Assembly: GCA_017619835.1 (NCBI GenBank)
Contig: JAFZRN010000014.1
Coordinates: 48,237-112,236, forward strand
Reading direction: 5' to 3'
From: Eubacterium sp.
GTDB lineage: Bacteria; Bacillota; Clostridia; Lachnospirales; Lachnospiraceae
Length of the DNA stretch: 64,000 nucleotides
Both the position numbers and the translations under genes were made by a program. A model generated the notes under the pieces. It did no database searches. It was given only the letters and a program-made list of their open reading frames with translations, and was not told the origin of the DNA. Below are positions 1-64,000 of this stretch, piece after piece (positions within the stretch are counted from its first letter, which is position 1; each line of letters begins with the position of its first letter).

Positions 1-1
1 T

Positions 2-679
2 CAGGTTAAGGCCTCGATGGATGTCATCAAAGAGTACTCTGATAAAAATGAAGTGAATCTTATAATTCCTGATACAAAGCAGCTGGAAGTTTTGGCTGAA
101 GGTATTAACGGCTCCGAATTCATTTACAAGGGTGAAAGATTTAAGATTAAGATTGGTTCGCATTATCAGATTCTGAATGCGATCACGGCTATTGAAGCTT
201 TAAATGTTTTGGAAAGCATAACTGTTTCGGATATCAGAAAAGGCCTTGAGAATACTTCCTGGGACGCTAGACTAAGCGTAATAGGAAAAGATCCATATAT
301 TATCGTAGATGGTGCTCATAATGAGGATGCGTGGCTCAGACTCAGAGAAAGTCTCGAGAAGTATTTTACAAATGAGCAAATCATATATATAATTAGTGTA
401 CTGGCTGATAAAGAATATGAGAAGATGATTGAAATTCTTTCTCCTACGGCTTATCATGTATATACGGTCCAGTCAAAGAATCCGAGAGCTCTTTTGAAGG
501 AAAGACTTGCCGAGCTTTTTAATGGTAAGGGGATAAATGCCGAGGCAAGGGATGACGTGATCGGAGCGCTGAAGGATGCTGTATCTTTATCACAGTCTTT
601 AAATGATAACAATCCTATTGTTATATGCGGTACACTATCTATTACAGGTGAGGTGTTAAAATGCAAAGAGTTAATTTGA
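2..679 (+). CDS. folC: folC, folylpolyglutamate/dihydrofolate synthase, C-terminal part (cut by window edge)
   Basis: Cytosolic Mur-ligase-family enzyme that adds glutamate to dihydrofolate or tetrahydrofolate. The frame is open to the first base of the window, so the ATP-binding N-terminal half lies outside; about 225 residues remain. Visible are the end of the central domain (HYQILNAITAIEAL) and the C-terminal domain with the DGAHN motif typical of FolC, followed by GTLSITGEVL near the end. The gene overlaps the next one by 19 bases, which implies translational coupling. With the FolB-FolK fusion two genes downstream it forms the end of a folate cluster. The family call is firm; whether it also acts as dihydrofolate synthase cannot be judged without the N-terminus. 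Confidence 0.93.
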   Translation, partial: QVKASMDVIKEYSDKNEVNLIIPDTKQLEVLAEGINGSEFIYKGERFKIKIGSHYQILNAITAIEALNVLESITVSDIRKGLENTSWDARLSVIGKDPYIIVDGAHNEDAWLRLRESLEKYFTNEQIIYIISVLADKEYEKMIEILSPTAYHVYTVQSKNPRALLKERLAELFNGKGINAEARDDVIGALKDAVSLSQSLNDNNPIVICGTLSITGEVLKCKELI

Positions 680-1158
680 TCTTAACGGATAAGACTTTTT
701 TGGAAAGGATGCGTCAGATAGAGGAAGCTGAGAAGGACAGAAAGTTCTGCAAGCATGGCTATGAGCATATTGTTGACGTTGCTAGACTGTCTTATATCTT
801 ATATCTGGAAAACAGATTAAAGAACAAAGATTCCGAGATCATTGATAAGGCATTTATTTATGCTGCGGCTCTTCTTCATGATATCGGTCGTTTTTCCGAG
901 TTTGAAAAGTTCTTAAGTCACGGTGAGGCCGGCTCAGTCATCGCCAGAGGTATACTTGAAAATGCCTGCTTTGATCCTGATGAAAGAGAGATCATCTGCG
1001 ATGCTATAAGAAGACATAATGAGGTTCCGAGAGATCCTGATTCTCTTACAGGACTTCTTTATCGTGCTGACAAAATGTCCAGAAGCTGCTTTGACTGCAA
1101 GGCATATGATGAATGTAACTGGCCTGATGACAAAAAGAATCATTTCCTTGTTATCTAA
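661..1158 (+). CDS. HD-domain metal-dependent phosphohydrolase
   Basis: A 165-residue single-domain HD protein, probably a phosphohydrolase of unknown substrate. The metal-binding signature is visible: an early His in YEHIVDVAR, the HD pair in AALLHDIGR, a later His in AIRRHNEVP, and an Asp in LYRADKMSR. A short Cys-containing tail (SCFDCKAYDEC) follows the last motif. The ATG lies inside the end of folC, and 26 bases separate the stop from the folB-folK-pheA start. HD proteins sit at this place in folate clusters of related Clostridia, so a role near dihydroneopterin phosphate metabolism is possible, but that is inference from context only. Confidence 0.85.
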   Translation: MQRVNLILTDKTFLERMRQIEEAEKDRKFCKHGYEHIVDVARLSYILYLENRLKNKDSEIIDKAFIYAAALLHDIGRFSEFEKFLSHGEAGSVIARGILENACFDPDEREIICDAIRRHNEVPRDPDSLTGLLYRADKMSRSCFDCKAYDECNWPDDKKNHFLVI

Positions 1159-1184
1159 AGTAATTGTTTTATCCAGAGGTTATA

Positions 1185-2870
1185 ATGGACAAGATAAGAA
1201 TTGAAAATATTAAAGTATTTGCTTATCACGGTGTTCTTGAGAGCGAGAAGATTAACGGACAGGACTTTTTCATAAGTGCCGAATTCTCCCTTGACCTTAA
1301 GAAGGCCGGAGTTTCCGATAAGCTTACTGAAACCGTAAACTATGCTGAGGCGACAGAGCTGATCCAGGATACATTTGTCGAAACTCAGTATGATACGATT
1401 GAAGCTGCCGCTGAAGCTGTTGTTGAGGCGGTTCTTCTTAAATATGAAGCTATAAAGAGCGTTACAATAAAGGTTAGTAAGCCAAATGCTCCGATCGATG
1501 CTGATTTCAGGGATGTATCCGTTGAGATCACAAGATCTAAGCATAAGGCTTTTCTTGGACTTGGATCTAATCTCGGGGACAGGGAAAAATATCTTGATAT
1601 GGCGATCGAGGAGCTCGGAAGAGACAGTGCGATCACAGTTAAGAAGATTTCTTCCTTTATTGAAACGGAACCCTATGGTCCGGTTGAACAGCCGGATTTT
1701 CTTAATGGTGTGATTGAAGTTGAAACAACTCTTGAAGCCGATGAACTCTTATCTATCATTAATGATATAGAGCAGGAGGCGGGAAGAGAGCGTATCATCC
1801 ACTGGGGCCCCAGAACTCTTGATATTGATATCCTTTTCTTTGATGATGCAGTTATCAATACCGAAATACTTACTATACCTCATCCCGAGATGCATAAGAG
1901 AGAATTCGTTCTTGTTCCGATGAATGAGATCGCTCCTTATGTTTATCATCCGACTTTAAGGAAAAATGTTTCTCAGATGCTGGATGACTTAAAGCATTCC
2001 GGATATGTTGCTGCCGATCATGTAGAGACAGAATCCTTTACCGAGCTTGACCACCTTTCGACTAAAGGTAAGACTGTCGTATATGCCGGTGTTCCCGGAG
2101 CATATGCCGAAGAAGCTGCCATCAAGTTTTTCGGTGGCGGAGTTAATTATATAAACGTTAAAAAGTTTGATGATGTTGTAAAGGCTGTAGCTGAGGGACA
2201 GGCTCATTATGGTGTTATTCCCATTGAGAATAGTTCTGCGGGTTTTGTGACCGGTAATTATGATATTATCAGGACCAGTGGTGTTAAGATCGTTGCACAG
2301 GTTACAATAGATATAAATCATTGCCTTCTTTCTCTGAAAGAAGCTACTATAAATGACATCACAAAGGTTTATTCTCATCCACAGGGACTTATGCAGTGTA
2401 AAGATTATATCGATTCTCAAGGCTTTAAGGCTGAAAGCGTAAGTAATACTGCAAGAGCCGCCATGAGAGTAAAGGAAGAGGGCCTTATGAATCAGGGAGC
2501 CATTTCCAGTGAAAGGGCTGCCGAGATATACGATCTTAAGATCCTGGATAAGAATGTTAACTTCTCAAAGGATAATTCAACTAAGTTTGTTATCCTTACA
2601 AGAGAAGAGGTATTCTTAAGCGAGTCCATAAATGTCAGTGTCTGCTTTACGACTCAGCATAAGGTCGGTGCACTTTATGATGTAATGGGTATAATTGATT
2701 GTAATCAGCTTAATATGACAAGTATTGAATCACGTCCGTCGCTTAAGCATAAGTGGGAGTACTGGTTCTATGTGACATTTGAGGGTAAGCTTACAGACAG
2801 AAATGTAATTAAGGCTTTACGTGAGCTTAAGGCTAATACGGATGAAATGATAATACTCGGAACATATTAA
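1185..2870 (+). CDS. FolB-FolK-prephenate dehydratase fusion (dihydroneopterin aldolase / HPPK / PheA with ACT domain)
   Basis: A 561-residue protein joining three enzymes. Residues 1-120 are dihydroneopterin aldolase (FolB; VFAYHGVLESE). Residues 121-270 are 6-hydroxymethyl-7,8-dihydropterin pyrophosphokinase (FolK; GLGSNLGDRE, then HWGPRTLDIDIL near 206-217). Residues 298-472 are prephenate dehydratase (VPGAYAEEAA, GVIPIENSSAG, YSHPQGLMQC). Residues 483-561 are an ACT domain with the GAL and ESRP motifs used for phenylalanine feedback. The catalytic TRF motif reads TKF at 466-468. Start chosen at ATG 1185, 5 bases after AGAGG, rather than an upstream TTG at 1164. FolB-FolK fusions are common. 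The added dehydratase is unusual, and it lacks the chorismate mutase domain that normally precedes it; a free chorismate mutase lies at 53236-53514. Confidence 0.9.
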   Translation: MDKIRIENIKVFAYHGVLESEKINGQDFFISAEFSLDLKKAGVSDKLTETVNYAEATELIQDTFVETQYDTIEAAAEAVVEAVLLKYEAIKSVTIKVSKPNAPIDADFRDVSVEITRSKHKAFLGLGSNLGDREKYLDMAIEELGRDSAITVKKISSFIETEPYGPVEQPDFLNGVIEVETTLEADELLSIINDIEQEAGRERIIHWGPRTLDIDILFFDDAVINTEILTIPHPEMHKREFVLVPMNEIAPYVYHPTLRKNVSQMLDDLKHSGYVAADHVETESFTELDHLSTKGKTVVYAGVPGAYAEEAAIKFFGGGVNYINVKKFDDVVKAVAEGQAHYGVIPIENSSAGFVTGNYDIIRTSGVKIVAQVTIDINHCLLSLKEATINDITKVYSHPQGLMQCKDYIDSQGFKAESVSNTARAAMRVKEEGLMNQGAISSERAAEIYDLKILDKNVNFSKDNSTKFVILTREEVFLSESINVSVCFTTQHKVGALYDVMGIIDCNQLNMTSIESRPSLKHKWEYWFYVTFEGKLTDRNVIKALRELKANTDEMIILGTY

Positions 2871-2877
2871 ATAAAGC

Positions 2878-2907
2878 TTGACAAAAGCTTATATTTTGTG
2901 ATATTTT
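2878..2907 (+). promoter_or_regulatory. Predicted sigma-A promoter of the infC operon
   Basis: TTGACA at 2878-2883 and TATTTT at 2902-2907 with an 18-base spacer, just after the pheA stop. Transcription from here would give a leader of about 190 bases ahead of infC. Confidence 0.55.
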
Positions 2908-2913
2908 AATCAA

Positions 2914-3105
2914 GCGTCTGATAAATGGCGCTGATAGTATAAAAATGAAGCAGAGTATCCACTCTCACCTAGGACAGCGAGTAAGCGGTCGGGTCGAATA
3001 TCTTCTTTAAACATATGACTGTAATACGGTCTATATGTTTTTATGTGAGTTATTAATGTGGATATCGCTTCGATATCCATTTTTGTTTTTGCGGAGGGTA
3101 AAGCA
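2914..3105 (+). promoter_or_regulatory. infC-rpmI-rplT leader with attenuator (L20-leader type)
   Basis: A structured leader of about 190 bases precedes infC. It holds a GAGTATCCACTCTC segment, a GC-rich GCGAGTAAGCGGTCGGGTC stretch, a weaker hairpin around 3011-3037 (ACATATGAC pairing with GTCTATATGT), and a strong terminator hairpin at 3059-3078 followed by T-rich sequence. Leaders of this operon in Firmicutes are controlled by L20 or IF3 through premature termination; assignment to that class is by position and architecture, not by a covariance search. Confidence 0.6.
3059..3090 (+). terminator. Intrinsic terminator/attenuator inside the infC leader
   Basis: Perfect 9-bp stem (TGGATATCG with CGATATCCA, short CTT loop) followed directly by TTTTTGTTTTT. 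It lies only a few bases before the infC ribosome-binding site, so it must be conditional if the operon is expressed from the promoter at 2878. Confidence 0.75.
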
Positions 3106-3615
3106 ATAGACTATTTAATTAATGAACAGATTCGTGACAAAGAAGTAAGAGTAATCGGATCGGAAGGTAATCAGCTGGGGGTAATGGACATTCAGGAAGC
3201 AAGACAGCTTGCAGAGGATGCAGGGCTTGATCTCGTAAGAGTATCACCTAATGCAAAGCCGCCTGTATGTAAGATAATTGATTACGGAAAATTCCGTTAC
3301 GAGATATCTCGTAAGGAAAAAGAAGCTAAGAAGAAGCAGAAGATTGTTGAGATCAAGGAAGTACGTCTTTCGCCCAATATTGAGGAAAATGATCTTAATA
3401 CCAAGATAAGTCAGGCCAGAAAGTTCCTTGCAAAGGGTAACAGAGTTAAGGTTACTCTGAGATTCAGAGGACGTGAGCTTGCCTATGTAAATCAGAACAA
3501 GCCTCTTCTTGATGATTTTGCTGAGAAGCTTTCAGACGTATCAGTTATTGATAAGCCTGCAAAGTTTGAAGGTCGAAGCATGACTATGTTTCTTGCTGCT
3601 AAGACAAATAAATAA
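3106..3615 (+). CDS. infC: Translation initiation factor IF-3 (probable AUA start codon)
   Basis: IF-3 binds the 30S subunit and checks start-codon and initiator-tRNA pairing. The protein matches IF-3 along its whole length (LINEQIRDKEVRVIG at the N-terminus, GKFRYEISRKEKEAKKKQK linker, FRGRELAY in the C-domain). No ATG, GTG or TTG fits the expected N-terminus. The only upstream in-frame canonical candidate, GTG 3058, would put the terminator hairpin inside the coding region. A strong GGAGGG at 3093-3098 sits 7 bases before ATA 3106, giving a 169-residue protein of normal length. A rare start is the known basis of IF-3 autoregulation in E. coli (AUU), so I annotate AUA here. An ATT at 3118 is the less likely alternative because of its 19-base spacing. 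Confidence 0.9.
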   Translation: MDYLINEQIRDKEVRVIGSEGNQLGVMDIQEARQLAEDAGLDLVRVSPNAKPPVCKIIDYGKFRYEISRKEKEAKKKQKIVEIKEVRLSPNIEENDLNTKISQARKFLAKGNRVKVTLRFRGRELAYVNQNKPLLDDFAEKLSDVSVIDKPAKFEGRSMTMFLAAKTNK

Positions 3616-3643
3616 TTATTTATATACATAGGAGGAAAAGAAA

Positions 3644-3841
3644 ATGCCAAAGTTAAAGACAAAAAGAGCTGCTGCAAAGCGTTTCAAGGTTACAGGAACA
3701 GGAAAGCTCAAGAGAAATAAGGCTTATAAGAGCCATATCCTTACTAAGAAGACAACTAAGAGAAAGAGAAATCTTAGAAAAGCAACAATGACTGATAAGA
3801 CAAATGAGAAGAATATGAAGAAGATTCTTCCATATCTTTAA
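3644..3841 (+). CDS. rpmI: Ribosomal protein bL35
   Basis: A 65-residue, strongly basic protein of the large ribosomal subunit. The start [20 protein letters not shown] and the KRKRNLRKA stretch are diagnostic of L35. AGGAGG lies 7-12 bases ahead of the ATG. It is the middle gene of the conserved infC-rpmI-rplT operon, 28 bases after infC and 39 bases before rplT, and should be under control of the leader at 2914-3105. Confidence 0.97.
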
Positions 3842-3880
3842 GATTTGGGAATAGATTGATTCGATTAGGAGGATAATGAA

Positions 3881-4237
3881 ATGGCAAGAATTAAAGGCGG
3901 AATGAACGCTAAAGCAAAGCATAATAAAGTACTTAAGGCAGCTAAAGGTTATAAAGGCGCAAGAAGTAAGCAGTACAGAGTTGCAAAACAGTCTGTAATG
4001 AGAGCTCAGGCTACAGCATTTGCTGGTCGTAAGGAGCGTAAGAGAGACTTCCGTAAGCTCTGGATTGCACGTATCAATGCTGCTGCAAGAATGAACGATA
4101 TCTCATACAGCCAGCTTATGCATGGTCTTAAGGTAGCAGGCGTAGATATGAACCGTAAGGTGCTTTCAGAGATAGCTATCAGTGATCCTGAAGGATTCAC
4201 AAAGCTTGTTGAAGTAGCAAAGGCTGCACTTGCATAA
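3881..4237 (+). CDS. rplT: Ribosomal protein bL20
   Basis: A 118-residue large-subunit assembly protein that binds 23S rRNA; in Firmicutes and E. coli L20 also represses its own operon. The N-terminus [16 protein letters not shown] and the [13 protein letters not shown] motif are typical, and the length is exactly that of the family. TAGGAGGA precedes the ATG. It is the last gene of the operon. No clear terminator follows before the tRNA promoter 17 bases after the stop, so read-through into the tRNA-Leu unit is possible. Confidence 0.97.
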
Positions 4238-4253
4238 ATTTGCAAAATAGATA

Positions 4254-4282
4254 TTGACATCTATATATTAAAATGTTATCAT
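4254..4282 (+). promoter_or_regulatory. Sigma-A promoter of tRNA-Leu
   Basis: Consensus TTGACA at 4254-4259 and TATCAT at 4277-4282 with a 17-base spacer; TG at 4274-4275 gives an extended -10. The predicted start near 4289 falls inside a 10-bp hairpin (4285-4311). Confidence 0.8.
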
Positions 4283-4284
4283 AC

Positions 4285-4311
4285 CATTCGTGCCGTAAAA
4301 AGGCACGAATG
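4285..4311 (+). repeat. Perfect 10-bp inverted repeat in the tRNA-Leu 5' leader
   Basis: CATTCGTGCC and GGCACGAATG are separated by a 7-base GTAAAAA loop. The repeat ends five bases before the mature tRNA 5' end. No T-tract follows, so it is not a terminator for rplT. It may act as a pre-tRNA leader stem. Confidence 0.6.
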
Positions 4312-4315
4312 ATAC

Positions 4316-4399
4316 GCGGGAGTGCTGGAATTGGCAGACAGGCTAGACTAAGGATCTAGTGTTGGCAACGACGTGTGGGTTCAAGTCCCATCTCCCGCA
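4316..4399 (+). tRNA. tRNA-Leu (anticodon AAG)
   Basis: A complete cloverleaf can be drawn: acceptor GCGGGAG (4316-4322) pairs with CTCCCGC (4392-4398). The anticodon stem CTAGA/TCTAG encloses loop CTAAGGA, giving AAG at positions 34-36. There is a long variable arm as expected of a class II tRNA, and a TTCAAGT T-loop. CCA is not encoded. An A34 anticodon for leucine would need deamination to inosine by TadA to read several CUN codons; Leu-AAG occurs in some Firmicutes. It has its own promoter at 4254. Confidence 0.93.
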
Positions 4400-4450
4400 C
4401 ACAAAAATAGCAGATGCATTGCATCTGCTATTTTTGTGTGCGGGAGATGG
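4388..4450 (+). terminator. 31-bp perfect inverted repeat / terminator fused to the tRNA-Leu 3' end
   Basis: Arms 4388-4418 and 4420-4450 are perfectly complementary around one base. The central part (TAGCAGATGCA stem preceded by AAAAA and followed by TTTTT at about 4430-4435) is a standard bidirectional terminator. The pairing then continues through CACAC/GTGTG into the last 11 bases of the tRNA (CCATCTCCCGC), so an antisense copy of the tRNA 3' end lies at 4440-4450. Confidence 0.85.
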
Positions 4451-4459
4451 AACAAATGG

Positions 4460-4488
4460 TTTATATTAGTTTATATTAGTTTATATTG
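4460..4488 (+). repeat. Three tandem copies of a 10-bp AT-rich unit
   Basis: TTTATATTAG occurs at 4460-4469 and 4470-4479, and a third copy ends in TTTATATTG. It sits upstream of a possible promoter (TTGCAT 4486-4491, TAAAAT 4508-4513) of the receiver/GGDEF gene. The 10-base period puts the copies on the same helix face. The cause may be simple slippage. Confidence 0.5.
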
Positions 4489-4544
4489 CATTTTAATCGG
4501 TGTTTGATAAAATGGTCTTATAAATATTCGGGGAGGTATTCTGT

Positions 4545-6302
4545 ATGGTTAATTGGGTGATAGTAGTAGATGATAAAGAAAATAATCTTGAACTCGCTGA
4601 TAAACTGCTAAGTGAAAACGGTATGAGAGTATCAACCTTTACTTCGGGAAAGGATATGCTTGAATATATAAAGGAAAATGATACACCGGATCTTTTGCTT
4701 ATTGATGTGAATATGCCCGAAATGGATGGATTTGAGACATTAAGTCTTCTTAGAAAATATGAAGCTGAACTGGGATATAACGAGACACCGGTTATTTTCC
4801 TTACTTCCGACAATAATGTCGATAATGAGATAAAGGGTTTTCGTCAGGGTGTGGCTGATTATATAAATAAACCTTTTGTTCCGGAGGTTTTTCTTGCTCG
4901 TGTGAATAATATAATCACTATGCAGACGTCACTTGTCAATCTTAAGACAGAAGCAACTATTGATAAGCTGACAGGCCTTCTCAATAATGAAGCTTCATAT
5001 GTTGAGTTCTCTCAAATGTGTTCGACCAAGAACGGATGTCTCATGGTTCTTGATATTGATAACTTTCAGAATATCAATGAGCTCTATGATAATGAAACAG
5101 GTGATAAAGTTCTTGTAAAGTTTGCCGGTATTCTGAGAGATGTATTTCCGTTGGGAAGCAGGATAGGAAGGATCGGCGGAGATAAATTCATTGTTTTTGC
5201 AAGAGGGATAGAAACTAAAGAAGCTGTTAAAGAGCTTTCGGATAAACTTAATACGGCTGTTATAGAACAGACAAAAGAGATACTGGTTAAGGATGAGATA
5301 CCTATCAGTGTTTCAATGGGTGCTGTAATGGTTCCGAGACTCGGTAATGATTATCAGTCTCTTCTTAAGCTTGCAAATAAATCCTTAAGATATGTTAAGA
5401 AGAATAATAAGCATGGATTCAGCATTTATTCAACCCAGACCATGTATGAAGACGATAAGGGAAAGATAATCCCTAATATGAAGGAGATCACGGAGATCGT
5501 CGGTGAAAATAATATTGCCAATGTTGCAATGCAGCTTGATCTGGAATCATTTTCATTTGCTTACAGATTTGCAACGAGATACTTTGTAAGAAACAAGAAT
5601 AATTATTGTAAAGTTCTCTTTACACTTATAAAGACAGACGGTATTAATGAAAAAGAATATAGAAGATATACAGATGATTTTGGCTATTATCTGAGAGAAT
5701 CATTAAGAAAGTCCGATATACTTACAAGAAGCAGATTTAATCAGTATTTTGTCCTCCTTACTGATATAAAGGAAGAGTTTGTAAATAATCTTATAGAGAA
5801 TCTTCTTGGAAAATGGGATGATAAATATAATTTCAGCCTGAATATAATGTATGAAGTGGATTATGTCAGAAATGACGGAAGCAACGATGTAAATAGTGTC
5901 GGGGCTAATATTGTCATGATAGACGATGATGAAGAAAGTGTATTTTACGCGGAGTCTGTTCTTAAAGAAAGTGGTTTTATGCTTACTTCGTTTAATACCG
6001 GTGCTGATTTTCTTAATTATGTCCAGACAATAGAGAGAGTTCCGGATCTTATCCTTCTGGATACTGATCTTCCGGGTATCAGCGGATTTGAGATAATGGA
6101 GAAGCTTCAGAAAATGGATAATGCTATAAGTACTGTTCCTGTTATGCTTCTTACTGATTCAAATGATAGTGAAACTGAAGTAAAAGGATTAAAGATGGGA
6201 GCGCTGGATTGTATATCAAAGCCTATCATACCTGAAGTCCTTAAAGCCAGAGTAAACCATATACTGCAGATGATCCTTTTAAAGAATAAGTATAAAAAGT
6301 GA
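4545..6302 (+). CDS. REC-GGDEF-(degenerate GGDEF)-REC response regulator
   Basis: A 585-residue soluble signalling protein with four segments. Receiver 1 spans about 3-125, with phospho-acceptor D54 in LLLIDVNMPEMDGFE and K109. A GGDEF-type domain spans about 138-300; its signature reads GGDKF at 211-215, and the upstream metal-site Asp is kept in VLDIDNFQNINELY. A second, eroded GGDEF-like segment spans about 310-445 (SDILTRSRFNQYFVLLTD replaces the signature). Receiver 2 spans about 453-580, with D506 and K559. The Glu-to-Lys change in the signature makes diguanylate cyclase activity doubtful. GGGGAGG precedes the ATG. The gene stands alone, but a c-di-GMP riboswitch lies 570 bases downstream, which suggests c-di-GMP biology at this locus. 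Confidence 0.88.
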   Translation: MVNWVIVVDDKENNLELADKLLSENGMRVSTFTSGKDMLEYIKENDTPDLLLIDVNMPEMDGFETLSLLRKYEAELGYNETPVIFLTSDNNVDNEIKGFRQGVADYINKPFVPEVFLARVNNIITMQTSLVNLKTEATIDKLTGLLNNEASYVEFSQMCSTKNGCLMVLDIDNFQNINELYDNETGDKVLVKFAGILRDVFPLGSRIGRIGGDKFIVFARGIETKEAVKELSDKLNTAVIEQTKEILVKDEIPISVSMGAVMVPRLGNDYQSLLKLANKSLRYVKKNNKHGFSIYSTQTMYEDDKGKIIPNMKEITEIVGENNIANVAMQLDLESFSFAYRFATRYFVRNKNNYCKVLFTLIKTDGINEKEYRRYTDDFGYYLRESLRKSDILTRSRFNQYFVLLTDIKEEFVNNLIENLLGKWDDKYNFSLNIMYEVDYVRNDGSNDVNSVGANIVMIDDDEESVFYAESVLKESGFMLTSFNTGADFLNYVQTIERVPDLILLDTDLPGISGFEIMEKLQKMDNAISTVPVMLLTDSNDSETEVKGLKMGALDCISKPIIPEVLKARVNHILQMILLKNKYKK

Positions 6303-6408
6303 TCCATCAGGAGATAAATACTATATATTGTGTTTATCCGGTTTTGATTGTATAATATATATTGTTTTTCATAGGACCTGCTTATGTTTCGTATTTGGAG
6401 GATGGCAA

Positions 6409-6792
6409 ATGGACGAAATGTTTAGTGTTGGGGATTTTATTGAAATGCTTGATGAGGACGTGGTCTCGTGGTCATGGTGGACCGAGGATCAGGACCTTAT
6501 GAATTGGGACAGACAGCTTGACAGAAGAACAGCAGCCAGGCTGATACATATGTATATGAAGGTTGTTAAGAGGGTTGAGGACCTGAAGGATATAACACCT
6601 GCATATGAGCTTAGGGACCTTTTTGACTGCCGTGTGTGTGCTAATCATGTTGCACAGGTTTATTTAAGAGGTATCATGCCCGGAGTTAAAGTGGGGGACA
6701 TTGAGATATTTGATGTTTATAAAGATGTTAGCAGAGAAGAGGCTGAAGATATTCTAAAGCAATTTTCTAATATAAATAACGTAATTTTATAA
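6409..6792 (+). CDS. Small SLH-like single-domain protein, function unknown
   Basis: A 127-residue protein without a signal peptide or membrane segment. Start chosen at ATG 6409, 7 bases after TTGGAGG; a longer frame to 6328 has no ribosome-binding site. The part from RRTAARLIHMYMK to DITPAYELRDLFDC and VAQVYLRGIMPG follows the spacing of an S-layer homology repeat (TRAE..., FxDV..., AYexGI), but without secretion signals. It could be a cytosolic domain related to SLH, and the similarity is weak. It lies between the receiver/GGDEF gene and the c-di-GMP-regulated pilin gene. Confidence 0.6.
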   Translation: MDEMFSVGDFIEMLDEDVVSWSWWTEDQDLMNWDRQLDRRTAARLIHMYMKVVKRVEDLKDITPAYELRDLFDCRVCANHVAQVYLRGIMPGVKVGDIEIFDVYKDVSREEAEDILKQFSNINNVIL

Positions 6793-6868
6793 ATATCGTA
6801 CATTTTTTACAAAAATTACACATATTGTCGTTGTAATTATCAATATAAAATGATAAAATACATATATA

Positions 6869-6962
6869 AATATTCGGCAAAGCAGGAGTGATCCTGTGAC
6901 GCAAAGCTATAGGACCTTGGAATCTAGGGGTGAGAGCTTATATCCCAAGGCAGCCAGTTGCA
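6869..6962 (+). promoter_or_regulatory. Cyclic di-GMP-I (GEMM-I) riboswitch
   Basis: Shows the hallmark order of the GEMM-I aptamer: GGCAAAG (6876-6882), a CAGGA/TCCTG stem closed by a GTGA GNRA tetraloop (6883-6896), the conserved GACGCAAAGC (6898-6907), a second stem CCTTGG/CCAAGG (6915-6920 with 6954-6959), and the closing GCCAGTTGC strand (6952-6962 region). An intrinsic terminator follows at 6984-7020, so control of the downstream pilin-like gene is probably by c-di-GMP-dependent termination. The direction (on or off) cannot be told by eye. Confidence 0.88.
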
Positions 6963-6983
6963 TTATACGTATTTTGAATTTAT

Positions 6984-7020
6984 CCCGGAAACTGGTCTAT
7001 AGTTTTCCGGGTTATTTTGT
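6984..7020 (+). terminator. Expression-platform terminator of the c-di-GMP riboswitch
   Basis: CCCGGAAACT (6984-6993) pairs with AGTTTTCCGGG (7001-7011) with one bulge and is followed by TTATTTTGTTT. It stands between the aptamer and the pilin-like gene, where a regulated terminator is expected. Confidence 0.75.
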
Positions 7021-7080
7021 TTAATATTTCTTTTTATAATTTCTATATACACTATGTTTCCGAAATGTGTGGTGATGATT

Positions 7081-7794
7081 ATGAGAAATAATAGGGGTTT
7101 TTCTTTAATAGAATTAGTTATCGTTATAGCTATAATGGCAATTCTTGCCTCAGTTGTAGTTCCTGCTATAATCAGATATATTGATAAGTCCAGAAAAGCC
7201 ATGGATGTCCAGACTGCTCAGGTTATTTATCAGGCTTGTGAACTTGCTATGACAAGTGGTAATGACGCTGCATATGAAGGCTGGAGTGTATGTGCTACCA
7301 TGTTTTCGAGTCATGGTGCTTATAACGGCCATGCTTATGGTAATTCTGAAGGATACGGCAAGGGTGATAGTACAGCTGATGCAAATATGTTAGCAAATGG
7401 ATGTTATAATATGCGTCCTGTTGCCTGGTGTCGAGGTGTAAACGTAAATAATTGGCAAAATACACTTTTTAAGAGCGTAATAGATACAGGCAGAGGTGGT
7501 GATGAACAGAGAGCATTTACTGATGAGATGCTTTACTGTATGGCACAGGAAGAGGCGCGTGGTGGAAATGCCACAAATAACAGGAATTTTGACGGCGAAA
7601 CTGATCTTGGATTCAGATATAAGCATAGAAAAGGAATCAAAACATTATCTGGTCAATATAAAAATCCGGAATGCTGGATCATTTATAGAAGAGATGATAA
7701 TGGTAATCCTGAAATCTGGGTTGGATATAAAAGCGGTAATATTCAGCCTCTTTGCAGGATTTATCCGGATCCCGCTCAGGATTATAAGCAGTAA
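7081..7794 (+). CDS. Type IV pilin-like protein (prepilin), c-di-GMP riboswitch controlled
   Basis: A 237-residue prepilin-like protein. The start at ATG 7081 gives a six-residue basic leader (MRNNRG) followed by FSLIELVIVIAIMAILAS, a class III signal cut by a prepilin peptidase, with Glu5 of the mature chain present. This is followed by a helical spine and a large C-terminal domain (about 40-237) rich in Gly, Asn and Tyr with scattered Cys. The upstream in-frame ATG 7054 has no ribosome-binding site and would spoil the leader. No assembly ATPase, inner-membrane platform or peptidase genes are nearby, so it would depend on machinery elsewhere. A strong terminator follows, so it is a single-gene unit. 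It could be a major pilin or a pseudopilin. Confidence 0.85.
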   Translation: MRNNRGFSLIELVIVIAIMAILASVVVPAIIRYIDKSRKAMDVQTAQVIYQACELAMTSGNDAAYEGWSVCATMFSSHGAYNGHAYGNSEGYGKGDSTADANMLANGCYNMRPVAWCRGVNVNNWQNTLFKSVIDTGRGGDEQRAFTDEMLYCMAQEEARGGNATNNRNFDGETDLGFRYKHRKGIKTLSGQYKNPECWIIYRRDDNGNPEIWVGYKSGNIQPLCRIYPDPAQDYKQ

Positions 7795-7830
7795 TTAAGA
7801 TCATAAATTATCTGATATAGTTTGATCAAA

Positions 7831-7863
7831 TAAAAGGGTTAAGATTTTAACCCTTTTATTTTT
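7831..7863 (+). terminator. Intrinsic terminator after the pilin-like gene
   Basis: Perfect 12-bp stem TAAAAGGGTTAA / TTAACCCTTTTA with a GATT loop, followed by TTTTTATT. The A-tract on the 5' side makes it potentially bidirectional. Confidence 0.9.
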
Positions 7864-7944
7864 ATTACTTACTTGTATTTAAGACATAATTTTGGTACAT
7901 TATATTCTGTCGGTTTTAATGAGTATTTACAGGAGATTACTGAT

Positions 7945-9000
7945 TTGGAAAACGAAAAACATGCAGCCCTTATCGAACTTAAGGGACTTACAAAAAACTT
8001 TGAAGATCAGCAGGTACTTAAAGGTATCGATCTTACTATTCATGAAAATGAATTCCTGACTCTGCTTGGTCCTTCCGGTTGTGGCAAGACCACTACCTTA
8101 AGGATAATCGCAGGCTTTGAAGAGCCCTCGGGAGGAGAGGTTCTTTTTGATGGGATTGATATCACCAAGATACCTTCATATAAGAGAGAGGTTAATACAG
8201 TATTTCAGAAGTATGCCCTTTTTCCTTTTTTGAATGTTTATGATAATGTGGCTTTTGGTCTTAAGATAAAGAAGATGGATAAGGCTGTTATTGATCATAA
8301 GGTTTCTGCAATGCTTGATCTTGTAGGTCTTTCCGGTTATTCAAAAAGAGATGTTTCATCTCTTTCCGGCGGACAACAGCAGAGAGTGGCCATTGCGAGA
8401 GCCCTTGTGAATGAGCCTAAGATACTTCTTCTTGATGAGCCTCTGGGAGCTCTGGATGCAAAACTCAGGAAAGACATGCAGATAGAGCTTAAGAAGATTC
8501 AGAAAGAAGTCGGCATCACATTTATCTTTGTAACGCATGATCAGGAAGAGGCTCTTTCGATGAGTGATACAGTTGTCGTTATGAACGAAGGTATCATCCA
8601 GCAGGTTGGAACTCCCGAGGATATCTATAATGAGCCCGAGAACAGATTCGTTGCAAGCTTTATCGGTGACTCCAATATCATTGAAGCTGTTATGAAAAAA
8701 GATCTTCTTGTTTCCTTCGACGGAGAGGACTTTGTCTGTGTAGATAAAGGATTTAAGAATAATGAAGATGTAGAGGTTGTTATAAGGCCTGAAGATATAG
8801 ATATAGTTAAGCCCAAGGACGCTAAGGTAAAGGGTGTGGTTAAGTCGATAATCTTCAAGGGTGTCCATCACGAGATTGTTGTTGAAACCCCGAACCGTGA
8901 TTATCTGATCCATACCACGGATTATTATGAACCGGGTCTTAAGGTCGGACTTAGTTTCGGTCCTGATGAGATTCATGTCATGTACCCGATGGAGTGGTAG
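7945..9000 (+). CDS. potA: Spermidine/putrescine ABC importer ATP-binding protein PotA
   Basis: A 351-residue ABC ATPase energising polyamine uptake from the cytosolic face. Walker [10 protein letters not shown], the Q-loop in FQKYALFP, signature LSGGQQQR, Walker [13 protein letters not shown] and the H-loop in VTHDQEEA are all intact. A C-terminal TOBE-type regulatory domain (about 250-351) marks the PotA/MalK class. Start taken as TTG 7945, 9 bases after AGGAG; an upstream TTG at 7873 lies against the preceding terminator. First gene of potA-potB-potCD, with 25 bases to potB. Confidence 0.94.
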
Positions 9001-9025
9001 TAATAATTCTAAAAGGAAGTAACTG

Positions 9026-9862
9026 ATGAAACACTACACTAAACTAATCCGCCCATATATCATATGGTCGATCATCATAATAATAGTGCCGCTTCTTCTT
9101 ATCGTTCTTTATTCGGTGACTACAGGTGGAAATGAGCTCGTAAACATCCGCTTTACTATGGAAAACTTTAAGAAGATCGGTGAACCTATCTATCTCGATG
9201 TAATGAAGAAATCATTTACACTGGGACTTATTTCTGTTGCAATCTGCCTTGTGCTTGGTTACATACTTGCTTACTTTATCACAAGGTTCAAGGATTCTAC
9301 CCAGGATCTTCTTATATTGCTTGTAACTATCCCTATGTGGATCAATACACTTCTCAGGACATATGCATGGATAAGCCTTCTTTCCGATAACGGACTTATC
9401 AACAGCTTCCTGGGTCTTTTCGGTATGGATGCAAGAAGCTTCATGTATACTGATTTTGCCGTGCTTATCGGACTTATCAGTGATATATTGCCGTTTATGG
9501 TAATTCCCATCCACACATCCATAAGAAAGATAGATCCGTCGCTTATCGAGGCTTCACATGATCTCGGAGCTAACCGTATCCAGACATTTGTAAATGTCAT
9601 CCTGAAGATGTCTATTCCCGGAGTCATCAACGGTATAATGATGACATTCCTTCTCTCGATTTCTACCTTCGTCATTCCCAAGCTGCTTGGCGGAGGACAA
9701 TATACTCTTATCGGTAACCTGATCGAGAATCAGTTTATCTCTGTCGGAGACTGGAACTTCGGTTCTGCGATCTCCATCATATTAACTTTGATCATCCTTC
9801 TCGGACTTACACTTATGAAACGTTTTGATAAGGAAGATAAGGAGGAGCAAAGTGCAGGATAG
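9026..9862 (+). CDS. potB: Spermidine/putrescine ABC importer permease PotB
   Basis: A 278-residue integral membrane permease with six predicted segments. The N-terminal segment reads IIWSIIIIIVPLLLIVL-like, and the EAA loop reads LIEASHDLGANRIQTF. It pairs with the PotC half of the downstream fusion to form the channel driven by PotA. AAGGAAG precedes the ATG. The 3' end overlaps the potCD start by 11 bases, with the potCD ribosome-binding site inside potB. Confidence 0.94.
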   Translation: MKHYTKLIRPYIIWSIIIIIVPLLLIVLYSVTTGGNELVNIRFTMENFKKIGEPIYLDVMKKSFTLGLISVAICLVLGYILAYFITRFKDSTQDLLILLVTIPMWINTLLRTYAWISLLSDNGLINSFLGLFGMDARSFMYTDFAVLIGLISDILPFMVIPIHTSIRKIDPSLIEASHDLGANRIQTFVNVILKMSIPGVINGIMMTFLLSISTFVIPKLLGGGQYTLIGNLIENQFISVGDWNFGSAISIILTLIILLGLTLMKRFDKEDKEEQSAG

Positions 9863-11678
9863 CAGAAGTAAAAAAGCATTATATATAATTTATATCGCAT
9901 GTCTGTTCGCTTTCTTTTATCTTCCGATAGTTGTCATGATGGTATTCTCTTTTAATTCATCCAAGAGCCTTACCAGTATGACCGGATTTTCTTTAAGATG
10001 GTATGAGAGACTTATAACAGACGGCTCAATCATGAGAGCTGTATATGTTTCGCTTACTATAGCGATATTTGCGACATTTATATCTACTGTACTCGGTACA
10101 ATAACCGCTATCGGTCTTTCCAAGAGCAGAAAGATTGTTAAGGATGTTGTCCTTAATGTGAATAATATCCCGATCATGAATCCTGATATCGTAACAGCTA
10201 TCAGTCTTATGATCCTTTTCTCATCAGCGATGATAGCTAAGGGCTATATGACCATGCTTCTTGCACATATAGCATTCTGTACCCCTTACGTTATTACTTC
10301 GGTATATCCTAAGGTAAGACAGCTGGATCCTTCAATTGCCGACGCTGCAATGGATCTTGGAGCAACACCGTTTGAAGCACTTATGAAGGTTATCATTCCG
10401 ATGCTGAAGGATGGTATATATGCAGGTATCCTTCTTGCGTTTACAATGAGTTTCGATGATTTCGTCATCTCTTACTTTGTAACGGGTAACGGTGTCGAAA
10501 ACATTTCCATAGTCGTATATAACATGACCAAGAGGACTAACCCTACGATAAATGCGCTCTCGACCATCGTTATTCTGGTGATTGCTATTCTTATCATTCT
10601 CTCGAAGATAATGCCGGCTATGCTTAAGAATACGATTAGAAAGATCGTAATCGTTGGATTTATACTTGTGCTGGGGCTTACTATTTTTTCCGGAATCAGA
10701 GGTCATGAAAAGACTCTCAGAGTATTTAATGCCGGTGAATATATCGATCCTGAGCTTGTTACCAAGTTCGAGGAGGAATATGACTGCAGTGTCATATATG
10801 AGACGTTTGATTCTAATGAATCTATGTATACGAAGCTTATGAGTGGTTCTCAGTACGATATTCTGATACCGAGTGATTATATGATAGAGAGACTTATCAA
10901 AGAAGATATGCTCCAGCCTGTTGACTGGTCGCTTATCACTAATAAGGATGAGCTCGACCCAGAGAATCTTGATTATGCATATGATCCCGGAAACAAGTAT
11001 TCTGTTCCTTATTTCGTTGGAACGGTCGGAATCCTGTATGATAAGAATAAGGTTGATGAGGCCGATCTTAAGGATGGCTGGGAGCTTCTCAGAAATGAGA
11101 AGTATGCCGGAGACATCTATATGTATGACTCTGAAAGAGACAGCTTCATGATCGCCTTAAAGGCTCTCGGATATTCTATGAATACGACCAGCAAGAAAGA
11201 AATAGACGAAGCCTATGAATGGCTTCTTGAGCAGAAGAAGGATATGGATGTTGTCTATGCAGGTGATGATGTCATGGATAATATGATAGCCGGTAATAAA
11301 GCGATCGCAGTTGTATATTCCGGAGACGGTGCCTATATAATGGCCGAAAATGAGGACCTTGGATATTTTGAGCCTGAAGAAGGAACCAACGAGTGGTGTG
11401 ATGCTATGGTCCTTACGAAGGATTGTACCGATAAAGAACTTGCGGAAGCCTTTATGGATTATATGCTTGAATATGATAATGTATATCAGAATTCACTTTT
11501 TATCGGATATACAACACCTGTCGTAAAAGTAAGGGAAGATTTCAAGGTTCAGGAATATGACGGTATAAATGCCTATACACCTGAATTCGGTGCGCTTAAT
11601 AATGAAATGTTCAGATATCAGGATAAGAAGACAAAGCAGTATTATTCGGATCTCTGGACCAAGATAAAAGCATATTAA
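9852..11678 (+). CDS. potCD: PotC-PotD fusion: polyamine permease joined to its substrate-binding protein
   Basis: A 608-residue protein. Residues 1-255 are a PotC permease (six membrane segments, EAA loop ADAAMDLGATPFEAL). A seventh hydrophobic segment (KIVIVGFILVLGLTIF) then crosses the membrane, and residues about 280-608 are a PotD-type periplasmic-binding fold (LRVFNAGEYIDPELV; YDILIPSDYMIERL) placed outside the cell. Start is GTG 9852 after AAGGAGG at 9839-9845. Such PotCD fusions are known in lactic acid bacteria and Clostridia. They tether the receptor to the transporter and explain the absence of a separate lipoprotein gene. No terminator is evident after the stop. Confidence 0.93.
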   Translation: MQDSRSKKALYIIYIACLFAFFYLPIVVMMVFSFNSSKSLTSMTGFSLRWYERLITDGSIMRAVYVSLTIAIFATFISTVLGTITAIGLSKSRKIVKDVVLNVNNIPIMNPDIVTAISLMILFSSAMIAKGYMTMLLAHIAFCTPYVITSVYPKVRQLDPSIADAAMDLGATPFEALMKVIIPMLKDGIYAGILLAFTMSFDDFVISYFVTGNGVENISIVVYNMTKRTNPTINALSTIVILVIAILIILSKIMPAMLKNTIRKIVIVGFILVLGLTIFSGIRGHEKTLRVFNAGEYIDPELVTKFEEEYDCSVIYETFDSNESMYTKLMSGSQYDILIPSDYMIERLIKEDMLQPVDWSLITNKDELDPENLDYAYDPGNKYSVPYFVGTVGILYDKNKVDEADLKDGWELLRNEKYAGDIYMYDSERDSFMIALKALGYSMNTTSKKEIDEAYEWLLEQKKDMDVVYAGDDVMDNMIAGNKAIAVVYSGDGAYIMAENEDLGYFEPEEGTNEWCDAMVLTKDCTDKELAEAFMDYMLEYDNVYQNSLFIGYTTPVVKVREDFKVQEYDGINAYTPEFGALNNEMFRYQDKKTKQYYSDLWTKIKAY

Positions 11679-11710
11679 CGAAAACATTTTACTTTTTATA
11701 AGAGGTTAAG

Positions 11711-12547
11711 ATGTTATATATCACTACAGTAATATATAAAAAGAGCATAAATGAGCTTCCTTCAAAAAAGAGCCTGACCGATTTTGTCGATAAGTACGGA
11801 GTTGACAGTGTTCGTCTTATTGTGGTGGATAATTCTCCGAAAAGTTATCTTGATGAGAAAAACGAGGATTACTCGGAGCTTATATCAGGTTATGGCCTTA
11901 TCTATATCCGGAATAATAAAAACCTCGGACTTTCCAAGGCATATAACAGGGCAGTTAAATATGCGGAGGATAACAGCGTTGATCCAAAGAAGGATTTCAT
12001 GATGTTCCTGGATGATGATACCACGGTTCCCTTTGAATATCTGAGTAAGGTTTATGATGCTTCCTATAAAGCTTCTTCCCAGGATGAGCCGAATGTGATA
12101 ACGGGAATAATCAGGACAGATAAAAGGAATCTTTCGCCCATGAAGGGCTTCCGATACATTTACCGTGATAAAGACTATATCAGGATGCCCGGAATGTATA
12201 AAGATATAACCTTTATAAACAGTACGATGACCATAAGACTGGATTCGCTTATAAGGGCAGGGCGCTTTAATGAGGAGCAGTTCCTTGATATGATCGACTT
12301 TACGCTTGCCTACAAGCTTTCCGAAAAAGGACTCTGCTCGGTTCAGGTTATTGATGCTGCGATCATCCAGAGCTTTTCGGGAAGAAATGTTTCGGACAGG
12401 AAAACTCTTCTCAAAAGATACGGGATTTATAAGAAGGATTTTACTACCTATTGCAGGATATCAAAAAGAAGCAGAGCATTATGCATGCTTGCGCTTCTTA
12501 AAAGAAGAGTTATGATAGAGCTTAAAGCTTCGAGGGGTAACCGCTAA
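11711..12547 (+). CDS. Family 2 glycosyltransferase
   Basis: A 278-residue GT-A-fold enzyme. Visible are the nucleotide-binding start (LIVVDNSPKSY), the NKNLGLSKAYNRAVKYA motif seen in rhamnosyl- and related transferases, the DxD-type metal site in MMFLDDDTTVP (about residue 100), and the acceptor-side segment FLDMIDFTLAYKL. No membrane segment is seen. AGAGG precedes the ATG, 32 bases after potCD. It has no neighbouring polysaccharide genes. The sugar and acceptor cannot be deduced. It may be co-transcribed with the pot genes, since no terminator is seen between them. Confidence 0.85.
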   Translation: MLYITTVIYKKSINELPSKKSLTDFVDKYGVDSVRLIVVDNSPKSYLDEKNEDYSELISGYGLIYIRNNKNLGLSKAYNRAVKYAEDNSVDPKKDFMMFLDDDTTVPFEYLSKVYDASYKASSQDEPNVITGIIRTDKRNLSPMKGFRYIYRDKDYIRMPGMYKDITFINSTMTIRLDSLIRAGRFNEEQFLDMIDFTLAYKLSEKGLCSVQVIDAAIIQSFSGRNVSDRKTLLKRYGIYKKDFTTYCRISKRSRALCMLALLKRRVMIELKASRGNR

Positions 12548-12625
12548 GGTACTGAATCAGTAATTAATTAGTGAATTTCGGGGCTTTATATGATATAATA
12601 CTCATTTAGATTAATCCGGAGGTCA

Positions 12626-14026
12626 GTGTTGGAAGAGGATAATAAAAACAGGCGATTTAAATATATTGATATTGAACGCATGCTTACTCTTGCTGGAGCA
12701 GGCTGTATTATTGTGCTCTTTTATCTTCTGATCGGAAGGCTTGGAGTGATACTTAGTGTGATCGGCGGACTTCTTAAAGCCATGACACCGATCATCATAG
12801 GCTGTATAATCGCATTTCTTCTTAATCCTCTTGTAAATAAACTAAGGGTCGGCCTCAGAAAGCTCCTTAAAAATATGTTTAAGGAAAAGAACCTTGAAAA
12901 GCAGGGTAAGGTTGCGGATGTACTTGCCGTAGTATTTGCGATTATGTTTTTCATTATCCTTCTCGGTTTATTCCTTTGGATACTTATTCCTTCAATTTAT
13001 GACAGTATCAATCGCTTATATGAAAACTTTGATAAATATACAGGAAATATCGAGGGATATGTACGTGCGATAATCCGTAATAATCCGACACTCGTTGAAA
13101 TAATAAATAATTATATGGATGATATCGAGGAAGCTATAAAGAACCTTCTGACACAGAAGCTGCTTCCGAATATGGATAGTGTTGTTAAGGCTGTTTCTAC
13201 GGGCATCTGGGGCGGAGTTAAGTTTGTTCTCAACTTCGTTATCGGAATCATAGCAGCTATATACCTTCTTCTCAGCAAGGATAAGTTCTCTGCTCAGTTC
13301 AAGAAGGTTGTATATGCATTCTTTGATAAGAAGAACGGTAATAAGATCCTTTCCGCTATAGAATATGTAGATGCTGTATTCGGCGGATTCATCAGTGGCA
13401 AGATCATCGATTCCATCATAATCGGAATGATATGCTTTGCATTTTGCAGGATCGTAAATATGCCTTATGCAGTGCTCATCAGCGTTATCATAGGTATCAC
13501 AAACATTATCCCGTTCTTCGGTCCGTTTATCGGAGCTATTCCATCTGCAGTACTGGTTCTTGTGGAGTCACCGAAAATGTGTCTCGTGTTCATTATTTTT
13601 ATAATCATACTCCAGCAGGTGGACGGCAATATAATCGGACCGCTTATCCTGAGCGATTCGACAGGACTTTCAAGCTTCTGGGTACTCTTTGCTATCCTTG
13701 TAGGCGGTAACCTTTTCGGCTTCGGCGGAATGATACTGGGTGTTCCCACACTTGCATGCTTGTATGCTCTTATGACCAGGATACTAAGAAATAAGCTGAA
13801 TAAACGTGGGCTTAGCAATAATACCGAGTATTTCGTTGCATTAAGAGGCTTCGATGAAAACGGTAATCCTGTGAGGGGACCTAAACAGAAGATAATCTCT
13901 TCAAGAGATAAAAAGAAGATAGAGAAGTTTGAGAAGCAGAAAGCACAGCTTCAGGCTTCAAAAAATCTGATAAATAAAGTTACACATCATGACAAGTCTC
14001 ATGATGTTAAAAAGGAGGAAAAATAA
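12626..14026 (+). CDS. PerM/AI-2E-family membrane transporter
   Basis: A 466-residue multi-spanning protein of the AI-2E exporter/PerM family. It has paired N-terminal hydrophobic segments (about 20-75), a segment near 95-120, an extracellular-type domain around 125-190, and a C-terminal bundle with INIIPFFGPFIGAIPS-like and GGNLFGFGGMILGVPT motifs characteristic of the family. The last 70 residues are a charged cytosolic tail. GTG 12626 or TTG 12629 could be the start; CCGGAGG at 12616-12622 is better spaced for TTG. The stop abuts the leuS ATG. The substrate is unknown; members have been linked to autoinducer-2, Na+/H+ exchange or undecaprenyl-lipid handling. Confidence 0.85.
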   Translation: MLEEDNKNRRFKYIDIERMLTLAGAGCIIVLFYLLIGRLGVILSVIGGLLKAMTPIIIGCIIAFLLNPLVNKLRVGLRKLLKNMFKEKNLEKQGKVADVLAVVFAIMFFIILLGLFLWILIPSIYDSINRLYENFDKYTGNIEGYVRAIIRNNPTLVEIINNYMDDIEEAIKNLLTQKLLPNMDSVVKAVSTGIWGGVKFVLNFVIGIIAAIYLLLSKDKFSAQFKKVVYAFFDKKNGNKILSAIEYVDAVFGGFISGKIIDSIIIGMICFAFCRIVNMPYAVLISVIIGITNIIPFFGPFIGAIPSAVLVLVESPKMCLVFIIFIIILQQVDGNIIGPLILSDSTGLSSFWVLFAILVGGNLFGFGGMILGVPTLACLYALMTRILRNKLNKRGLSNNTEYFVALRGFDENGNPVRGPKQKIISSRDKKKIEKFEKQKAQLQASKNLINKVTHHDKSHDVKKEEK

Positions 14027-16465
14027 ATGGCCAGATTTGATCACAAGCTTATCGAGGCAAAATGGAATCAGAAGTGGGAGGAGAAGCCCGTCAATGTTGA
14101 TGACGGTAAGAAGGATAAGTATTACTGTCTTGATATGTTCCCTTACCCTTCGGGAAACGGTCTTCATGTAGGCCACTGGAGAGGATATGTAATCTCGGAT
14201 GTATGGAGCCGTTACCAGATGATGCACGGTAAGTATGTCATTCATCCCATGGGATGGGATGCATTCGGCCTTCCTGCTGAGAATTATGCTATCAAGAACG
14301 GAGTTCATCCGTCTATTTCTACTGCAAAAAACGTTGCAGCTATAAAGAAGCAGATCAAGCAGATATCAGCTATCTATGACTGGGATATGGAAGTTAATAC
14401 GACAGATCCCGATTACTTTAAGTGGACTCAGTGGATATTTGTTCAAATGTTCAAGAAGGGTCTTGCTTATGAGAAGGAGATGCCAATCAACTGGTGTCCT
14501 TCATGTAAGACAGGTCTTGCCAACGAAGAGGTTAAGGATGGAAAATGTGAGCGCTGCGGTGCTGACGTTACAAAGAAGAACCTTCGTCAGTGGATGCTTA
14601 AGATAACAGCTTATGCAGACAGACTTCTTGCTGATCTTGATAAGCTTGACTGGCCCGAGAAGGTTAAGAAGATGCAGTCCGAGTGGATCGGTAAATCTCA
14701 GGGTGCAGAGGTTGACTTCCCTGTAGATAGAAGAGATGAGGTTATCACAGTTTATACAACAAGACCCGATACACTTTACGGAGCAACCTTTATGGTACTT
14801 GCTCCCGAGTCAGAGCTTGCTTCAAAGCTTTATACACCGGAGACAGAAGAGGCAGTTAAGGATTATATCTATCAGACTTCACTTAAGTCTTCAATCGACC
14901 GTATGGCTGATAAAGAGAAGACAGGTGTATTTACCGGTTGCTATGCAATAAATCCTCTTAACGGTGCAAAGACACCTATCTGGCTTTCGGATTACGTTCT
15001 TGCAGATTACGGTACAGGAGCTATCATGTGCGTTCCCGCTCATGATGACAGAGACTTTGAGTTTGCCAAGAAATTCGGCCTTCCTATCGTACAGGTTATC
15101 GCTCCCACACTTGATCAGGTTCAGGATGGAAATGACATGACTGAGGCTTACACAGCAGCAAGCGGAATCATGGTTAATTCCGGTGACTGGAACGGAATGG
15201 AGTCAGCTGTACTTAAGAAGGAAGCTCCGAAGATAATAGAAGAGAAGGGCTACGGAAAGGCTACAACGAATTATAAGCTTCGTGACTGGGTATTCTCACG
15301 TCAGAGATACTGGGGTGAGCCTATCCCTATCGTTCACTGCGAAAAGTGCGGATGCGTTGCTGTTCCGGAAGATCAGCTTCCGCTTAGACTTCCCGAAGTA
15401 GAAAAGTATGAGCCTACGGGAACAGGTGAATCACCTCTTGCAGCAATCGAAGAGTGGGTTAACTGTACATGTCCAGAGTGCGGAGGACCTGCAAAGCGTG
15501 AGACCAACACTATGCCTCAGTGGGCAGGTTCATCATGGTACTTCTTAAGATATGTTGATGTAAATAACGATAAAGAACTCATTTCCAGAGAAAAGGCTGA
15601 TAAGTATCTTCCTGTAGATATGTATATCGGTGGTGTTGAGCATGCCGTTCTTCACCTGCTTTATTCAAGATTCTGGACCAAGTTCCTCTATGATATCGGA
15701 GTTGTCGGATTTGATGAGCCGTTTAAGAAGCTCTTCAATCAGGGTATGATATGCGGACGTGACAGAGTAACGGGAAAGCCAACCAAGATGAGTAAGTCAC
15801 TTGGTAATATCGTTTCTCCCGATGATATTGTTCGTGATTATGGCTGTGATACTTTAAGACTTTATGAGCTTTTCGTAGGACCGCCCGAAGCTGATGCAAT
15901 CTGGGATGATGCAGGTATCGATGGTATCTACAGATTTATCAAGAGATTCTATGGTGTCGTTTCAGATAATATCGAAAAGGGCGATGTTCCGGAGACCGAG
16001 GAAACACTTCGCCTCAGAAGCGGTCTTGTAAAGGATGTTACCGAGAGGCTTGAGAGCTTCAATCTCAATACCGTTGTATCCGCTTTCATGGAATATAACA
16101 ATAAGTTTGTAGAACTTACCAAGGATAAGGGCGTAGATAAGGAGACACTTAAGACTGCAGTAAGACTTATTGCTCCGTTTGCTCCTCATCTTGGTGAAGA
16201 ACTCTGGGAGATGCTGGGAGGAAAAGCTTCCGTATTTGAGGAGAAGTGGCCTGACTTTGATGAGAAGCATCTCGTAACTTCCGAGATCACACTTCCTGTT
16301 CAGGTATCAGGTAAGACAAGGCTTACGATAAATGTTCCCGCAGATGCTTCAAAGGACGAGATCCTTAGTGCTGCAAAGGAAGCTCTTGGCTCAAGACTTG
16401 ACGGAAAGCAGATAGTAAAAGAGATTTACGTTCCCGGAAAGATCATTAATATAGTGGCCAGATAA
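14027..16465 (+). CDS. leuS: Leucyl-tRNA synthetase
   Basis: An 812-residue class I synthetase charging tRNA-Leu. The HIGH-type motif is within PYPSGNGLHVGHWRGY, and the KMSKS motif is KMSKSLGNIV near residue 587. A zinc-type knuckle CPSCKTG...CERCG lies in the N-terminal third, followed by the CP1 editing domain with TTRPDTLYGATF. The second Cys pair around 440-485 (CEKCGC, CTCPECGG) is also typical. AAGGAGG at the end of the previous gene serves as ribosome-binding site. A small membrane protein gene follows after 2 bases. Length and motifs are normal. Confidence 0.97.
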   Translation: MARFDHKLIEAKWNQKWEEKPVNVDDGKKDKYYCLDMFPYPSGNGLHVGHWRGYVISDVWSRYQMMHGKYVIHPMGWDAFGLPAENYAIKNGVHPSISTAKNVAAIKKQIKQISAIYDWDMEVNTTDPDYFKWTQWIFVQMFKKGLAYEKEMPINWCPSCKTGLANEEVKDGKCERCGADVTKKNLRQWMLKITAYADRLLADLDKLDWPEKVKKMQSEWIGKSQGAEVDFPVDRRDEVITVYTTRPDTLYGATFMVLAPESELASKLYTPETEEAVKDYIYQTSLKSSIDRMADKEKTGVFTGCYAINPLNGAKTPIWLSDYVLADYGTGAIMCVPAHDDRDFEFAKKFGLPIVQVIAPTLDQVQDGNDMTEAYTAASGIMVNSGDWNGMESAVLKKEAPKIIEEKGYGKATTNYKLRDWVFSRQRYWGEPIPIVHCEKCGCVAVPEDQLPLRLPEVEKYEPTGTGESPLAAIEEWVNCTCPECGGPAKRETNTMPQWAGSSWYFLRYVDVNNDKELISREKADKYLPVDMYIGGVEHAVLHLLYSRFWTKFLYDIGVVGFDEPFKKLFNQGMICGRDRVTGKPTKMSKSLGNIVSPDDIVRDYGCDTLRLYELFVGPPEADAIWDDAGIDGIYRFIKRFYGVVSDNIEKGDVPETEETLRLRSGLVKDVTERLESFNLNTVVSAFMEYNNKFVELTKDKGVDKETLKTAVRLIAPFAPHLGEELWEMLGGKASVFEEKWPDFDEKHLVTSEITLPVQVSGKTRLTINVPADASKDEILSAAKEALGSRLDGKQIVKEIYVPGKIINIVAR

Positions 16466-16467
16466 AA

Positions 16468-17211
16468 ATGTTCAGAAAGCTTCTTTTCAGAAACTTAATA
16501 CTGATGATAATTCCCGTTCTCATTATGGAAGCATCCATGTTTTTGATCTGTATGCAGCTTGGAATCCTTGATGAAAATAAGACTTATCTTATGGACGATG
16601 TAAATGATTCCGAACTGTATTACAGCGTCGGAAAGACAAATGTTTCCATAAATGTGAGAGACGGGCTTACCTATACTGGCTTTGATTATAAGGTGGAAGA
16701 CGGGATAGCAGGACACTATTATTATCTGATCCAGCAGGATGATATGTATCTTTTTATCCTGGATGAAGAAACATCACTTCTTGCAGATAAGGGTAAGAGC
16801 TTTAATATACTTGCAACACTTACAGAGGATAGTGCGGCAGCAAAGTATATAGAAACTGAATTATCTGAGCAGATGGATCTCGGAGCAGATTCTCTTGATG
16901 GGTTTGTAAAAGAGATATCGATCAGTCAGCCTGATTATCCGGTATTACGTATCAAGCTTATCGGATATATTAAAAAGCTGTCGATCTATCTGATGGCAGC
17001 GACGCTTATCTATTTTGTTCTGGCAGCGGCGATTCCCGAGCTTAATCTTTCCTTTAAGAAAAAGAAGCTGGCTCCGACAAGAAGAGAGCTGATCAGGACA
17101 CTTGATAAGGAACTTGCTGAAAATCTTGTGGAATCCCAGCGTTCGGTTTATCTGACCGAGAATTATAAGATACATGCATATATGTCATATATAAGCATTA
17201 AAAAAAGATAA
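16468..17211 (+). CDS. Membrane protein with extracellular domain, function unknown
   Basis: A 247-residue protein that I do not recognise. It has a hydrophobic N-terminal segment (about 8-30), an extracellular region of about 135 residues with Tyr/Asp-rich strands, a second membrane segment (about 172-192, IYLMAATLIYFVLAAAIP), and a basic cytosolic tail of about 55 residues. The topology resembles a sensor without an output domain. It starts 2 bases after leuS and is probably co-transcribed with it. The stop codon lies inside the 19-bp terminator stem shared with the convergent LEA-like gene. Confidence 0.75.
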   Translation: MFRKLLFRNLILMIIPVLIMEASMFLICMQLGILDENKTYLMDDVNDSELYYSVGKTNVSINVRDGLTYTGFDYKVEDGIAGHYYYLIQQDDMYLFILDEETSLLADKGKSFNILATLTEDSAAAKYIETELSEQMDLGADSLDGFVKEISISQPDYPVLRIKLIGYIKKLSIYLMAATLIYFVLAAAIPELNLSFKKKKLAPTRRELIRTLDKELAENLVESQRSVYLTENYKIHAYMSYISIKKR

Positions 17212-17246
17212 CAGGAATTGCATTAAACAATTCCTGTTATCTTTTT
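17202..17246 (+). terminator. Bidirectional intrinsic terminator between convergent genes
   Basis: A perfect 19-bp stem (17202-17220 with 17228-17246) with a 7-base CATTAAA loop, flanked by A- and T-tracts. It includes the stop codon of the upstream plus-strand gene and ends 9 bases before the stop of the minus-strand gene. Confidence 0.92.
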
Positions 17247-17254
17247 GATTTTTA

Positions 17255-17839
17255 TCAATCTGCTATATCCTTGATATCCTCTATCTTATCTGAGATAGCA
17301 TCTTTGATATCATCGGCTTTATCCTCGACTGCATCTTTTACATCTTCAGCAGCCTTCTTAACTTCTTTTTTAGCTTTCTTAGCTTTGCCTTTTACTTCTT
17401 TAGCTGCGTCTTCAACAGCATCCTTAACGTCTTCTGCCTTTTCTTCTACGGCTTCTTTAACGTCCTCGGCTTTTTCCTCAACATCTTCAGCAATATCAGC
17501 CTTGATAGATACATAATCTCTTTCCTCGGCAACATCACCGTCATTTATGATGATCTCGTCATCATCAAAGATATTATCATCGTCGGAGGCTCTCCACTCA
17601 TCGACCTTCTGCTTGATATCCTTTGCAGCAACCTTTGTCTTATCCTTAAGATCATAAGCTGTGGTCTTGGCTTTTTCGCTATATTCCTTGATCTTCTTAT
17701 CTACATCATATTTCTCATCAAGGTCCTTGTAGGTCTTTGTTCCCTTTATCTCATCCTTGAACAGATAACATACACCGGCAACAGCTGCGGCAGCAGTGGT
17801 AACAGTAAGTAATCCTCCTAATAAACTACGTCTAGCCAT
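17255..17839 (-). CDS. LEA/YtxH-like membrane-anchored coiled-coil protein
   Basis: A 194-residue protein with a short hydrophobic start (LLGGLLTVTTAAAAVAGVCYLF), then a long charged helical region. The last 90 residues are built from 11- to 14-residue repeats of the form AEDVKEAVEEK / AEDVKDAVEDA / AEDVKDAVEDK, as in late-embryogenesis-abundant-like and apolipoprotein-like proteins. Family members are thought to protect membranes or proteins under stress or desiccation; no catalytic motif exists. A clean AGGGAGG-type site lies upstream of the ATG on the minus strand. The gene is monocistronic, ends at a strong terminator, and is divergent from the MutS-like gene. Confidence 0.75.
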   Translation of the reverse strand: MARRSLLGGLLTVTTAAAAVAGVCYLFKDEIKGTKTYKDLDEKYDVDKKIKEYSEKAKTTAYDLKDKTKVAAKDIKQKVDEWRASDDDNIFDDDEIIINDGDVAEERDYVSIKADIAEDVEEKAEDVKEAVEEKAEDVKDAVEDAAKEVKGKAKKAKKEVKKAAEDVKDAVEDKADDIKDAISDKIEDIKDIAD

Positions 17840-17989
17840 TTGTAACTAACCTCCCTTTTCGATGTGATTTGTAACCTTAGTTACTGTATCTATACATTTT
17901 ATTCCAAGTCAAAGAAAAAATCAACAAATGCTTTAAAAAGATATGTAATTATGTTAAATTATAAAGGTGTTTTGAATGGAGGAGACCCG

Positions 17990-19825
17990 ATGAAGGAAGA
18001 ATTAAATAAAAAGTTAAAAGAAGCAGGAGAAGAAAAAAGAGCGCTGGATAAGGTCTATTCAACTGTCGCAGCCTTCAGGCTTGTGATTTTTCTGTTGGCA
18101 GTTGTTCTGCTATATATGTCAGTCCATAATCACAGCATGCTGATGCTTCTTTTTTTCATAGCTCTTACGGTGGTTTTTATCTACCTTGTAAAGCTTCATA
18201 ATGATCTGGATGATAAGCTGCTCGGCATTAAGGCAAGGACTGCTGTTATAAACAGGTATATCTTAAGGCTCGGTACCGGCTGGAAGACATTTAAAGAAAA
18301 TGGAAATGAGTTCCTGAATAAAAATATGACCATGGCCCATGATCTTGATCTGTTGGGCCCGGCATCCCTTTATCAGCTTATCTCCGTTGCTCATACCGAT
18401 ATGGGTAAGAAAAAGCTGGCTGAGACTATAACTCTTGAAAGAGATAACAGTAAAAATATAGATAAGAGATATGAAGCGATAGCAGAACTTTCGGAAAACA
18501 GGGATTTTCTTATTGATTTTGAGTCTGCATCCGAAAGGATCGTTGAGATAAGAGAGAAGGATAAGCTTAAGTCCACCGGCTTTTTTGATGATGTTGATGA
18601 AAATGAACAGGAGGAAGCTGTTAAAGATGATAAGCCGATTGAAACATTTCCGGCATGGATATATCTATTGATGGTGCTGGTTCCCGTTATCAATATAGTG
18701 GCAATAGTCATGGTTCTTTCGGGCGGTATGAATCCCGCAAGGATACTAGTCAGCTTTATTCTCGGACTTATCCTGACCTGGGGACCTCAGGCTGTTACGG
18801 AAAAGCTTTCCGCACCTGTTAAAGCATACGGAAGTGTAGCTCAGGATTATCTTAAGCTTCTCAGTCTTATCAGCTCACAGACATTTAAATGTGAACTGCT
18901 TAAGGGTATACATGAAAGAGTATCAAGCCGTGACGGACTGCTTCCGGCTATAAAGAAGCTGGGTACTATAGGAACCTTCTATAACATTTCATATAATCCC
19001 ATAGTTCATATGGTTCTTTCCGGATTTCTGGCATGGGATTACTATATAGCACTTGCTACTTTCAGGTGGAATAAGAAGAACAGTACTGTATTTGATGACA
19101 GTATCGAGATCATATCGGATGTGGAGGAACTTTCTTCTTTTGCGGTTCTTCCCCTTGTTAGAAGATCCGTAAAGCCTGATGTAAGTTTTGATTACTCTGA
19201 TATCAAGCTTTCGATGGATAAGGTTTATCATCCTCTGCTTGATACAGATACTGTTGTAAGTAACAGTGCAGTGATAGAAGATAAGCTGAATGTCATAACC
19301 GGTTCGAATATGTCCGGTAAGACTACATTTTTAAGAACTGTTGCTATCAATATGGTACTTGCTTTTACAGGAAGCTCTGTATGTGCCGATGGCTTCAGTG
19401 TTCCTTATATGAAGATATTTACATCCATGAGAGTAATGGATGATGTTTCGGGCGGAATATCAACCTTCTATGCCGAAATCCTGAGGATCAAGGAGATGGC
19501 AGAATATGTTCAGTCAGATCCGGAAGTTCCGGCTCTCTGCCTCATAGATGAGATATTTAAGGGCACTAATTCCGCAGACAGGATTGTGGGAGCATCGGAA
19601 GCTCTTACAAAGCTTTCTGCCGGAAAAAGCCTGGTTATGGTATCCACACATGATTTTGAACTCTGCGAGCTTAAGCGAGATGACGGTACAGAGGCCAGAA
19701 ATTATCACTTTGAAGAGTATTATGAGGGCTCATCACTTAAGTTTGATTACACTATCAAGGATGGCAGATGCACTACAAGAAATGCTATCGCTATATTAAA
19801 AATGGCAGGGCTTGTGCAAAATTAA
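17990..19825 (+). CDS. Membrane-anchored MutS-family ATPase (no mismatch-recognition domain)
   Basis: A 611-residue protein with a MutS-type ATPase at the C-terminus: Walker A GSNMSGKTTF (about 438-447), the SMRVMDDVSGGISTFYAE signature, Walker B LCLIDEIFKGTN (D520, E521) and VSTHDFELCEL. The N-terminal MutS domain I that reads mismatches is absent. Instead there are two pairs of hydrophobic segments (about 20-65 and 220-265), so it is probably in the membrane. A helical clamp/lever-like region lies between. Start set at ATG 17990 after GGAGGAG; the open frame to 17864 has no ribosome-binding site. It is a divergent, stand-alone gene. A role in canonical mismatch repair is unlikely; the true function is unknown. 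Confidence 0.8.
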   Translation: MKEELNKKLKEAGEEKRALDKVYSTVAAFRLVIFLLAVVLLYMSVHNHSMLMLLFFIALTVVFIYLVKLHNDLDDKLLGIKARTAVINRYILRLGTGWKTFKENGNEFLNKNMTMAHDLDLLGPASLYQLISVAHTDMGKKKLAETITLERDNSKNIDKRYEAIAELSENRDFLIDFESASERIVEIREKDKLKSTGFFDDVDENEQEEAVKDDKPIETFPAWIYLLMVLVPVINIVAIVMVLSGGMNPARILVSFILGLILTWGPQAVTEKLSAPVKAYGSVAQDYLKLLSLISSQTFKCELLKGIHERVSSRDGLLPAIKKLGTIGTFYNISYNPIVHMVLSGFLAWDYYIALATFRWNKKNSTVFDDSIEIISDVEELSSFAVLPLVRRSVKPDVSFDYSDIKLSMDKVYHPLLDTDTVVSNSAVIEDKLNVITGSNMSGKTTFLRTVAINMVLAFTGSSVCADGFSVPYMKIFTSMRVMDDVSGGISTFYAEILRIKEMAEYVQSDPEVPALCLIDEIFKGTNSADRIVGASEALTKLSAGKSLVMVSTHDFELCELKRDDGTEARNYHFEEYYEGSSLKFDYTIKDGRCTTRNAIAILKMAGLVQN

Positions 19826-19858
19826 CAAAAAATTTAGTGAAAAATTGACAATATAACG

Positions 19859-19887
19859 TTGACATAAATTTGCTATTAAAGTAAAAT
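19859..19887 (+). promoter_or_regulatory. Strong sigma-A promoter
   Basis: TTGACA at 19859-19864, TAAAAT at 19882-19887, spacer 17 bases. It drives the large unknown gene at 19949. Confidence 0.75.
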
Positions 19888-19948
19888 TATAGATACATGT
19901 TGGGGAAGGTTTCCCGCTAATTCTAGAAATTATAGGAGGAAGTGGTGT

Positions 19949-22042
19949 ATGGCATTACCAGCTAATATTACGGGCAGCGATAATAATGTGTTATCCATAG
20001 CGGCTTCGAATAACAAGGGGTTACTTATAAGATTCCTGAATGAGCAGGTCGAAGATGGCTTTTATGCATTAGTTATTGATTACCTGAAGGACAGCAATTT
20101 TGATCTGAAAAATATGAGCGTTGATGACGATGTAAAGTCTCAGTGCACAAAGCTTTACGAACTCGGCGAATTTGTTGACGAGAACATTAAGGCTAAGGGA
20201 AGATATGAGATTGACGAATGGATTGAACCGCTCTTTAAATTCGTTTACGGAGATATCGATCCTTCCGATATTGATGCGCCAATCAATACAACAGGTATCT
20301 ACAGATACAGTATCTGGCTCATTTATCTCTATCAGCGTGAAAAGTTCGGTGAGGCAATGCGCCTTATCGGTGAGCGTATAGCTCCGCTTCTTATCAATGT
20401 AAGCTATCAGATCCTAGAGGATGATGACAGACCTAAGAACTTTGACAAGGCTCTTCTCGGTTATCTGGATCTCATCAATGTTGTAATGGATATGGGTCTT
20501 CCTACTTCCCTTGCAAACTCTGATGCATATCTCAGCAACCTTGAAGTTCTCTATGATTATGTTGTTGAAGATCCTCATGTAGGAAATGATTATAAGACCC
20601 AGCTTTCAATAGGTCTCTTTAATACATTTATCGCTAACAAGGATTATAATAAGGCATTTGAGTTCTACGGACTTAATGCTGAATATATTCCTATCGATAA
20701 TATGGCTGTTTATGAGAGCTTTAAGGAGCTTATCAGAAATGTAAACAGCACGCAGGATACATCCGTACTCAGCAGAAACGTTCTTACGGCTATATCCAAG
20801 CAGGAGCTTTACAATAAGAGGATTGATACTCTTATCGGAGAAGTTTCCGCATTTGTAAAGAAGGTATATTTATATATCGAAAACGAGCCTGATATGAAGA
20901 AGAATCTTCAGATTCTCGGTGCAGGTGCTCAGCTTACAGGAAAGACCAATATTTTTGAAGGACTCTATGAATACAACCTTGTATTCTATGAGTGCGGTAT
21001 CAAGGAACTGGTTAATTCCGATGTTACAGGCAGAGCATGGGAAGAGAAGTATGAGATTCTCGAGAAGCTGTATACAACACTTAATGTTGTATTTGACGGC
21101 TACAATGTATATGAGCTCTCCAATAAGATTGAGCATCAGTATGTTGAGATATCATGGATCAATGACTATGTAAATGCCAATCCTTCACTTCTGAAGATGT
21201 TCTTCAGTATCAAAGAGAAGATTAAGGCATTTAAGGTTCGTAAGAATGCCATCCTTGAGAAGTCAAAGACTAATTATGAGATCAAGCAGATGATCGATGA
21301 TCGTCAGAAGACTCTCGTATTTATGGCAGCTGAGGATATGATCGTTAATGGTCTTAACGGTGGAAGAATTGCCGTTATCAGCGGTGATTATGATCCTAAG
21401 ACAGCAGAGAAGTATCTGGTTAAGACATATGATGATGTAGTTGTTCCTTCAAGATATAAGAAGGGTGATGCCGGCCAGAACAAGGGCGGCGGTATCTTCG
21501 GAAGAACTGCAGTTCAGTCAATGGACAATGATCTTAAGAAGTTACTTGATGATTCCAAGATTGAAGAAATGCTCCTCAAGTCAGAGTGGCTGTGGCATCA
21601 GCATGATACAAAAGGTCATGCAGAGCAGACTCCTATGGAAGCTACTTATTCGGTAGTTTGCCTTATCAAGGCTACAGAGAAGCTTCTCGATAAGAAGGGC
21701 AGCGGAGTTTCAGCTAAGCCTGAATCCACACCTAACAAGAAGGTTATCATCACAAAGACCGGTAAGGTTATCGAGCTTTCAGATGAAGGTTCACCTACAC
21801 CTTCCGGAAATAATGTTACATCTACACCTTCAGTAGTAGAGAATATCAACAACATCCAGAATATCCTTAAGGATAAGTCTGATGAGAACGTTGAGTACGT
21901 AAAGGATTACGTAAATGACTGGATCGATATTCTTATGAAGACTAAGTTCGACATGGATACAATGCTTTCACTCTTTGAAGCAGAAGAACTTAGAACCAAG
22001 ACTTTCCAGGTACTTAAGAAACTCAGAGCTGACGTGCTTTAA
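19949..22042 (+). CDS. Large soluble protein of unknown function
   Basis: A 697-residue protein that I cannot assign. It has no signal peptide or membrane segment, is mostly predicted helical, and looks repetitive in style (possible TPR-like helices around 150-260). A Pro/Thr/Ser-rich linker (STPNKKVIIT... GSPTPSGNNVTSTPS, about 590-630) separates a C-terminal helical domain of about 65 residues. It has a consensus promoter, a very good ribosome-binding site (ATAGGAGGAAG) and a strong terminator, so it is a single, probably well-expressed transcription unit. The N-terminal 15 residues lack an export signal, so a cytosolic scaffold is one possibility. Confidence 0.8.
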   Translation: MALPANITGSDNNVLSIAASNNKGLLIRFLNEQVEDGFYALVIDYLKDSNFDLKNMSVDDDVKSQCTKLYELGEFVDENIKAKGRYEIDEWIEPLFKFVYGDIDPSDIDAPINTTGIYRYSIWLIYLYQREKFGEAMRLIGERIAPLLINVSYQILEDDDRPKNFDKALLGYLDLINVVMDMGLPTSLANSDAYLSNLEVLYDYVVEDPHVGNDYKTQLSIGLFNTFIANKDYNKAFEFYGLNAEYIPIDNMAVYESFKELIRNVNSTQDTSVLSRNVLTAISKQELYNKRIDTLIGEVSAFVKKVYLYIENEPDMKKNLQILGAGAQLTGKTNIFEGLYEYNLVFYECGIKELVNSDVTGRAWEEKYEILEKLYTTLNVVFDGYNVYELSNKIEHQYVEISWINDYVNANPSLLKMFFSIKEKIKAFKVRKNAILEKSKTNYEIKQMIDDRQKTLVFMAAEDMIVNGLNGGRIAVISGDYDPKTAEKYLVKTYDDVVVPSRYKKGDAGQNKGGGIFGRTAVQSMDNDLKKLLDDSKIEEMLLKSEWLWHQHDTKGHAEQTPMEATYSVVCLIKATEKLLDKKGSGVSAKPESTPNKKVIITKTGKVIELSDEGSPTPSGNNVTSTPSVVENINNIQNILKDKSDENVEYVKDYVNDWIDILMKTKFDMDTMLSLFEAEELRTKTFQVLKKLRADVL

Positions 22043-22051
22043 AACAAAGAG

Positions 22052-22081
22052 GCGGCTTCCCGAAAGGGAAGCCGCTTTTTC
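22052..22081 (+). terminator. Intrinsic terminator
   Basis: GC-rich 10-bp stem GCGGCTTCCC / GGGAAGCCGC with a GAAA tetraloop, followed by TTTTT. It ends the unit of the large unknown gene. Confidence 0.95.
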
Positions 22082-22101
22082 GTTAGTATATATTCTGTTT
22101 A

Positions 22102-22611
22102 TCATTTGGTTTTTAATTTATGGTTGATAAGATATAAACCTTTTATGGGAACTTCGAGTATTCTTTTAAGAACTATATGAAAGTATTTTTCTTTTGCCAC
22201 GGGCTTTACGAGGATTGAATGGAGTCTGGTTCTGTTAGCACCGAGGATATCGGTAAATATCTGGTCGCCTACGAAGAGAGTGGTTTCATGTTTGGTTCCC
22301 ATTTTCTTCATTGCTTCAACATAGCCCTTTATCTTTGGCTTTTCCGCGTTAAATACATAAAAGCATCCGACCTCATCGTTGAACTCTTTAACTCTCGGTT
22401 CATCGTTATTTGATACAAAACACATTTTAAAACCGATTTCTTTAAGCTTTTTAAACAGCTCTCTTGATCTGTCGTCATGCATCTCATCATGCGGAACGAG
22501 GGTATTATCTATATCAAGAATTAATCCTCTGTATCCAAGATCATAGTATTTCTGAAAGTTAATTGAATAAGCCGAATCATAATATTCAGATGGAAAGAGT
22601 CCTTTTCCCAT
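22102..22611 (-). CDS. yqeG: YqeG-family HAD phosphatase
   Basis: A 169-residue HAD-superfamily IIIA phosphatase. Motif I is LILDIDNTLVPHD, motif II is FVSNN, the Lys of motif III lies in AEKPKIKG, and motif IV is FVGDQIFTDILGANR. The family is widely conserved in Firmicutes; substrates are not established, though relatives include phosphatidylglycerophosphatase-type enzymes (GEP4 family). A GAGG site precedes the ATG on the minus strand. It lies 14 bases downstream of uvrC on the same strand and is probably its operon partner. Confidence 0.88.
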   Translation of the reverse strand: MGKGLFPSEYYDSAYSINFQKYYDLGYRGLILDIDNTLVPHDEMHDDRSRELFKKLKEIGFKMCFVSNNDEPRVKEFNDEVGCFYVFNAEKPKIKGYVEAMKKMGTKHETTLFVGDQIFTDILGANRTRLHSILVKPVAKEKYFHIVLKRILEVPIKGLYLINHKLKTK

Positions 22612-22625
22612 TTTTTTACCTCGTG

Positions 22626-24443
22626 TTAATTAAAGAAGTCGAAAACTTCTTTTGCTGATTTTGTATTCATGCCATCAACCTTTGAAAGTTCATCAAGGGT
22701 TGCTTTTCTTATAGCATCTATATCCTTAAAGTATAGCAGAAGAGCTTTTTTTCTTGCAGGCCCGATACCCGGTATATCATCAAGTATCGATCTTGTCTGT
22801 TCATTTGACCTTACCTGTTTATGATAATCGATCGCAAAACGGTGCGTTTCATCCTGAAGAGCAGTGATCATATGCATTGCTTCGCTGCCTTTTTTGAAGG
22901 ATATTTCCTTATCCTGATATAAAAGTGCACGTGTTCTGTGATTATCATCCTTTACCATACCGCATACAGGGATATCGATGCCAAGACTGTTAAGTACGGT
23001 CTCCGCGATATGTATCTGGCCTTTACCGCCGTCCATCATGATAACATCGGGGAATTCTCCTAAGTTTTCATTTGTGAATCTCCTGGAAAGTACTTCCTTC
23101 ATCGATGCATAATCATCAGGCCCTTCAACAGTCCTTAATCGGAACTTTCTGTAAGCATTTCGTTTGGGCTTGCCGTCCTGGAATACAACCATGGATGCAA
23201 CAGAGTGGTATCCGGATATATTGGATATATCAAAGGCTTCAAGCCGGCTTACATTTTCCAGTCCTACAATATCGGCGATCTCTTTACAGGATTCGGTGGT
23301 TCTCTTTTCGAGACGTTTGATCCTTTCGATATCCTGAGCAAGAACAAGCTTTGCATTATCCTCTGCAAGCTTGATAAGCCCCTTTTTCTCACCCTTCTGA
23401 GGGGTTATGATAATAACTTTCTGACCCTTTCGATCAGACAGATATGAGGTTATCACATCCTCATCAAGTATCGGTGTGACCGTAAGGATCTCTTTAGGGA
23501 TAAAGGGTATACCGATATAGTACTGTTTGATGAATTCAGTAATGACTTCATTGTCAGTATCCGATATGTCGGCATCCATATGGTGACTTTCCCGACCTAT
23601 AAGAGAGCCGTCTCTTACAAAGAATATGGAGATTATAACATCCGAATCATTTCTGGCAAGAGCTATTATATCTCTGTCATCACTGCTGGTCTTGCTGACA
23701 AGCTGTCTTTCGGATATTGCATTTATACTGTTTATCAGGTCTCTTAAGGAAGCGGCAGTCTCAAAATCCAGCTCATCAGAAGCTTTCTTCATCCTTTCCT
23801 TAAGATCATTTAAGGTATCTTTGGTATTGCCGTTAAGAAAGTCTATCGCCTTATCGATACATTTTCGGTAATCTTCCCTGGATATGAGGCCTGCACACGG
23901 GGCAGTGCATTTACCTATCTGATGATAAAGACATGGTCTTTCATCTGCTTTAGATGCATCGATCTTTTTACGGCATCTTCTTAAGCTGAAAATGTCTCTT
24001 AAGAGAGCAATCGTATCATGGACGGCGCCTCCGTTGGTATATGGTCCGAAATAAAGGGAGGAGTCCCTTTTCATCTGATGACTATACATAAGGACGGGAA
24101 AATCATCCTTCATAGTTATCCTTATATAGGGATAACCTTTATCATCGGTCATCATTGTATTATATTTCGGTCTATGTTCCTTTATCAGATTACACTCAAG
24201 TACAAGGGCTTCCATCTCAGAGGATGTGACTATGTATTCGAAATGATGGATATGTGAGACCATCCTTAATATCTTCGGAGAATTGTTATGTCCGTGACCG
24301 CTTCTGAAGTACTGGCGTACACGGTTATGAAGGTCCACAGCTTTGCCGACATAAAGAATAGCATCATTTTCATCATGCATTATATAGACCCCGGGAGAGT
24401 GGGGAAGCTTATTGAGTTCTTCTTCTATATCGAATATTTCCAT
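22626..24443 (-). CDS. uvrC: Excinuclease ABC subunit C
   Basis: A 605-residue nucleotide-excision-repair nuclease that makes both incisions. In order: GIY-YIG domain (PHSPGVYIMHDENDAILYVG at about 13-33), the Cys-rich patch (CLYHQIGKCTAPC), UVR motif (about 200-235, DELDFETAASLRDLI), RNase H-like endonuclease domain (LEAFDISNISGYHSVASMVV, PDVIMMDGGKGQ) and the C-terminal helix-hairpin-helix pair (LDDIPGIGPARKKALL, LSKVDGMNTKSA). The length is normal. It is transcribed divergently from hprK across a 63-base gap that carries a 9-bp dyad. Confidence 0.96.
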   Translation of the reverse strand: MEIFDIEEELNKLPHSPGVYIMHDENDAILYVGKAVDLHNRVRQYFRSGHGHNNSPKILRMVSHIHHFEYIVTSSEMEALVLECNLIKEHRPKYNTMMTDDKGYPYIRITMKDDFPVLMYSHQMKRDSSLYFGPYTNGGAVHDTIALLRDIFSLRRCRKKIDASKADERPCLYHQIGKCTAPCAGLISREDYRKCIDKAIDFLNGNTKDTLNDLKERMKKASDELDFETAASLRDLINSINAISERQLVSKTSSDDRDIIALARNDSDVIISIFFVRDGSLIGRESHHMDADISDTDNEVITEFIKQYYIGIPFIPKEILTVTPILDEDVITSYLSDRKGQKVIIITPQKGEKKGLIKLAEDNAKLVLAQDIERIKRLEKRTTESCKEIADIVGLENVSRLEAFDISNISGYHSVASMVVFQDGKPKRNAYRKFRLRTVEGPDDYASMKEVLSRRFTNENLGEFPDVIMMDGGKGQIHIAETVLNSLGIDIPVCGMVKDDNHRTRALLYQDKEISFKKGSEAMHMITALQDETHRFAIDYHKQVRSNEQTRSILDDIPGIGPARKKALLLYFKDIDAIRKATLDELSKVDGMNTKSAKEVFDFFN

Positions 24444-24460
24444 ACTGGAAAATATACCAT

Positions 24461-24492
24461 ATCTATGATAAAATATCCACTATATCATAGAT
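24461..24492. repeat. Dyad symmetry in the uvrC-hprK divergent region
   Basis: ATCTATGAT (24461-24469) and ATCATAGAT (24484-24492) form 9-bp arms around a 14-base AT-rich spacer, just upstream of the hprK ribosome-binding site. An operator or a promoter-overlapping dyad is possible. Confidence 0.5.
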
Positions 24493-24506
24493 TTGAGGGA
24501 GGGGTT

Positions 24507-25451
24507 ATGAAGGAAGAATATACAATAACTCTTACTGAGCTTATCAATAAGATGAACCTCATCAATCATACTCCGGACATAGATACGGACAGTATCCTTA
24601 TAAGTGATCCGGATATCAACAGACCGGCGCTTCAGCTGGCCGGTTTTTTTGAGCATTTCGATACGACACGTGTTCAGGTCTGCGGAAATGTAGAGCATGC
24701 ATATATAGCTGATATGCATACGAAGGAAGAGAATATCGAGATATTCGACAAGCTCTTCAGTTTTCCGTTTCCATGCCTTGTATTCTGCAGGGACATCCAG
24801 CCTTATGATTTTATAGTCGAAGCCGGTAATAAGCATAATATCCCGGTACTTACCAGCAGTGCGACGACCTCGTCATTTATCCATGAGACAGTTAGATATC
24901 TCCATGAGGAGCTTGCTCCGAGGGTATCCATCCATGCTGTTCTTGTTGATGTATTCGGTGAAGGTGTTCTCATTATGGGAGACAGCGGAATCGGTAAATC
25001 AGAGGCGGCCCTCGAGCTTATCAAGAGAGGACACAGACTTGTTGCCGACGATGTAGTTCAGATCAAAAAGATAAGTGATGAACAGCTTATCGGTGAATCT
25101 CCCGAGATTACAAGACATTTTATTGAGCTTAGAGGTATCGGTATCATAGATGTTAAGACCATGTTCGGTGTTGAATGCGTTAAACTTTCACAGCAGGTCG
25201 ATCTTGTCATTAAGCTTGAAGAGTGGGATAAGGATGCCAATTATGACAGACTGGGACTTTCAGATAACTATGTGGAGATCCTGGGTAATAAGGTTGTATC
25301 TCATTCGATCCCCATCAGACCGGGACGTAACCTTGCGATCATAGTAGAATCTGCGGCGGTCAACCACAGACAGAAGAAGATGGGCTATAATGCGGCTCAG
25401 GAAATGTATAACCGCGTTACAAGAGGTCTGAATAATTCTAAGGAGGACTAA
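24507..25451 (+). CDS. hprK: HPr kinase/phosphorylase
   Basis: A 314-residue bifunctional enzyme that phosphorylates and dephosphorylates Ser46 of HPr and Crh, the switch of carbon catabolite repression in Firmicutes. The C-terminal catalytic half has the P-loop GDSGIGKSEAALELIKRG, then LVADDVVQI, and the HprK signature ELRGIGIIDVKTMFG. The N-terminal half is the usual regulatory domain. Start set at ATG 24507 after GAGGGAGGGG; an open frame from 24288 overlaps uvrC and is not used. It is followed by glk after 3 bases and lies 3.8 kb upstream of the HPr-like gene at 29220, its probable substrate. Confidence 0.95.
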   Translation: MKEEYTITLTELINKMNLINHTPDIDTDSILISDPDINRPALQLAGFFEHFDTTRVQVCGNVEHAYIADMHTKEENIEIFDKLFSFPFPCLVFCRDIQPYDFIVEAGNKHNIPVLTSSATTSSFIHETVRYLHEELAPRVSIHAVLVDVFGEGVLIMGDSGIGKSEAALELIKRGHRLVADDVVQIKKISDEQLIGESPEITRHFIELRGIGIIDVKTMFGVECVKLSQQVDLVIKLEEWDKDANYDRLGLSDNYVEILGNKVVSHSIPIRPGRNLAIIVESAAVNHRQKKMGYNAAQEMYNRVTRGLNNSKED

Positions 25452-25454
25452 AAA

Positions 25455-26390
25455 GTGGCTAATTATGTATTCGGAGTAGATATAGGCGGAACAACAGTTA
25501 AGATAGGGCTCTTCTCAACTGACGGAGAGCTCCTTGATAAGTGGGAGATAACTACCCGTACTGATGACGGTGGTGCTTTTATACTTCCCGATATTGCGGC
25601 TTCCATTGAAGCCAAGCTTACCGAAAAAGGTATTGATAAAGCAGATGTAAAGGGCGTCGGAATGGGCGTTCCCGGACCTGTTAAGGATGATGGTACGGTT
25701 ATCAAGTGCGTTAACCTCGGATGGGGCATATTCAATGCTTCCGAAGAGCTTTCCGGTATAATCGGTCTTCCCGTAAAGGTTGGAAATGATGCCAACATGG
25801 CTGCTCTCGGTGAATACTGGCAGGGCGGCGGCAAGGGATTCAGTAACGTTATCATGGTAACTCTCGGAACCGGTGTCGGTGGCGGAATCATTTTAAACGG
25901 AAAAATGCTTGCGGGAGTTAACGGAGCAGGCGGTGAGATCGGCCATATGACTATTGACTGGGATGAGCAGGATGCTTGTAACTGCGGCAAGAAGGGCTGC
26001 CTTGAGCAGTATGCTTCCGCAACGGGTATCGTAAGACTTGCCAATCGTGCTCTTAATGCTTCTGATAAGCCTTCCAAGTTAAGAGAGGTTAAGTTCCTTT
26101 CGGCTAAGGAGATATTTGATGCTGCAAAGAGCGGTGATGAGCTTGCAAACGGTCTTGTTGATGAATTCGGAAAAAGGCTCGGCTATGCGCTTGCTAATAT
26201 CGCATGTGTAGTGGATCCCGAAGTTTTCGTTATCGGCGGTGGGGTTTCAAAGGCCGGCCAGATCATCATAGATACTGTTAATAAGTACTTCCAACAGTAT
26301 GCTTTCCATGCCTGCAAGGATACCCAGCTTAAGCTCGCAACTCTCGGAAATGATGCCGGTATGTACGGTGGTGCTGCTTCAATTCTGTAG
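25455..26390 (+). CDS. glk: ROK-family glucokinase
   Basis: A 311-residue ATP-dependent glucose kinase. The N-terminal phosphate loop is FGVDIGGTTVKIG, the substrate motif region is GAGGEIGHM, and the ROK zinc/structural signature CNCGKKGCLEQYAS is complete. C-terminal GGGVSKAG is also typical. GTG start at 25455 with an AAGGAGG site in the end of hprK. Pairing with hprK makes sense, as glucose 6-phosphate and glycolytic intermediates feed the kinase signal. A 132-base gap follows before murB. Confidence 0.94.
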   Translation: MANYVFGVDIGGTTVKIGLFSTDGELLDKWEITTRTDDGGAFILPDIAASIEAKLTEKGIDKADVKGVGMGVPGPVKDDGTVIKCVNLGWGIFNASEELSGIIGLPVKVGNDANMAALGEYWQGGGKGFSNVIMVTLGTGVGGGIILNGKMLAGVNGAGGEIGHMTIDWDEQDACNCGKKGCLEQYASATGIVRLANRALNASDKPSKLREVKFLSAKEIFDAAKSGDELANGLVDEFGKRLGYALANIACVVDPEVFVIGGGVSKAGQIIIDTVNKYFQQYAFHACKDTQLKLATLGNDAGMYGGAASIL

Positions 26391-26477
26391 TTAGTGGTAA
26401 ATATAGACAGTAAAAACACCAAATTGTAACATTTTTTAACTATTTTACATATTGAAAAATAAGGCTCTTCAAGGTAG

Positions 26478-26483
26478 TATAAT
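26478..26483 (+). promoter_or_regulatory. Possible -10 element ahead of murB
   Basis: A consensus TATAAT lies in the 132-base glk-murB gap, in the loop of an imperfect AATAAGGCTCT/AGAGTCTTATT inverted repeat that ends in a T-tract. No good -35 is seen at normal distance, so promoter or terminator function is uncertain. Confidence 0.35.
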
Positions 26484-26522
26484 ACATTGTAGAGTCTTAT
26501 TTTTTGTAAGGATTACTTTTAG

Positions 26523-27395
26523 ATGAGCTATAAATATATAGAAAATGAACCTATGAGCAGACATACCACCTTTAAGACAGGCGGTGTGGCTAAGAGCTTT
26601 TATCAGATAAATGACATCGGGGATCTTAAAGCTGTAATGAAGATCCTTTCAGAATCAGGAGAGAAGCCCCTTATAATCGGTAACGGCAGCAATCTTCTTA
26701 TCTCGGATAAGGGAATTGACAGGCCTGTTATTGATATGAGAAGTGGCTTTGATTTTATTGAGGTTAAAGATGATATAATTCATGCCGGTGCAGGTGCCAT
26801 TCTTTCAAAGGTATCCACCGAAGCATATAATAACAGCCTTTCTGGACTTGAATTTGCTCACGGAATTCCCGGAACAGTCGGCGGTGCCGTATATATGAAT
26901 GCCGGTGCTTACGGCGGAGAGATAAAGGATGTTGCCGTAAGTGTTGATGCACTTATCGGCGGCGATGAGGTTGTGATTCCTGCAGAAGAGATGGATTTTT
27001 CTTATAGACATAGCAAAGCTATGGAAGAAGATATGATCATAACCGGTGTTACACTTAAGCTTAATAAAGGCAGTAAAGAAGAAATAAAAGAAGCCATGGA
27101 TGACTTTACCATGAGGCGAAAGGAAAAACAGCCTCTTGAATATCCAAGTGCAGGCTCGACATTTAAAAGGCCTGAAGGATATTTTGCGGGAAAGCTCATT
27201 ATGGACAGCGGTCTTGCAGGACTTAAAGTCGGCGGTGCCATGGTAAGTCCCAAGCATTGCGGCTTTATAATCAATTATGACAATGCTTCCTCGACTGATA
27301 TATATAACCTGATATGTAAGGTTCAGGAGGAGGTATATTCGAGATTTGGCGTTAAACTTGAACCTGAAGTAAAGATGATCGGAGATTTCAGTTAA
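26523..27395 (+). CDS. murB: UDP-N-acetylenolpyruvoylglucosamine reductase
   Basis: A 290-residue FAD enzyme reducing UDP-GlcNAc-enolpyruvate to UDP-MurNAc in peptidoglycan precursor synthesis. FAD-binding segments PLIIGNGSNLLISD and GIPGTVGGAVYMNAGAYGGE, the YRHSK motif, the catalytic-Ser region PSAGSTFKRP and the closing LEPEVKMIG Glu are present. Length fits the short MurB type. It lies directly before rapZ-whiA, an order seen in other Clostridia that ties wall precursor flux to RapZ/WhiA regulation. Confidence 0.96.
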   Translation: MSYKYIENEPMSRHTTFKTGGVAKSFYQINDIGDLKAVMKILSESGEKPLIIGNGSNLLISDKGIDRPVIDMRSGFDFIEVKDDIIHAGAGAILSKVSTEAYNNSLSGLEFAHGIPGTVGGAVYMNAGAYGGEIKDVAVSVDALIGGDEVVIPAEEMDFSYRHSKAMEEDMIITGVTLKLNKGSKEEIKEAMDDFTMRRKEKQPLEYPSAGSTFKRPEGYFAGKLIMDSGLAGLKVGGAMVSPKHCGFIINYDNASSTDIYNLICKVQEEVYSRFGVKLEPEVKMIGDFS

Positions 27396-27410
27396 TAAGG
27401 AGAAGGGGTT

Positions 27411-28292
27411 TTGCGTTTTGTGATCGTAACCGGCATGAGCGGAGCCGGAAAATCAACCGTACTTAAATCACTGGAAGATATGGGGTATTTTTGTGTGGAT
27501 AATCTTCCCGTGGCTCTGATAGACAGATTTGTCGGTCTTTCTATCGATAATAATTTTGAGAATGACAAGATCGCCATCGGAATAGATATAAGAAGTGGCG
27601 AAGCTTTGGGAGAGCTTTCTGTCTGCCTTAACAGACTGAGAGAGAATAAATTCAATTATGAGATCCTTTATCTTGATGCCTCTAACAAAACACTTGTTAA
27701 GAGATATAAGGAGACCAGAAGAGAACATCCGCTTCAGAGAGGAACATCTCTTGAAGAGGGTATAAACGAAGAGAGGAATAAGATCGATTTCCTTAAGAAG
27801 CTTGCGGATTATACGATCGATACCTCCGGGCTTCTTTCGAGAGAATTAAGGTCTGAGGTGGTAAAGCTTTTCTCTACTGATAAAGATTATACGAATATGA
27901 TCGTTACGATCATGTCCTTCGGTTATAAATTCGGTATTCCGCAGGATGCGGACTTTGTCTTTGATGTGAGATTCATGCCGAATCCGTATTATGAAGAAAG
28001 TCTCAGGAAGAAAACGGGAAATGATCCCGAAGTAAGGGAATATGTAATGGCTGCCGAAAGCAGTAAGAAATTCCTTGATGAGCTTTCTAAGCTTATGAAA
28101 TTTGTGACAAATGAGTTCATTAGCAGTGAAGACAGACATCAGCTTGTTATAGCAGTCGGATGTACAGGTGGCCGTCACAGGTCCGTTACGATTGCTAATG
28201 AGCTTCATCAGTTAATGTCGAGTCTTCCTTACTCAGTAAGAGTGTTCCACCGTGATATAGCCAATGATACGTATGTGAAGGGCGAAGCCTGA
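27411..28292 (+). CDS. rapZ: RapZ-family nucleotide-binding regulator
   Basis: A 293-residue protein of the RapZ/YvcJ family. It has Walker A GMSGAGKST at the N-terminus and the conserved C-terminal domain with VGCTGGRHRSVTIANEL. In E. coli RapZ controls glucosamine-6-phosphate synthase through small RNAs; in Firmicutes YvcJ binds nucleotides and its role is less clear. Start is TTG 27411 after AAGGAGAAGGGG. The last base of the stop overlaps the whiA ATG. The usual yvcK/glmR gene between rapZ and whiA is absent here. Confidence 0.94.
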   Translation: MRFVIVTGMSGAGKSTVLKSLEDMGYFCVDNLPVALIDRFVGLSIDNNFENDKIAIGIDIRSGEALGELSVCLNRLRENKFNYEILYLDASNKTLVKRYKETRREHPLQRGTSLEEGINEERNKIDFLKKLADYTIDTSGLLSRELRSEVVKLFSTDKDYTNMIVTIMSFGYKFGIPQDADFVFDVRFMPNPYYEESLRKKTGNDPEVREYVMAAESSKKFLDELSKLMKFVTNEFISSEDRHQLVIAVGCTGGRHRSVTIANELHQLMSSLPYSVRVFHRDIANDTYVKGEA

Positions 28293-29218
28293 TGTCATTT
28301 TCGTCAGATGTAAAAACTGAACTGGCCGCAAATTATCCAAAGAGCATTCATTGCAGAAAAGCCGAGATTGCCGGGATAATCACGGTAAACGGCCGAATGG
28401 AGATCATTGATGATAAGGAAGTACTTATCATCAGAGCCGAAAATTTTCTTCTTGAGGAAAAGATCAGAAAGCTTTTAAGTATGGTAGCCGAGATCGATAA
28501 ATCGGATCCTGTGCTTATGCATGAAAAAATGCATCACAGAAAGCTTGTTATTGAAAATGATTCGGTTATCGAAATGTGCTTTGACAGGCTTAAGCTTGTA
28601 AGAAACGGTCCGTATCTTTCGATAAATGATATGGTCATCGAGAGAAACTGCTGTAAGCAGAGTTATTTAAGAGGCGCATTTCTTGCAGGAGGCTCCATTG
28701 GAAGTCCCGAAAAGACCTACCAGCTCAGTATTACGACTTCAAGAAAAGAGGATGCCGAAAGGCTTCTTAAGATAATAAATGCACAGCATCTTGTGGCAAG
28801 AATACAGAGCAAGAATGAAAAATATGTTGTGTATATTAAAGATGGCGACACCATTTCCGAACTACTCGGAACTGTCGGTGCGGTAAACAGCCTGATGGAG
28901 TTTGAGAATATACGTATTCTCAAGGATATCAGGAACAGCGTTAACCGCGAAGTTAACTGTGATACGGCCAATATGGCTAAAACAGCTTCGGCTGCTTCAA
29001 AGCAGCTGAATGATATTAAGTTAATTAAGGAGAGAAACGGATTTGCAGACCTTCCCGAATCATTAAGAGTCGTTGCCGAGGCACGGCTTGAGAATCCGCT
29101 ACTTTCCATAAAAGAGCTTGGTGAGATGATGAACCCCCCATTATCTAAGTCGTGCATCAATCACCGTATGAGGAAGCTCAGTTTAATAGCAGACGAGTAT
29201 ACAAAGAGGAGAAATTAA
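28292..29218 (+). CDS. whiA: WhiA sporulation/cell-division transcription regulator
   Basis: A 308-residue protein with a degenerate LAGLIDADG homing-endonuclease fold (FLAGGSIGSPEKTYQL around 130) and a C-terminal helix-turn-helix (NPPLSKSCINHRMRKL). In Actinobacteria WhiA activates sporulation-division genes; in Bacillus it affects division and metabolism and may act on nucleoid segregation. It starts one base inside the rapZ stop and ends 1 base before the HPr-like gene, so all three are one tightly coupled unit. Confidence 0.94.
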   Translation: MSFSSDVKTELAANYPKSIHCRKAEIAGIITVNGRMEIIDDKEVLIIRAENFLLEEKIRKLLSMVAEIDKSDPVLMHEKMHHRKLVIENDSVIEMCFDRLKLVRNGPYLSINDMVIERNCCKQSYLRGAFLAGGSIGSPEKTYQLSITTSRKEDAERLLKIINAQHLVARIQSKNEKYVVYIKDGDTISELLGTVGAVNSLMEFENIRILKDIRNSVNREVNCDTANMAKTASAASKQLNDIKLIKERNGFADLPESLRVVAEARLENPLLSIKELGEMMNPPLSKSCINHRMRKLSLIADEYTKRRN

Positions 29219-29219
29219 G

Positions 29220-29477
29220 ATGGTACAAAAGAAATTCACCGTAAGTATCCCGAAGTTTGATGAAGCAAGACCGGTAGCTGAGATAGTTCAGACTGCAAGC
29301 AGATATAGCAGCGCTGTATATTTTATCTCCGGAAGTAAGAAGATAAACGCAAAAAGCATCATGGGAATGATGAGCCTCGGACTCTGCAACAATGAGGAAA
29401 TCGAGGTTGAAGCATCAGGTGATGATGAAGAAGATGCAGTTGATGCGATCATCGGTTATATGACCGCTTCAGTATAG
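29220..29477 (+). CDS. crh: Crh-like HPr paralogue with Glu at position 15
   Basis: An 85-residue HPr-fold protein. The PTS phosphorylation site, normally His15 in GIHARP, is FDEARP with Glu at exactly position 15, so it cannot accept phosphate from Enzyme I. The regulatory Ser46 and its surroundings (KINAKSIMGMMSLG) are fully kept. This is the pattern of B. subtilis Crh (Gln15, Ser46), which acts only as a CcpA co-effector after phosphorylation by HprK. B. subtilis crh also follows yvcJ(rapZ)-yvcK-whiA, matching this order. Naming it Crh rests on these residues and on synteny. Confidence 0.85.
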   Translation: MVQKKFTVSIPKFDEARPVAEIVQTASRYSSAVYFISGSKKINAKSIMGMMSLGLCNNEEIEVEASGDDEEDAVDAIIGYMTASV

Positions 29478-29508
29478 TGTTTATACGACTTATTCTGTGT
29501 ATGTTCTA

Positions 29509-29548
29509 TTGCTACTTGGTTCAAATTGTGTTATAATTCTAATTTGAA
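29509..29548 (+). promoter_or_regulatory. Sigma-A promoter overlapped by an 8-bp inverted repeat
   Basis: TTGCTA (29509-29514), 17-base spacer, TATAAT (29532-29537). Arms TTCAAATT (29520-29527) and AATTTGAA (29541-29548) bracket the -10 symmetrically, as an operator might. It drives the Sel1-repeat gene. Confidence 0.6.
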
Positions 29549-29586
29549 ACTGGCATTTTGTACTTAATGTAGAGGAGAACCGGGGA

Positions 29587-32319
29587 ATGGGATTTTTTAG
29601 TAACCTAAAGGACAGAATTACAGCCATTACACCGTTCGGTGGAGGCAAAAAATCAAACAAGAGTACCGTTGAACTTCAATACGATAAGGCTATGAGTCTT
29701 ATGGAAAATGCTAACGGTAAAGATGCAGTTGAGATTCTTGAGGGTATCGGCGATATCGGTTATAACGATCAGAGCTATAAGAATCTTGGACTTGATGCGC
29801 TTAAAGTGCTCAGTGAATTCTTCGAAACAGGAAGATATTCAAATGCCAAGATCGATAAGGACCTCAATAAAGCTGCAACCTATCTTGAGAAATATTGTAA
29901 TCTTTCGAATGATCCCGAAAGTGTCTACAAAACTGCGAAGATGTATCTTGAAGCGCAGAACTTTTCCAAGGCTATTTCTCTTTTTGAAAAAGCAACCCAG
30001 CTTGGTGTTAAATCAGCATATATGAATCTTGGTTCCATCTATGAGAACGGTCTCAGCCGTATCGATGAGTATGGAAACAAGAGTGAGTTTATTGTTCCCA
30101 TCGACCTTGACCGTGCCATGGCCTGGTATAAGCAGCTTGCTGATCTCGGTGATGAGAATGCCATGAAGGCTTACGACAGAGTTGAGTATGCAAGCCAGCA
30201 TACAGACTCCCTTGAGTTTGAGGAGAAGGATAAGCTCTATACAGAGATATCCGAGAAGCGTAAGGAGAAGGGTAAGGAACCTCGTTATAAGGTTATCGAT
30301 CCCGCTTCACTTCAGTATCAGTATACCTATGTTCATAACCAGGTAGACGGATATATCCACAAGCTTCCCAAGGACTGGGTTAAGACGATCAATGAAGAAA
30401 CAGACGAAGAGTATTATGCTCCGAGTCTTACATACAAGGACTTTGAGATGTATGTAAGCTATGACAGTATCCCGAGAGAGTCCAAGAAAACTCTTGAGAA
30501 TTATCTGAGATACTGTAATGACGCTTTTGAAGAAGAGCTTCAGCTCAAGTCCTATATAACTGAATATGCAGACGGTATATGTACAACCTTCTATCATAAG
30601 GAAATGAACAAGGGTATCGTTACATTTGCTTTCTATCAGGGCAGACGTCTTGCATGTATGAGATTCGTGTGTGCTACCATGGAGATCATAGAGCAGTATG
30701 AAGAGATAATCTTCGAGACTGCGAACTCATTTGCATTCGTAAATCCTACACGTGTCAGCGACCAGAGCCTGAACCGTAAGGATAATCAGTACTACAGTGA
30801 AGCAGTTTACTGCTATTACCTTGAGGACTATGAAGGTGCCATGACCAATGCAAAGCAGGCACTTAAGCTTGGTTCGATCAAGGCAAGTTATCTGCTTATA
30901 GATCTTTACTTCGATAAGGATTCACCTTATCGTGATATCGAAAAGACTATCAGCTATGCAAAACAGCTCTTCGAAGCTACCAAGGATCCGGATCTTGCTT
31001 TCCTTATCGGTAATATCTTCGATCAGGAGAGAAAAGATTATACAAAGGCTCTGAAGTGGTATGAGGATGCCGAGAGACTCGGACATAAGAGAGTTCCTTT
31101 CTATCTTGGACGTTTCTACTATTACGGACTTCTGTCTACAGGAAGAGACGGAGACAAGGCATTAAGATATTTCCAGGAAGCCGAGAAGAACGGTATTACC
31201 GAAGCTGCCGCTTATATCAGTGATATCAAGGATCTCCACGGTGAGAACCTTCAGGCTGCAGTTGAAAAATGGGAAAGAGCCGTTCAGGCCGGTTCCGGTG
31301 CTACAGCTCTTAAAGTTGCTCTTATGAAGCAGAGCCAGGTATTCTTTATCGCAAATGATTACGAGATAGAGAAATCCTTCCTTGAAGCCCTGGGTCTTGG
31401 AAGTACACAGGCTGCTTATGAGCTTGGTAAGATATATGAGAGACAGGAATTACAGCCTGATTTCCAGGGTGAGAAGAAGTCTCTTAAGTATTTCGAGAAG
31501 GCATTTGATAGCAAGTATGAGGACTTCGATAAGGAGAACCTCTTCAAGGTTATTCAGTATAAGGAAGAGAAGGGTATCTCAGAAGAAGAGCTTATCAATC
31601 TCTATATGCAGAATGCAGCCATGGCTTATGAGCCTGCTGTAGATAAGATCACTGAGAAGGTTAAATACCGTACACCTCAGATCAATGAGCTGTATAAAGC
31701 TCTTATGGCTACTGCCGAAGGCGGTGACGATGCAGCAATCATTTCCATGAATAAGCTGGAGAAGACCTATCCCGAGCTTGTTATTGCAGAGCCTACACCT
31801 GAGCAGAAGGTTATCGAGAACAAATTCTTCAGACTTCTTGTTCCTCGTAACAGTGTAGCTACGATAGATGATGATGGCGGTACTATCAAGATTGCCGACT
31901 CGGTTATCGAGTTTGCCGTTGCAGAGCTTCCTATTAAGGTTGATAATGAAGAGGATTATCTTAAGATCTATAAGCTTATCCTTTCCGAGTATCTTCCTGA
32001 TGATAATGCGGATATCATCATCGCAAACAGCCGTATGATCGGTTCCGGTATGAGAGAATCCAAGGATAATGTGCATTCCTTCAGTATTCTCCTTATAAGC
32101 TCGAAGAACCAGTATCTCTTCAAGCTCAGCTCACGTGACAGACGTCAGATGATCTCATTCAAGGATGAGCTTACTCAGATTGCCAAGTCACTTGTTGAGA
32201 CCGGTGAGATCTACATATCCGAGGATGGAACCAGACGTAATATCGGTATTGCGGCTATGCTCCGTGCTACTGAGGGTGGATTCCTCTCAATCGGTAAAGG
32301 AAAAGAAGACGAAGAATAA
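29587..32319 (+). CDS. Large Sel1/TPR-repeat protein
   Basis: A 910-residue soluble protein dominated by Sel1-like helical repeats: AMAWYKQLADLGDENAM, FEKATQLGVKSAYMNLGSIYENG, ALKWYEDAERLGHKRVPFYLG and others, spread over about 30-200 and 410-700. Between them (about 230-385) lies a non-repeat domain. The C-terminal part (about 735-890) again looks like a separate alpha/beta domain. There is no signal peptide. Sel1 proteins act as scaffolds for protein complexes, often in signalling or envelope stress; the partner is unknown. A short Gly/Lys-rich N-terminal stretch (PFGGGKKSNKS) follows an amphipathic start (FFSNLKDRITAI), which could bind membrane. It is a monocistronic gene ending before the FMN riboswitch. 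Confidence 0.8.
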   Translation: MGFFSNLKDRITAITPFGGGKKSNKSTVELQYDKAMSLMENANGKDAVEILEGIGDIGYNDQSYKNLGLDALKVLSEFFETGRYSNAKIDKDLNKAATYLEKYCNLSNDPESVYKTAKMYLEAQNFSKAISLFEKATQLGVKSAYMNLGSIYENGLSRIDEYGNKSEFIVPIDLDRAMAWYKQLADLGDENAMKAYDRVEYASQHTDSLEFEEKDKLYTEISEKRKEKGKEPRYKVIDPASLQYQYTYVHNQVDGYIHKLPKDWVKTINEETDEEYYAPSLTYKDFEMYVSYDSIPRESKKTLENYLRYCNDAFEEELQLKSYITEYADGICTTFYHKEMNKGIVTFAFYQGRRLACMRFVCATMEIIEQYEEIIFETANSFAFVNPTRVSDQSLNRKDNQYYSEAVYCYYLEDYEGAMTNAKQALKLGSIKASYLLIDLYFDKDSPYRDIEKTISYAKQLFEATKDPDLAFLIGNIFDQERKDYTKALKWYEDAERLGHKRVPFYLGRFYYYGLLSTGRDGDKALRYFQEAEKNGITEAAAYISDIKDLHGENLQAAVEKWERAVQAGSGATALKVALMKQSQVFFIANDYEIEKSFLEALGLGSTQAAYELGKIYERQELQPDFQGEKKSLKYFEKAFDSKYEDFDKENLFKVIQYKEEKGISEEELINLYMQNAAMAYEPAVDKITEKVKYRTPQINELYKALMATAEGGDDAAIISMNKLEKTYPELVIAEPTPEQKVIENKFFRLLVPRNSVATIDDDGGTIKIADSVIEFAVAELPIKVDNEEDYLKIYKLILSEYLPDDNADIIIANSRMIGSGMRESKDNVHSFSILLISSKNQYLFKLSSRDRRQMISFKDELTQIAKSLVETGEIYISEDGTRRNIGIAAMLRATEGGFLSIGKGKEDEE

Positions 32320-32330
32320 AATTTTAAATA

Positions 32331-32438
32331 ACTCAGGGCAGGGTGTAATTCCCGACCGGCGGTATAGCCCGCGAGCTGCTTTGCAGCAGATTCTGTTAGA
32401 TTCAGAAGCCGACAGTATAGTCTGGATGTGAGAGTATA
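32331..32438 (+). promoter_or_regulatory. FMN riboswitch (RFN element)
   Basis: Carries the diagnostic strings of the RFN aptamer: CTCAGGGCAGGGTG, AATTCCCGACCGGCGGTA, AGCCCGCGAGC, a variable hairpin (GCTGCTTTGCAGC), GAAGCCGACAGT and AGTCTGGATG. A terminator follows at 32447. It controls ribD-ribE-ribBA-ribH: FMN binding should favour the terminator and lower riboflavin synthesis. Confidence 0.97.
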
Positions 32439-32446
32439 TAGCAGAC

Positions 32447-32472
32447 GCCCTGGTATTAGTGCCGGGGTTTTT
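32447..32472 (+). terminator. Expression-platform terminator of the FMN riboswitch
   Basis: CCCTGG (32448-32453) pairs with CCGGGG (32462-32467) and is followed by TTTTT; it lies between the aptamer and the ribD ribosome-binding site. Confidence 0.8.
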
Positions 32473-32496
32473 GCTTTATGTAATATAAGGGGGTGT

Positions 32497-33609
32497 ATGA
32501 TATTGTCATACGACAGAAAATTTATGCAGCGTGCAATAGAGCTGGCTTTAAAGGGTAAGGGGAAGGTTAATCCTAATCCGGTTGTTGGCGCTGTGATCGT
32601 TAAAGATGGTAAGGTTATCGGAGAAGGATACCATACGGCATATGGTGAGCTTCATGCTGAAAGAGAAGCTATAAAGAGTGCTGAGGAGAAGGGATTCTCA
32701 TGTCAGGGGGCCGAGATGTATGTAACTCTCGAGCCATGTTGTCATGCGGGAAAACAGCCTCCATGTACAGATGCGATAATTGATGCCGGTATCAAAAGAG
32801 TTTATGTCGGTTCAGAGGATCCGAATCCGCTCGTATCCGGAAATGGCATCTGGAAGCTTCGTGAAAAAGGAATATCCGTAGTCACTAATTCTATGAAAAA
32901 GGAATGTGACAGGCTTAATCCTATATTCTTCCACTATATAACCACCAACAGGCCATACGTAATGTATAAGTATGCCATGACCATCGATGGCAAGACTGCT
33001 ACAAAGGAAAAGAAGAGCATGTGGATCTCTTCCGAAGAAAGCAGGGCTCTTGTTCAGGAATACAGAAATGAGTATATGGCTATCATGGTCGGAATAGGTA
33101 CTGTTCTTAAGGATGATCCCAGTCTTATGTGTCACAAGGATGGCGGACGTAATCCTATAAGGATAATCTGTGACAGTGATCTCAGGATACCATTTAATTC
33201 AAAGATAGTTCAGACCTCTAAAGAGGTTAAGACTTATATAGCTTCTCTTTCCGAAAATGAGAAGAGAAACAGGCAGAAGATAAGAGAGCTTAAGGATTAT
33301 GGGATTGGTACGCTTCTTATACCAAGAGGTGAGGATGGCAAGATCAATCTCGAAAAACTGATGGATCAGCTTGGTAAGATGCATATTGATTCTGTTCTTC
33401 TTGAGGGCGGCGGAACGCTTGCCTGGAGTATGATGAGCAGTGGCTACGTTGATGAGATTAATTGCTTTATGGGTCCTAAAGTTTTCGGTGGTGAGGCTCC
33501 GACGCCTGTTGTCGGGGATGGTGTCGCCGAAGTTGGCGATGCTTTCCAGTATAAGCTGGATGAGGTGCGCATGGTAGGACCGGATGCTTTGATCACGTAT
33601 AGGAAGTAG
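32497..33609 (+). CDS. ribD: Riboflavin biosynthesis deaminase/reductase
   Basis: A bifunctional enzyme of about 370 residues: N-terminal diaminohydroxyphosphoribosylaminopyrimidine deaminase with the zinc site HAEREAI and EPCCHAGKQPPCTDAI, then the 5-amino-6-(5-phosphoribosylamino)uracil reductase domain (TIDGKTA, VGIGTVLKDDPSL, LLEGGGTLAWSM). An open frame continues upstream through the riboswitch and is not used. ATG 32497 is annotated, but AAGGGGG at 32487-32493 is only 3 bases away, so TTG 32503 (9 bases away) may be the true start. First gene of the rib operon. Confidence 0.94.
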   Translation: MILSYDRKFMQRAIELALKGKGKVNPNPVVGAVIVKDGKVIGEGYHTAYGELHAEREAIKSAEEKGFSCQGAEMYVTLEPCCHAGKQPPCTDAIIDAGIKRVYVGSEDPNPLVSGNGIWKLREKGISVVTNSMKKECDRLNPIFFHYITTNRPYVMYKYAMTIDGKTATKEKKSMWISSEESRALVQEYRNEYMAIMVGIGTVLKDDPSLMCHKDGGRNPIRIICDSDLRIPFNSKIVQTSKEVKTYIASLSENEKRNRQKIRELKDYGIGTLLIPRGEDGKINLEKLMDQLGKMHIDSVLLEGGGTLAWSMMSSGYVDEINCFMGPKVFGGEAPTPVVGDGVAEVGDAFQYKLDEVRMVGPDALITYRK

Positions 33610-33616
33610 TGTGGGC

Positions 33617-33668
33617 GGCAGCTGTGAGTTGAATCGGGATGTTTGGGGCAGCTGTGAGTTGAAGCGGG
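33617..33668 (+). repeat. Tandem 22-bp direct repeat in the ribD-ribE gap
   Basis: GGCAGCTGTGAGTTGAA followed by TCGGG (33617-33638) and by GCGGG (33647-33668); one mismatch over 22 bases, 30-base period. It starts 8 bases after the ribD stop and runs into the hairpin at 33664-33740. Confidence 0.8.
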
Positions 33669-33740
33669 TATACCGCAACCATGTTCCCCTTCAAGTGCAG
33701 GAGAATGCACTTGAAGTGAAACAGGATTGCGACCTCCCGC
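33664..33740 (+). repeat. Long imperfect hairpin in the ribD-ribE gap
   Basis: Outer GCGGG/CCCGC pair, then CGCAACCATGTT with AACAGGATTGCG (10 of 12 pairs), and a perfect 11-bp top stem CTTCAAGTGCA/TGCACTTGAAG with a GGAGAA loop. There is no T-tract, so it is not a terminator. It lies within the rib operon and is richer in GC than the surroundings. Confidence 0.75.
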
Positions 33741-33810
33741 GCATACATATTAAAAACGGACGCTGCAAAAAAGAGAAAAAGAATTAAATTGATTTTGAAA
33801 AGGGTTTAGT

Positions 33811-34443
33811 GTGTTTACTGGGATAATTGAGGAAGTTGGGACAATTAAAAAGATTGTTAAAGGGAAGAAGTCGGAGGTTCTTGAGATTAAGGCATCGGAG
33901 ATTATGGATGATGTAAAGCTTGGGGACAGTGTGGCTGTTAATGGTGTTTGTCTTACTGTGACTGAGGTTCTTAAGGATGGTTTTAAGGCTGATGTTATGG
34001 CTGAGACTATGAGGAAGTCATCTCTTGACTCTGTTAAGGCCGGTTCTCATGTGAATCTTGAGAGGGCTATGAAGGCGGATTCCAGATTCGGCGGGCACAT
34101 GGTTTCGGGTCATATTGACGGGACCGGGACGATAAAAAAGCTTGAGAGGGAAGATAATGCCGTATGGTATACCATCTCAGCTGAAAGCGATATTATGAAG
34201 TTTATCGTTAAGAAGGGTTCTATTGCTATTGACGGTATCAGTCTTACGGTTGCCAATGTTTCTAAGGACAGCTTCAAGGTTTCAATCATTCCGCATACCC
34301 TGAAGGCTACAATCCTTGGAGAGAAGAAGGCCGGTGACAAGGTCAATCTTGAAAATGATATGATTGGTAAATATGTTTATAATTTCGTGAATAATAATAG
34401 AGACACATTTGAAAATATTTTATTGGAAAATGGTTTCATGTAG
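33811..34443 (+). CDS. ribE: Riboflavin synthase alpha subunit
   Basis: A 210-residue enzyme that dismutates two 6,7-dimethyl-8-ribityllumazine molecules to riboflavin. The start [10 protein letters not shown] and the duplicated lumazine-binding halves are visible ([11 protein letters not shown] and [11 protein letters not shown]; the halves begin at about 1 and 98). GTG start at 33811 after AAAGGG. It is separated from ribD by a 201-base gap with repeats, which is unusual for this operon, and followed by ribBA after 8 bases. Confidence 0.96.
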
Positions 34444-34451
34444 GAAAAATT

Positions 34452-35657
34452 ATGGATCAGAGACTAAATACAATTGAAGAAATACTTGAAGATATGCGTA
34501 TCGGAAAACCTGTCATCATCATGGATGACAAGTCCAGGGAAAATGAGGGCGATATCATATTTGCTGCAGAGTTTGCTACTACTGAAAATGTCAACTTAAT
34601 GGCAAAGTATGCAAGAGGCCTCATCTGTATGCCGATGGATGAAAGCTACAGTGACAGGTTCAATCTTCCCCAGATGTGCATTGTCAATACAGATAATCAT
34701 GCGACGGCATTTTCGGTATCGATAGATCATATCAGCACGACAACAGGTATATCCGCAGTTGAAAGAGGCTTAACCGCAAGAATGTTTGTGGATGAAGCTT
34801 CAAAGCCGGAGGATTTCAGAAAGCCGGGGCATATGTTCCCGCTTCAGGCTAAGACAGGCGGTGTTATCGAAAGACCGGGACATACGGAAGCGACTGTTGA
34901 CCTTTGTAAGATTGCAGGACTTAAACCGGTCGGACTTTGCTGTGAGATCATGAATGACGACGGCACCATGGCAAGATTTGACGATCTGATCGAGTTTTCG
35001 AAGGTTCATAACCTTAAGATATCTACGATACGTGATCTTGTAAGATACAGAAAAGAACACGAGGTATTTGTCGAAGAGGTTACCAAGGCAAAGTTACCTA
35101 CGAGATACGGCGAGTTCACGATCCACGGCTTTATCAATAAGCTTAATGGTGAGCACCATGTTGCGCTTACTATGGGTGAGATAAATGAGACCGATGATAT
35201 ACTGGTAAGAGTACATTCCGAGTGCCTTACGGGTGATGCTTTCGGTTCGGCCAAATGTGACTGCGGCCAGCAGCTTGACAGCGCCCTTAAAATGATCGCA
35301 AACGAGGGAAGAGGTATTCTCTTATATATGAGGCAGGAAGGACGTGGAATAGGCCTTATAAACAAGATCAGGGCATATGCTTTGCAGGATCTGGGAAGAG
35401 ATACCGTTCAGGCAAATGTTGAGCTGGGATTTCCGCCTGATGCAAGAGATTATACTATTGGTACTCAGATACTAGTCGCGCTCGGTGTCAGGAAAATGAG
35501 ACTATTAACCAACAATCCCGACAAGGTATACGGCTTAAAGGGTTATAATCTCGATATAGTTGAGAGAGTTCCGCTGGAGATCGAACCTTCAGCTTATGAT
35601 ATATTCTATTTAAGGACCAAAAAAGAAAAAATGGGTCACATGTTAAACGAGGTTTAA
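34452..35657 (+). CDS. ribBA: Bifunctional DHBP synthase / GTP cyclohydrolase II
   Basis: A 401-residue fusion giving both riboflavin precursors. Residues about 1-205 are 3,4-dihydroxy-2-butanone-4-phosphate synthase ([16 protein letters not shown] acidic site; [12 protein letters not shown]). Residues about 206-401 are GTP cyclohydrolase II with the zinc cysteines in [16 protein letters not shown] and the catalytic [14 protein letters not shown]. Motifs for both activities are complete. It lies between ribE and ribH, 16 bases before ribH. Confidence 0.97.
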
Positions 35658-35673
35658 ACAGGAGGAAATAATA

Positions 35674-36135
35674 ATGAAGATCGAAGGAAATGTAGTAGCA
35701 GCTAAAGGTACCAAGGTATGTATAATCGCATCAAGATTTAATGAGTTCATCGTATCAAAGCTTGTATCAGGTGCTGTAGACGGACTTGTAAGACATGAAG
35801 TAAAAGAAGATAATATAGATATCATCTGGGTTCCCGGAGCATTTGAGATTCCTGTTGTAGCTAAAAAGGCTGCAAAGAATGATAAGTATGATGCAGTTAT
35901 CTGTGTAGGTACTGTCATCAGAGGCGAGACAAGCCATTATGATCATGTATGTGCAGAAGTAAGCAAGGGAATCGCACAGGTAAGCCTTGAGACAGAGAAG
36001 CCGGTTATGTTCGGTATCCTTACGACAGATACTATCGAGCAGGCTGTTGTAAGAGCTGGAACAAAGGCCGGAAATAAGGGCTATGACTGTGCACTCGGCG
36101 CACTTGAGATGATCAATCTCATGAAGAAGCTTTAA
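35674..36135 (+). CDS. ribH: 6,7-dimethyl-8-ribityllumazine synthase
   Basis: A 153-residue beta subunit that condenses the ribityl pyrimidine with DHBP. Substrate motifs [42 protein letters not shown] (catalytic His) and [12 protein letters not shown] are all present. CAGGAGG precedes the ATG. Last biosynthetic gene of the FMN-riboswitch operon. Proteins of this family form 60-subunit shells or pentamers. Confidence 0.97.
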
Positions 36136-36154
36136 GATATATAAAGGAAAAATT

Positions 36155-37072
36155 ATGGAATTTTATACCGATCAGAATGATCTTAATAAACTGGATAGAT
36201 TTACACCCCCAAAAGGCAGTAATAAAGATAAAGGTAATGCCGGAATACTTGATATATTCGTGGCATCTATCCTTAAGATACAGAATCTTGCGAAGATAAG
36301 CGTAGATAACTCATCCAAATTTATTGGATACGTGATATTTATGGCTCTTCTTGTAAGCCTGATGTCATTTGCGGTACCGACTGCTTCAAGGATTTATTCA
36401 TTCGGAGGCTTTTCCAAGCTTTTCAGAGAGAGCATTCCGACGTTTAAGGTAAGTGATGGAGTGCTTACAGCAGATAAAAAGTTTGAAATGAGTCTCTCAA
36501 ATGCCGATATCTTGATAGATACCTCGAAAAGTGAATTTCAGCAGAGGGATTTTGAAGAGACAGGCGTTTATATTGCCTTTGGAAGCAGAAATGTGAAGAT
36601 GGTCAACTTTATCAAGACTGATAGCTCCACAAGCTATAATGAGTTATATTCATATCCTATCAAAATGGTTATCCCCAATGGAGTTGATAACAGTATTCTT
36701 GAAAAGATGGCGCCGTTTTTCTATGCATCAATGGTATTTGTTTATCTTATACAGGCAGTCATCTCGTCTGTTAAGTATATATTCATGGCACTTATGTTTG
36801 CTCTGTTTTCAAGATCCACAACAGCGATCAGCAAGCTTGATATGACCTTCAAGGATTCTGTGCATTTCTGTTTTTACTGCCAGACCATCGCAATTCTGCT
36901 TGTTACCGCAAACCTTGCGATAGGAGAGATCATACCCGGTCTCTTTATGTCTATAATAGGAATAGTGATAACTGTCGTAGTGATCATGAAAGCAATCAAG
37001 CCGCACTTACCGGATATTGATGAATATCTGGATAAATTCGGCGGCTCGGACAAATTCGATATGTTTAAATGA
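36155..37072 (+). CDS. DUF1189-like membrane protein
   Basis: A 305-residue protein with a soluble N-terminus (about 60 residues), a membrane segment (about 62-82), an extracellular region (about 85-190), and then three or four hydrophobic segments (about 192-285). The arrangement fits the DUF1189 family found in Firmicutes; no function is established. It starts 19 bases after ribH with AAAGGA and no terminator between, so it may be part of the riboflavin transcript. Its 3' end overlaps the convergent CYTH gene by 8 bases. Confidence 0.7.
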   Translation: MEFYTDQNDLNKLDRFTPPKGSNKDKGNAGILDIFVASILKIQNLAKISVDNSSKFIGYVIFMALLVSLMSFAVPTASRIYSFGGFSKLFRESIPTFKVSDGVLTADKKFEMSLSNADILIDTSKSEFQQRDFEETGVYIAFGSRNVKMVNFIKTDSSTSYNELYSYPIKMVIPNGVDNSILEKMAPFFYASMVFVYLIQAVISSVKYIFMALMFALFSRSTTAISKLDMTFKDSVHFCFYCQTIAILLVTANLAIGEIIPGLFMSIIGIVITVVVIMKAIKPHLPDIDEYLDKFGGSDKFDMFK

Positions 37073-37547
37073 TATTTATTAAGTTTGAAATGTCTTCCTC
37101 CGGCATCATGCTGAGAGAAGCATTTGTATATCTGACATCCTCGGTGACTTCGAGGTAGAAGTAATCGGGAGCAGTAAAGCTTTCGGCTTCTTCAACCGAG
37201 GTAAATTCAACCTCGGCATATATAAGACCTTCAAATGCCTTATGGAATATATCCAGTTCAATGGTATATGTTCCGTAAGGTATTTTGTATCTTGTCTTCG
37301 TAATGATATTAGATCTTATCATGGGAGACAGCTCTTCGTAATCTTCCTTTGATATTTCTTTTTCGAACTCATTTCTTACCAGTAGCCCGTCTGACTTTAT
37401 TGTAAGGAAGAACCTATCACCTTTTCTTCTTATCCTTACAACGGGATCTATATCCAGATATCCCTGTTCAATCTCCGAACTCTCATATGAATTCAGATCA
37501 AGCTTAGCAGGTATTTCTTTAACTATATACTTTCTTTCGATTTCCAT
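37065..37547 (-). CDS. CYTH-domain protein (triphosphatase/adenylyl-cyclase class IV fold)
   Basis: A 160-residue triphosphate tunnel metalloenzyme. The N-terminal EIERKYIV is the ExExK signature; charged strands RIRRKGDRFFLTIKSDG and YTIELDIFHKAFEG supply the tunnel residues, and EVEFTSVEEAESF follows. Bacterial relatives hydrolyse inorganic triphosphate or thiamine triphosphate; the exact substrate cannot be read from the sequence. It lies on the minus strand, divergent from mrp, with its stop overlapping the DUF1189 gene. Confidence 0.88.
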   Translation of the reverse strand: MEIERKYIVKEIPAKLDLNSYESSEIEQGYLDIDPVVRIRRKGDRFFLTIKSDGLLVRNEFEKEISKEDYEELSPMIRSNIITKTRYKIPYGTYTIELDIFHKAFEGLIYAEVEFTSVEEAESFTAPDYFYLEVTEDVRYTNASLSMMPEEDISNLINII

Positions 37548-37632
37548 TTTATTATCCTTTATCTTTTTATGTGCTGTGCTAAAGCTTAATAAAGTATAAG
37601 GAATAAATCATTTACAGTCAATAAATATCATG

Positions 37633-37660
37633 TTGAGATTATTCCCATTAGTGATATAAT
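37633..37660 (+). promoter_or_regulatory. Predicted sigma-A promoter of mrp
   Basis: TTGAGA (37633-37638), 16-base spacer, TATAAT (37655-37660), 39 bases before the mrp start codon. Confidence 0.65.
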
Positions 37661-37699
37661 GTCATAGTGTTTATTATATAGAACAGGAGACAAAAAAGC

Positions 37700-38527
37700 G
37701 TGAGCGAAAATTTATCTAAAGAAAAACAGGAAGCACTCGACAAAGCCTTCGAAAGAAGCATGCCGAATGGTATAGAAAAAGTAAGTAATAAGAATTCAAG
37801 TATCCGTAAGGTTATCGGGATAGTCAGCGGTAAGGGTGGCGTTGGTAAATCTTTCGTAACTTCCCTTCTTACCGTTATGGCCAATAAGAAGGGACTTAAG
37901 ACTGCAGTTATGGATGCTGATATCACAGGACCTTCAATTCCGAAATCATTTGGTATTCATAAAAAGGCATATGGTACAGCTGATAACTTCATTATTCCGG
38001 TTGAAACGGAGTCCGGTATTAAAATGATGTCTATCAATCTACTTGTAGATGATGAGACTGAGCCGGTTATATGGAGAGGTCCTGTTATTGCGGGTGCTGT
38101 TCAGCAGTTCTGGACAGATGTCCTCTGGGGCGATATAGATGTTATGTTTGTAGATATGCCGCCCGGAACAGGAGATGTTCCCCTTACTGTTTTCCAGACA
38201 ATGCCTGTAGATGGAATCATTGTTGTCACTTCTCCTCAGGAGCTTGTTGAGATGATAGTATCAAAGGCTGTTAAGATGGCAGGCAAGATGAATATCCCCG
38301 TTCTCGGTATAGTTGAAAACATGTCTTACTTTGAATGCCCAGATTGCGGAAAGAAGCATGAGATATTCGGAAAGAGCAGAGTTGATGCCATAGCTTCGGC
38401 TTACGGAATAGGAAGTACTGCAAAACTCCCGATCAATTCCGAATTTGCTGCAATGGTTGATGGCGGAAAAGTTGAAGATATAGTTACAGATGCATTGGAT
38501 GATATATTAGAGGAGGTTTTAAGATGA
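37700..38527 (+). CDS. mrp: Mrp/NBP35-type iron-sulfur carrier ATPase
   Basis: A 275-residue P-loop protein that binds and transfers Fe-S clusters. The deviant Walker A is SGKGGVGKSFVTS, the switch region is MDADITGPSIPK, and the Walker-B-like segment is VMFVDMPPGTGDVPLT. The bridging cysteines are in YFECPDCGKKHEIFG near residue 215. A GTG start follows ACAGGAGAC. It overlaps the DJ-1 gene by 4 bases (ATGA), so the pair is co-translated. Confidence 0.94.
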   Translation: MSENLSKEKQEALDKAFERSMPNGIEKVSNKNSSIRKVIGIVSGKGGVGKSFVTSLLTVMANKKGLKTAVMDADITGPSIPKSFGIHKKAYGTADNFIIPVETESGIKMMSINLLVDDETEPVIWRGPVIAGAVQQFWTDVLWGDIDVMFVDMPPGTGDVPLTVFQTMPVDGIIVVTSPQELVEMIVSKAVKMAGKMNIPVLGIVENMSYFECPDCGKKHEIFGKSRVDAIASAYGIGSTAKLPINSEFAAMVDGGKVEDIVTDALDDILEEVLR

Positions 38528-39072
38528 GTAAAGCTTATATACTTTTAGCTGACGGTTTTGAAGAGGTTGAAGGTCTTACTGCAGTTGATCTTATGAGACG
38601 TGCGGGTATTGAGGTTGTAATGGCTTCTATCAAAGATGATGTCAATATTACGGGTGCAAGAGGCATTAAGGTAATCGCCGATACAACTATCGATGAGATT
38701 GATGCGGATGCTGATATGCTCATTCTTCCGGGGGGAATGCCGGGAACCAATTATCTAAAACAGAGCGATAAGGTTAAGGATATGATCCTTAAATACAACG
38801 AAGCCGGCAAATACCTTGCCGCCATCTGCGCCGCTCCCACAGTATATGGCGAGATGGGGCTTTTAAGAGGTAAGAAGGCTACCTGTTATCCCGGTCTTGA
38901 AGCAGGCTTACTTGATGCCATGTGGCCCGGGGAAAGCGAAACAGTTGTCAGAGACGGTCAGTTCATTACAAGCAGAGGAGTAGGTACGGCTATTGATTTT
39001 GCGCTTGAGCTTATCACGGTCCTTATTGATGACAAGAAAGCAGAAGAGATAGCTAAATCGGTGGTATATTAA
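38524..39072 (+). CDS. DJ-1/PfpI-family protein
   Basis: A 182-residue protein of the DJ-1/YajL/ThiJ type. The acidic partner lies in ADGFEEVEGLTAVDL, the nucleophile Cys in LAAICAAPTVYGE (about residue 100), and the oxyanion region in LILPGGMPGTNYL. Family members protect against or repair glycation and oxidative damage, with debated deglycase activity. It is coupled by 4- and 1-base overlaps to mrp and murF. Confidence 0.93.
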   Translation: MSKAYILLADGFEEVEGLTAVDLMRRAGIEVVMASIKDDVNITGARGIKVIADTTIDEIDADADMLILPGGMPGTNYLKQSDKVKDMILKYNEAGKYLAAICAAPTVYGEMGLLRGKKATCYPGLEAGLLDAMWPGESETVVRDGQFITSRGVGTAIDFALELITVLIDDKKAEEIAKSVVY

Positions 39073-40496
39073 TGAATAATATAACTATTAGAGACATAAT
39101 ACGTATAACTAAAGGCCGCCTGCTTGATAAGGTTGATGATGATAAAAAAGATGAGCTTCTTTCAAAAGAGCTTAAGGATATAGTCATTGATTCAAGACAG
39201 GCCGGAGAGGATAAGCTTTTCATTGCTATAGTCGGTGAAAATGTGGATGCTCATAAGTTTATCCCCGATGTTGCCGCAGATTCATATGCGGTTTTACTTG
39301 AAAAAGACGAAGAGGAGATACTTGCCCTATCAGATGGTAAGGAGCTTCCACGTAACAGAGCCTATATAAAGGTTGATTCAACAATAGATGCACTTCAGGA
39401 TATAGGCACATACATGAGAAGCATATATAATGCAAAGGTTATAGGAGTTACCGGAAGTGTCGGTAAGACAACCACAAGAGAGATGATAACGCATGCGTTA
39501 AGGTCTTCCTTAAATGTCTTCTCAACCTCTGGTAATATGAATTCCCAGATCGGTGTTCCGCTTACTCTCTCAAAGATAATGGATGAGCCGACGGATATCG
39601 CCGTTATAGAGATGGGCATCAGCGAGCCCGGCGGTATGGATAAGCTTACCCGTATGGTAATGCCCGATATAGCAGTCTGTACGATGATCGGTGTTGCCCA
39701 TATCGAGTTCATGCATACACAGGAAGGCATAAGAGAAGAAAAGCTGAAAATAGCCGGCAGAATGGGCTCAGAAGGCGCAATCTTCCTTAATTCCGATGAC
39801 GAACTGCTTAAAGTAGTTGATAAGGTTTCGGATTGCAGAATCTATAGATATGGTACAGGCGATAATGCCGATTATAAAGCTGAAGATATCAGATATGAAA
39901 ATGGCTTCAATACCTATACCTACTGTCACGGTGATGAAAGGATAACCGTAAATCTTCTTCAGTCCGGAAAGCATAATGTCCTAAATTCACTAGTGGCTAT
40001 GGCTATATGTGATTATCTTGGACTTGATCTTAACAAAGCTGCAGCTTCTTTCGAATCATTTGCCGGATTAAGGCAGAAGGAGATCCAGACAGAAAAAGGA
40101 TATCATGTGATCGATGATACCTATAATGCAAGCCCGGATTCCATGAAGGCCGCTCTTAATGTGCTTGCAGAAAAGAGCTGCTCAGGTAAAAAGATCGCAG
40201 TACTGGGTGATATGTTCGAGCTTGGCCCCAACTCTGATGAATACCATAAGGTTGTGGGAAGATATATAAATGAGCTTCTGGATAAAGATGAAAATGCCAT
40301 CGATATCCTTATCACTGTCGGAGATTCCTCAAAGCTCCTTGCAGCTGAAGTAAATAAAGATATAGATATAAGATGCTTTGATTCAAATGACGAGGCAACT
40401 GAAGCTATCAAAGAAATACTCGGTCCCGGAGATGTGATAATCCTCAAGGCTTCAAACGGAATGAAGTTTGCCGGGATCGTAAAAGAGATTATATAA
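39072..40496 (+). CDS. murF: UDP-MurNAc-tripeptide D-alanyl-D-alanine ligase
   Basis: A 474-residue Mur ligase that adds D-Ala-D-Ala to the peptidoglycan precursor. The ATP loop is VIGVTGSVGKTTTREM, followed by the FSTSGNMNSQIGVPLT segment, AVIEMGISEPGGMDKL and VIDDTYNASPDSMKAAL characteristic of MurF. The order of N-terminal UDP-binding, central ATPase and C-terminal domains is normal. It shares one base with the preceding stop and is followed by hisC after 12 bases. Confidence 0.96.
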   Translation: MNNITIRDIIRITKGRLLDKVDDDKKDELLSKELKDIVIDSRQAGEDKLFIAIVGENVDAHKFIPDVAADSYAVLLEKDEEEILALSDGKELPRNRAYIKVDSTIDALQDIGTYMRSIYNAKVIGVTGSVGKTTTREMITHALRSSLNVFSTSGNMNSQIGVPLTLSKIMDEPTDIAVIEMGISEPGGMDKLTRMVMPDIAVCTMIGVAHIEFMHTQEGIREEKLKIAGRMGSEGAIFLNSDDELLKVVDKVSDCRIYRYGTGDNADYKAEDIRYENGFNTYTYCHGDERITVNLLQSGKHNVLNSLVAMAICDYLGLDLNKAAASFESFAGLRQKEIQTEKGYHVIDDTYNASPDSMKAALNVLAEKSCSGKKIAVLGDMFELGPNSDEYHKVVGRYINELLDKDENAIDILITVGDSSKLLAAEVNKDIDIRCFDSNDEATEAIKEILGPGDVIILKASNGMKFAGIVKEII

Positions 40497-40508
40497 CGGA
40501 GTAATAAA

Positions 40509-41585
40509 TTGAAGAACTGGAAAGAAAATGTAAGAAGAGTAGTGCCCTATGTTCCCGGAGAACAGCCCAAGGACACGAATATAATAAAACTTAATACCAA
40601 TGAAAATCCATATCCTCCATCACCTTTTGTTTTGAAGGCAATCAACTCATTAGGTAACGAGAGTAACAGACGTTATCCTGATCCGACTTCGGATAAGCTT
40701 GTTAAAGCACTGGCTGATTTTCATGGTGTTGGATCAGACAGAGTATTTGTAGGTGTCGGTTCGGATGATGTTCTTGGAATGATATTCATGACCTTCTTTA
40801 ATTCCGAAAAAGATGTTCTGTTTGCTGACGTAACCTACTCATTTTACCCTGTATGGTGTGAGATGCTCCGTATCAACTATCGTGAGATTCCTCTTGATGA
40901 TGATTTTAAGATCAGAAAAGAAGATTATATGGTTGAAAACGGCGGTATCGTGATCGCAAATCCTAATGCTCCCACAGGTATCATCATGAATAAGAATGAC
41001 CTTATCGATATCATCGAAGCAAACAGTGACAGCATTGTTGTTGTGGATGAAGCATATATTGATTTTGCCCGGGAAGGACAGAGCTGTCTGGATCTACTTG
41101 ATAAGTATGACAATCTTATCGTGGTCAGGACATTTTCAAAATCAAGAAGTCTTGCAGGTCTCAGGATTGGATATGCAATAAGCAGCGCCGAGATAATCAA
41201 GCTAATAAATGACGTAAAGTATTCATATAATTCATATACAATGAACTCCCTTCAGATCGAAGGCGGAAGTGCATCCGTAAGTGATAATGATTATTTCAGA
41301 TCTATGATCAAAAAGGTAGTTGAAACAAGAGAGAGAACAACCAAAGAGCTCGAAGCTCTCGGCTTTGAGGTGCTTCCTTCATCTACCAATTTTATCTTTG
41401 CAAAGCATAATAAGATCAGCGGTACCGAGATCTTTGAGTATTTAAAAGATAATAAGATTTACGTCAGACATTTTAATCAGGAAAGGATAATGGATTATCT
41501 CAGGATAACTATCGGGACTGATGAAGAAATGGATTCTCTTATCAGATCCATAAAAGTGTTGCTTGACAAAAAGGCCGATATCTAA
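40509..41585 (+). CDS. hisC: Histidinol-phosphate aminotransferase-like PLP enzyme
   Basis: A 358-residue class I/II aminotransferase. Typical HisC strings are KLNTNENPYPPSP, RRYPDPTSDKL, VGVGSDDVLGM, NPNAPTGI, VDEAYIDFA and the PLP-Lys region VRTFSKSRSLAGLRIGYA. It makes L-histidinol phosphate, and some family members also act on aromatic amino acids. Start is TTG 40509 with CGGAG upstream. It stands away from other his genes, which is common for hisC and leaves a role in phenylalanine or tyrosine transamination open. Confidence 0.9.
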   Translation: MKNWKENVRRVVPYVPGEQPKDTNIIKLNTNENPYPPSPFVLKAINSLGNESNRRYPDPTSDKLVKALADFHGVGSDRVFVGVGSDDVLGMIFMTFFNSEKDVLFADVTYSFYPVWCEMLRINYREIPLDDDFKIRKEDYMVENGGIVIANPNAPTGIIMNKNDLIDIIEANSDSIVVVDEAYIDFAREGQSCLDLLDKYDNLIVVRTFSKSRSLAGLRIGYAISSAEIIKLINDVKYSYNSYTMNSLQIEGGSASVSDNDYFRSMIKKVVETRERTTKELEALGFEVLPSSTNFIFAKHNKISGTEIFEYLKDNKIYVRHFNQERIMDYLRITIGTDEEMDSLIRSIKVLLDKKADI

Positions 41586-41664
41586 TAGCATTTTTGTACG
41601 CGTATATTTGATTTATCTTTTTTCTCTTTTCTTTATATGTATCCCTCTTTAAAAGGAGGATAAT

Positions 41665-42306
41665 ATGTATAAAGAAATTAATAAACTTGATGATTACATC
41701 AACCGTCTGAATGTAAGACTCATTAATTATGAGTCGAATAAGGAAAGCCTGGAAGATAAAGTCTTCCGGCGTTTTCTTGATCTGGCCATTGTTCCCACGA
41801 TTTGTAATAATGATGATTATGATGTCGGATATCAATTTGTTGATATGTATAAGCTGAAAGAGTGGGATGTAAATATGGATTTTATCATCAGTCTTTCGCT
41901 TTATAATTCAAGAAGGATCAACGGCATAAAATTCTTTCCGATGATGGATTATGTAAAAGAACTCGGAGTTCAGATGTATGAAGAGGATCCATACGGTGAC
42001 ATAGAATATAATTATCGTGAGGAAATGTTTGTTCTTACAAATAATCCGTCATATTACGGTGCATCAACCATCCTTTATGATGATATGCTGAGAAGTGTAA
42101 GAAACTTTTTCAGATCGGATTATTATCTGATCCCGTCAAGTCTTCATGAGGTAATAGTTTACTCTGCCGAATATAAGGAAATCGATCCCGAGTATATAAA
42201 AATCCTTATAAAACTGGTTAATTCACATGTATGGTCTGAAAAACAGATTTTATCTAATAATCTCTATTTATACAGCTCGGTAAAAGATATTATTGAGATA
42301 GCATGA
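41665..42306 (+). CDS. Hypothetical protein
   Basis: A 213-residue soluble, Tyr- and Asp-rich protein that I do not recognise. It has no membrane segment, signal peptide or clear motif. The middle holds YEEDPYGDIEYNYREEM and later a region rich in bulky residues. AAAAGGAGGA lies 6-7 bases ahead of the ATG, and a pyrimidine-rich stretch without other features separates it from hisC. It ends shortly before the promoter of the cold-shock gene. A real gene judging by its ribosome-binding site and codon use. Confidence 0.65.
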   Translation: MYKEINKLDDYINRLNVRLINYESNKESLEDKVFRRFLDLAIVPTICNNDDYDVGYQFVDMYKLKEWDVNMDFIISLSLYNSRRINGIKFFPMMDYVKELGVQMYEEDPYGDIEYNYREEMFVLTNNPSYYGASTILYDDMLRSVRNFFRSDYYLIPSSLHEVIVYSAEYKEIDPEYIKILIKLVNSHVWSEKQILSNNLYLYSSVKDIIEIA

Positions 42307-42344
42307 TACCGGATTTTAATTTTACATTTATGGCAAAGTGTAAA

Positions 42345-42372
42345 TTGACTTAACCCTCAAATCCTCTATAAT
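42345..42372 (+). promoter_or_regulatory. Sigma-A promoter of the cold-shock gene
   Basis: TTGACT (42345-42350), 16-base spacer, TATAAT (42367-42372), 35 bases upstream of the cold-shock ATG. The leader is short, without room for a long cold-box 5' UTR. Confidence 0.75.
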
Positions 42373-42406
42373 TATTTTCTATAAAACCGAAACTGGAGGA
42401 TATAAA

Positions 42407-42610
42407 ATGGCTAAGGGAACAGTTAAATGGTTCAATAACCAGAAGGGTTATGGATTTATCACAGACGAAGAAGGTAAGGACGTATTCGTTCATTTTTCAG
42501 GTCTGGTAATGGAAGGCTTTAAGACTCTTAATGAGGGTCAGGAGGTTGAATTCAACCTTACTGAAGGAGAAAAGGGTCCTCAGGCTACTGATGTTACAGT
42601 TGTCAAATAA
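42407..42610 (+). CDS. Cold-shock protein (CspA/CspB family)
   Basis: A 67-residue single OB-fold nucleic-acid chaperone. RNP1 KGYGFITDE and RNP2 VFVHFSGL are intact, and the start [12 protein letters not shown] is diagnostic. CTGGAGG precedes the ATG. It has its own promoter and terminator, so it is a monocistronic unit, as is usual for csp genes. Which csp paralogue it corresponds to cannot be decided from one copy. Confidence 0.97.
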
Positions 42611-42645
42611 TGATTTGATATAAATTCATAAGTTCTTAAGAAAAG

Positions 42646-42672
42646 CGGGAGATTAAATTCTCCCGTTTTTTT
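42646..42672 (+). terminator. Intrinsic terminator of the cold-shock gene
   Basis: CGGGAGA (42646-42652) pairs with TCTCCCG (42659-42665), six-base loop, followed by TTTTTTT. Confidence 0.93.
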
Positions 42673-42684
42673 ATTATTCCATCG

Positions 42685-42713
42685 TTGACAAAGGTATTAA
42701 ATAATCATACAAT
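42685..42713 (+). promoter_or_regulatory. Sigma-A promoter of the TetR-like gene
   Basis: TTGACA (42685-42690), 17-base spacer, TACAAT (42708-42713), 45 bases before the start codon. Confidence 0.7.
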
Positions 42714-42757
42714 ACTATTGTTTTAAAAGTATTTATAAGAGGGGAGGTATCACATAA

Positions 42758-43348
42758 TTGACTGAAGAATTTATATCTGTGCAGGACAGAATTATATCTG
42801 CTTCTATTGATATAATCAGTGATGCCGGTCTTGCTTCTTTAAACTTTAAAAACTTATCTCTTAGAACTGCTATCAATGAGAGTATGCTCTATAAGTATTA
42901 TCTTGATACAAATGAGATCCTTGTTGATGTAGTTAAGACATACTTTATGTTTGATAAAGCTATATTCAAAACTCTTGCATCAAAGAATGTCAGCTATATC
43001 GATAAGATCGAGTTCTATGTTGATCAGTATGGACAGTACTATAACAGCTACTACAGTTTGTCAGCTGTTATGCTTCACTATGAGGAACTCCTTCATAATA
43101 CCCATACAAGAGAGATCGTAGAAAGCGGATATCTGAAAAGAAGAAGTGTTCTTACAGAGCTTTTCGAGGAAGCAATTAAAAGTAAAGAGATAGTAGATAC
43201 CTTCAGTGCCCAGCAGCTTGCCGACAGTCTTCTCGGAATGATCATGCTGAGCTTGCTGAACAGAAGAGTTATGATATACAAAAAATCTATCAAAGACGAA
43301 CTTTTGTCTTATTACAGGACATGGATCGACACTTTAAGGGTTAAATAA
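42758..43348 (+). CDS. TetR-family transcription regulator
   Basis: A 196-residue regulator. The N-terminal helix-turn-helix is VQDRIISASIDIISDAGL...FKNLSLRTAINESMLYKYY (about 8-50), and the rest is an all-helical ligand-binding domain. Start is TTG 42758 with GGGGAGG upstream. It is followed by a receiver-domain gene after 15 bases. No adjacent efflux or enzyme gene reveals a target, and no clear inverted repeat overlaps its promoter. Confidence 0.82.
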   Translation: MTEEFISVQDRIISASIDIISDAGLASLNFKNLSLRTAINESMLYKYYLDTNEILVDVVKTYFMFDKAIFKTLASKNVSYIDKIEFYVDQYGQYYNSYYSLSAVMLHYEELLHNTHTREIVESGYLKRRSVLTELFEEAIKSKEIVDTFSAQQLADSLLGMIMLSLLNRRVMIYKKSIKDELLSYYRTWIDTLRVK

Positions 43349-43363
43349 GCGGAGGGTTATGTT

Positions 43364-43753
43364 ATGAGAGTACTTATTGCAGAAGATGATATTGCCAGCG
43401 GCAAATTTTTATCAAAGCTTTTGTCCAGATATGGTGAGGTAGTTCTTGCCACTGACGGAATCGAGGCAGTTGATGATTTCGTTAAATCGGTTACGGAAGG
43501 CAAGGAATACGATCTTGTTTGTCTTGATATCATGATGCCTAAGATTGACGGATATAAAGTCCTTCAGTCCATAAGAGATGCCGAGAGAAAACTTGGTATC
43601 CCCCGTATATCAAGATGTAAGGTAGTTATGATCTCTGCTCTTGATGAGGATTTTGATGCTTCATATGCAAGCAATGATTATGATGATTATATTTGCAAGC
43701 CGATTGATATTATCAAGTTTGATAGTATCATTAAAAAGCTCGGCCTGATTTGA
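43364..43753 (+). CDS. Stand-alone receiver-domain protein
   Basis: A 129-residue CheY-like receiver without output domain. The acidic pocket is IAEDD, the phospho-acceptor Asp lies in LVCLDIMMPKIDGYK (about residue 55), the conserved Ser/Thr is in VVMISAL, and the Lys is in YICKPID. It resembles the receiver halves of the protein at 4545-6302. It lies between the TetR-like gene and rarA (7 bases). No partner kinase is adjacent; the hybrid sensor at 56383 or another kinase could serve it. Confidence 0.9.
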   Translation: MRVLIAEDDIASGKFLSKLLSRYGEVVLATDGIEAVDDFVKSVTEGKEYDLVCLDIMMPKIDGYKVLQSIRDAERKLGIPRISRCKVVMISALDEDFDASYASNDYDDYICKPIDIIKFDSIIKKLGLI

Positions 43754-43760
43754 GGACATA

Positions 43761-45086
43761 ATGGATCTTTTTGATTATATGAGGCGTGAGGAACAGAAAA
43801 AGGAGTCTCCTCTTGCCAGCCGGTTAAGACCGACACAGATAGATGAATTAGTTGGCCAGGAGCATATACTTGCTCCCGGCAAACTTTTATACAGGGCTAT
43901 AAAAGCCGATAAATTAAGCTCCGTAATATTCTATGGACCCCCGGGAACGGGGAAAACCACTCTGGCAATGGTTATCGCCAATACTACCAGTGCTGCCTTT
44001 GAAGAACTGAATGCTTCCACCTCCGGTAAAAAGGATATGGAAGCAGTAGTCGAAAAGGCAGAGTCTAACCTTGGTATGTATGGTAAGAAGACCATTCTTT
44101 TTATTGATGAGATTCACAGGTTCAATAAGTCTCAGCAGGACTTTCTTTTACCCTATGTGGAGAAGGGGACCATCATTCTCATCGGTGCCACCACAGAAAA
44201 TCCATATTTTGAAGTTAATAGTGCTCTGGTCTCGAGATCGACTGTATTTAAGCTCGAGCCTCTTAGTGTGGAAAATGTTTTGGTTCTCATAAATAGAGCC
44301 GTATATGATAAGGAAAAGGGCATGGGAAGCTATAATGCCGAAATAACGGATGATGCTGCCCGTTTCCTCGCGGAAATGTCCGAAGGAGATGCCAGAAAAG
44401 CTCTTAATGCAGTAGAGCTGGGAATCCTTTCCACCGAAAGAAACGATGAAGGAAAGATAATCATCGATCTTGATGTAGCCCAGGAATGTATACAGAGAAG
44501 GGCAATAAGATATGATAAGAACGGTGATAACCATTACGACATCATTTCCGCTTTTATAAAATCAATGAGAGGTTCCGATCCCGATGCTGCCGTATATTAT
44601 CTTGCAAAGATGCTTTACGGAGGCGAGGATATTAAATTCATTGCCCGTCGTATCATGATATGTGCTTCCGAAGATGTGGGAAATGCGGATCCCATGGCGC
44701 TGGTTGTGGCTACAGCGGCTGCTCAGGCTGTCGAGAGAGTCGGTCTTCCCGAGTCACAGATCATTCTCTGCCACGCAGCCACCTATGTTGCGACTGCTCC
44801 AAAGAGCAATGCGGTCGTAAATGCTATCTTTGATGCAAAGTCTGCTGTTGAAAGATATACAAATGCCGAGGTTCCGCCACATTTAAGGGATGCTCACTAT
44901 AGCGGAAGTAAGGAGCTGGGACATGTTGGCTATAAATATGCACATGATTATCCCGATCACTATGTGAAGCAGCAGTATCTTCCGGATGATCTTGTTAATG
45001 AAACATTTTATAAGCCGGGTGATCTCGGCTATGAGAAAAAACTTAAGGAATGGATGGAATATCTGAATGAAAAAGAAGATTTATAG
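43761..45086 (+). CDS. rarA: RarA/MgsA AAA+ ATPase (replication-associated recombination)
   Basis: A 441-residue clamp-loader-like ATPase acting at stalled replication forks. Walker A is FYGPPGTGKTTLAMV, Walker B is ILFIDEIHRFNKSQQDFLLP, sensor 1 is LIGATTENPYFEVNSAL and sensor 2 is EGDARKALNAVEL. The C-terminal tetramerisation domain (YDIISAFIKSMRGSDPDAA and beyond) is complete. It is followed by a small membrane protein whose start overlaps its end by 20 bases. Confidence 0.94.
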   Translation: MDLFDYMRREEQKKESPLASRLRPTQIDELVGQEHILAPGKLLYRAIKADKLSSVIFYGPPGTGKTTLAMVIANTTSAAFEELNASTSGKKDMEAVVEKAESNLGMYGKKTILFIDEIHRFNKSQQDFLLPYVEKGTIILIGATTENPYFEVNSALVSRSTVFKLEPLSVENVLVLINRAVYDKEKGMGSYNAEITDDAARFLAEMSEGDARKALNAVELGILSTERNDEGKIIIDLDVAQECIQRRAIRYDKNGDNHYDIISAFIKSMRGSDPDAAVYYLAKMLYGGEDIKFIARRIMICASEDVGNADPMALVVATAAAQAVERVGLPESQIILCHAATYVATAPKSNAVVNAIFDAKSAVERYTNAEVPPHLRDAHYSGSKELGHVGYKYAHDYPDHYVKQQYLPDDLVNETFYKPGDLGYEKKLKEWMEYLNEKEDL

Positions 45087-45261
45087 AATTTTAGCCATTT
45101 TACTGTTGATAATCTATGTAATTATGCTAATCGGATTCATTTATATGATAATTTCAGGCAGTAAGTATATCTTTTCGATGCTTTTTATTGTTATTATATA
45201 CCCCTTGATACTATATTTATTATTCTGGTTAAGGAAAGTTTTTGATAAAAGAGAGGACTGA
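45067..45261 (+). CDS. Small two-span membrane protein
   Basis: A 64-residue very hydrophobic protein with two predicted membrane helices (about 5-28 and 33-55) and charged ends (MKKKIYR..., FDKRED). It overlaps the rarA 3' end by 20 bases in another frame and ends 3 bases before the first exporter adaptor, so it may begin the exporter operon. I do not recognise it. No strong ribosome-binding site is seen in the rarA end, but the helix pattern and operon position support a real gene. Confidence 0.55.
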   Translation: MKKKIYRILAILLLIIYVIMLIGFIYMIISGSKYIFSMLFIVIIYPLILYLLFWLRKVFDKRED

Positions 45262-45264
45262 GAC

Positions 45265-46776
45265 ATGAAAAAGAAAACCGCAGTATTAGTTGTGGTGATA
45301 AGTCTTTTAGTGATTGGAGGCATTATCGCTGCGATTATATTTCTTCGGAACAGAAGTCTAGGCGGCTTTGATAAAAATCTTGTATATGTTGAATCCGTAA
45401 GAGCCATAAACGGGCTTCCTATCGGTAACAGCAGCAGATTCATGGGCATTGTTGAGTCTCAGGAATCCAAGGCAGTCGGGCGTGATTCCAATAAATCAAT
45501 CAAAGAGGTCTATGTCAAGGTTGGTGATGTCGTAAAGAAAGGTGACAAGCTTTTCTCTTATGATACAACATCGATGGAAATGAGCCTTGAGCAGCTTGCT
45601 ATTGACAGAACAGGAATCGTAAATAGTATAGATAGTCTTAATACTACTCTTAAAGATCTTACGGCTCAGCGTGATAAGGCCAAGAAAGAAGATGAAAAAG
45701 CAAGAGTTACCAATGAGATCAACACCACTAATACGTCTATCAAGGAAAAAGAATATGAGCTTTCAAAAAAAGATCTTGAGATAAAGAATATGAACGAATC
45801 TATCGAAAAAGCCATCGTGACTTGTCCTATGAACGGTATCATCAAGACATGTGGCTCTGCAGATTCTACGACTTCGGTTGATTCAGACCTTGATTCCGAT
45901 GATTTTGGCGATGATGATCTGGATGTCGGATTTGATACTCAGGATGAATCTGAGGATTCGAATGCATTTATCACTATCATCGCCGAAGGCGACTACCGAA
46001 TAAGAGGTATCGCCGACGAAATGAATGTAAAGCTTTTTACAACCGGAACAAATGTAGTGTTAAGATCCAGAACAGATGAAACCGTAACATGGAAGGGTAA
46101 GATCACAAAGGTTGATATGGAGCCCAGACAGAATAATAACAGTTATGATTATTATGATAATTACGGAGAATCAGCTTCTAACTATAATTTCTATGTCAGT
46201 CCCCAAAATACAGATGATATGATGCTTGGCCAGCATCTCTTTATTGAGCTTGATTATGGTCAGGGTGAGGCTGTAAGCGGCATCCAGCTTCCTTCCTATT
46301 ATATTTTCGAGGAGGAAGAATCAAATTATGTATGGAAGAGAGGCGAGGACGGAAATATCGTTAAAGCTCTCGTTACTCTCGGTGAGCATAATGAAGAAGC
46401 TGATACCTATGAGATAAAAGAAGGTCTTACTCTTGATGATTATGTGGCATTCCCCGAAGAAACCATTAAGGAAGGTGACCCTACGACCACCAATTATGAG
46501 GATATAGCCCAGCAGGAAGGTGAGTTTGACGAGGGAATGGATGACGAAGACGAAGAGTTTGAATTTACGGGCGATATGCCTGATACATTTGATTCCCAGA
46601 TAGATGATTCAACACTTGATATAACGGAAGACGGTGCGGCTGATTTCGATGAAGAATCAGATGTTCCCGATGCATCCGGTGAAGATGATGTAGAGTTTAC
46701 CCATGATCCCGGAGAATCTATTGATAGTCCGGAAGACTTAGAAGACGACGAAGAAGATGTTGACGACGAGGAGTAA
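45265..46776 (+). CDS. MacA/HlyD-type exporter adaptor 1
   Basis: A 503-residue membrane-fusion-type subunit. It has one N-terminal membrane helix (about 6-28), a lipoyl half-motif (SIKEVYVKVGDVVKKGDKLF), a helical hairpin (about 110-185), the second lipoyl half (VTCPMNGIIKTCG), a beta-barrel region (YRIRGIADEMNVKLF) and then an acidic Asp/Glu tail of about 85 residues with no counterpart in standard adaptors. A shorter acidic insert (SDLDSDDFGDDDLD) interrupts the second lipoyl/barrel junction. It is encoded with an ATPase, a second adaptor and an FtsX-type permease. Confidence 0.85.
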   Translation: MKKKTAVLVVVISLLVIGGIIAAIIFLRNRSLGGFDKNLVYVESVRAINGLPIGNSSRFMGIVESQESKAVGRDSNKSIKEVYVKVGDVVKKGDKLFSYDTTSMEMSLEQLAIDRTGIVNSIDSLNTTLKDLTAQRDKAKKEDEKARVTNEINTTNTSIKEKEYELSKKDLEIKNMNESIEKAIVTCPMNGIIKTCGSADSTTSVDSDLDSDDFGDDDLDVGFDTQDESEDSNAFITIIAEGDYRIRGIADEMNVKLFTTGTNVVLRSRTDETVTWKGKITKVDMEPRQNNNSYDYYDNYGESASNYNFYVSPQNTDDMMLGQHLFIELDYGQGEAVSGIQLPSYYIFEEEESNYVWKRGEDGNIVKALVTLGEHNEEADTYEIKEGLTLDDYVAFPEETIKEGDPTTTNYEDIAQQEGEFDEGMDDEDEEFEFTGDMPDTFDSQIDDSTLDITEDGAADFDEESDVPDASGEDDVEFTHDPGESIDSPEDLEDDEEDVDDEE

Positions 46777-46779
46777 TAT

Positions 46780-47805
46780 ATGTCCCTGCTTCAGCTTGAA
46801 CATATTCATAAAACATATTCTCAGGGCACAATAGACGTACCTGCTCTCAGCGATATCAATCTCGTTATAGAGCAGGGCGAGTATGTTGCCATCATGGGCC
46901 CTTCAGGCTCAGGCAAATCAACCCTTATGAATATCATAGGCTGTCTGGACAAACCGACCGAAGGTAAGCTTTATCTGAGTGGAAATGATATCGGAGCCAT
47001 GAATGATCGTAAGCTTTCCGATATCCGAAACAAGGAGATTGGCTTTGTATTCCAGAACTTTAATCTGATGCCAAGACAGAGTGCGCTTCAGAATGTCGAG
47101 CTTCCGCTTCAGTATGCACATGTTCCCAGAAGAATGAGACGAGTACGCTGCGAAGAAGCTCTTATTAAGGTTGGCCTCGAGGACAGAATGAGCTTTAAGG
47201 CTACACAGCTTTCCGGTGGTCAGAAGCAGAGAGTCGCTATAGCCAGAGCAATTGTAAATAGTCCCAGTATTCTTCTTGCCGATGAGCCTACAGGTGCTCT
47301 TGATTCCAAGTCCGGAATACAGGTTATGAGTATATTTAAACAGCTTCATAACGAGGGCTCCACTATAATCATGATCACTCATGCCGAAGAGATCGCGCGT
47401 TATGCAAAACGAATAATCAAGATATTCGATGGTATGATAACAAGTGATTATATCAATCCCGCCTATGAAGAGGCAAATGAGGCCTTAAAGGCATTTATCG
47501 TTTCTGCTGAAGCTGACGGGGCAGATAATTCTGTTGATACTGCTGTTGATACTGCAGTTGAAAGTACACCGGATAGTACAGCAGACAGTACTTTTGAAGG
47601 TAATACTGATAATGCTACAGTAGATAGTATATCAGATAATATATCAGATAATATATCAGATAATCCTATTGATATAACAGATAACGGTATTGATATTGTG
47701 GTCGATGAAAATATCGATACGGAAATAGATGAAGACTTCGATATGAATCTCAGAGATGAGATAGATAATGATATCGAGCTTTCGGAAGGGGGTGTCACAG
47801 TATGA
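46780..47805 (+). CDS. MacB-type ABC exporter ATPase with acidic C-terminal extension
   Basis: A 341-residue ATPase. Residues 1-230 are a standard LolD/MacB-class domain: Walker A GPSGSGKSTL, Q-loop FVFQNFNLMP, signature LSGGQKQR, Walker B ILLADEPTGALD, H-loop ITHAEEIA. The remaining 110 residues are a low-complexity acidic tail (VDTAVDTAVES, SISDNISDNISDN, DTEIDEDFDMNL) that normal members lack. The tail is partly encoded by a 12-bp tandem repeat. It is cytosolic, driving the permease at 49466. It overlaps the second adaptor by 4 bases. Confidence 0.92.
   Translation: MSLLQLEHIHKTYSQGTIDVPALSDINLVIEQGEYVAIMGPSGSGKSTLMNIIGCLDKPTEGKLYLSGNDIGAMNDRKLSDIRNKEIGFVFQNFNLMPRQSALQNVELPLQYAHVPRRMRRVRCEEALIKVGLEDRMSFKATQLSGGQKQRVAIARAIVNSPSILLADEPTGALDSKSGIQVMSIFKQLHNEGSTIIMITHAEEIARYAKRIIKIFDGMITSDYINPAYEEANEALKAFIVSAEADGADNSVDTAVDTAVESTPDSTADSTFEGNTDNATVDSISDNISDNISDNPIDITDNGIDIVVDENIDTEIDEDFDMNLRDEIDNDIELSEGGVTV
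47629..47664 (+). repeat. Three perfect copies of a 12-bp tandem repeat inside the ABC ATPase gene
   Basis: ATATCAGATAAT is repeated at 47629-47640, 47641-47652 and 47653-47664, in frame, encoding ISDN units of the acidic tail. Copy number could vary by slippage without a frameshift. Confidence 0.9.
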
Positions 47806-49442
47806 AAAAAGTGATAATTACCCTTGTCAGTTTAGCTATGGTAATAGGTTGTGTTTATGTAGGTATCCTTATCTATAAGAGACATAGACAGAACTCTAAT
47901 CCCGTAAATGTATATTCTCTTGAGGATTGCGGTGACAGCAGCTGGTATGAAGATGATATGAATTCAATGTCAGGAACCATATCGGCAAGCGGTACCCAGA
48001 AGGTTTACCTTGAGAGCGGTAAAGAGATAAAAGAGATCATGGTCAAGATCGGTGATAAGGTTAAGCCGGGTCAGGAACTTGTTAAATATGATGATACACA
48101 GGCCAAACTTGAACTTGAATCCATGTATAATGATCTTGAGTCTTCAAAGACTGAACTTACCGATGCATATAATCTTCTGGAAAAGCTGAAAAAGGTTAAG
48201 CCTGTTGATGACGAAGAAAAGACAACGGAAGCTACTACAAGAGTAACAACAGAAGCCACAACAGAAAAAACAACTACAACAACGACCGAGCAGACTACGG
48301 AAGATACATCGGAAAATTCAACTGAAAATACTTCCGAAGTAACCACGGAAACAACGACTACCGAAACGGCCACCAAGACAGATGCAGACGAAAAGTCGAC
48401 AGATACTTCAACAGAAGCTTCTACTAATTCTTCGACTGAGGCTTCTACCGAAAAGAAAACAGAAGCAACGACCGAAATGAAAAAGAAGAAAAAGAAGAAA
48501 AAGACAACTCAGGCTACAACCGAAGCAACTACCCGGGACAGTCGTTTCGATGATGACGATGACGATGATTATGACGACGACGATGATGATCTGGAAGAGG
48601 AATATACGAAGTATGAGCTGTCTCTTGCAATAAAGAGACAGAACGAAGAGATAAAAAACATCCAGAACGATATCGATAACCAGAAGTTAGCCATCAAGAA
48701 GGAAGAGCTGGCTCAGGCTTCACAGGCTGTAGTTGCCAAGATAAACGGTACTGTAACCCAGATACTGGATGCAGAGGAGAGCAGGTCTACCGGTAATCCG
48801 CTCATCTTAATAAGCGGTGAAGGTACATTTATGGCAACGGTTTCTGTTGGTGAGTATGATCTTGCAAATATAAAGCTTGGTACCGAAGTTACAGCATATT
48901 GCTATGATACCGGTGGAAGATATCCCGGAGTAGTGACAAGCATAGGATTAAATCCTGTTGGTGAAAGCTCCGGAAGCTTTGTTCAGTCATATTATCCTGT
49001 AAGGATTTCCCTTGATGAATCTGCGTCTGATCTTAATGACGGCTCCTATGTTGAAGTCAGTCTGGACGGAGAGACAGATCTCAATGAAGATCTCTTTAAT
49101 ACTCCTACGATGGATACATCAACTGCGACTGATGCAGATGCCATCATGGATGATATCGAAGATCTGGATGAGATAAATCAGGAAACTGAAGATGAGGGAC
49201 CGAATGATATTGTAATCCCCATGTATTTTGTAAAGAAGGAAGGAAACCGTTATTACGTTTTCAAGAATTCTAACGGAAGACTTAAGAAACAGTATATTAA
49301 TACCGGAAAGATCTATTACGGAAGCGAGATAGTAGTCACCGGCGGAATCACTTCCAGTGACTGGCTTGCGTTCCCATATGATAAAAACGTTACAGAAGGA
49401 AAGGTCTGCAAGGAAGCAGATATAGATGATCTGTATTATTAA
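47802..49442 (+). CDS. MacA/HlyD-type exporter adaptor 2 with Thr/Glu-rich, poly-Lys and poly-Asp insert
   Basis: A 546-residue adaptor with one N-terminal helix (about 4-22) and a lipoyl half-motif (IKEIMVKIGDKVKPGQEL). A helical arm (about 95-130) is then interrupted by a low-complexity insert of about 125 residues: Thr/Glu/Ser repeats of the type TTEATTE (about 140-225), eight Lys in a row (227-234), and then two Asp runs (about 250-263). The returning helix (LEEEYTKYELSLAIKRQNEE), second lipoyl half (AVVAKINGTVTQIL) and barrel follow. The insert sits where the tip of the coiled-coil hairpin would be. It is the second adaptor of the same operon, an unusual duplication. Confidence 0.85.
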   Translation: MKKVIITLVSLAMVIGCVYVGILIYKRHRQNSNPVNVYSLEDCGDSSWYEDDMNSMSGTISASGTQKVYLESGKEIKEIMVKIGDKVKPGQELVKYDDTQAKLELESMYNDLESSKTELTDAYNLLEKLKKVKPVDDEEKTTEATTRVTTEATTEKTTTTTTEQTTEDTSENSTENTSEVTTETTTTETATKTDADEKSTDTSTEASTNSSTEASTEKKTEATTEMKKKKKKKKTTQATTEATTRDSRFDDDDDDDYDDDDDDLEEEYTKYELSLAIKRQNEEIKNIQNDIDNQKLAIKKEELAQASQAVVAKINGTVTQILDAEESRSTGNPLILISGEGTFMATVSVGEYDLANIKLGTEVTAYCYDTGGRYPGVVTSIGLNPVGESSGSFVQSYYPVRISLDESASDLNDGSYVEVSLDGETDLNEDLFNTPTMDTSTATDADAIMDDIEDLDEINQETEDEGPNDIVIPMYFVKKEGNRYYVFKNSNGRLKKQYINTGKIYYGSEIVVTGGITSSDWLAFPYDKNVTEGKVCKEADIDDLYY

Positions 49443-49465
49443 ATGATTAGGAAAGGAGGCATATT

Positions 49466-50758
49466 ATGATTGAAAATATAAGACTATCATTTCAGGGCAT
49501 ATTCAGTCACAAAATGCGCTCTTTTCTTACCATGCTCGGAATTATCATTGGTATCGCAGCTATCATTGCCATTGTATCTACGATCAAGGGTACCAATGAT
49601 GAAATCAAAAACAGTCTTGTTGGTTCCGGCGATAATGTAGTAACTGTAAATATCACTCAGGCCGGAATGGAGGTTCTGCCTTCTGACGGAATAGACCTTA
49701 AAAAGCTTCCTATCATTGATGACGGAATGATAGATACGATAAAGAACTATGACAGTGTAGAAGATGTTGCTATCTATCATAAGGCAATTACCTATGAAGG
49801 AATAAATCATAGTAATAATCAGCTCACGGGTTCATATATATTCGGATGTAATAACGACTATATAAGGATATTGAATTATAAGATTCATGAAGGAAGGCTC
49901 TTTACCGAGGATGACTTTAAGGATTTCCGTAAGGTATGTATCCTGGATTCAGCTACTGCATATGCATTGTTTAATGGTGAAGATCCTATCAATAAGACAA
50001 TAGAGATATCCGGTAATCCCTTTGTTGTTGTGGGAATAGTGGAAAAGAATGATAACTATCAGCCCATCATCAATAATATCGATGACTGGTATACCTATTA
50101 TGGTGAAGAAACATCAAGTGTGATACTTCTTCCGGATGCTATCTGGCCTGTAGTTTATTCCTATGATGAACCTTATCAGGTTGTTGTTAAGGCTAAATCG
50201 ACAGAAGATATGCAGGATGCAGGTAAAAAGACTCAGGATTATCTGAATTCGTTTATTTCATCATCCTATACTCCTACAGGAGACCGGGAAGACAGTGATG
50301 AAGAAGAAAAAGTAAAATATAAGAGTGAAGATATAATGCAGAAGGCTAAAGACCTTCAGGAACTGCAGAATTCCACAAGTACACAGCTTATCTGGATAGC
50401 CAGTATATCCCTTCTTGTAGGTGGTATCGGTGTTATGAACATCATGCTGGTTTCCGTAACAGAAAGAACCAAGGAGATTGGTCTTAAAAAAGCTATAGGA
50501 GCAAGAAAGGGTGCAATTCTCGGACAGTTCCTTACCGAGGCATCTGTTCTCACAAGTATGGGCGGCATCCTCGGAGTTCTTACAGGTATAGCACTTGCTT
50601 ACTTTATTTCAAATGTTGCCGAGGTTCCTGTTGCGATCAGCGTTCCGGCAATCGTTATCTCTGTTTTATTCTCAATGATAATTGGTATAGTTTTCGGACT
50701 CATACCTTCGATAAAAGCAGCTAATCTTAATCCTATTGATGCACTCAGGTACGAGTAG
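49466..50758 (+). CDS. MacB-like FtsX-family ABC exporter permease
   Basis: A 430-residue permease with four membrane helices: one near the N-terminus (FLTMLGIIIGIAAIIAIVS), an extracellular MacB-core domain (about 45-300), and three C-terminal helices (about 320-420) with the FtsX motif VSVTERTKEIGLKKAIGAR. It ends in the typical AANLNPIDALRYE. AAAGGAGG precedes the ATG. With the ATPase and two adaptors it makes a complete tripartite-like exporter in a Gram-positive background; substrates of such systems include peptides, antibiotics and toxins. Confidence 0.93.
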   Translation: MIENIRLSFQGIFSHKMRSFLTMLGIIIGIAAIIAIVSTIKGTNDEIKNSLVGSGDNVVTVNITQAGMEVLPSDGIDLKKLPIIDDGMIDTIKNYDSVEDVAIYHKAITYEGINHSNNQLTGSYIFGCNNDYIRILNYKIHEGRLFTEDDFKDFRKVCILDSATAYALFNGEDPINKTIEISGNPFVVVGIVEKNDNYQPIINNIDDWYTYYGEETSSVILLPDAIWPVVYSYDEPYQVVVKAKSTEDMQDAGKKTQDYLNSFISSSYTPTGDREDSDEEEKVKYKSEDIMQKAKDLQELQNSTSTQLIWIASISLLVGGIGVMNIMLVSVTERTKEIGLKKAIGARKGAILGQFLTEASVLTSMGGILGVLTGIALAYFISNVAEVPVAISVPAIVISVLFSMIIGIVFGLIPSIKAANLNPIDALRYE

Positions 50759-50830
50759 GATATACTTGAAACATTTACATAACTTTGATATAATCTAGAA
50801 ACTTAGTGATTAATGAAAGGACTTAAAAAG

Positions 50831-51331
50831 ATGGGTTTATTAAAGGATTGGCGGGATCATGCTTATGGTCTTGATGACAGGACTCCGGAAGGAAAACAGT
50901 TCTGGCTTAACTATTTTCAGATTGAAAAGGGTATCTACGAACAGCTTCTTGCTAACCCCGAGGAAGTTGTAAAAGGCACAGTTAAAGAACTTGCCGAAAA
51001 GTATGAAACTGATATAGAGACGATGATCGGCTTTCTCGATGGTATCGACGACAGCCTTAAGGAATCCAATAATCTCGATGAGATAACCGAAGATTCAGAT
51101 GTTACCCTCGATATTGATACTGAAAAGCTTTATATGAATATGGTCGGCTGTAACGCCGAATGGCTTTATACGCTCCCTCAGTGGGATGACATTTACGACA
51201 AGGACACAAGAGATGAGCTTTACAAAAAGGAAAAATCATCTCATACAGTAGTCAAGGCTCCTAAGATAGGTCGTAATGATCCATGCCCTTGCGGCAGCGG
51301 CAAAAAGTATAAAAAATGCTGTGGTGCTTAA
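50831..51331 (+). CDS. SEC-C zinc-motif protein
   Basis: A 166-residue protein ending in a SEC-C motif ([19 protein letters not shown]), the zinc-binding element shared with the SecA C-terminus. The rest is helical and acidic and unassigned. Start taken as ATG 50831, 8 bases after AAAGGA; an ATG at 50813 lacks a ribosome-binding site. SEC-C can bind SecB, ribosomes or nucleic acids; the role here is unknown. Terminator follows. Confidence 0.82.
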
Positions 51332-51336
51332 CATCA

Positions 51337-51360
51337 GGGTGGGCTTTGCCCGCCCTTTTT
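51337..51360 (+). terminator. Intrinsic terminator after the SEC-C gene
   Basis: GGGTGGGC (51337-51344) pairs with GCCCGCCC (51348-51355) with a TTT loop, followed by TTTTT. Confidence 0.93.
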
Positions 51361-51397
51361 GCATAATATGAGATAGAAAAATATTAAGTGAGGTCAT

Positions 51398-53239
51398 ATG
51401 TTTACTGAAGAACAAAAGGAGGCTATAAGCTTTACCGACGGCCCCGCGCTCGTACTCGGAACCCCCGGTTCCGGTAAGACCACTGTTATCATTAACAGGA
51501 TAAACAACTTAATATATGGTCATGGAGTGAGTCCTTCGAGTATCCTTGTGATCACATTTACAAGAGCTGCAGCAGAATCAATGAAGCAGCGCTTTCTTGA
51601 GATGAATGATATGGATTCAACCAGTGTAAGGTTCGGAACCTTTCATTCCTTCTTCTTCTGGATAATCCGTACGGCTTACGGTCAGGAAAGGCCTGTAAGT
51701 GTTATGGATGAAGGCGAAAAAAGAAATGTCATCAGAAACATACTACTTGATATAAACAGGGATATGTATGGTGGTGAGGAAGTCCTTAACGGAGTTCTCA
51801 GTCAGTTCTCGATAATCGCTTCTGATATGATAGATATTGAGAATTATTATTCTACTAATATGTCCCAGGAGGACTTTATAAAGGTTTATAAAGCCTTTGC
51901 ATCATATAAGCAGCAGAAGGGGCTTATCGATTTTGACGATATGCTCACTATGTGCTTTAAGCTGCTCACTGAAAGAAAAGATATTGCTATGAGGATACGT
52001 CAGATGTATCCCTATATAATGGTCGATGAGTTCCAGGATACAAACCTCCTGCAATATGAGATATTGAAGAAACTTACCTACCCGGATGGCAACCTTTATG
52101 TGGTGGGAGATGACGATCAGTCTATATACGGCTTCAGAGGAGCAAGACCCGATGTATTGAAGGCATTTGAAAGAGAATACTTTAATGTTACGGTACTTAA
52201 GCTTTCTCAGAACTTCAGATGTCCTGCAATCATAGTAAGAAGCTCTGCTGAGGTTATAAAGGCCAATAAGAACAGGTTCGATAAAGAACTCATTTCCGCG
52301 TCCGGAAAAGCCGGAACTCTTGATATATCTTCAGTTCAGGATATTAAAAGGGAAAATGAGCTCGTCTGCTCCAGAATTTTAAAAGCTCTTTCAAGTGGCG
52401 TAAGTGCTGATGAGATAGCAGTTCTTTACAGAACTAATTATCAGCCGAGACGGCTTATGTATAAGCTTCGTGAGAATGCGATTGATTTTAATGTAAGAGA
52501 CCAGGTGCCGGATATCTTTTCGCATCCGATAGTTGTTCCGGTACTTAGTTATATAACCTTTGCTCTGGGAAAGAAAAAACGTAGTTTGTTCATCACATTC
52601 ATGAATAAGCCTCTCAGATATATATCGAGGGATATGCTTACTTCTGAAGAAGTTGATATGGGAGAACTCCTTGAAGCCGCAGGCGACAAGGACTACTTAA
52701 GAGATAATATAAGACGTCTTAATTCAGAGCTTAGAACAATAAGCAGTCTTAATCCTTATGCTGCGATAAACTATATCAGAGACGCCATAGGATATAATAA
52801 CTATCTGAAAAAGTTTGCTGCCGATAATGGCGGAGACTATGATGAAATGTCGGATATCCTGGATGAACTGCAGTCCATGACAAAGGGACTGCAGACATTT
52901 GGCGAAATGTATGATATGATAGATGATTACAGAAAGCTTCTCGCTCTGTCAAAAGAAGAGGGCCTTCCCGAGGAAAGACCCAGAGTTCAGCTGATGACTC
53001 TTCACAGTGCAAAGGGCCTTGAATTTAAAGAGGTTCATATACTTGATGCTGTCGAAGGCTGTATACCTCACAGAAAGTCGAGAAATGTTCATGAGATAGA
53101 AGAAGAACGACGGATGCTCTATGTAGGTATGACAAGGAGCAGTGATAAGCTTTATATGTATGTTCCCAGAATTATGGGAGAAAGAGTCGGAAAACCATCC
53201 AGATTCATCGAAAGTCTGAAGAAAGGAAGTATATTATGA
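51398..53239 (+). CDS. UvrD/Rep-family ATP-dependent DNA helicase
   Basis: A 613-residue superfamily 1A helicase. Motif I is LGTPGSGKTTVI, Ia is VITFTRAAAESMK, motif II is IMVDEFQDTNLLQY, motif III is VVGDDDQSIYGFRGA, motif IV is LSQNFRCP, motif V is LMTLHSAKGLEFKEVHI and motif VI is EERRMLYVGMTRSSD. It is shorter than typical PcrA (about 730 residues) and lacks the C-terminal RNA-polymerase-binding extension. Probable role in repair or replication restart. It overlaps the chorismate mutase gene by 4 bases. Confidence 0.93.
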   Translation: MFTEEQKEAISFTDGPALVLGTPGSGKTTVIINRINNLIYGHGVSPSSILVITFTRAAAESMKQRFLEMNDMDSTSVRFGTFHSFFFWIIRTAYGQERPVSVMDEGEKRNVIRNILLDINRDMYGGEEVLNGVLSQFSIIASDMIDIENYYSTNMSQEDFIKVYKAFASYKQQKGLIDFDDMLTMCFKLLTERKDIAMRIRQMYPYIMVDEFQDTNLLQYEILKKLTYPDGNLYVVGDDDQSIYGFRGARPDVLKAFEREYFNVTVLKLSQNFRCPAIIVRSSAEVIKANKNRFDKELISASGKAGTLDISSVQDIKRENELVCSRILKALSSGVSADEIAVLYRTNYQPRRLMYKLRENAIDFNVRDQVPDIFSHPIVVPVLSYITFALGKKKRSLFITFMNKPLRYISRDMLTSEEVDMGELLEAAGDKDYLRDNIRRLNSELRTISSLNPYAAINYIRDAIGYNNYLKKFAADNGGDYDEMSDILDELQSMTKGLQTFGEMYDMIDDYRKLLALSKEEGLPEERPRVQLMTLHSAKGLEFKEVHILDAVEGCIPHRKSRNVHEIEEERRMLYVGMTRSSDKLYMYVPRIMGERVGKPSRFIESLKKGSIL

Positions 53240-53514
53240 CAATAGAGGAGATAAGACCTGATATAGACAGAATTGATTCAGAGATGAAGGATCTGTTTCT
53301 TGAAAGAATGCAGCTTATCGAAAAGATAGCTCTTATCAAAGCCGAGAGTAATACAGCAGTATATAATCCTGCCAGAGAGGCTGAGATAATTGAGAGCAAG
53401 TCTAAGGATATAGACGAACAATTTAAAGAATCATATATTCAGTTTGTAACTGACATCCTGAATATCAGTAAAACATATCAGAATAAAAGAATATCGGAGA
53501 TCAGATCCGAATAG
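53236..53514 (+). CDS. Free-standing AroQ-type chorismate mutase
   Basis: A 92-residue all-helical chorismate mutase converting chorismate to prephenate. The pattern IRPDIDRIDSEMKDLFLERMQLIEKIALIK, YNPAREAEI and the C-terminal helix match the AroQ class that is usually fused to the N-terminus of PheA. It overlaps the helicase stop (ATGA) and precedes an aminotransferase. It would supply prephenate to the dehydratase fused to FolB-FolK at 1185-2870. Confidence 0.88.
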   Translation: MTIEEIRPDIDRIDSEMKDLFLERMQLIEKIALIKAESNTAVYNPAREAEIIESKSKDIDEQFKESYIQFVTDILNISKTYQNKRISEIRSE

Positions 53515-53541
53515 TTATATTTTTGAAATGAGGGAAAGATT

Positions 53542-54744
53542 ATGAAACTTAAAGATTTTAACCTGACAAAGGATGAACTTGTCGAAATAGCAGAGAAATA
53601 TATGAATGAAACCTTTAAGAGGTATGATTTCATAGTAGATGAGGGCCATGGAAATGAGCTCTTTGACGAAAATAACGAGCCATATCTTGATTTTCTCGGT
53701 GGTATAGCAGTTAATTCCGTCGGCGGATGTAATGAGGCCGTTATAAAGGCTATAAATGAGCAGGCTTCTCAGCTTATACATGCATCAAATTATTTTTATA
53801 CAGTACCCCAGATCATGCTTGCTAAGCTTATAAGTGAGACTACAGGAATGGATAAGGTTCAGTTCCAGAACTCCGGAGCAGAGGCTAATGAAGCTATGAT
53901 CAAGCTTGCAAGAAAATATGGAAACGAGAAGAAAGGTCCCGGAAAGAATAAGATCGTAACAGCATATAGATCTTTCCACGGAAGGACTCTTGCGACTCTT
54001 ACAGCTACTGCACAGCCGGGAAGTGCTATTCAGAACGGTTTTGAGCCTCTTGTAGAAGGTTTTAAGTATGCGGAGTTCAATAATATAGATTCATTCAAGG
54101 AAGCCTGTACAGACGACGTTATCGCTGTCATGATCGAACCGATCCAGGCCGAAGGCGGAGTTTATCCTGCAACACCTGAATTCATGCATGCTTTAAGGGA
54201 ACTCTGTGACGAGAGGGGAATGCTCCTTCTTCTTGATGAAGTTCAGACAGGCTGGGCAAGGACAGGTTCTGTTATGGCTTATATGAAGTACGGAGTTAAG
54301 CCTGATGCGGTAACCATGGCAAAGGCTATGGGTGGCGGAATGCCTATCGCAGCCATGTGTGCAACCAACGAAGCAATGCAGGCTCTCAGCGCCGGTTCTC
54401 ACGGAACAACCTTCGGTGGAAACCCTGTATGCTGTGCAGCATCCTATGCAGCTATAAATGAGATCCTTGTTAAAAAGCTTGCAGAAAATGCAGAGGAAGT
54501 GGGTAATTACTTCATGGAAAAACTGAAGACTCTTCCTCATGTTAAAGAAGTAAGGGGTAGCGGACTTCTTGTAGGTGTTGAGTTTGATGAGGATATCGCA
54601 GCTCACGTAAAACATGAAGCTTTTGAAAAACGCTTATTAATGTCAATGCTTAATCCTAATACAATAAGGATGGTACCGCCACTTACTATAACCAAGGACG
54701 ATGCTGACAAAGCTTTTGAGATAATAAAGGAAACATTAGGATAA
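53542..54744 (+). CDS. argD: Class III aminotransferase, probably acetylornithine aminotransferase
   Basis: A 400-residue PLP enzyme of the ArgD/GABA-transaminase class. YLDFLGGIAVNSVG, FQNSGAEANEAMIKLARKYG, FHGRTLATLTATAQ, LLLDEVQTGWARTG, the PLP-Lys in TMAKAMGGGMPIAAM and HGTTFGGNPVCCAA are typical of ArgD. No other arginine genes are adjacent, so related activity (ornithine or another omega-amino acid) is not excluded. The downstream 237-base gap holds repeat element E1. Confidence 0.87.
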   Translation: MKLKDFNLTKDELVEIAEKYMNETFKRYDFIVDEGHGNELFDENNEPYLDFLGGIAVNSVGGCNEAVIKAINEQASQLIHASNYFYTVPQIMLAKLISETTGMDKVQFQNSGAEANEAMIKLARKYGNEKKGPGKNKIVTAYRSFHGRTLATLTATAQPGSAIQNGFEPLVEGFKYAEFNNIDSFKEACTDDVIAVMIEPIQAEGGVYPATPEFMHALRELCDERGMLLLLDEVQTGWARTGSVMAYMKYGVKPDAVTMAKAMGGGMPIAAMCATNEAMQALSAGSHGTTFGGNPVCCAASYAAINEILVKKLAENAEEVGNYFMEKLKTLPHVKEVRGSGLLVGVEFDEDIAAHVKHEAFEKRLLMSMLNPNTIRMVPPLTITKDDADKAFEIIKETLG

Positions 54745-54757
54745 TCTATATCCGCGA

Positions 54758-54932
54758 GCAAGCTATATAGCGATTACGAACACTCGCTTTCTCGGCTCTG
54801 CTTTCGCACGGTGCGGGTCCCCTAGGCGAAACTTCGCTCTCGCTTCGTGCTTTGCACTCGCGAATCGCTAAGTGAACAGGCCCGCAACGGCCTCGAAACC
54901 TAGTTTCGTAAATCGCTTATATAATAGCTTGC
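54758..54932 (-). repeat. Structured intergenic element E1 (core on minus strand)
   Basis: An element of 175 bases in the argD-M18 gap. Outer arms GCAAGCTATATAGCGATTACG (plus two more bases, 54758-54780) and 54905-54932 are imperfectly complementary. Inside, read on the minus strand, lie TTTCGAGGCCGTTGCGGG, a TAGCGATTC-CGAG block, CGAAGCGAGAG, CTAGGGG and CGCACCGTGCG. The core 54819-54872 matches elements E2 (62843-62995) and E3 (62667-62831), while the outer arms do not match between copies. No coding potential is seen, and GC is higher than in the neighbours. Confidence 0.85.
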
Positions 54933-54981
54933 CACGATTAAATAATTCAGTTAAATTATTGTATTTTAATAAGGAGACACC

Positions 54982-56376
54982 ATGGAAAGAAAGAATGCGT
55001 GGAAATCGTACACACCAACTAACGTAAAAAAACTTGAAGCTCTATGTGAGGGCTATAAGGATTATCTCTTTAAGGGAAAGACCGAGCGCGAAGGCACTAA
55101 GTATATGATAGAGAAGGCTGAAGCTGCCGGTTATAAGAATCTTGATGAATATATAAAGGCCAAGAAGAAACTTAAGGCAGGAGATAAGATCTACGCTGTA
55201 AATATGGGAAAGACCGTTGCTCTTTTCAATATCGGAAAGAAGAGCCTTGAAGAGGGCATGAATATCCTTGGTGCCCATCTGGATTCTCCCCGTCTTGATG
55301 TTAAGCAGAATCCTTTATATGAGAGTAAGGAACTGGCTTATCTTGATACTCATTACTATGGCGGAATCAAGAAATATCAGTGGGTTACACTTCCTCTTGC
55401 TATCCATGGTGTAGTTGCTAAGACTGATGGAACGGTTGTGGATATTACGATCGGTGAAGATGATAATGACCCCGTATTCTGTGTAACAGATATCCTTATT
55501 CATCTTGCTCAGGAGCAGATGGATAAAAAGGCCCGTCTTGCGGTTGAAGGCGAAAAGCTTGATCTTCTTATTGCCTCAAGACCTATAAGAGTTAAGGCTT
55601 CCGATAAAGATAAGAAGGATCTTGTTAAGAAGAATGTTCTCGAGATACTTAAGACTAAGTATGATATCAAGGAAGAGGATTTCATCTCTGCAGAGCTTGA
55701 GATCGTTCCGGCTGGTAAGCCCCGTGATATGGGTATAGATTCATCAATGATCATAGCATATGGTCAGGATGATAAGGTCTGTGCATATACATCACTTATC
55801 GCTCAGCTGAATGTAACTGATCCAGAGAAGACTTCCTGTACACTTCTGGTTGATAAAGAGGAGATTGGTTCTGTCGGAGCAACCGGTATGCAGTCAAAGT
55901 TCTTTGAAAACTGTGTTGCTGAGATCCTTAGTCTTGCAGGCTATGATAGTAATCTTTCTCTCAGAAGATGTCTTGCTTCATCATGCATGCTTTCATCCGA
56001 TGTAAGTGCAGGCTATGATCCCCTTTATTCCGGATGCTTTGAAGCGAAGAATGCAGCATATCTCGGAAGAGGTATGGTATTCAATAAATTTACCGGTTCC
56101 AGAGGAAAATCCGGTTCAAATGATGCAAATGCTGAGTATATCGGAAAGATTCGTGGTATACTTGAGAAAAGTAAGGTTCATTATCAGACTGCTGAGCTTG
56201 GAAAGGTTGATGTGGGCGGTGGCGGAACTATCGCTTATATTCTTTCGCTTTATGGCATGGAAGTTATCGATTGCGGAGTAGCAGTGCTCAATATGCACGC
56301 TCCATGGGAAGTTACTTCTAAGGCTGATATTTTTGAAACCGAGAAAGGCTATGAGGCATTCTTAAAAGAGGCATAA
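54982..56376 (+). CDS. M18-family aminopeptidase
   Basis: A 464-residue zinc aminopeptidase removing neutral or acidic N-terminal residues from cytosolic peptides. Metal and catalytic strings are LGAHLDSPRLDVKQNPLYE (His, Asp), DKEEIGSVGATGMQS (Glu pair), SSDVSAGYDPLYSG and the final VLNMHAPWEV His. Length matches the bacterial M18 class. AAGGAG precedes the ATG. It is followed by the hybrid sensor gene after 6 bases. Confidence 0.93.
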   Translation: MERKNAWKSYTPTNVKKLEALCEGYKDYLFKGKTEREGTKYMIEKAEAAGYKNLDEYIKAKKKLKAGDKIYAVNMGKTVALFNIGKKSLEEGMNILGAHLDSPRLDVKQNPLYESKELAYLDTHYYGGIKKYQWVTLPLAIHGVVAKTDGTVVDITIGEDDNDPVFCVTDILIHLAQEQMDKKARLAVEGEKLDLLIASRPIRVKASDKDKKDLVKKNVLEILKTKYDIKEEDFISAELEIVPAGKPRDMGIDSSMIIAYGQDDKVCAYTSLIAQLNVTDPEKTSCTLLVDKEEIGSVGATGMQSKFFENCVAEILSLAGYDSNLSLRRCLASSCMLSSDVSAGYDPLYSGCFEAKNAAYLGRGMVFNKFTGSRGKSGSNDANAEYIGKIRGILEKSKVHYQTAELGKVDVGGGGTIAYILSLYGMEVIDCGVAVLNMHAPWEVTSKADIFETEKGYEAFLKEA

Positions 56377-56382
56377 ATTTAT

Positions 56383-59300
56383 ATGTTTAATTCCAAAAAG
56401 AAAAGCTGTTTAATAATTCTGGCAGTGGCATGTATCCTTACATGCCTTTTTGGCGTTAAATCTGATATATTTGCAGAAGGTCTCAGCGGAAACTATATGC
56501 AGACCATATATAATCAGGAAAATGGTCTCGCCAGCTCTGAGATAAACTGTATCTACCAGACCCAGTCCGGTTATATCTGGGTCGGAACCGATAGTGGTCT
56601 ATACAGATATAACGGTTCCAGATTCGAGCTCTATAATCTCTGGGATATGGATAAGAAGGATGTTTACTATGTTAATTCACTTTTCCAGGATTCGAGAGGA
56701 ACGCTCTGGGTAGGTACCAATAACTACGGACTTTTCTCTATTTCGGCTGGTGGCGGCACAGCAAAGCATTTTTCAAATGATTACTATAACGGAGTCAAGA
56801 CCATAAATGATATCTGCGAATCAAAGGACGGAAAGGTTTATATAGCGACCGCAAACGGATTATATTATTATGATGGACCGTCTGAGAATCTCGTCAAAGT
56901 TGATGATCTTTCGGATATAAATATCCAGGGTATCACAAGCTCTGATTCCACAGTCTGGGGAATAAGTAATTCTAATACAGTATTTTCCGTTAGTTCTAAG
57001 GGAAAAATCCATACATCTGTTTCTGAAGATATGACCGTGGAAGAACTTACGACTATTTCAAGTGACGATAATGGGAATATATATATCGGTACTGCCGGAA
57101 ATGATATCATTAAACTTAAAGACTGGAATGATTATGAACTGCTTTTCAGTTCATATGGCGGTATAAATGATATCTATATGGTCGGTAACCGTATATATGT
57201 CTGTACTGATAATGGTTTGGGATATTTAAAATCCGACTCATTATTTGTTGTTGAAAGCGGATTAGAAGTTAATACAAATATTACCGATATGATAGTTGAC
57301 TATGAAGGTAATTTCTGGTTTGCTTCAAAGAGATCCGGTATCCTCTATATGTCAAGAAGCAAGTTTTCATATTTCAGCAAGTCATATAATCTGGGAGAGC
57401 ACGTTACCAACTGCATCTGCAAGTATGCTAACAGGTTCTATATCGGAACAGATGAAGGACTTGATATAGTAGACAGCTCAGGTAATAAAGTGTTTACTGA
57501 GCTCACTGAATATCTCGACGGCATTTCCATAAGTGATATTGAGTTTGACAGTGCCGGAAATCTCTGGATCGCGACATACAGAAGATATGGTGTCCTTAAA
57601 GTTGATTTAAAGGGTGATTTTACCAGCTTCAACAGAGCTAAAGGACTTAAGAGTAATCTTATCAACTGTCTTTATATCATGCAGAACGGAAGTGTTGCCG
57701 TCGGTACAGAAGAGGGTATCAGTATCATTTCCAAATCCGGAGATATAATAAAGAATTATGACTATTCTTCGGGTCTTGAGTATCCGAATATACTTTCTCT
57801 TTATCAGGATGAGAATAAAACCCTATATGCGGGATCCGACGGTGGCGGTCTCTATCTTATAAAGGGTGACGAGATCACTGCATATGATGAGGATGATGGT
57901 CTTACATCAAATGTTGTCACTGATTTTGCTCAGGGCGAGCAGGGTATCTGGATCGGTACCAATAACGGACTTTCATTCTACAACGGAACCTTCAGATCCA
58001 TAAGTAATATCGACTTTTCAAATAATATTTCCGACCTTCTCAGTTATAAGAATACGTTATATATCCTGGGTTCAAAGGGAATCATATATGCTACGGAAGA
58101 TGAGCTACTGAGGACCGCTCCCCTTACCGAAAGATATTATTCCACCGGCGACGGACTTGAAAGCTCGATAACGGCCAATTCTAAGAATTGTCTGGTGGGT
58201 AATAACGTTATCTATATCTGTACGGGAAAAGGCGTTCTGACATTTGACCCTAATAATATCTATATAAACGAGATTCCGCCGAAGATCACCGTTACAGACG
58301 TTGATTATGACGGAAATATTATCCATTACAATCAGACTGGTGGTTCTGTCTCCATACCTGCGGATACGCAGCGTGTAGAGATTGATTTTGGCGTCCTCAG
58401 TTACTTTAACAGAGAGAATATCAAGGTTACCTATCAGCTGATCGGCTTTGATAATGAGCCTCAGGTTTTATATGGAAATGACAACCTTCAGGCAGTCTAT
58501 ACCAACCTTGACGGTGGAAATTATACATTTACCGTAAGTGCAACTAACGGTGATAAGATCGTCAGTGATGATACGCTTTCATTCCAGATCAATAAAACCC
58601 TCGGTTTTTTTGAGAAAAGGCTGGTTAAGATACTTTTTGCTGCTCTTATCGTTCTTTCCATACTTGTTGCACTAAGTACGACAATAAGACTAAGAAGAAA
58701 GTTCCTTGGTAAGAATAAAGAGCTGGAAGACCTTTCCAGAGAGCATGCAGATGCCCTTAAGACAAGTACTGCCAAGACCGACTACCTTGCCAATATGAGT
58801 AATGAGATCAAGCTTCCTATCAATGCCATGATAAGTAAGGCAAATGGTATGATAAAGGATGGTACTGTCGATGAGAATACAGCAGGAGAGCTCAGAACGA
58901 TCATAGAGAAGGGTGAGGACGTACTAAGCAAGGTTGATGAGACCATCCTTCTTGCAAGGCTTGAATCGGGCGCAGAAGAGGTTCTGAGCGATCCTTATTC
59001 CATTACTACACTTATATGTGATATATCCGATAACATGCTTAATAAGCTTGCAGAACAGCCTATCAAGTTTGTGGTGGATCTGGGTGAGAATATCCCCGAT
59101 ATCCTTATCGGTGATTTTGATAAGATAAAGAGTATCTTAAGCATAATTCTTGATAATGCCATAAAGTTTACAAAGGAAGGTTCCATCACACTTTCTGTAG
59201 ACTGTTATGATTACAATAATGAGAAAAATGACGTCAACATGATATTCAGTATCTCGGATACCGGTACTGGTATCAGTGAGGAAAGACTCGAACACCTGTT

Positions 59301-60774
59301 TGAGATCTACTATGTTGATGAATCCAAGAAAACTCTGATGAGTACAGGTAACGGAATCAGCCTTACTATAGCTAAGAGCCTTACGGACCTTCTGGGTGGT
59401 GATATAGAGGTTGAGAGTACTCTCGGAGCAGGAAGTACATTTACCATATCATTTATGCAGAAGAGACCTGTTGAAGGTGATTCAAAGATACCATTTAATG
59501 AAAATACCGTTGAGAGAGTATCAAGGGAAGAAGCCGAAAGAATGTGGGCTCCGGACCTCAGGATCCTTCTCGTTGATGATGTGGAGATAAGCAGAAATGT
59601 CGCTCTTGACGTAATGTCATCCCTGGATATCAGAGTTGATACCGCAGCAAGCGGACTGAGTGCCATAGATATGGTCATGAATCATGACTATGATATCGTA
59701 TTCATGGATATTGCGATGCCTGTAATGAACGGTATCGATGCCCTTAGAGAGATTAGGGAGCTTTCGGAAGAAAAGTATCTGAAGCTGCCTGTTATTGCGA
59801 TGTCCGAAGACGTTATCGGTAAGAACCGTCAGGAGATAATAGATGAAGGCTTCTCGGATGTAGTACTTAAGCCTTTTGATATAACCGTACTTGCCGGTAT
59901 CCTTGTAAGATTTGCAGAGCCTGAGAAGATCAAGTACAGGACAAATGACGTCACCCAGTATATTTCCGATTCAAGATACAGCGTAGGCCTTAAGAAGCTT
60001 GAGGATTACTTCGATGTAGTAACCGTTCTCGAGAAGATCGGAGGAAGTATCGATGTATATAACCGTATCCTGAATACCTTCTTTAACCAGTATAAGGATG
60101 CTGCCGAGGACTTAAGCTTCAGATTCAAAAATGATTACAGAGGTTTCAGAAACCGTATCCACAATATCCGTAACGGCTGTCAGAATATCGGTGCTATTGA
60201 AGCATCTGAAATTGCTCTCGGTATTGAAAATGCCATCAATAACGGTAATAAGTCCTATGTTAAGGAAAGCCTTGGTATTATGATCGACAGCCTGGCTGTA
60301 ATCAATAACTATATTAAGGAATATCTGGAATTCGTAAATACCGTCAAGGGTATGAGCGACGTAGAATATGCCGAGATGGTAAAGAAGAGTAATGCGGAGA
60401 GAAATACCGAAACTCTCACATCGGAGACCGAGAATCTTACAGCTAAAGAAGACATTTCCAATGATATTGAAGATAACGGTGAGATTCCGGAAGAAGAGTT
60501 TGATGAATATGATGAGTATGAAGAAGATGAGATTCCTTATGAAGCCGAAAAGACCAATATCATCAGTATCGGTAAGCTGAGAAAGATGAGGGAGGCTACA
60601 TATATCGAGGATATCAATGTCATTAAGACAATCTATGCAGATGTATGTACCGGTGAATACGGCTCGGAGGATATCGACTTCCTTAATGTACTTGGCGAAT
60701 CCATCGAAAAGAAGGATTTCGTAGAGATAAATGAGCTGCTTGGAACCTATATAAGCCTTAAGAGCAGCCTTTAG
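56383..60774 (+). CDS. Giant hybrid sensor: two-component propeller, kinase-like core (His replaced by Asn), receiver, Hpt
   Basis: A 1463-residue membrane sensor. Signal peptide at about 1-31, then extracellular Reg_prop/beta-propeller repeats (about 32-630; repeats such as GYIWVGTDSGLYRYNG, GTLWVGTNNYGLFSIS). A Y_Y_Y-type domain spans about 632-738, a membrane helix 747-768. The HisKA-like segment reads ANMSNEIKLPINAM with Asn807 where the phospho-acceptor His should be. The HATPase keeps LDNAIKFT, DTGTGIS (D959) and GNGISLTIA. The receiver (about 1058-1175) has D1109 and K1163, and the Hpt-like domain has H1260 in IHNIRNGCQNIGA. A 135-residue acidic tail follows. The architecture resembles Bacteroides hybrid two-component systems but has no DNA-binding output. 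Confidence 0.88.
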   Translation: MFNSKKKSCLIILAVACILTCLFGVKSDIFAEGLSGNYMQTIYNQENGLASSEINCIYQTQSGYIWVGTDSGLYRYNGSRFELYNLWDMDKKDVYYVNSLFQDSRGTLWVGTNNYGLFSISAGGGTAKHFSNDYYNGVKTINDICESKDGKVYIATANGLYYYDGPSENLVKVDDLSDINIQGITSSDSTVWGISNSNTVFSVSSKGKIHTSVSEDMTVEELTTISSDDNGNIYIGTAGNDIIKLKDWNDYELLFSSYGGINDIYMVGNRIYVCTDNGLGYLKSDSLFVVESGLEVNTNITDMIVDYEGNFWFASKRSGILYMSRSKFSYFSKSYNLGEHVTNCICKYANRFYIGTDEGLDIVDSSGNKVFTELTEYLDGISISDIEFDSAGNLWIATYRRYGVLKVDLKGDFTSFNRAKGLKSNLINCLYIMQNGSVAVGTEEGISIISKSGDIIKNYDYSSGLEYPNILSLYQDENKTLYAGSDGGGLYLIKGDEITAYDEDDGLTSNVVTDFAQGEQGIWIGTNNGLSFYNGTFRSISNIDFSNNISDLLSYKNTLYILGSKGIIYATEDELLRTAPLTERYYSTGDGLESSITANSKNCLVGNNVIYICTGKGVLTFDPNNIYINEIPPKITVTDVDYDGNIIHYNQTGGSVSIPADTQRVEIDFGVLSYFNRENIKVTYQLIGFDNEPQVLYGNDNLQAVYTNLDGGNYTFTVSATNGDKIVSDDTLSFQINKTLGFFEKRLVKILFAALIVLSILVALSTTIRLRRKFLGKNKELEDLSREHADALKTSTAKTDYLANMSNEIKLPINAMISKANGMIKDGTVDENTAGELRTIIEKGEDVLSKVDETILLARLESGAEEVLSDPYSITTLICDISDNMLNKLAEQPIKFVVDLGENIPDILIGDFDKIKSILSIILDNAIKFTKEGSITLSVDCYDYNNEKNDVNMIFSISDTGTGISEERLEHLFEIYYVDESKKTLMSTGNGISLTIAKSLTDLLGGDIEVESTLGAGSTFTISFMQKRPVEGDSKIPFNENTVERVSREEAERMWAPDLRILLVDDVEISRNVALDVMSSLDIRVDTAASGLSAIDMVMNHDYDIVFMDIAMPVMNGIDALREIRELSEEKYLKLPVIAMSEDVIGKNRQEIIDEGFSDVVLKPFDITVLAGILVRFAEPEKIKYRTNDVTQYISDSRYSVGLKKLEDYFDVVTVLEKIGGSIDVYNRILNTFFNQYKDAAEDLSFRFKNDYRGFRNRIHNIRNGCQNIGAIEASEIALGIENAINNGNKSYVKESLGIMIDSLAVINNYIKEYLEFVNTVKGMSDVEYAEMVKKSNAERNTETLTSETENLTAKEDISNDIEDNGEIPEEEFDEYDEYEEDEIPYEAEKTNIISIGKLRKMREATYIEDINVIKTIYADVCTGEYGSEDIDFLNVLGESIEKKDFVEINELLGTYISLKSSL

Positions 60775-60814
60775 ATGATGGCAGGTGTATGCATTTTAAT
60801 CAATTAAGTTTCAC

Positions 60815-60843
60815 TTTACTTTTAGTTGATTTTTATGTATACT
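60815..60843 (+). promoter_or_regulatory. Possible promoter of the pantothenate genes
   Basis: TTTACT (60815-60820), 17-base spacer, TATACT (60838-60843). A short inverted repeat GGTATTCCG/CGGAAACTATACC lies just downstream (60854-60877). Confidence 0.45.
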
Positions 60844-60922
60844 TTGCCACGGATGGTATTCCGAACGGAAACTATACCTGATACAACTTAACAGCAGAGC
60901 CTCAAGGAAATGAGGTGATCGT

Positions 60923-61762
60923 ATGAGGATTGGATTTATTGGCGCAGGCCGAGTTGGATTCACGATGGGAAAGTATCTTAGCATTAATGGTGCTGATATC
61001 AGCGGATACTACAGCAGGAATCCCGAACATGCAAAGGAAGCTGCAGAATTTACCGATACCCGATACTATGTTGACATTAATGATTTGATTAAAGAGAGCG
61101 ATGCTGTTTTTCTCACCGTCAGCGATACAGCCATCAGGACTGTATATGATTCCATCAAGGAAAGCGCTGATATTCATGGCAAGATAATCTGCCATACAAG
61201 CGGTGCTTTATCTTCTGAGATTTTCGAGGATAGCACATTTCAGGTCTATGGATATTCCGTCCATCCCGTGTATGCTGTCTCAGACAAGTATACATCTTAT
61301 GAAAATTTTTCCAATGCATTTATCACAATTGAAGGAAATGAAAGATACCTAGAAGAGCTTACAGGTGTTTTTAAGCGTGCAGGAATGACTGTCGGTACGA
61401 TTGATACTGATGCCAAGGTCAAATACCACTGTGCATGCGCTATCGCAAGCAACCTTGTCTGCGGTCTCTATGGAATGAGCACAAGGCTTCTTACCGAATG
61501 CGGCATGTCAGAGGAAATGTCGAAGTCGGCGATCCGTGGTCTTTTTGTAGATAACGCACTTGGTCTTGCAGAAAAAGGCGCCGTAGGTCAGCTTACAGGT
61601 CCTATCGACAGAAATGACGTCATTACGGTAGGCAAGCATCTGGAAGTACTGAGCGATGATGAAAGAGAGCTCTATAAGAAGGTATCTGAAGAAGTACTGA
61701 AAGTAGCAAAGATAAAAAACGAGAAATCGGATTACTCACAAATGGAAAGTATTCTTAAATAA
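60923..61762 (+). CDS. panG: Rossmann/DUF2520 protein, probable PanG-type ketopantoate reductase
   Basis: A 279-residue NAD(P)-binding protein. The Rossmann start MRIGFIGAGRVGFTMGKYL, then DAVFLTVSDTAIRTV and HTSGALSSE, and a C-terminal DUF2520 helical domain (about 140-270, with YHCACAIASNLVCGL and LTGPIDRND) are visible. From what I recall, DUF2520 proteins act as ketopantoate reductase (PanG) in Francisella, Clostridioides and relatives lacking panE. Its place directly before panB and panC supports that role. Start ATG 60923 follows GAGGTGAT. Confidence 0.75.
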   Translation: MRIGFIGAGRVGFTMGKYLSINGADISGYYSRNPEHAKEAAEFTDTRYYVDINDLIKESDAVFLTVSDTAIRTVYDSIKESADIHGKIICHTSGALSSEIFEDSTFQVYGYSVHPVYAVSDKYTSYENFSNAFITIEGNERYLEELTGVFKRAGMTVGTIDTDAKVKYHCACAIASNLVCGLYGMSTRLLTECGMSEEMSKSAIRGLFVDNALGLAEKGAVGQLTGPIDRNDVITVGKHLEVLSDDERELYKKVSEEVLKVAKIKNEKSDYSQMESILK

Positions 61763-61777
61763 GGGAGGACAAACAAA

Positions 61778-62608
61778 ATGAAGAACACAAGTGTAACATT
61801 TAAGGAAATGAAGAAAAAGGGCGAGAAGATATCAATGCTCACAGCATATGATTATTCCACAGCCAAGCTTGTTGATGAAGCTGGGATCAACGGTATTCTC
61901 GTTGGTGATTCACTGGGTAATGTAATGCTTGGATATCCCGATACTGTATCGGTTACCATGGAAGATATGATCCATCATGGTGCTGCAGTTGCAAGAGGAG
62001 CCAAGAATTCACTTGTTGTAATAGATATGCCTTTTATGTCTTATCAGGCTAGTGTTTATGATGCTGTAGTAAACGCCGGAAGACTTATGAAGGAAGGAAG
62101 AGCAGGAGCTATCAAGCTTGAAGGCGGCGAGGAGATCATCCCTCAGGTTGAAGCTATCGTAAAGGCCAGCATCCCTGTAATGGGCCATATAGGTCTTACG
62201 CCTCAGTCCATCAATACAATGGGCGGCTACAAGGCTCAGGGCAGAGATATCGCATCAGCAAAGAAGCTTCTCAGAGATGCAAAGCTCCTTGAAGAAGCCG
62301 GTGCATTTGCGATAACACTTGAATGCGTACCCGCAGACCTTGCAACATACCTTTCTGAGCAGATTTCGATCCCGACTATCGGAATCGGTGCCGGAGCAGG
62401 AACAGACGGCCAGATCCTCGTATATGCTGATATGCTTGCTATGTTCAGCGACTACAGACCTAAGTTCGTTAAGAACTTCGCTAACGTAGGAGAAGCTATG
62501 AAGGCAGGCTTCAGAGCATACGATGAAGAAGTAAAGGCCGGAACATATCCCGCAGCTGAGCATACCTACGCAATCGATCCCGAAGTCTTCGCAGAGGCCA
62601 TCAAGTAA
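61778..62608 (+). CDS. panB: 3-methyl-2-oxobutanoate hydroxymethyltransferase
   Basis: A 276-residue enzyme making ketopantoate from 2-oxoisovalerate and methylene-tetrahydrofolate, the first committed step to pantothenate. Strings [68 protein letters not shown] and [15 protein letters not shown] are typical. AGGGAGGA precedes the ATG. The 410-base gap to panC holds elements E3 and E2. Confidence 0.97.
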
Positions 62609-62666
62609 AAAGGCAGTTTAATTAAGGCATTTTAATTAAGGCAGTTTTAAATATTTTTAAATATTT

Positions 62667-62831
62667 CCAACGGACGCGATGTTTTCATATTCCCCTCATT
62701 CGGCACGTCTTTCGACCAGTTTGGGCACCCCTAGCAGTTCTAAGCTCTCACTTCGCCTAAAGGCTCGTGAATCGCTAAGAACTGAGACCCAAAATGTCCT
62801 TATGAGGGAAAATGAAATCCATCGCTGTTGG
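62667..62831 (-). repeat. Structured intergenic element E3 (core on minus strand)
   Basis: Outer arms 62667-62700 (CCAACGGACGCGATG..., CCCCTCATT) and 62801-62831 (TATGAGGGAAAATGAAATCC then ATCGCTGTTGG) are imperfectly complementary. Read on the minus strand, the core 62728-62779 has TTAGCGATTCACGAG, GGCGAAGTGAGAG and CTAGGGG. Its inner pairs TTTGGG/CCCAAA and AGTTCT/AGAACT replace GCGGG/CCCGC and ACTT/AAGT of the other copies. No coding potential is seen. It lies immediately after panB and head-to-head with E2. Confidence 0.8.
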
Positions 62832-62842
62832 TACATAGCACA

Positions 62843-62995
62843 GCCATAAAGGTGATAAAAAGACTTTCGAGGCCGTTGCGGGCCTCGGTACTTAGCGATT
62901 CACGAGCGTATGCGAAGTGAGAGTTTAGTATCCGCTAGGGGCCCCGCACCGTGCGAGAGCAGAGCCGAGAAAGTGTTTGTTATCAGCTTTATGGC
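62843..62995 (+). repeat. Structured intergenic element E2 (core on plus strand)
   Basis: Outer arms 62843-62868 (GCCATAAAGGTGATAA..., ACTTTC) and 62969-62995 (GAAAGTG..., TTATCAGCTTTATGGC) are complementary. The core 62891-62941 carries TTAGCGATTCACGAG, GCGAAGTGAGAG and CTAGGGG, flanked by GTTGCGGG and CCCCGCACCGTGCG. It is nearly identical to E1 over the core flanks (for example TTTCGAGGCCGTTGCGGG). It ends 23 bases before the panC start codon, close to its ribosome-binding site, so it lies in the panC leader. Confidence 0.85.
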
Positions 62996-63018
62996 GTACG
63001 ATAAAAAGGAGAACATAC

Positions 63019-63891
63019 ATGGCAACTAAGATCGTAAAGACAGTAGACGAAGTAAGAAAGTACGTAAAGAAATGGAGGAAAGATGGCGAGTCCGTTGGCC
63101 TGGTGCCCACTATGGGGTATCTTCACGCCGGCCACCAGTCCCTCATCAAAAGATCCGTTGAAGATAACGACCACACCGTAGTAAGCGTTTTCGTAAATCC
63201 GATCCAGTTCGGCCCCGGCGAAGACCTTGAAAGCTATCCGAGAGATATGGATCATGATTATGCACTTTGTGATAACACAGGTGCCGACCTTATCTTTAAT
63301 CCGGAGCCTTCGGAAATGTATAAGGATGGTTTTGTTTCTTTCGTTGATATGAACGGACTTACTAATCATCTCTGTGGACTTTCAAGACCTGTTCATTTCA
63401 GAGGAGTTTGTACTGTATGTACCAAGCTTTTTATGATCGTAGGTCCCGACAGAGCCTATTTCGGTCAGAAGGATGCACAGCAGCTTGCCGTTATCAAGAG
63501 AATGGTTAAAGACCTCAATATGCCTCTTGAGATCGTCGGCTGTCCTATCGTAAGAGAATCAGATGGTCTTGCCATGAGCTCCCGTAATACATATATGAAC
63601 GTAGAAGAAAGAACTGCGGCTCTTATCTTAAGTAAGTCCATTAAGCTCGGTGAGGAGCTGATCGATGGCGGAGAGAGGGATGCAGCTGTTATAAAGAGTA
63701 AGATGACAGAGCTTCTTGAATCAGAGCCGATGGCTGATGTGGAGTATGTAGAAGTGGTAAATAATCTTACCATGGAAAGCATTGATGAGATCGAAGGTGA
63801 AGTTCTCGTAGCTATCGCCGTAAGGATTAACAATAAGGTAAGACTTATCGATAACTTTATAAGGAGACCAGCTATGAAAAGTCAAGTATAG
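63019..63891 (+). CDS. panC: Pantothenate synthetase
   Basis: A 290-residue ligase joining pantoate and beta-alanine. The nucleotidyltransferase motif is PTMGYLHAGHQSLI; VFVNPIQFGPGEDLESYPRD, FGQKDAQQLAVI and the KMSKS-like AMSSRNTYM follow. Start at ATG 63019 after AAAAAGGAG; an open frame from 62977 begins inside element E2 and is not used. No panD is seen before the window ends; the last 109 bases hold no clear gene. Confidence 0.96.
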   Translation: MATKIVKTVDEVRKYVKKWRKDGESVGLVPTMGYLHAGHQSLIKRSVEDNDHTVVSVFVNPIQFGPGEDLESYPRDMDHDYALCDNTGADLIFNPEPSEMYKDGFVSFVDMNGLTNHLCGLSRPVHFRGVCTVCTKLFMIVGPDRAYFGQKDAQQLAVIKRMVKDLNMPLEIVGCPIVRESDGLAMSSRNTYMNVEERTAALILSKSIKLGEELIDGGERDAAVIKSKMTELLESEPMADVEYVEVVNNLTMESIDEIEGEVLVAIAVRINNKVRLIDNFIRRPAMKSQV

Positions 63892-64000
63892 ATTAGCTGG
63901 AAATTACATTTCTCCGCTGTGGCTAAAAAAGGGTAACTTTAATAAAGCTCCCTACATAGGTGCTTTTCTAAATCTATCGATTAAGGTATCCGACCTATTA

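Follow-up and report, generated by a model that had tools for sequence, protein, structure and literature searches.

A dispersed family of structured repeats includes the head-to-head pair between panB and panC of a Eubacterium sp.

Described systems and the panB–panC locus

HEARO and omega-RNA elements (associated with IscB and TnpB) are mobile structured RNAs that also occur as solo copies, and IS110 mobile elements are associated with a structured non-coding RNA, the bridge RNA. REPINs are short intergenic non-coding repeats, which are present in many copies, form inverted doublets, and are thought to be moved in trans. According to the accessible part of PMC3733652, each half of a REPIN in the REPIN/RAYT system is a palindrome of 20–40 bp, one end of which bears a tag (GTAG or CGTC). 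MRSC-65-2, as described in the accessible part of PMC11109978, is a mobile or repeat structured motif (multicopy, covarying, and oriented inconsistently with respect to its neighbors) that consists of one long stem with UYCCGG repeats.

The DNA analyzed here, hereafter the window, is a stretch of 64,000 nucleotides from a Eubacterium sp. contig. Its panB–panC gap (62609–63018, 410 bases; panB stop at 62608, panC ATG at 63019) is occupied by two element copies, E3 on the minus and E2 on the plus strand, the 5′ ends of which face each other (Table 1). An earlier note on this DNA had described such a pair with a common core, and this was confirmed: TAGCGATTCACGAG, CGAAGTGAGAG, and CTAGGGG occur in identical order in E2 and E3 (read on the minus strand for E3). 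The complementary arms ascribed to each element are also real, those of E2 being 19 nt long and 89% complementary and those of E3 24 nt and 71%. That the arms are private to each element held for E3 versus E2; across the family, it holds mainly for distant copies, several others sharing an arm consensus. The predicted folds reached −72.2 kcal/mol for E2 (z −6.48) and −68.4 kcal/mol for E3 (z −6.94), with 0 of 200 shuffles as low in either case. When the window was searched at E ≤ 0.01 with a covariance model seeded by 43 copies (E3 and E2 among them, E1 not), E3 (126.0 bits), E2 (120.8 bits), and E1 (94.1 bits) were found and nothing further.

Table 1. Element copies in the window and their parts.
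Feature	Position	Strand	Basis
E3, element copy	62667–62831	minus	P1 arms at both ends (62676–62699 / 62802–62825); model match 62692–62813
E3, P4 hairpin GTC-GAAA-GAC with GNRA loop	62707–62716	minus	sequence and model match
Central 11 bases of the pair, flanked by the 5′ arms of E3 and E2	62832–62842		
E2, element copy	62843–62995	plus	P1 arms 62843–62861 / 62977–62995; model match 62857–62976
E2, P4 hairpin GC-GAGA-GC with GNRA loop	62953–62960	plus	sequence and model match
E1, third copy	54752–54936	minus	model match 54784–54906; arm pieces 54754–54772 and 54914–54932; outer ends approximate

The element had not been recognized as belonging to a known family, and the comparison with Rfam 15 yielded no match to it either. 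At the gathering score, the window contained only FMN (32326–32441, plus strand; 110 bits) and c-di-GMP-I (6866–6965, plus strand; 48 bits) riboswitches and tRNA, all outside the element copies. The panB–panC gap gave one weak match at E ≤ 5 (mir-203, 14.6 bits; the cut-off is 65), and the two matches that ten copy loci gave at E ≤ 0.1 (an SRP RNA and a miRNA family) lay away from the copies. HEARO/omega-RNA elements, which had been proposed as a natural comparison, share with this family the RNA-like structured fold, the probable mobility, and the solo copies. However, no Rfam match was obtained at loose thresholds, no adjoining nuclease gene was recognized, and TnpB, the nuclease that was searched for, was not found in 9 of the 24 genomes with at least five copies. 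Furthermore, omega-RNA abuts tnpB, whereas no tnpB was recognized by eye among 663 ORFs neighboring the element. A recombinase as expected for an IS110 bridge RNA, a likewise structured RNA, was not recognized by eye among the ORFs beside the copies either.

The family resembles REPINs in being multicopy, intergenic, and non-coding, and a minority of its copies lie in inverted doublets. REPIN halves, however, are palindromes of 20–40 nt in the accessible part of the source, whereas the halves considered here are multi-helix folds of 150–250 nt; their mates are often of unlike subtypes, and Y1_Tnp (E ≤ 1e-5) was not found in 8 of the 24 copy-rich genomes, some of which are incomplete. Of 11 element copies read in G100, the one genome examined in this respect, seven carry CGTC, the sequence of one REPIN tag, at the 3′ end (G and L handles denote genomes and loci). 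MRSC-65-2, as far as its accessible description goes, shares copy number, covariation, and mixed orientation, but the present fold is built around a three-way junction and includes a GNRA-capped hairpin, instead of being a single stem. In contrast to riboswitches and other cis-regulators, the element has neither a consistent sense position nor related genes next to it. It falls in the broad mobile/repeat structured-motif class of PMC11109978, as that class is set out in the accessible part of the source. In the accessible literature (including PMC11109978, PMC8040213, and PMC2864571, with subscription journals mostly outside coverage), no described member with this fold was found.

Fold, strand, and arms

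Element copies are roughly 150–250 nt long. The plus strand is predicted to fold as an RNA in which the arms form P1 and a three-way junction leads on to P2, P3, and P4. P1 is a long stem with recurrent G·A mismatches, linked via the junction with P2 (NNNGGG/CCCNNN); P3 comprises the near-invariant GCTTAGCGA...GAGCTTAGC plus a variable apical stem, and P4 is a short hairpin capped by a GNRA loop. In alignment A4 (117 distinct copies), 95.0% of the cells pair, compared with 76.9% after shuffling and 28–55% with the partners slid; double-sided changes affect 31 of 37 pairs, in 777 cells versus 223 in the shuffles. In A3 (39 divergent copies, from other genera by handle), the corresponding values are 92.3% versus 63.4% and 32–45%, with double-sided changes in 35 of 37 pairs and in 405 cells versus 121. 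Fitting to the covariance model, as done for A3 and A4, favors the model's own structure; in the unfitted MAFFT alignment A1 (57 rows), double changes were present in 28 of 42 predicted pairs. The covariation of the family is decisive, and it includes the inner pairs of P2 and at the base of P3, to which the earlier note had pointed.

The core pairs of A4 contain 338 G·U versus 65 A·C, and the GNRA loop is present in 115 of 119 copies (A4), 33 of 39 (A3), and 28 of 35 (A5); among the P4 loops of A4, each of the four bases occurs at position N and either purine at position R. Because both the surplus of G·U over A·C and the GNRA loops lie on the plus strand, it is this strand that carries the RNA-like fold, although the G·U excess inside pairs is not significant in A3 (40 vs 25) and A5 (21 vs 18). 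The unpaired letters of the core are under strong constraint. Conserved loops with compensatory stems, read earlier as the mark of a structured RNA, are thus strongly supported by covariation and strand asymmetry.

The arms, too, pair preferentially with their own partners. Among the 149 copies of the 158 matches that flank and duplicate limits left for this comparison, the median pairing score was 19 for own arms and 6 for arms swapped between copies, and own arms beat every control in 109. Mispairs were again unevenly distributed (164 G·U vs 88 A·C; 224 G·A/A·G vs 64 U·C/C·U). Outside the ends of the model, where 150 of the 158 matches could be used under the same limits, pairing was weaker, with 69 copies above the 95% control level. 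There, G·U and A·C numbered 106 and 92 in the genus set (p 0.36) and 46 and 26 elsewhere (p 0.024), and the genus set had 137 G·A versus 53 U·C. At L042, L054, and L102, arrays of short perfect hairpins near the core replace one arm.

Dispersal, pairing, and inversion

E1, E2, and E3 are members of a large dispersed repeat family. Within the genus (61 genomes), BLAST detected the element in 37 genomes and the covariance model in 45, with 0 to 38 copies per genome; further copies, the absence of which would have spoken against the earlier note, do exist in the same and related genomes. The source genome has eight model matches, including a second head-to-head pair (C26:55751–56068). An exact-core pattern matched 108 stretches of the genome collection, and the 80 matches listed were all labeled Lachnospiraceae, Eubacterium sp., or Bacillota, many of them from rumen. 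Judged from these labels, the family of the G-handle genomes would be Lachnospiraceae. In draws of wider scope, 8–9 candidates were scored per genome, so that the counts are lower bounds: at least 34 of 397 genomes in the family draw (model R1), at least 71 of 392 in the order draw (model R2, built from 39 matches in other genera), all of one family and from 38 genera including the own genus, and at least 8 of 398 in the phylum draw. Four of the latter belong to the same family, whereas G1131, of another family, has nine strong matches and three more weakly matching genomes all belong to one further family. Viral contigs (exact core pattern) and plasmids and phages (blastn) gave 0 matches. For the analyses of copies, 128 pattern hits were reduced to 102 with the downstream motif and enough flank and to 91 after removal of near-duplicates; 57 of these entered A1 and 43 entered A2.

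Copies and pairs were searched for at the level of loci in 100 loci, a part of the full set. Of 30 neighbors within 300 nt of each other (A3, A4, and A5), 23 were arranged (−,+), none (+,−), 5 (−,−), and 2 (+,+), although some of the 23 depend on each other (the pairs of L063, L071, and L126 are nearly the same, L332/L338 are one place twice, and those of L111 and L132 probably come from one genome). As (−,+) pairs hold 34 of the 119 A4 matches, most copies are single. The mates in the 17 A4 pairs were unlike, with a mean core distance of 0.347 (which includes the three near-identical pairs at 0.49) compared with 0.263 over all copies, and each mate had its nearest copy elsewhere at a distance of 0.00–0.17. 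With a distance of 0.23, which is below average, E3 and E2 are a milder unlike pair. Six units aligned across both halves, displaying the same two subtypes in either orientation; in one of them, the right core was replaced by another subtype. Given that mates are unlike but closely related to members of other pairs, such unlike pairs appear to have spread as whole units. At L132:5815–5938, the core is of another subtype although the arms closely resemble those of L111, as would be expected if cores had been swapped. In G029, a 500-bp unit (L238:1208–1707, L240:1245–1745) joins the element to a different long hairpin sequence and has GTATAC at its outer ends.

Both neighbors could be called (simple ORF calling) for 80 of the 91 copies. 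Sixty-four copies lay between genes of the same direction, 37 in sense and 27 in antisense, whereas 9 were in convergent and 7 in divergent gaps. The neighbors common to loci, named by eye from their translations, were mostly host genes (pan, leu, pgk-tpi, purH-like, aroE, pheST, and fab), and the larger neighbor clusters comprised signaling and transporter proteins; no mobility gene was recognized by eye in the clusters of the 663 neighbor ORFs. The panB–panC gap was examined in 30 of 56 panC-containing genomes; the core motif was present in 7 (in G000 as a pair), a decayed piece in G028, and none in 22. The gap of G013 may be a deletion, since one arm is kept without the core, and that of G019 (L173) contains a simple hairpin, which has 11-bp arms but lacks the core.

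Several element sites are kept across species. At 3 of 10 orthologous sites, which are those among the fetched loci, the element was inverted in place between close species; its orientation was kept at the other seven, for which host use could be an explanation. Inversion was observed at panBC (G039 vs G009/G055), at leuCD (G037 vs G013; the core is 98% identical when inverted and 54% when aligned directly, and the arm letters moved along), and at aroE (G039 vs G055; 96% inverted, 45% direct). The L285 versus L298/L305 gap, left out of this count, contains different cores in opposite directions. No clean strain-level empty site was found among the relatives of G090, in G013/G037, in G009/G018/G039/G055, or in G010/G014/G045; for G100, the comparison was limited to this one genome of its genus. 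An orthologous gap in G407 has neither core nor hairpin, but is too diverged to serve as an empty site. At L277:~957–1211, G037 carries an insertion of ~250 bp that is absent from G013 and is not a member of the element family. In G006, three copies of ISLre2 (NF033529, 289 bits) with 9-bp target duplications contain the element behind the transposase gene (for example, L168:1588–3352), and a fourth element copy lies outside ISLre2. The duplications belong to the carrier IS, of which the element is probably a passenger.

Mobility and competing explanations

The many copies, their occurrence in either orientation, the recurrence of unlike pairs, and the IS-carried copy all argue for mobility, although no insertion was observed at base resolution. 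Y1 and TnpB are not general movers, because 5 of the 24 copy-rich genomes had neither transposase at E ≤ 1e-5 (G005, G007, G019, G020, and G022, with 9, 11, 10, 34, and 16 copies, respectively; G019 and G022 are incomplete). Copy number correlated weakly and positively with TnpB (rho 0.30, p 0.02), the values for Y1 being rho 0.21 and p 0.10. Two gaps between distant (−,+) copies were considered as candidates for an autonomous parent and rejected; that of L105 contains a 207-aa ORF read as host flavin reductase and that of L077 short ORFs only. The end pattern of one subtype occurred in eight handles (some representing the same genome twice) and only once as facing ends, ~430 bp apart, which turned out to be an already known element unit. 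No terminal repeat is common to the whole family, and no target-site duplication was evident around the individually examined copies. A −10 signal upstream was absent (149 matches vs 153 in the control, 110 copies), and core identity did not differ between sense (median 0.852, n = 28) and antisense copies (0.835, n = 21; p 0.24). Together with the orientation flips, the lack of a promoter signal and of antisense decay makes action on neighboring genes unlikely.

On balance, E2 and E3 are rather probably unlike members of a non-autonomous mobile element family with a structured core that is mobilized in trans. A putative protein encoded elsewhere would recognize the folded core and move or copy the element, and selection on the core would reflect this recognition. 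Copies occupy intergenic gaps in both orientations and can invert in place, and a recurrent composite is the head-to-head pair of two subtypes with the 3′ ends of the structured strands pointing outward; most copies would be inert for the genes next to them. A selfish element whose folded core is recognized in trans appears to be the simplest reading. Of the points raised in the earlier note, the structured fold and the mobility were supported, loop insertion as a general rule and the HEARO type were not, and a role for panC is unlikely. It is tentatively conceivable that the family constitutes a new class of mobile elements, in which folded RNA is part of the mobility machinery and the protein mover is neither Y1 nor TnpB; such a class would comprise structured RNAs, alone or as outward-facing unlike pairs, moved by a candidate protein and spread over one large gut-bacterial family and present in at least one further family in the phylum. 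Irrespective of this, the element is a common repeat of a major family of gut and rumen bacteria, has no name in the sources searched, and folds, with covariation, around a three-way junction. Movement driven by this fold would add an RNA-based mobile element to a short list; otherwise, the family would be a case of RNA-like constraint acting on DNA elements. The family also locates frequent small inversions between housekeeping genes, and its alignments provide a model usable by annotators.

A miniature element of the REPIN/MITE type that acts at the level of DNA, with single-stranded hairpins that a transposase would recognize in trans and without any part for RNA, is a possible but doubtful alternative. 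The head-to-head arrangement is similar to that of inverted REP doublets, some copies have short inverted ends (TTGGCG/CGCCAA in three G320 copies, GTATAC-type in G029), a −10 signal is missing, and the outer arms have little G·U excess in the genus set; moreover, stable G·T, G·A, and GNRA-like loops occur in DNA also. However, the G·U excess of the A4 core and the variation within the GNRA loop fit RNA better, and the copy-rich genomes in which Y1 was not found speak against this kind of transposase. That the copies are genes for trans-acting small RNAs, kept by the host at many loci, is unlikely. The strong constraint on unpaired core letters, the equal conservation in sense and antisense, and the sites kept across species would be in line with it, but copy number ranges from 0 to 38 inside one genus, most panB–panC gaps lack the core motif, unlike pairs recur at several loci, and there is no −10 signal.

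Quite unlikely, too, is a short core that inserts into the loops of pre-existing hairpins (e.g., terminators), so that the arms would belong to the target. In G090 and G100, cores at least about 95% identical over roughly 106–125 bases are flanked by differing arms, and in G090, these arms are self-complementary, one of them with a terminator-like T-run; loop insertion is, therefore, possible in G090. Insertion into terminator loops is, however, weakened by the outer ends in other genomes. Eight of the 11 G100 copies have AACAG outside the arms at the start, and seven of these eight end with CGTC; three G320 copies share their arms and the TTGGCG/CGCCAA end; one arm consensus is common to a number of genus copies; and the diverged orthologous G407 gap has no hairpin. 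From the shared consensus and the conserved ends outside the arms, we take the arms to be, as a rule, part of the element itself and to diverge rapidly under preserved pairing.

That the element acts in cis on panC and similar genes, as an attenuator, riboswitch, or stabilizer in mRNA leaders or operon spacers, is very unlikely: copies often lie directly upstream of a ribosome-binding site and mostly between two genes of one direction, but they do so in both orientations and before unrelated genes, and they were inverted in place at the panBC, leuCD, and aroE sites. A role at the panC ribosome-binding site, next to which the structure had been noted, is likewise unlikely, because 22 of 30 gaps have no core motif and close relatives carry the element inverted; the best reading does not include regulation of panC. 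Directly 3′ of panB, at 62610–62651, the gap in the window also contains three tandem 14-nt copies of a AAGGCAGTTTAATT-like unit.
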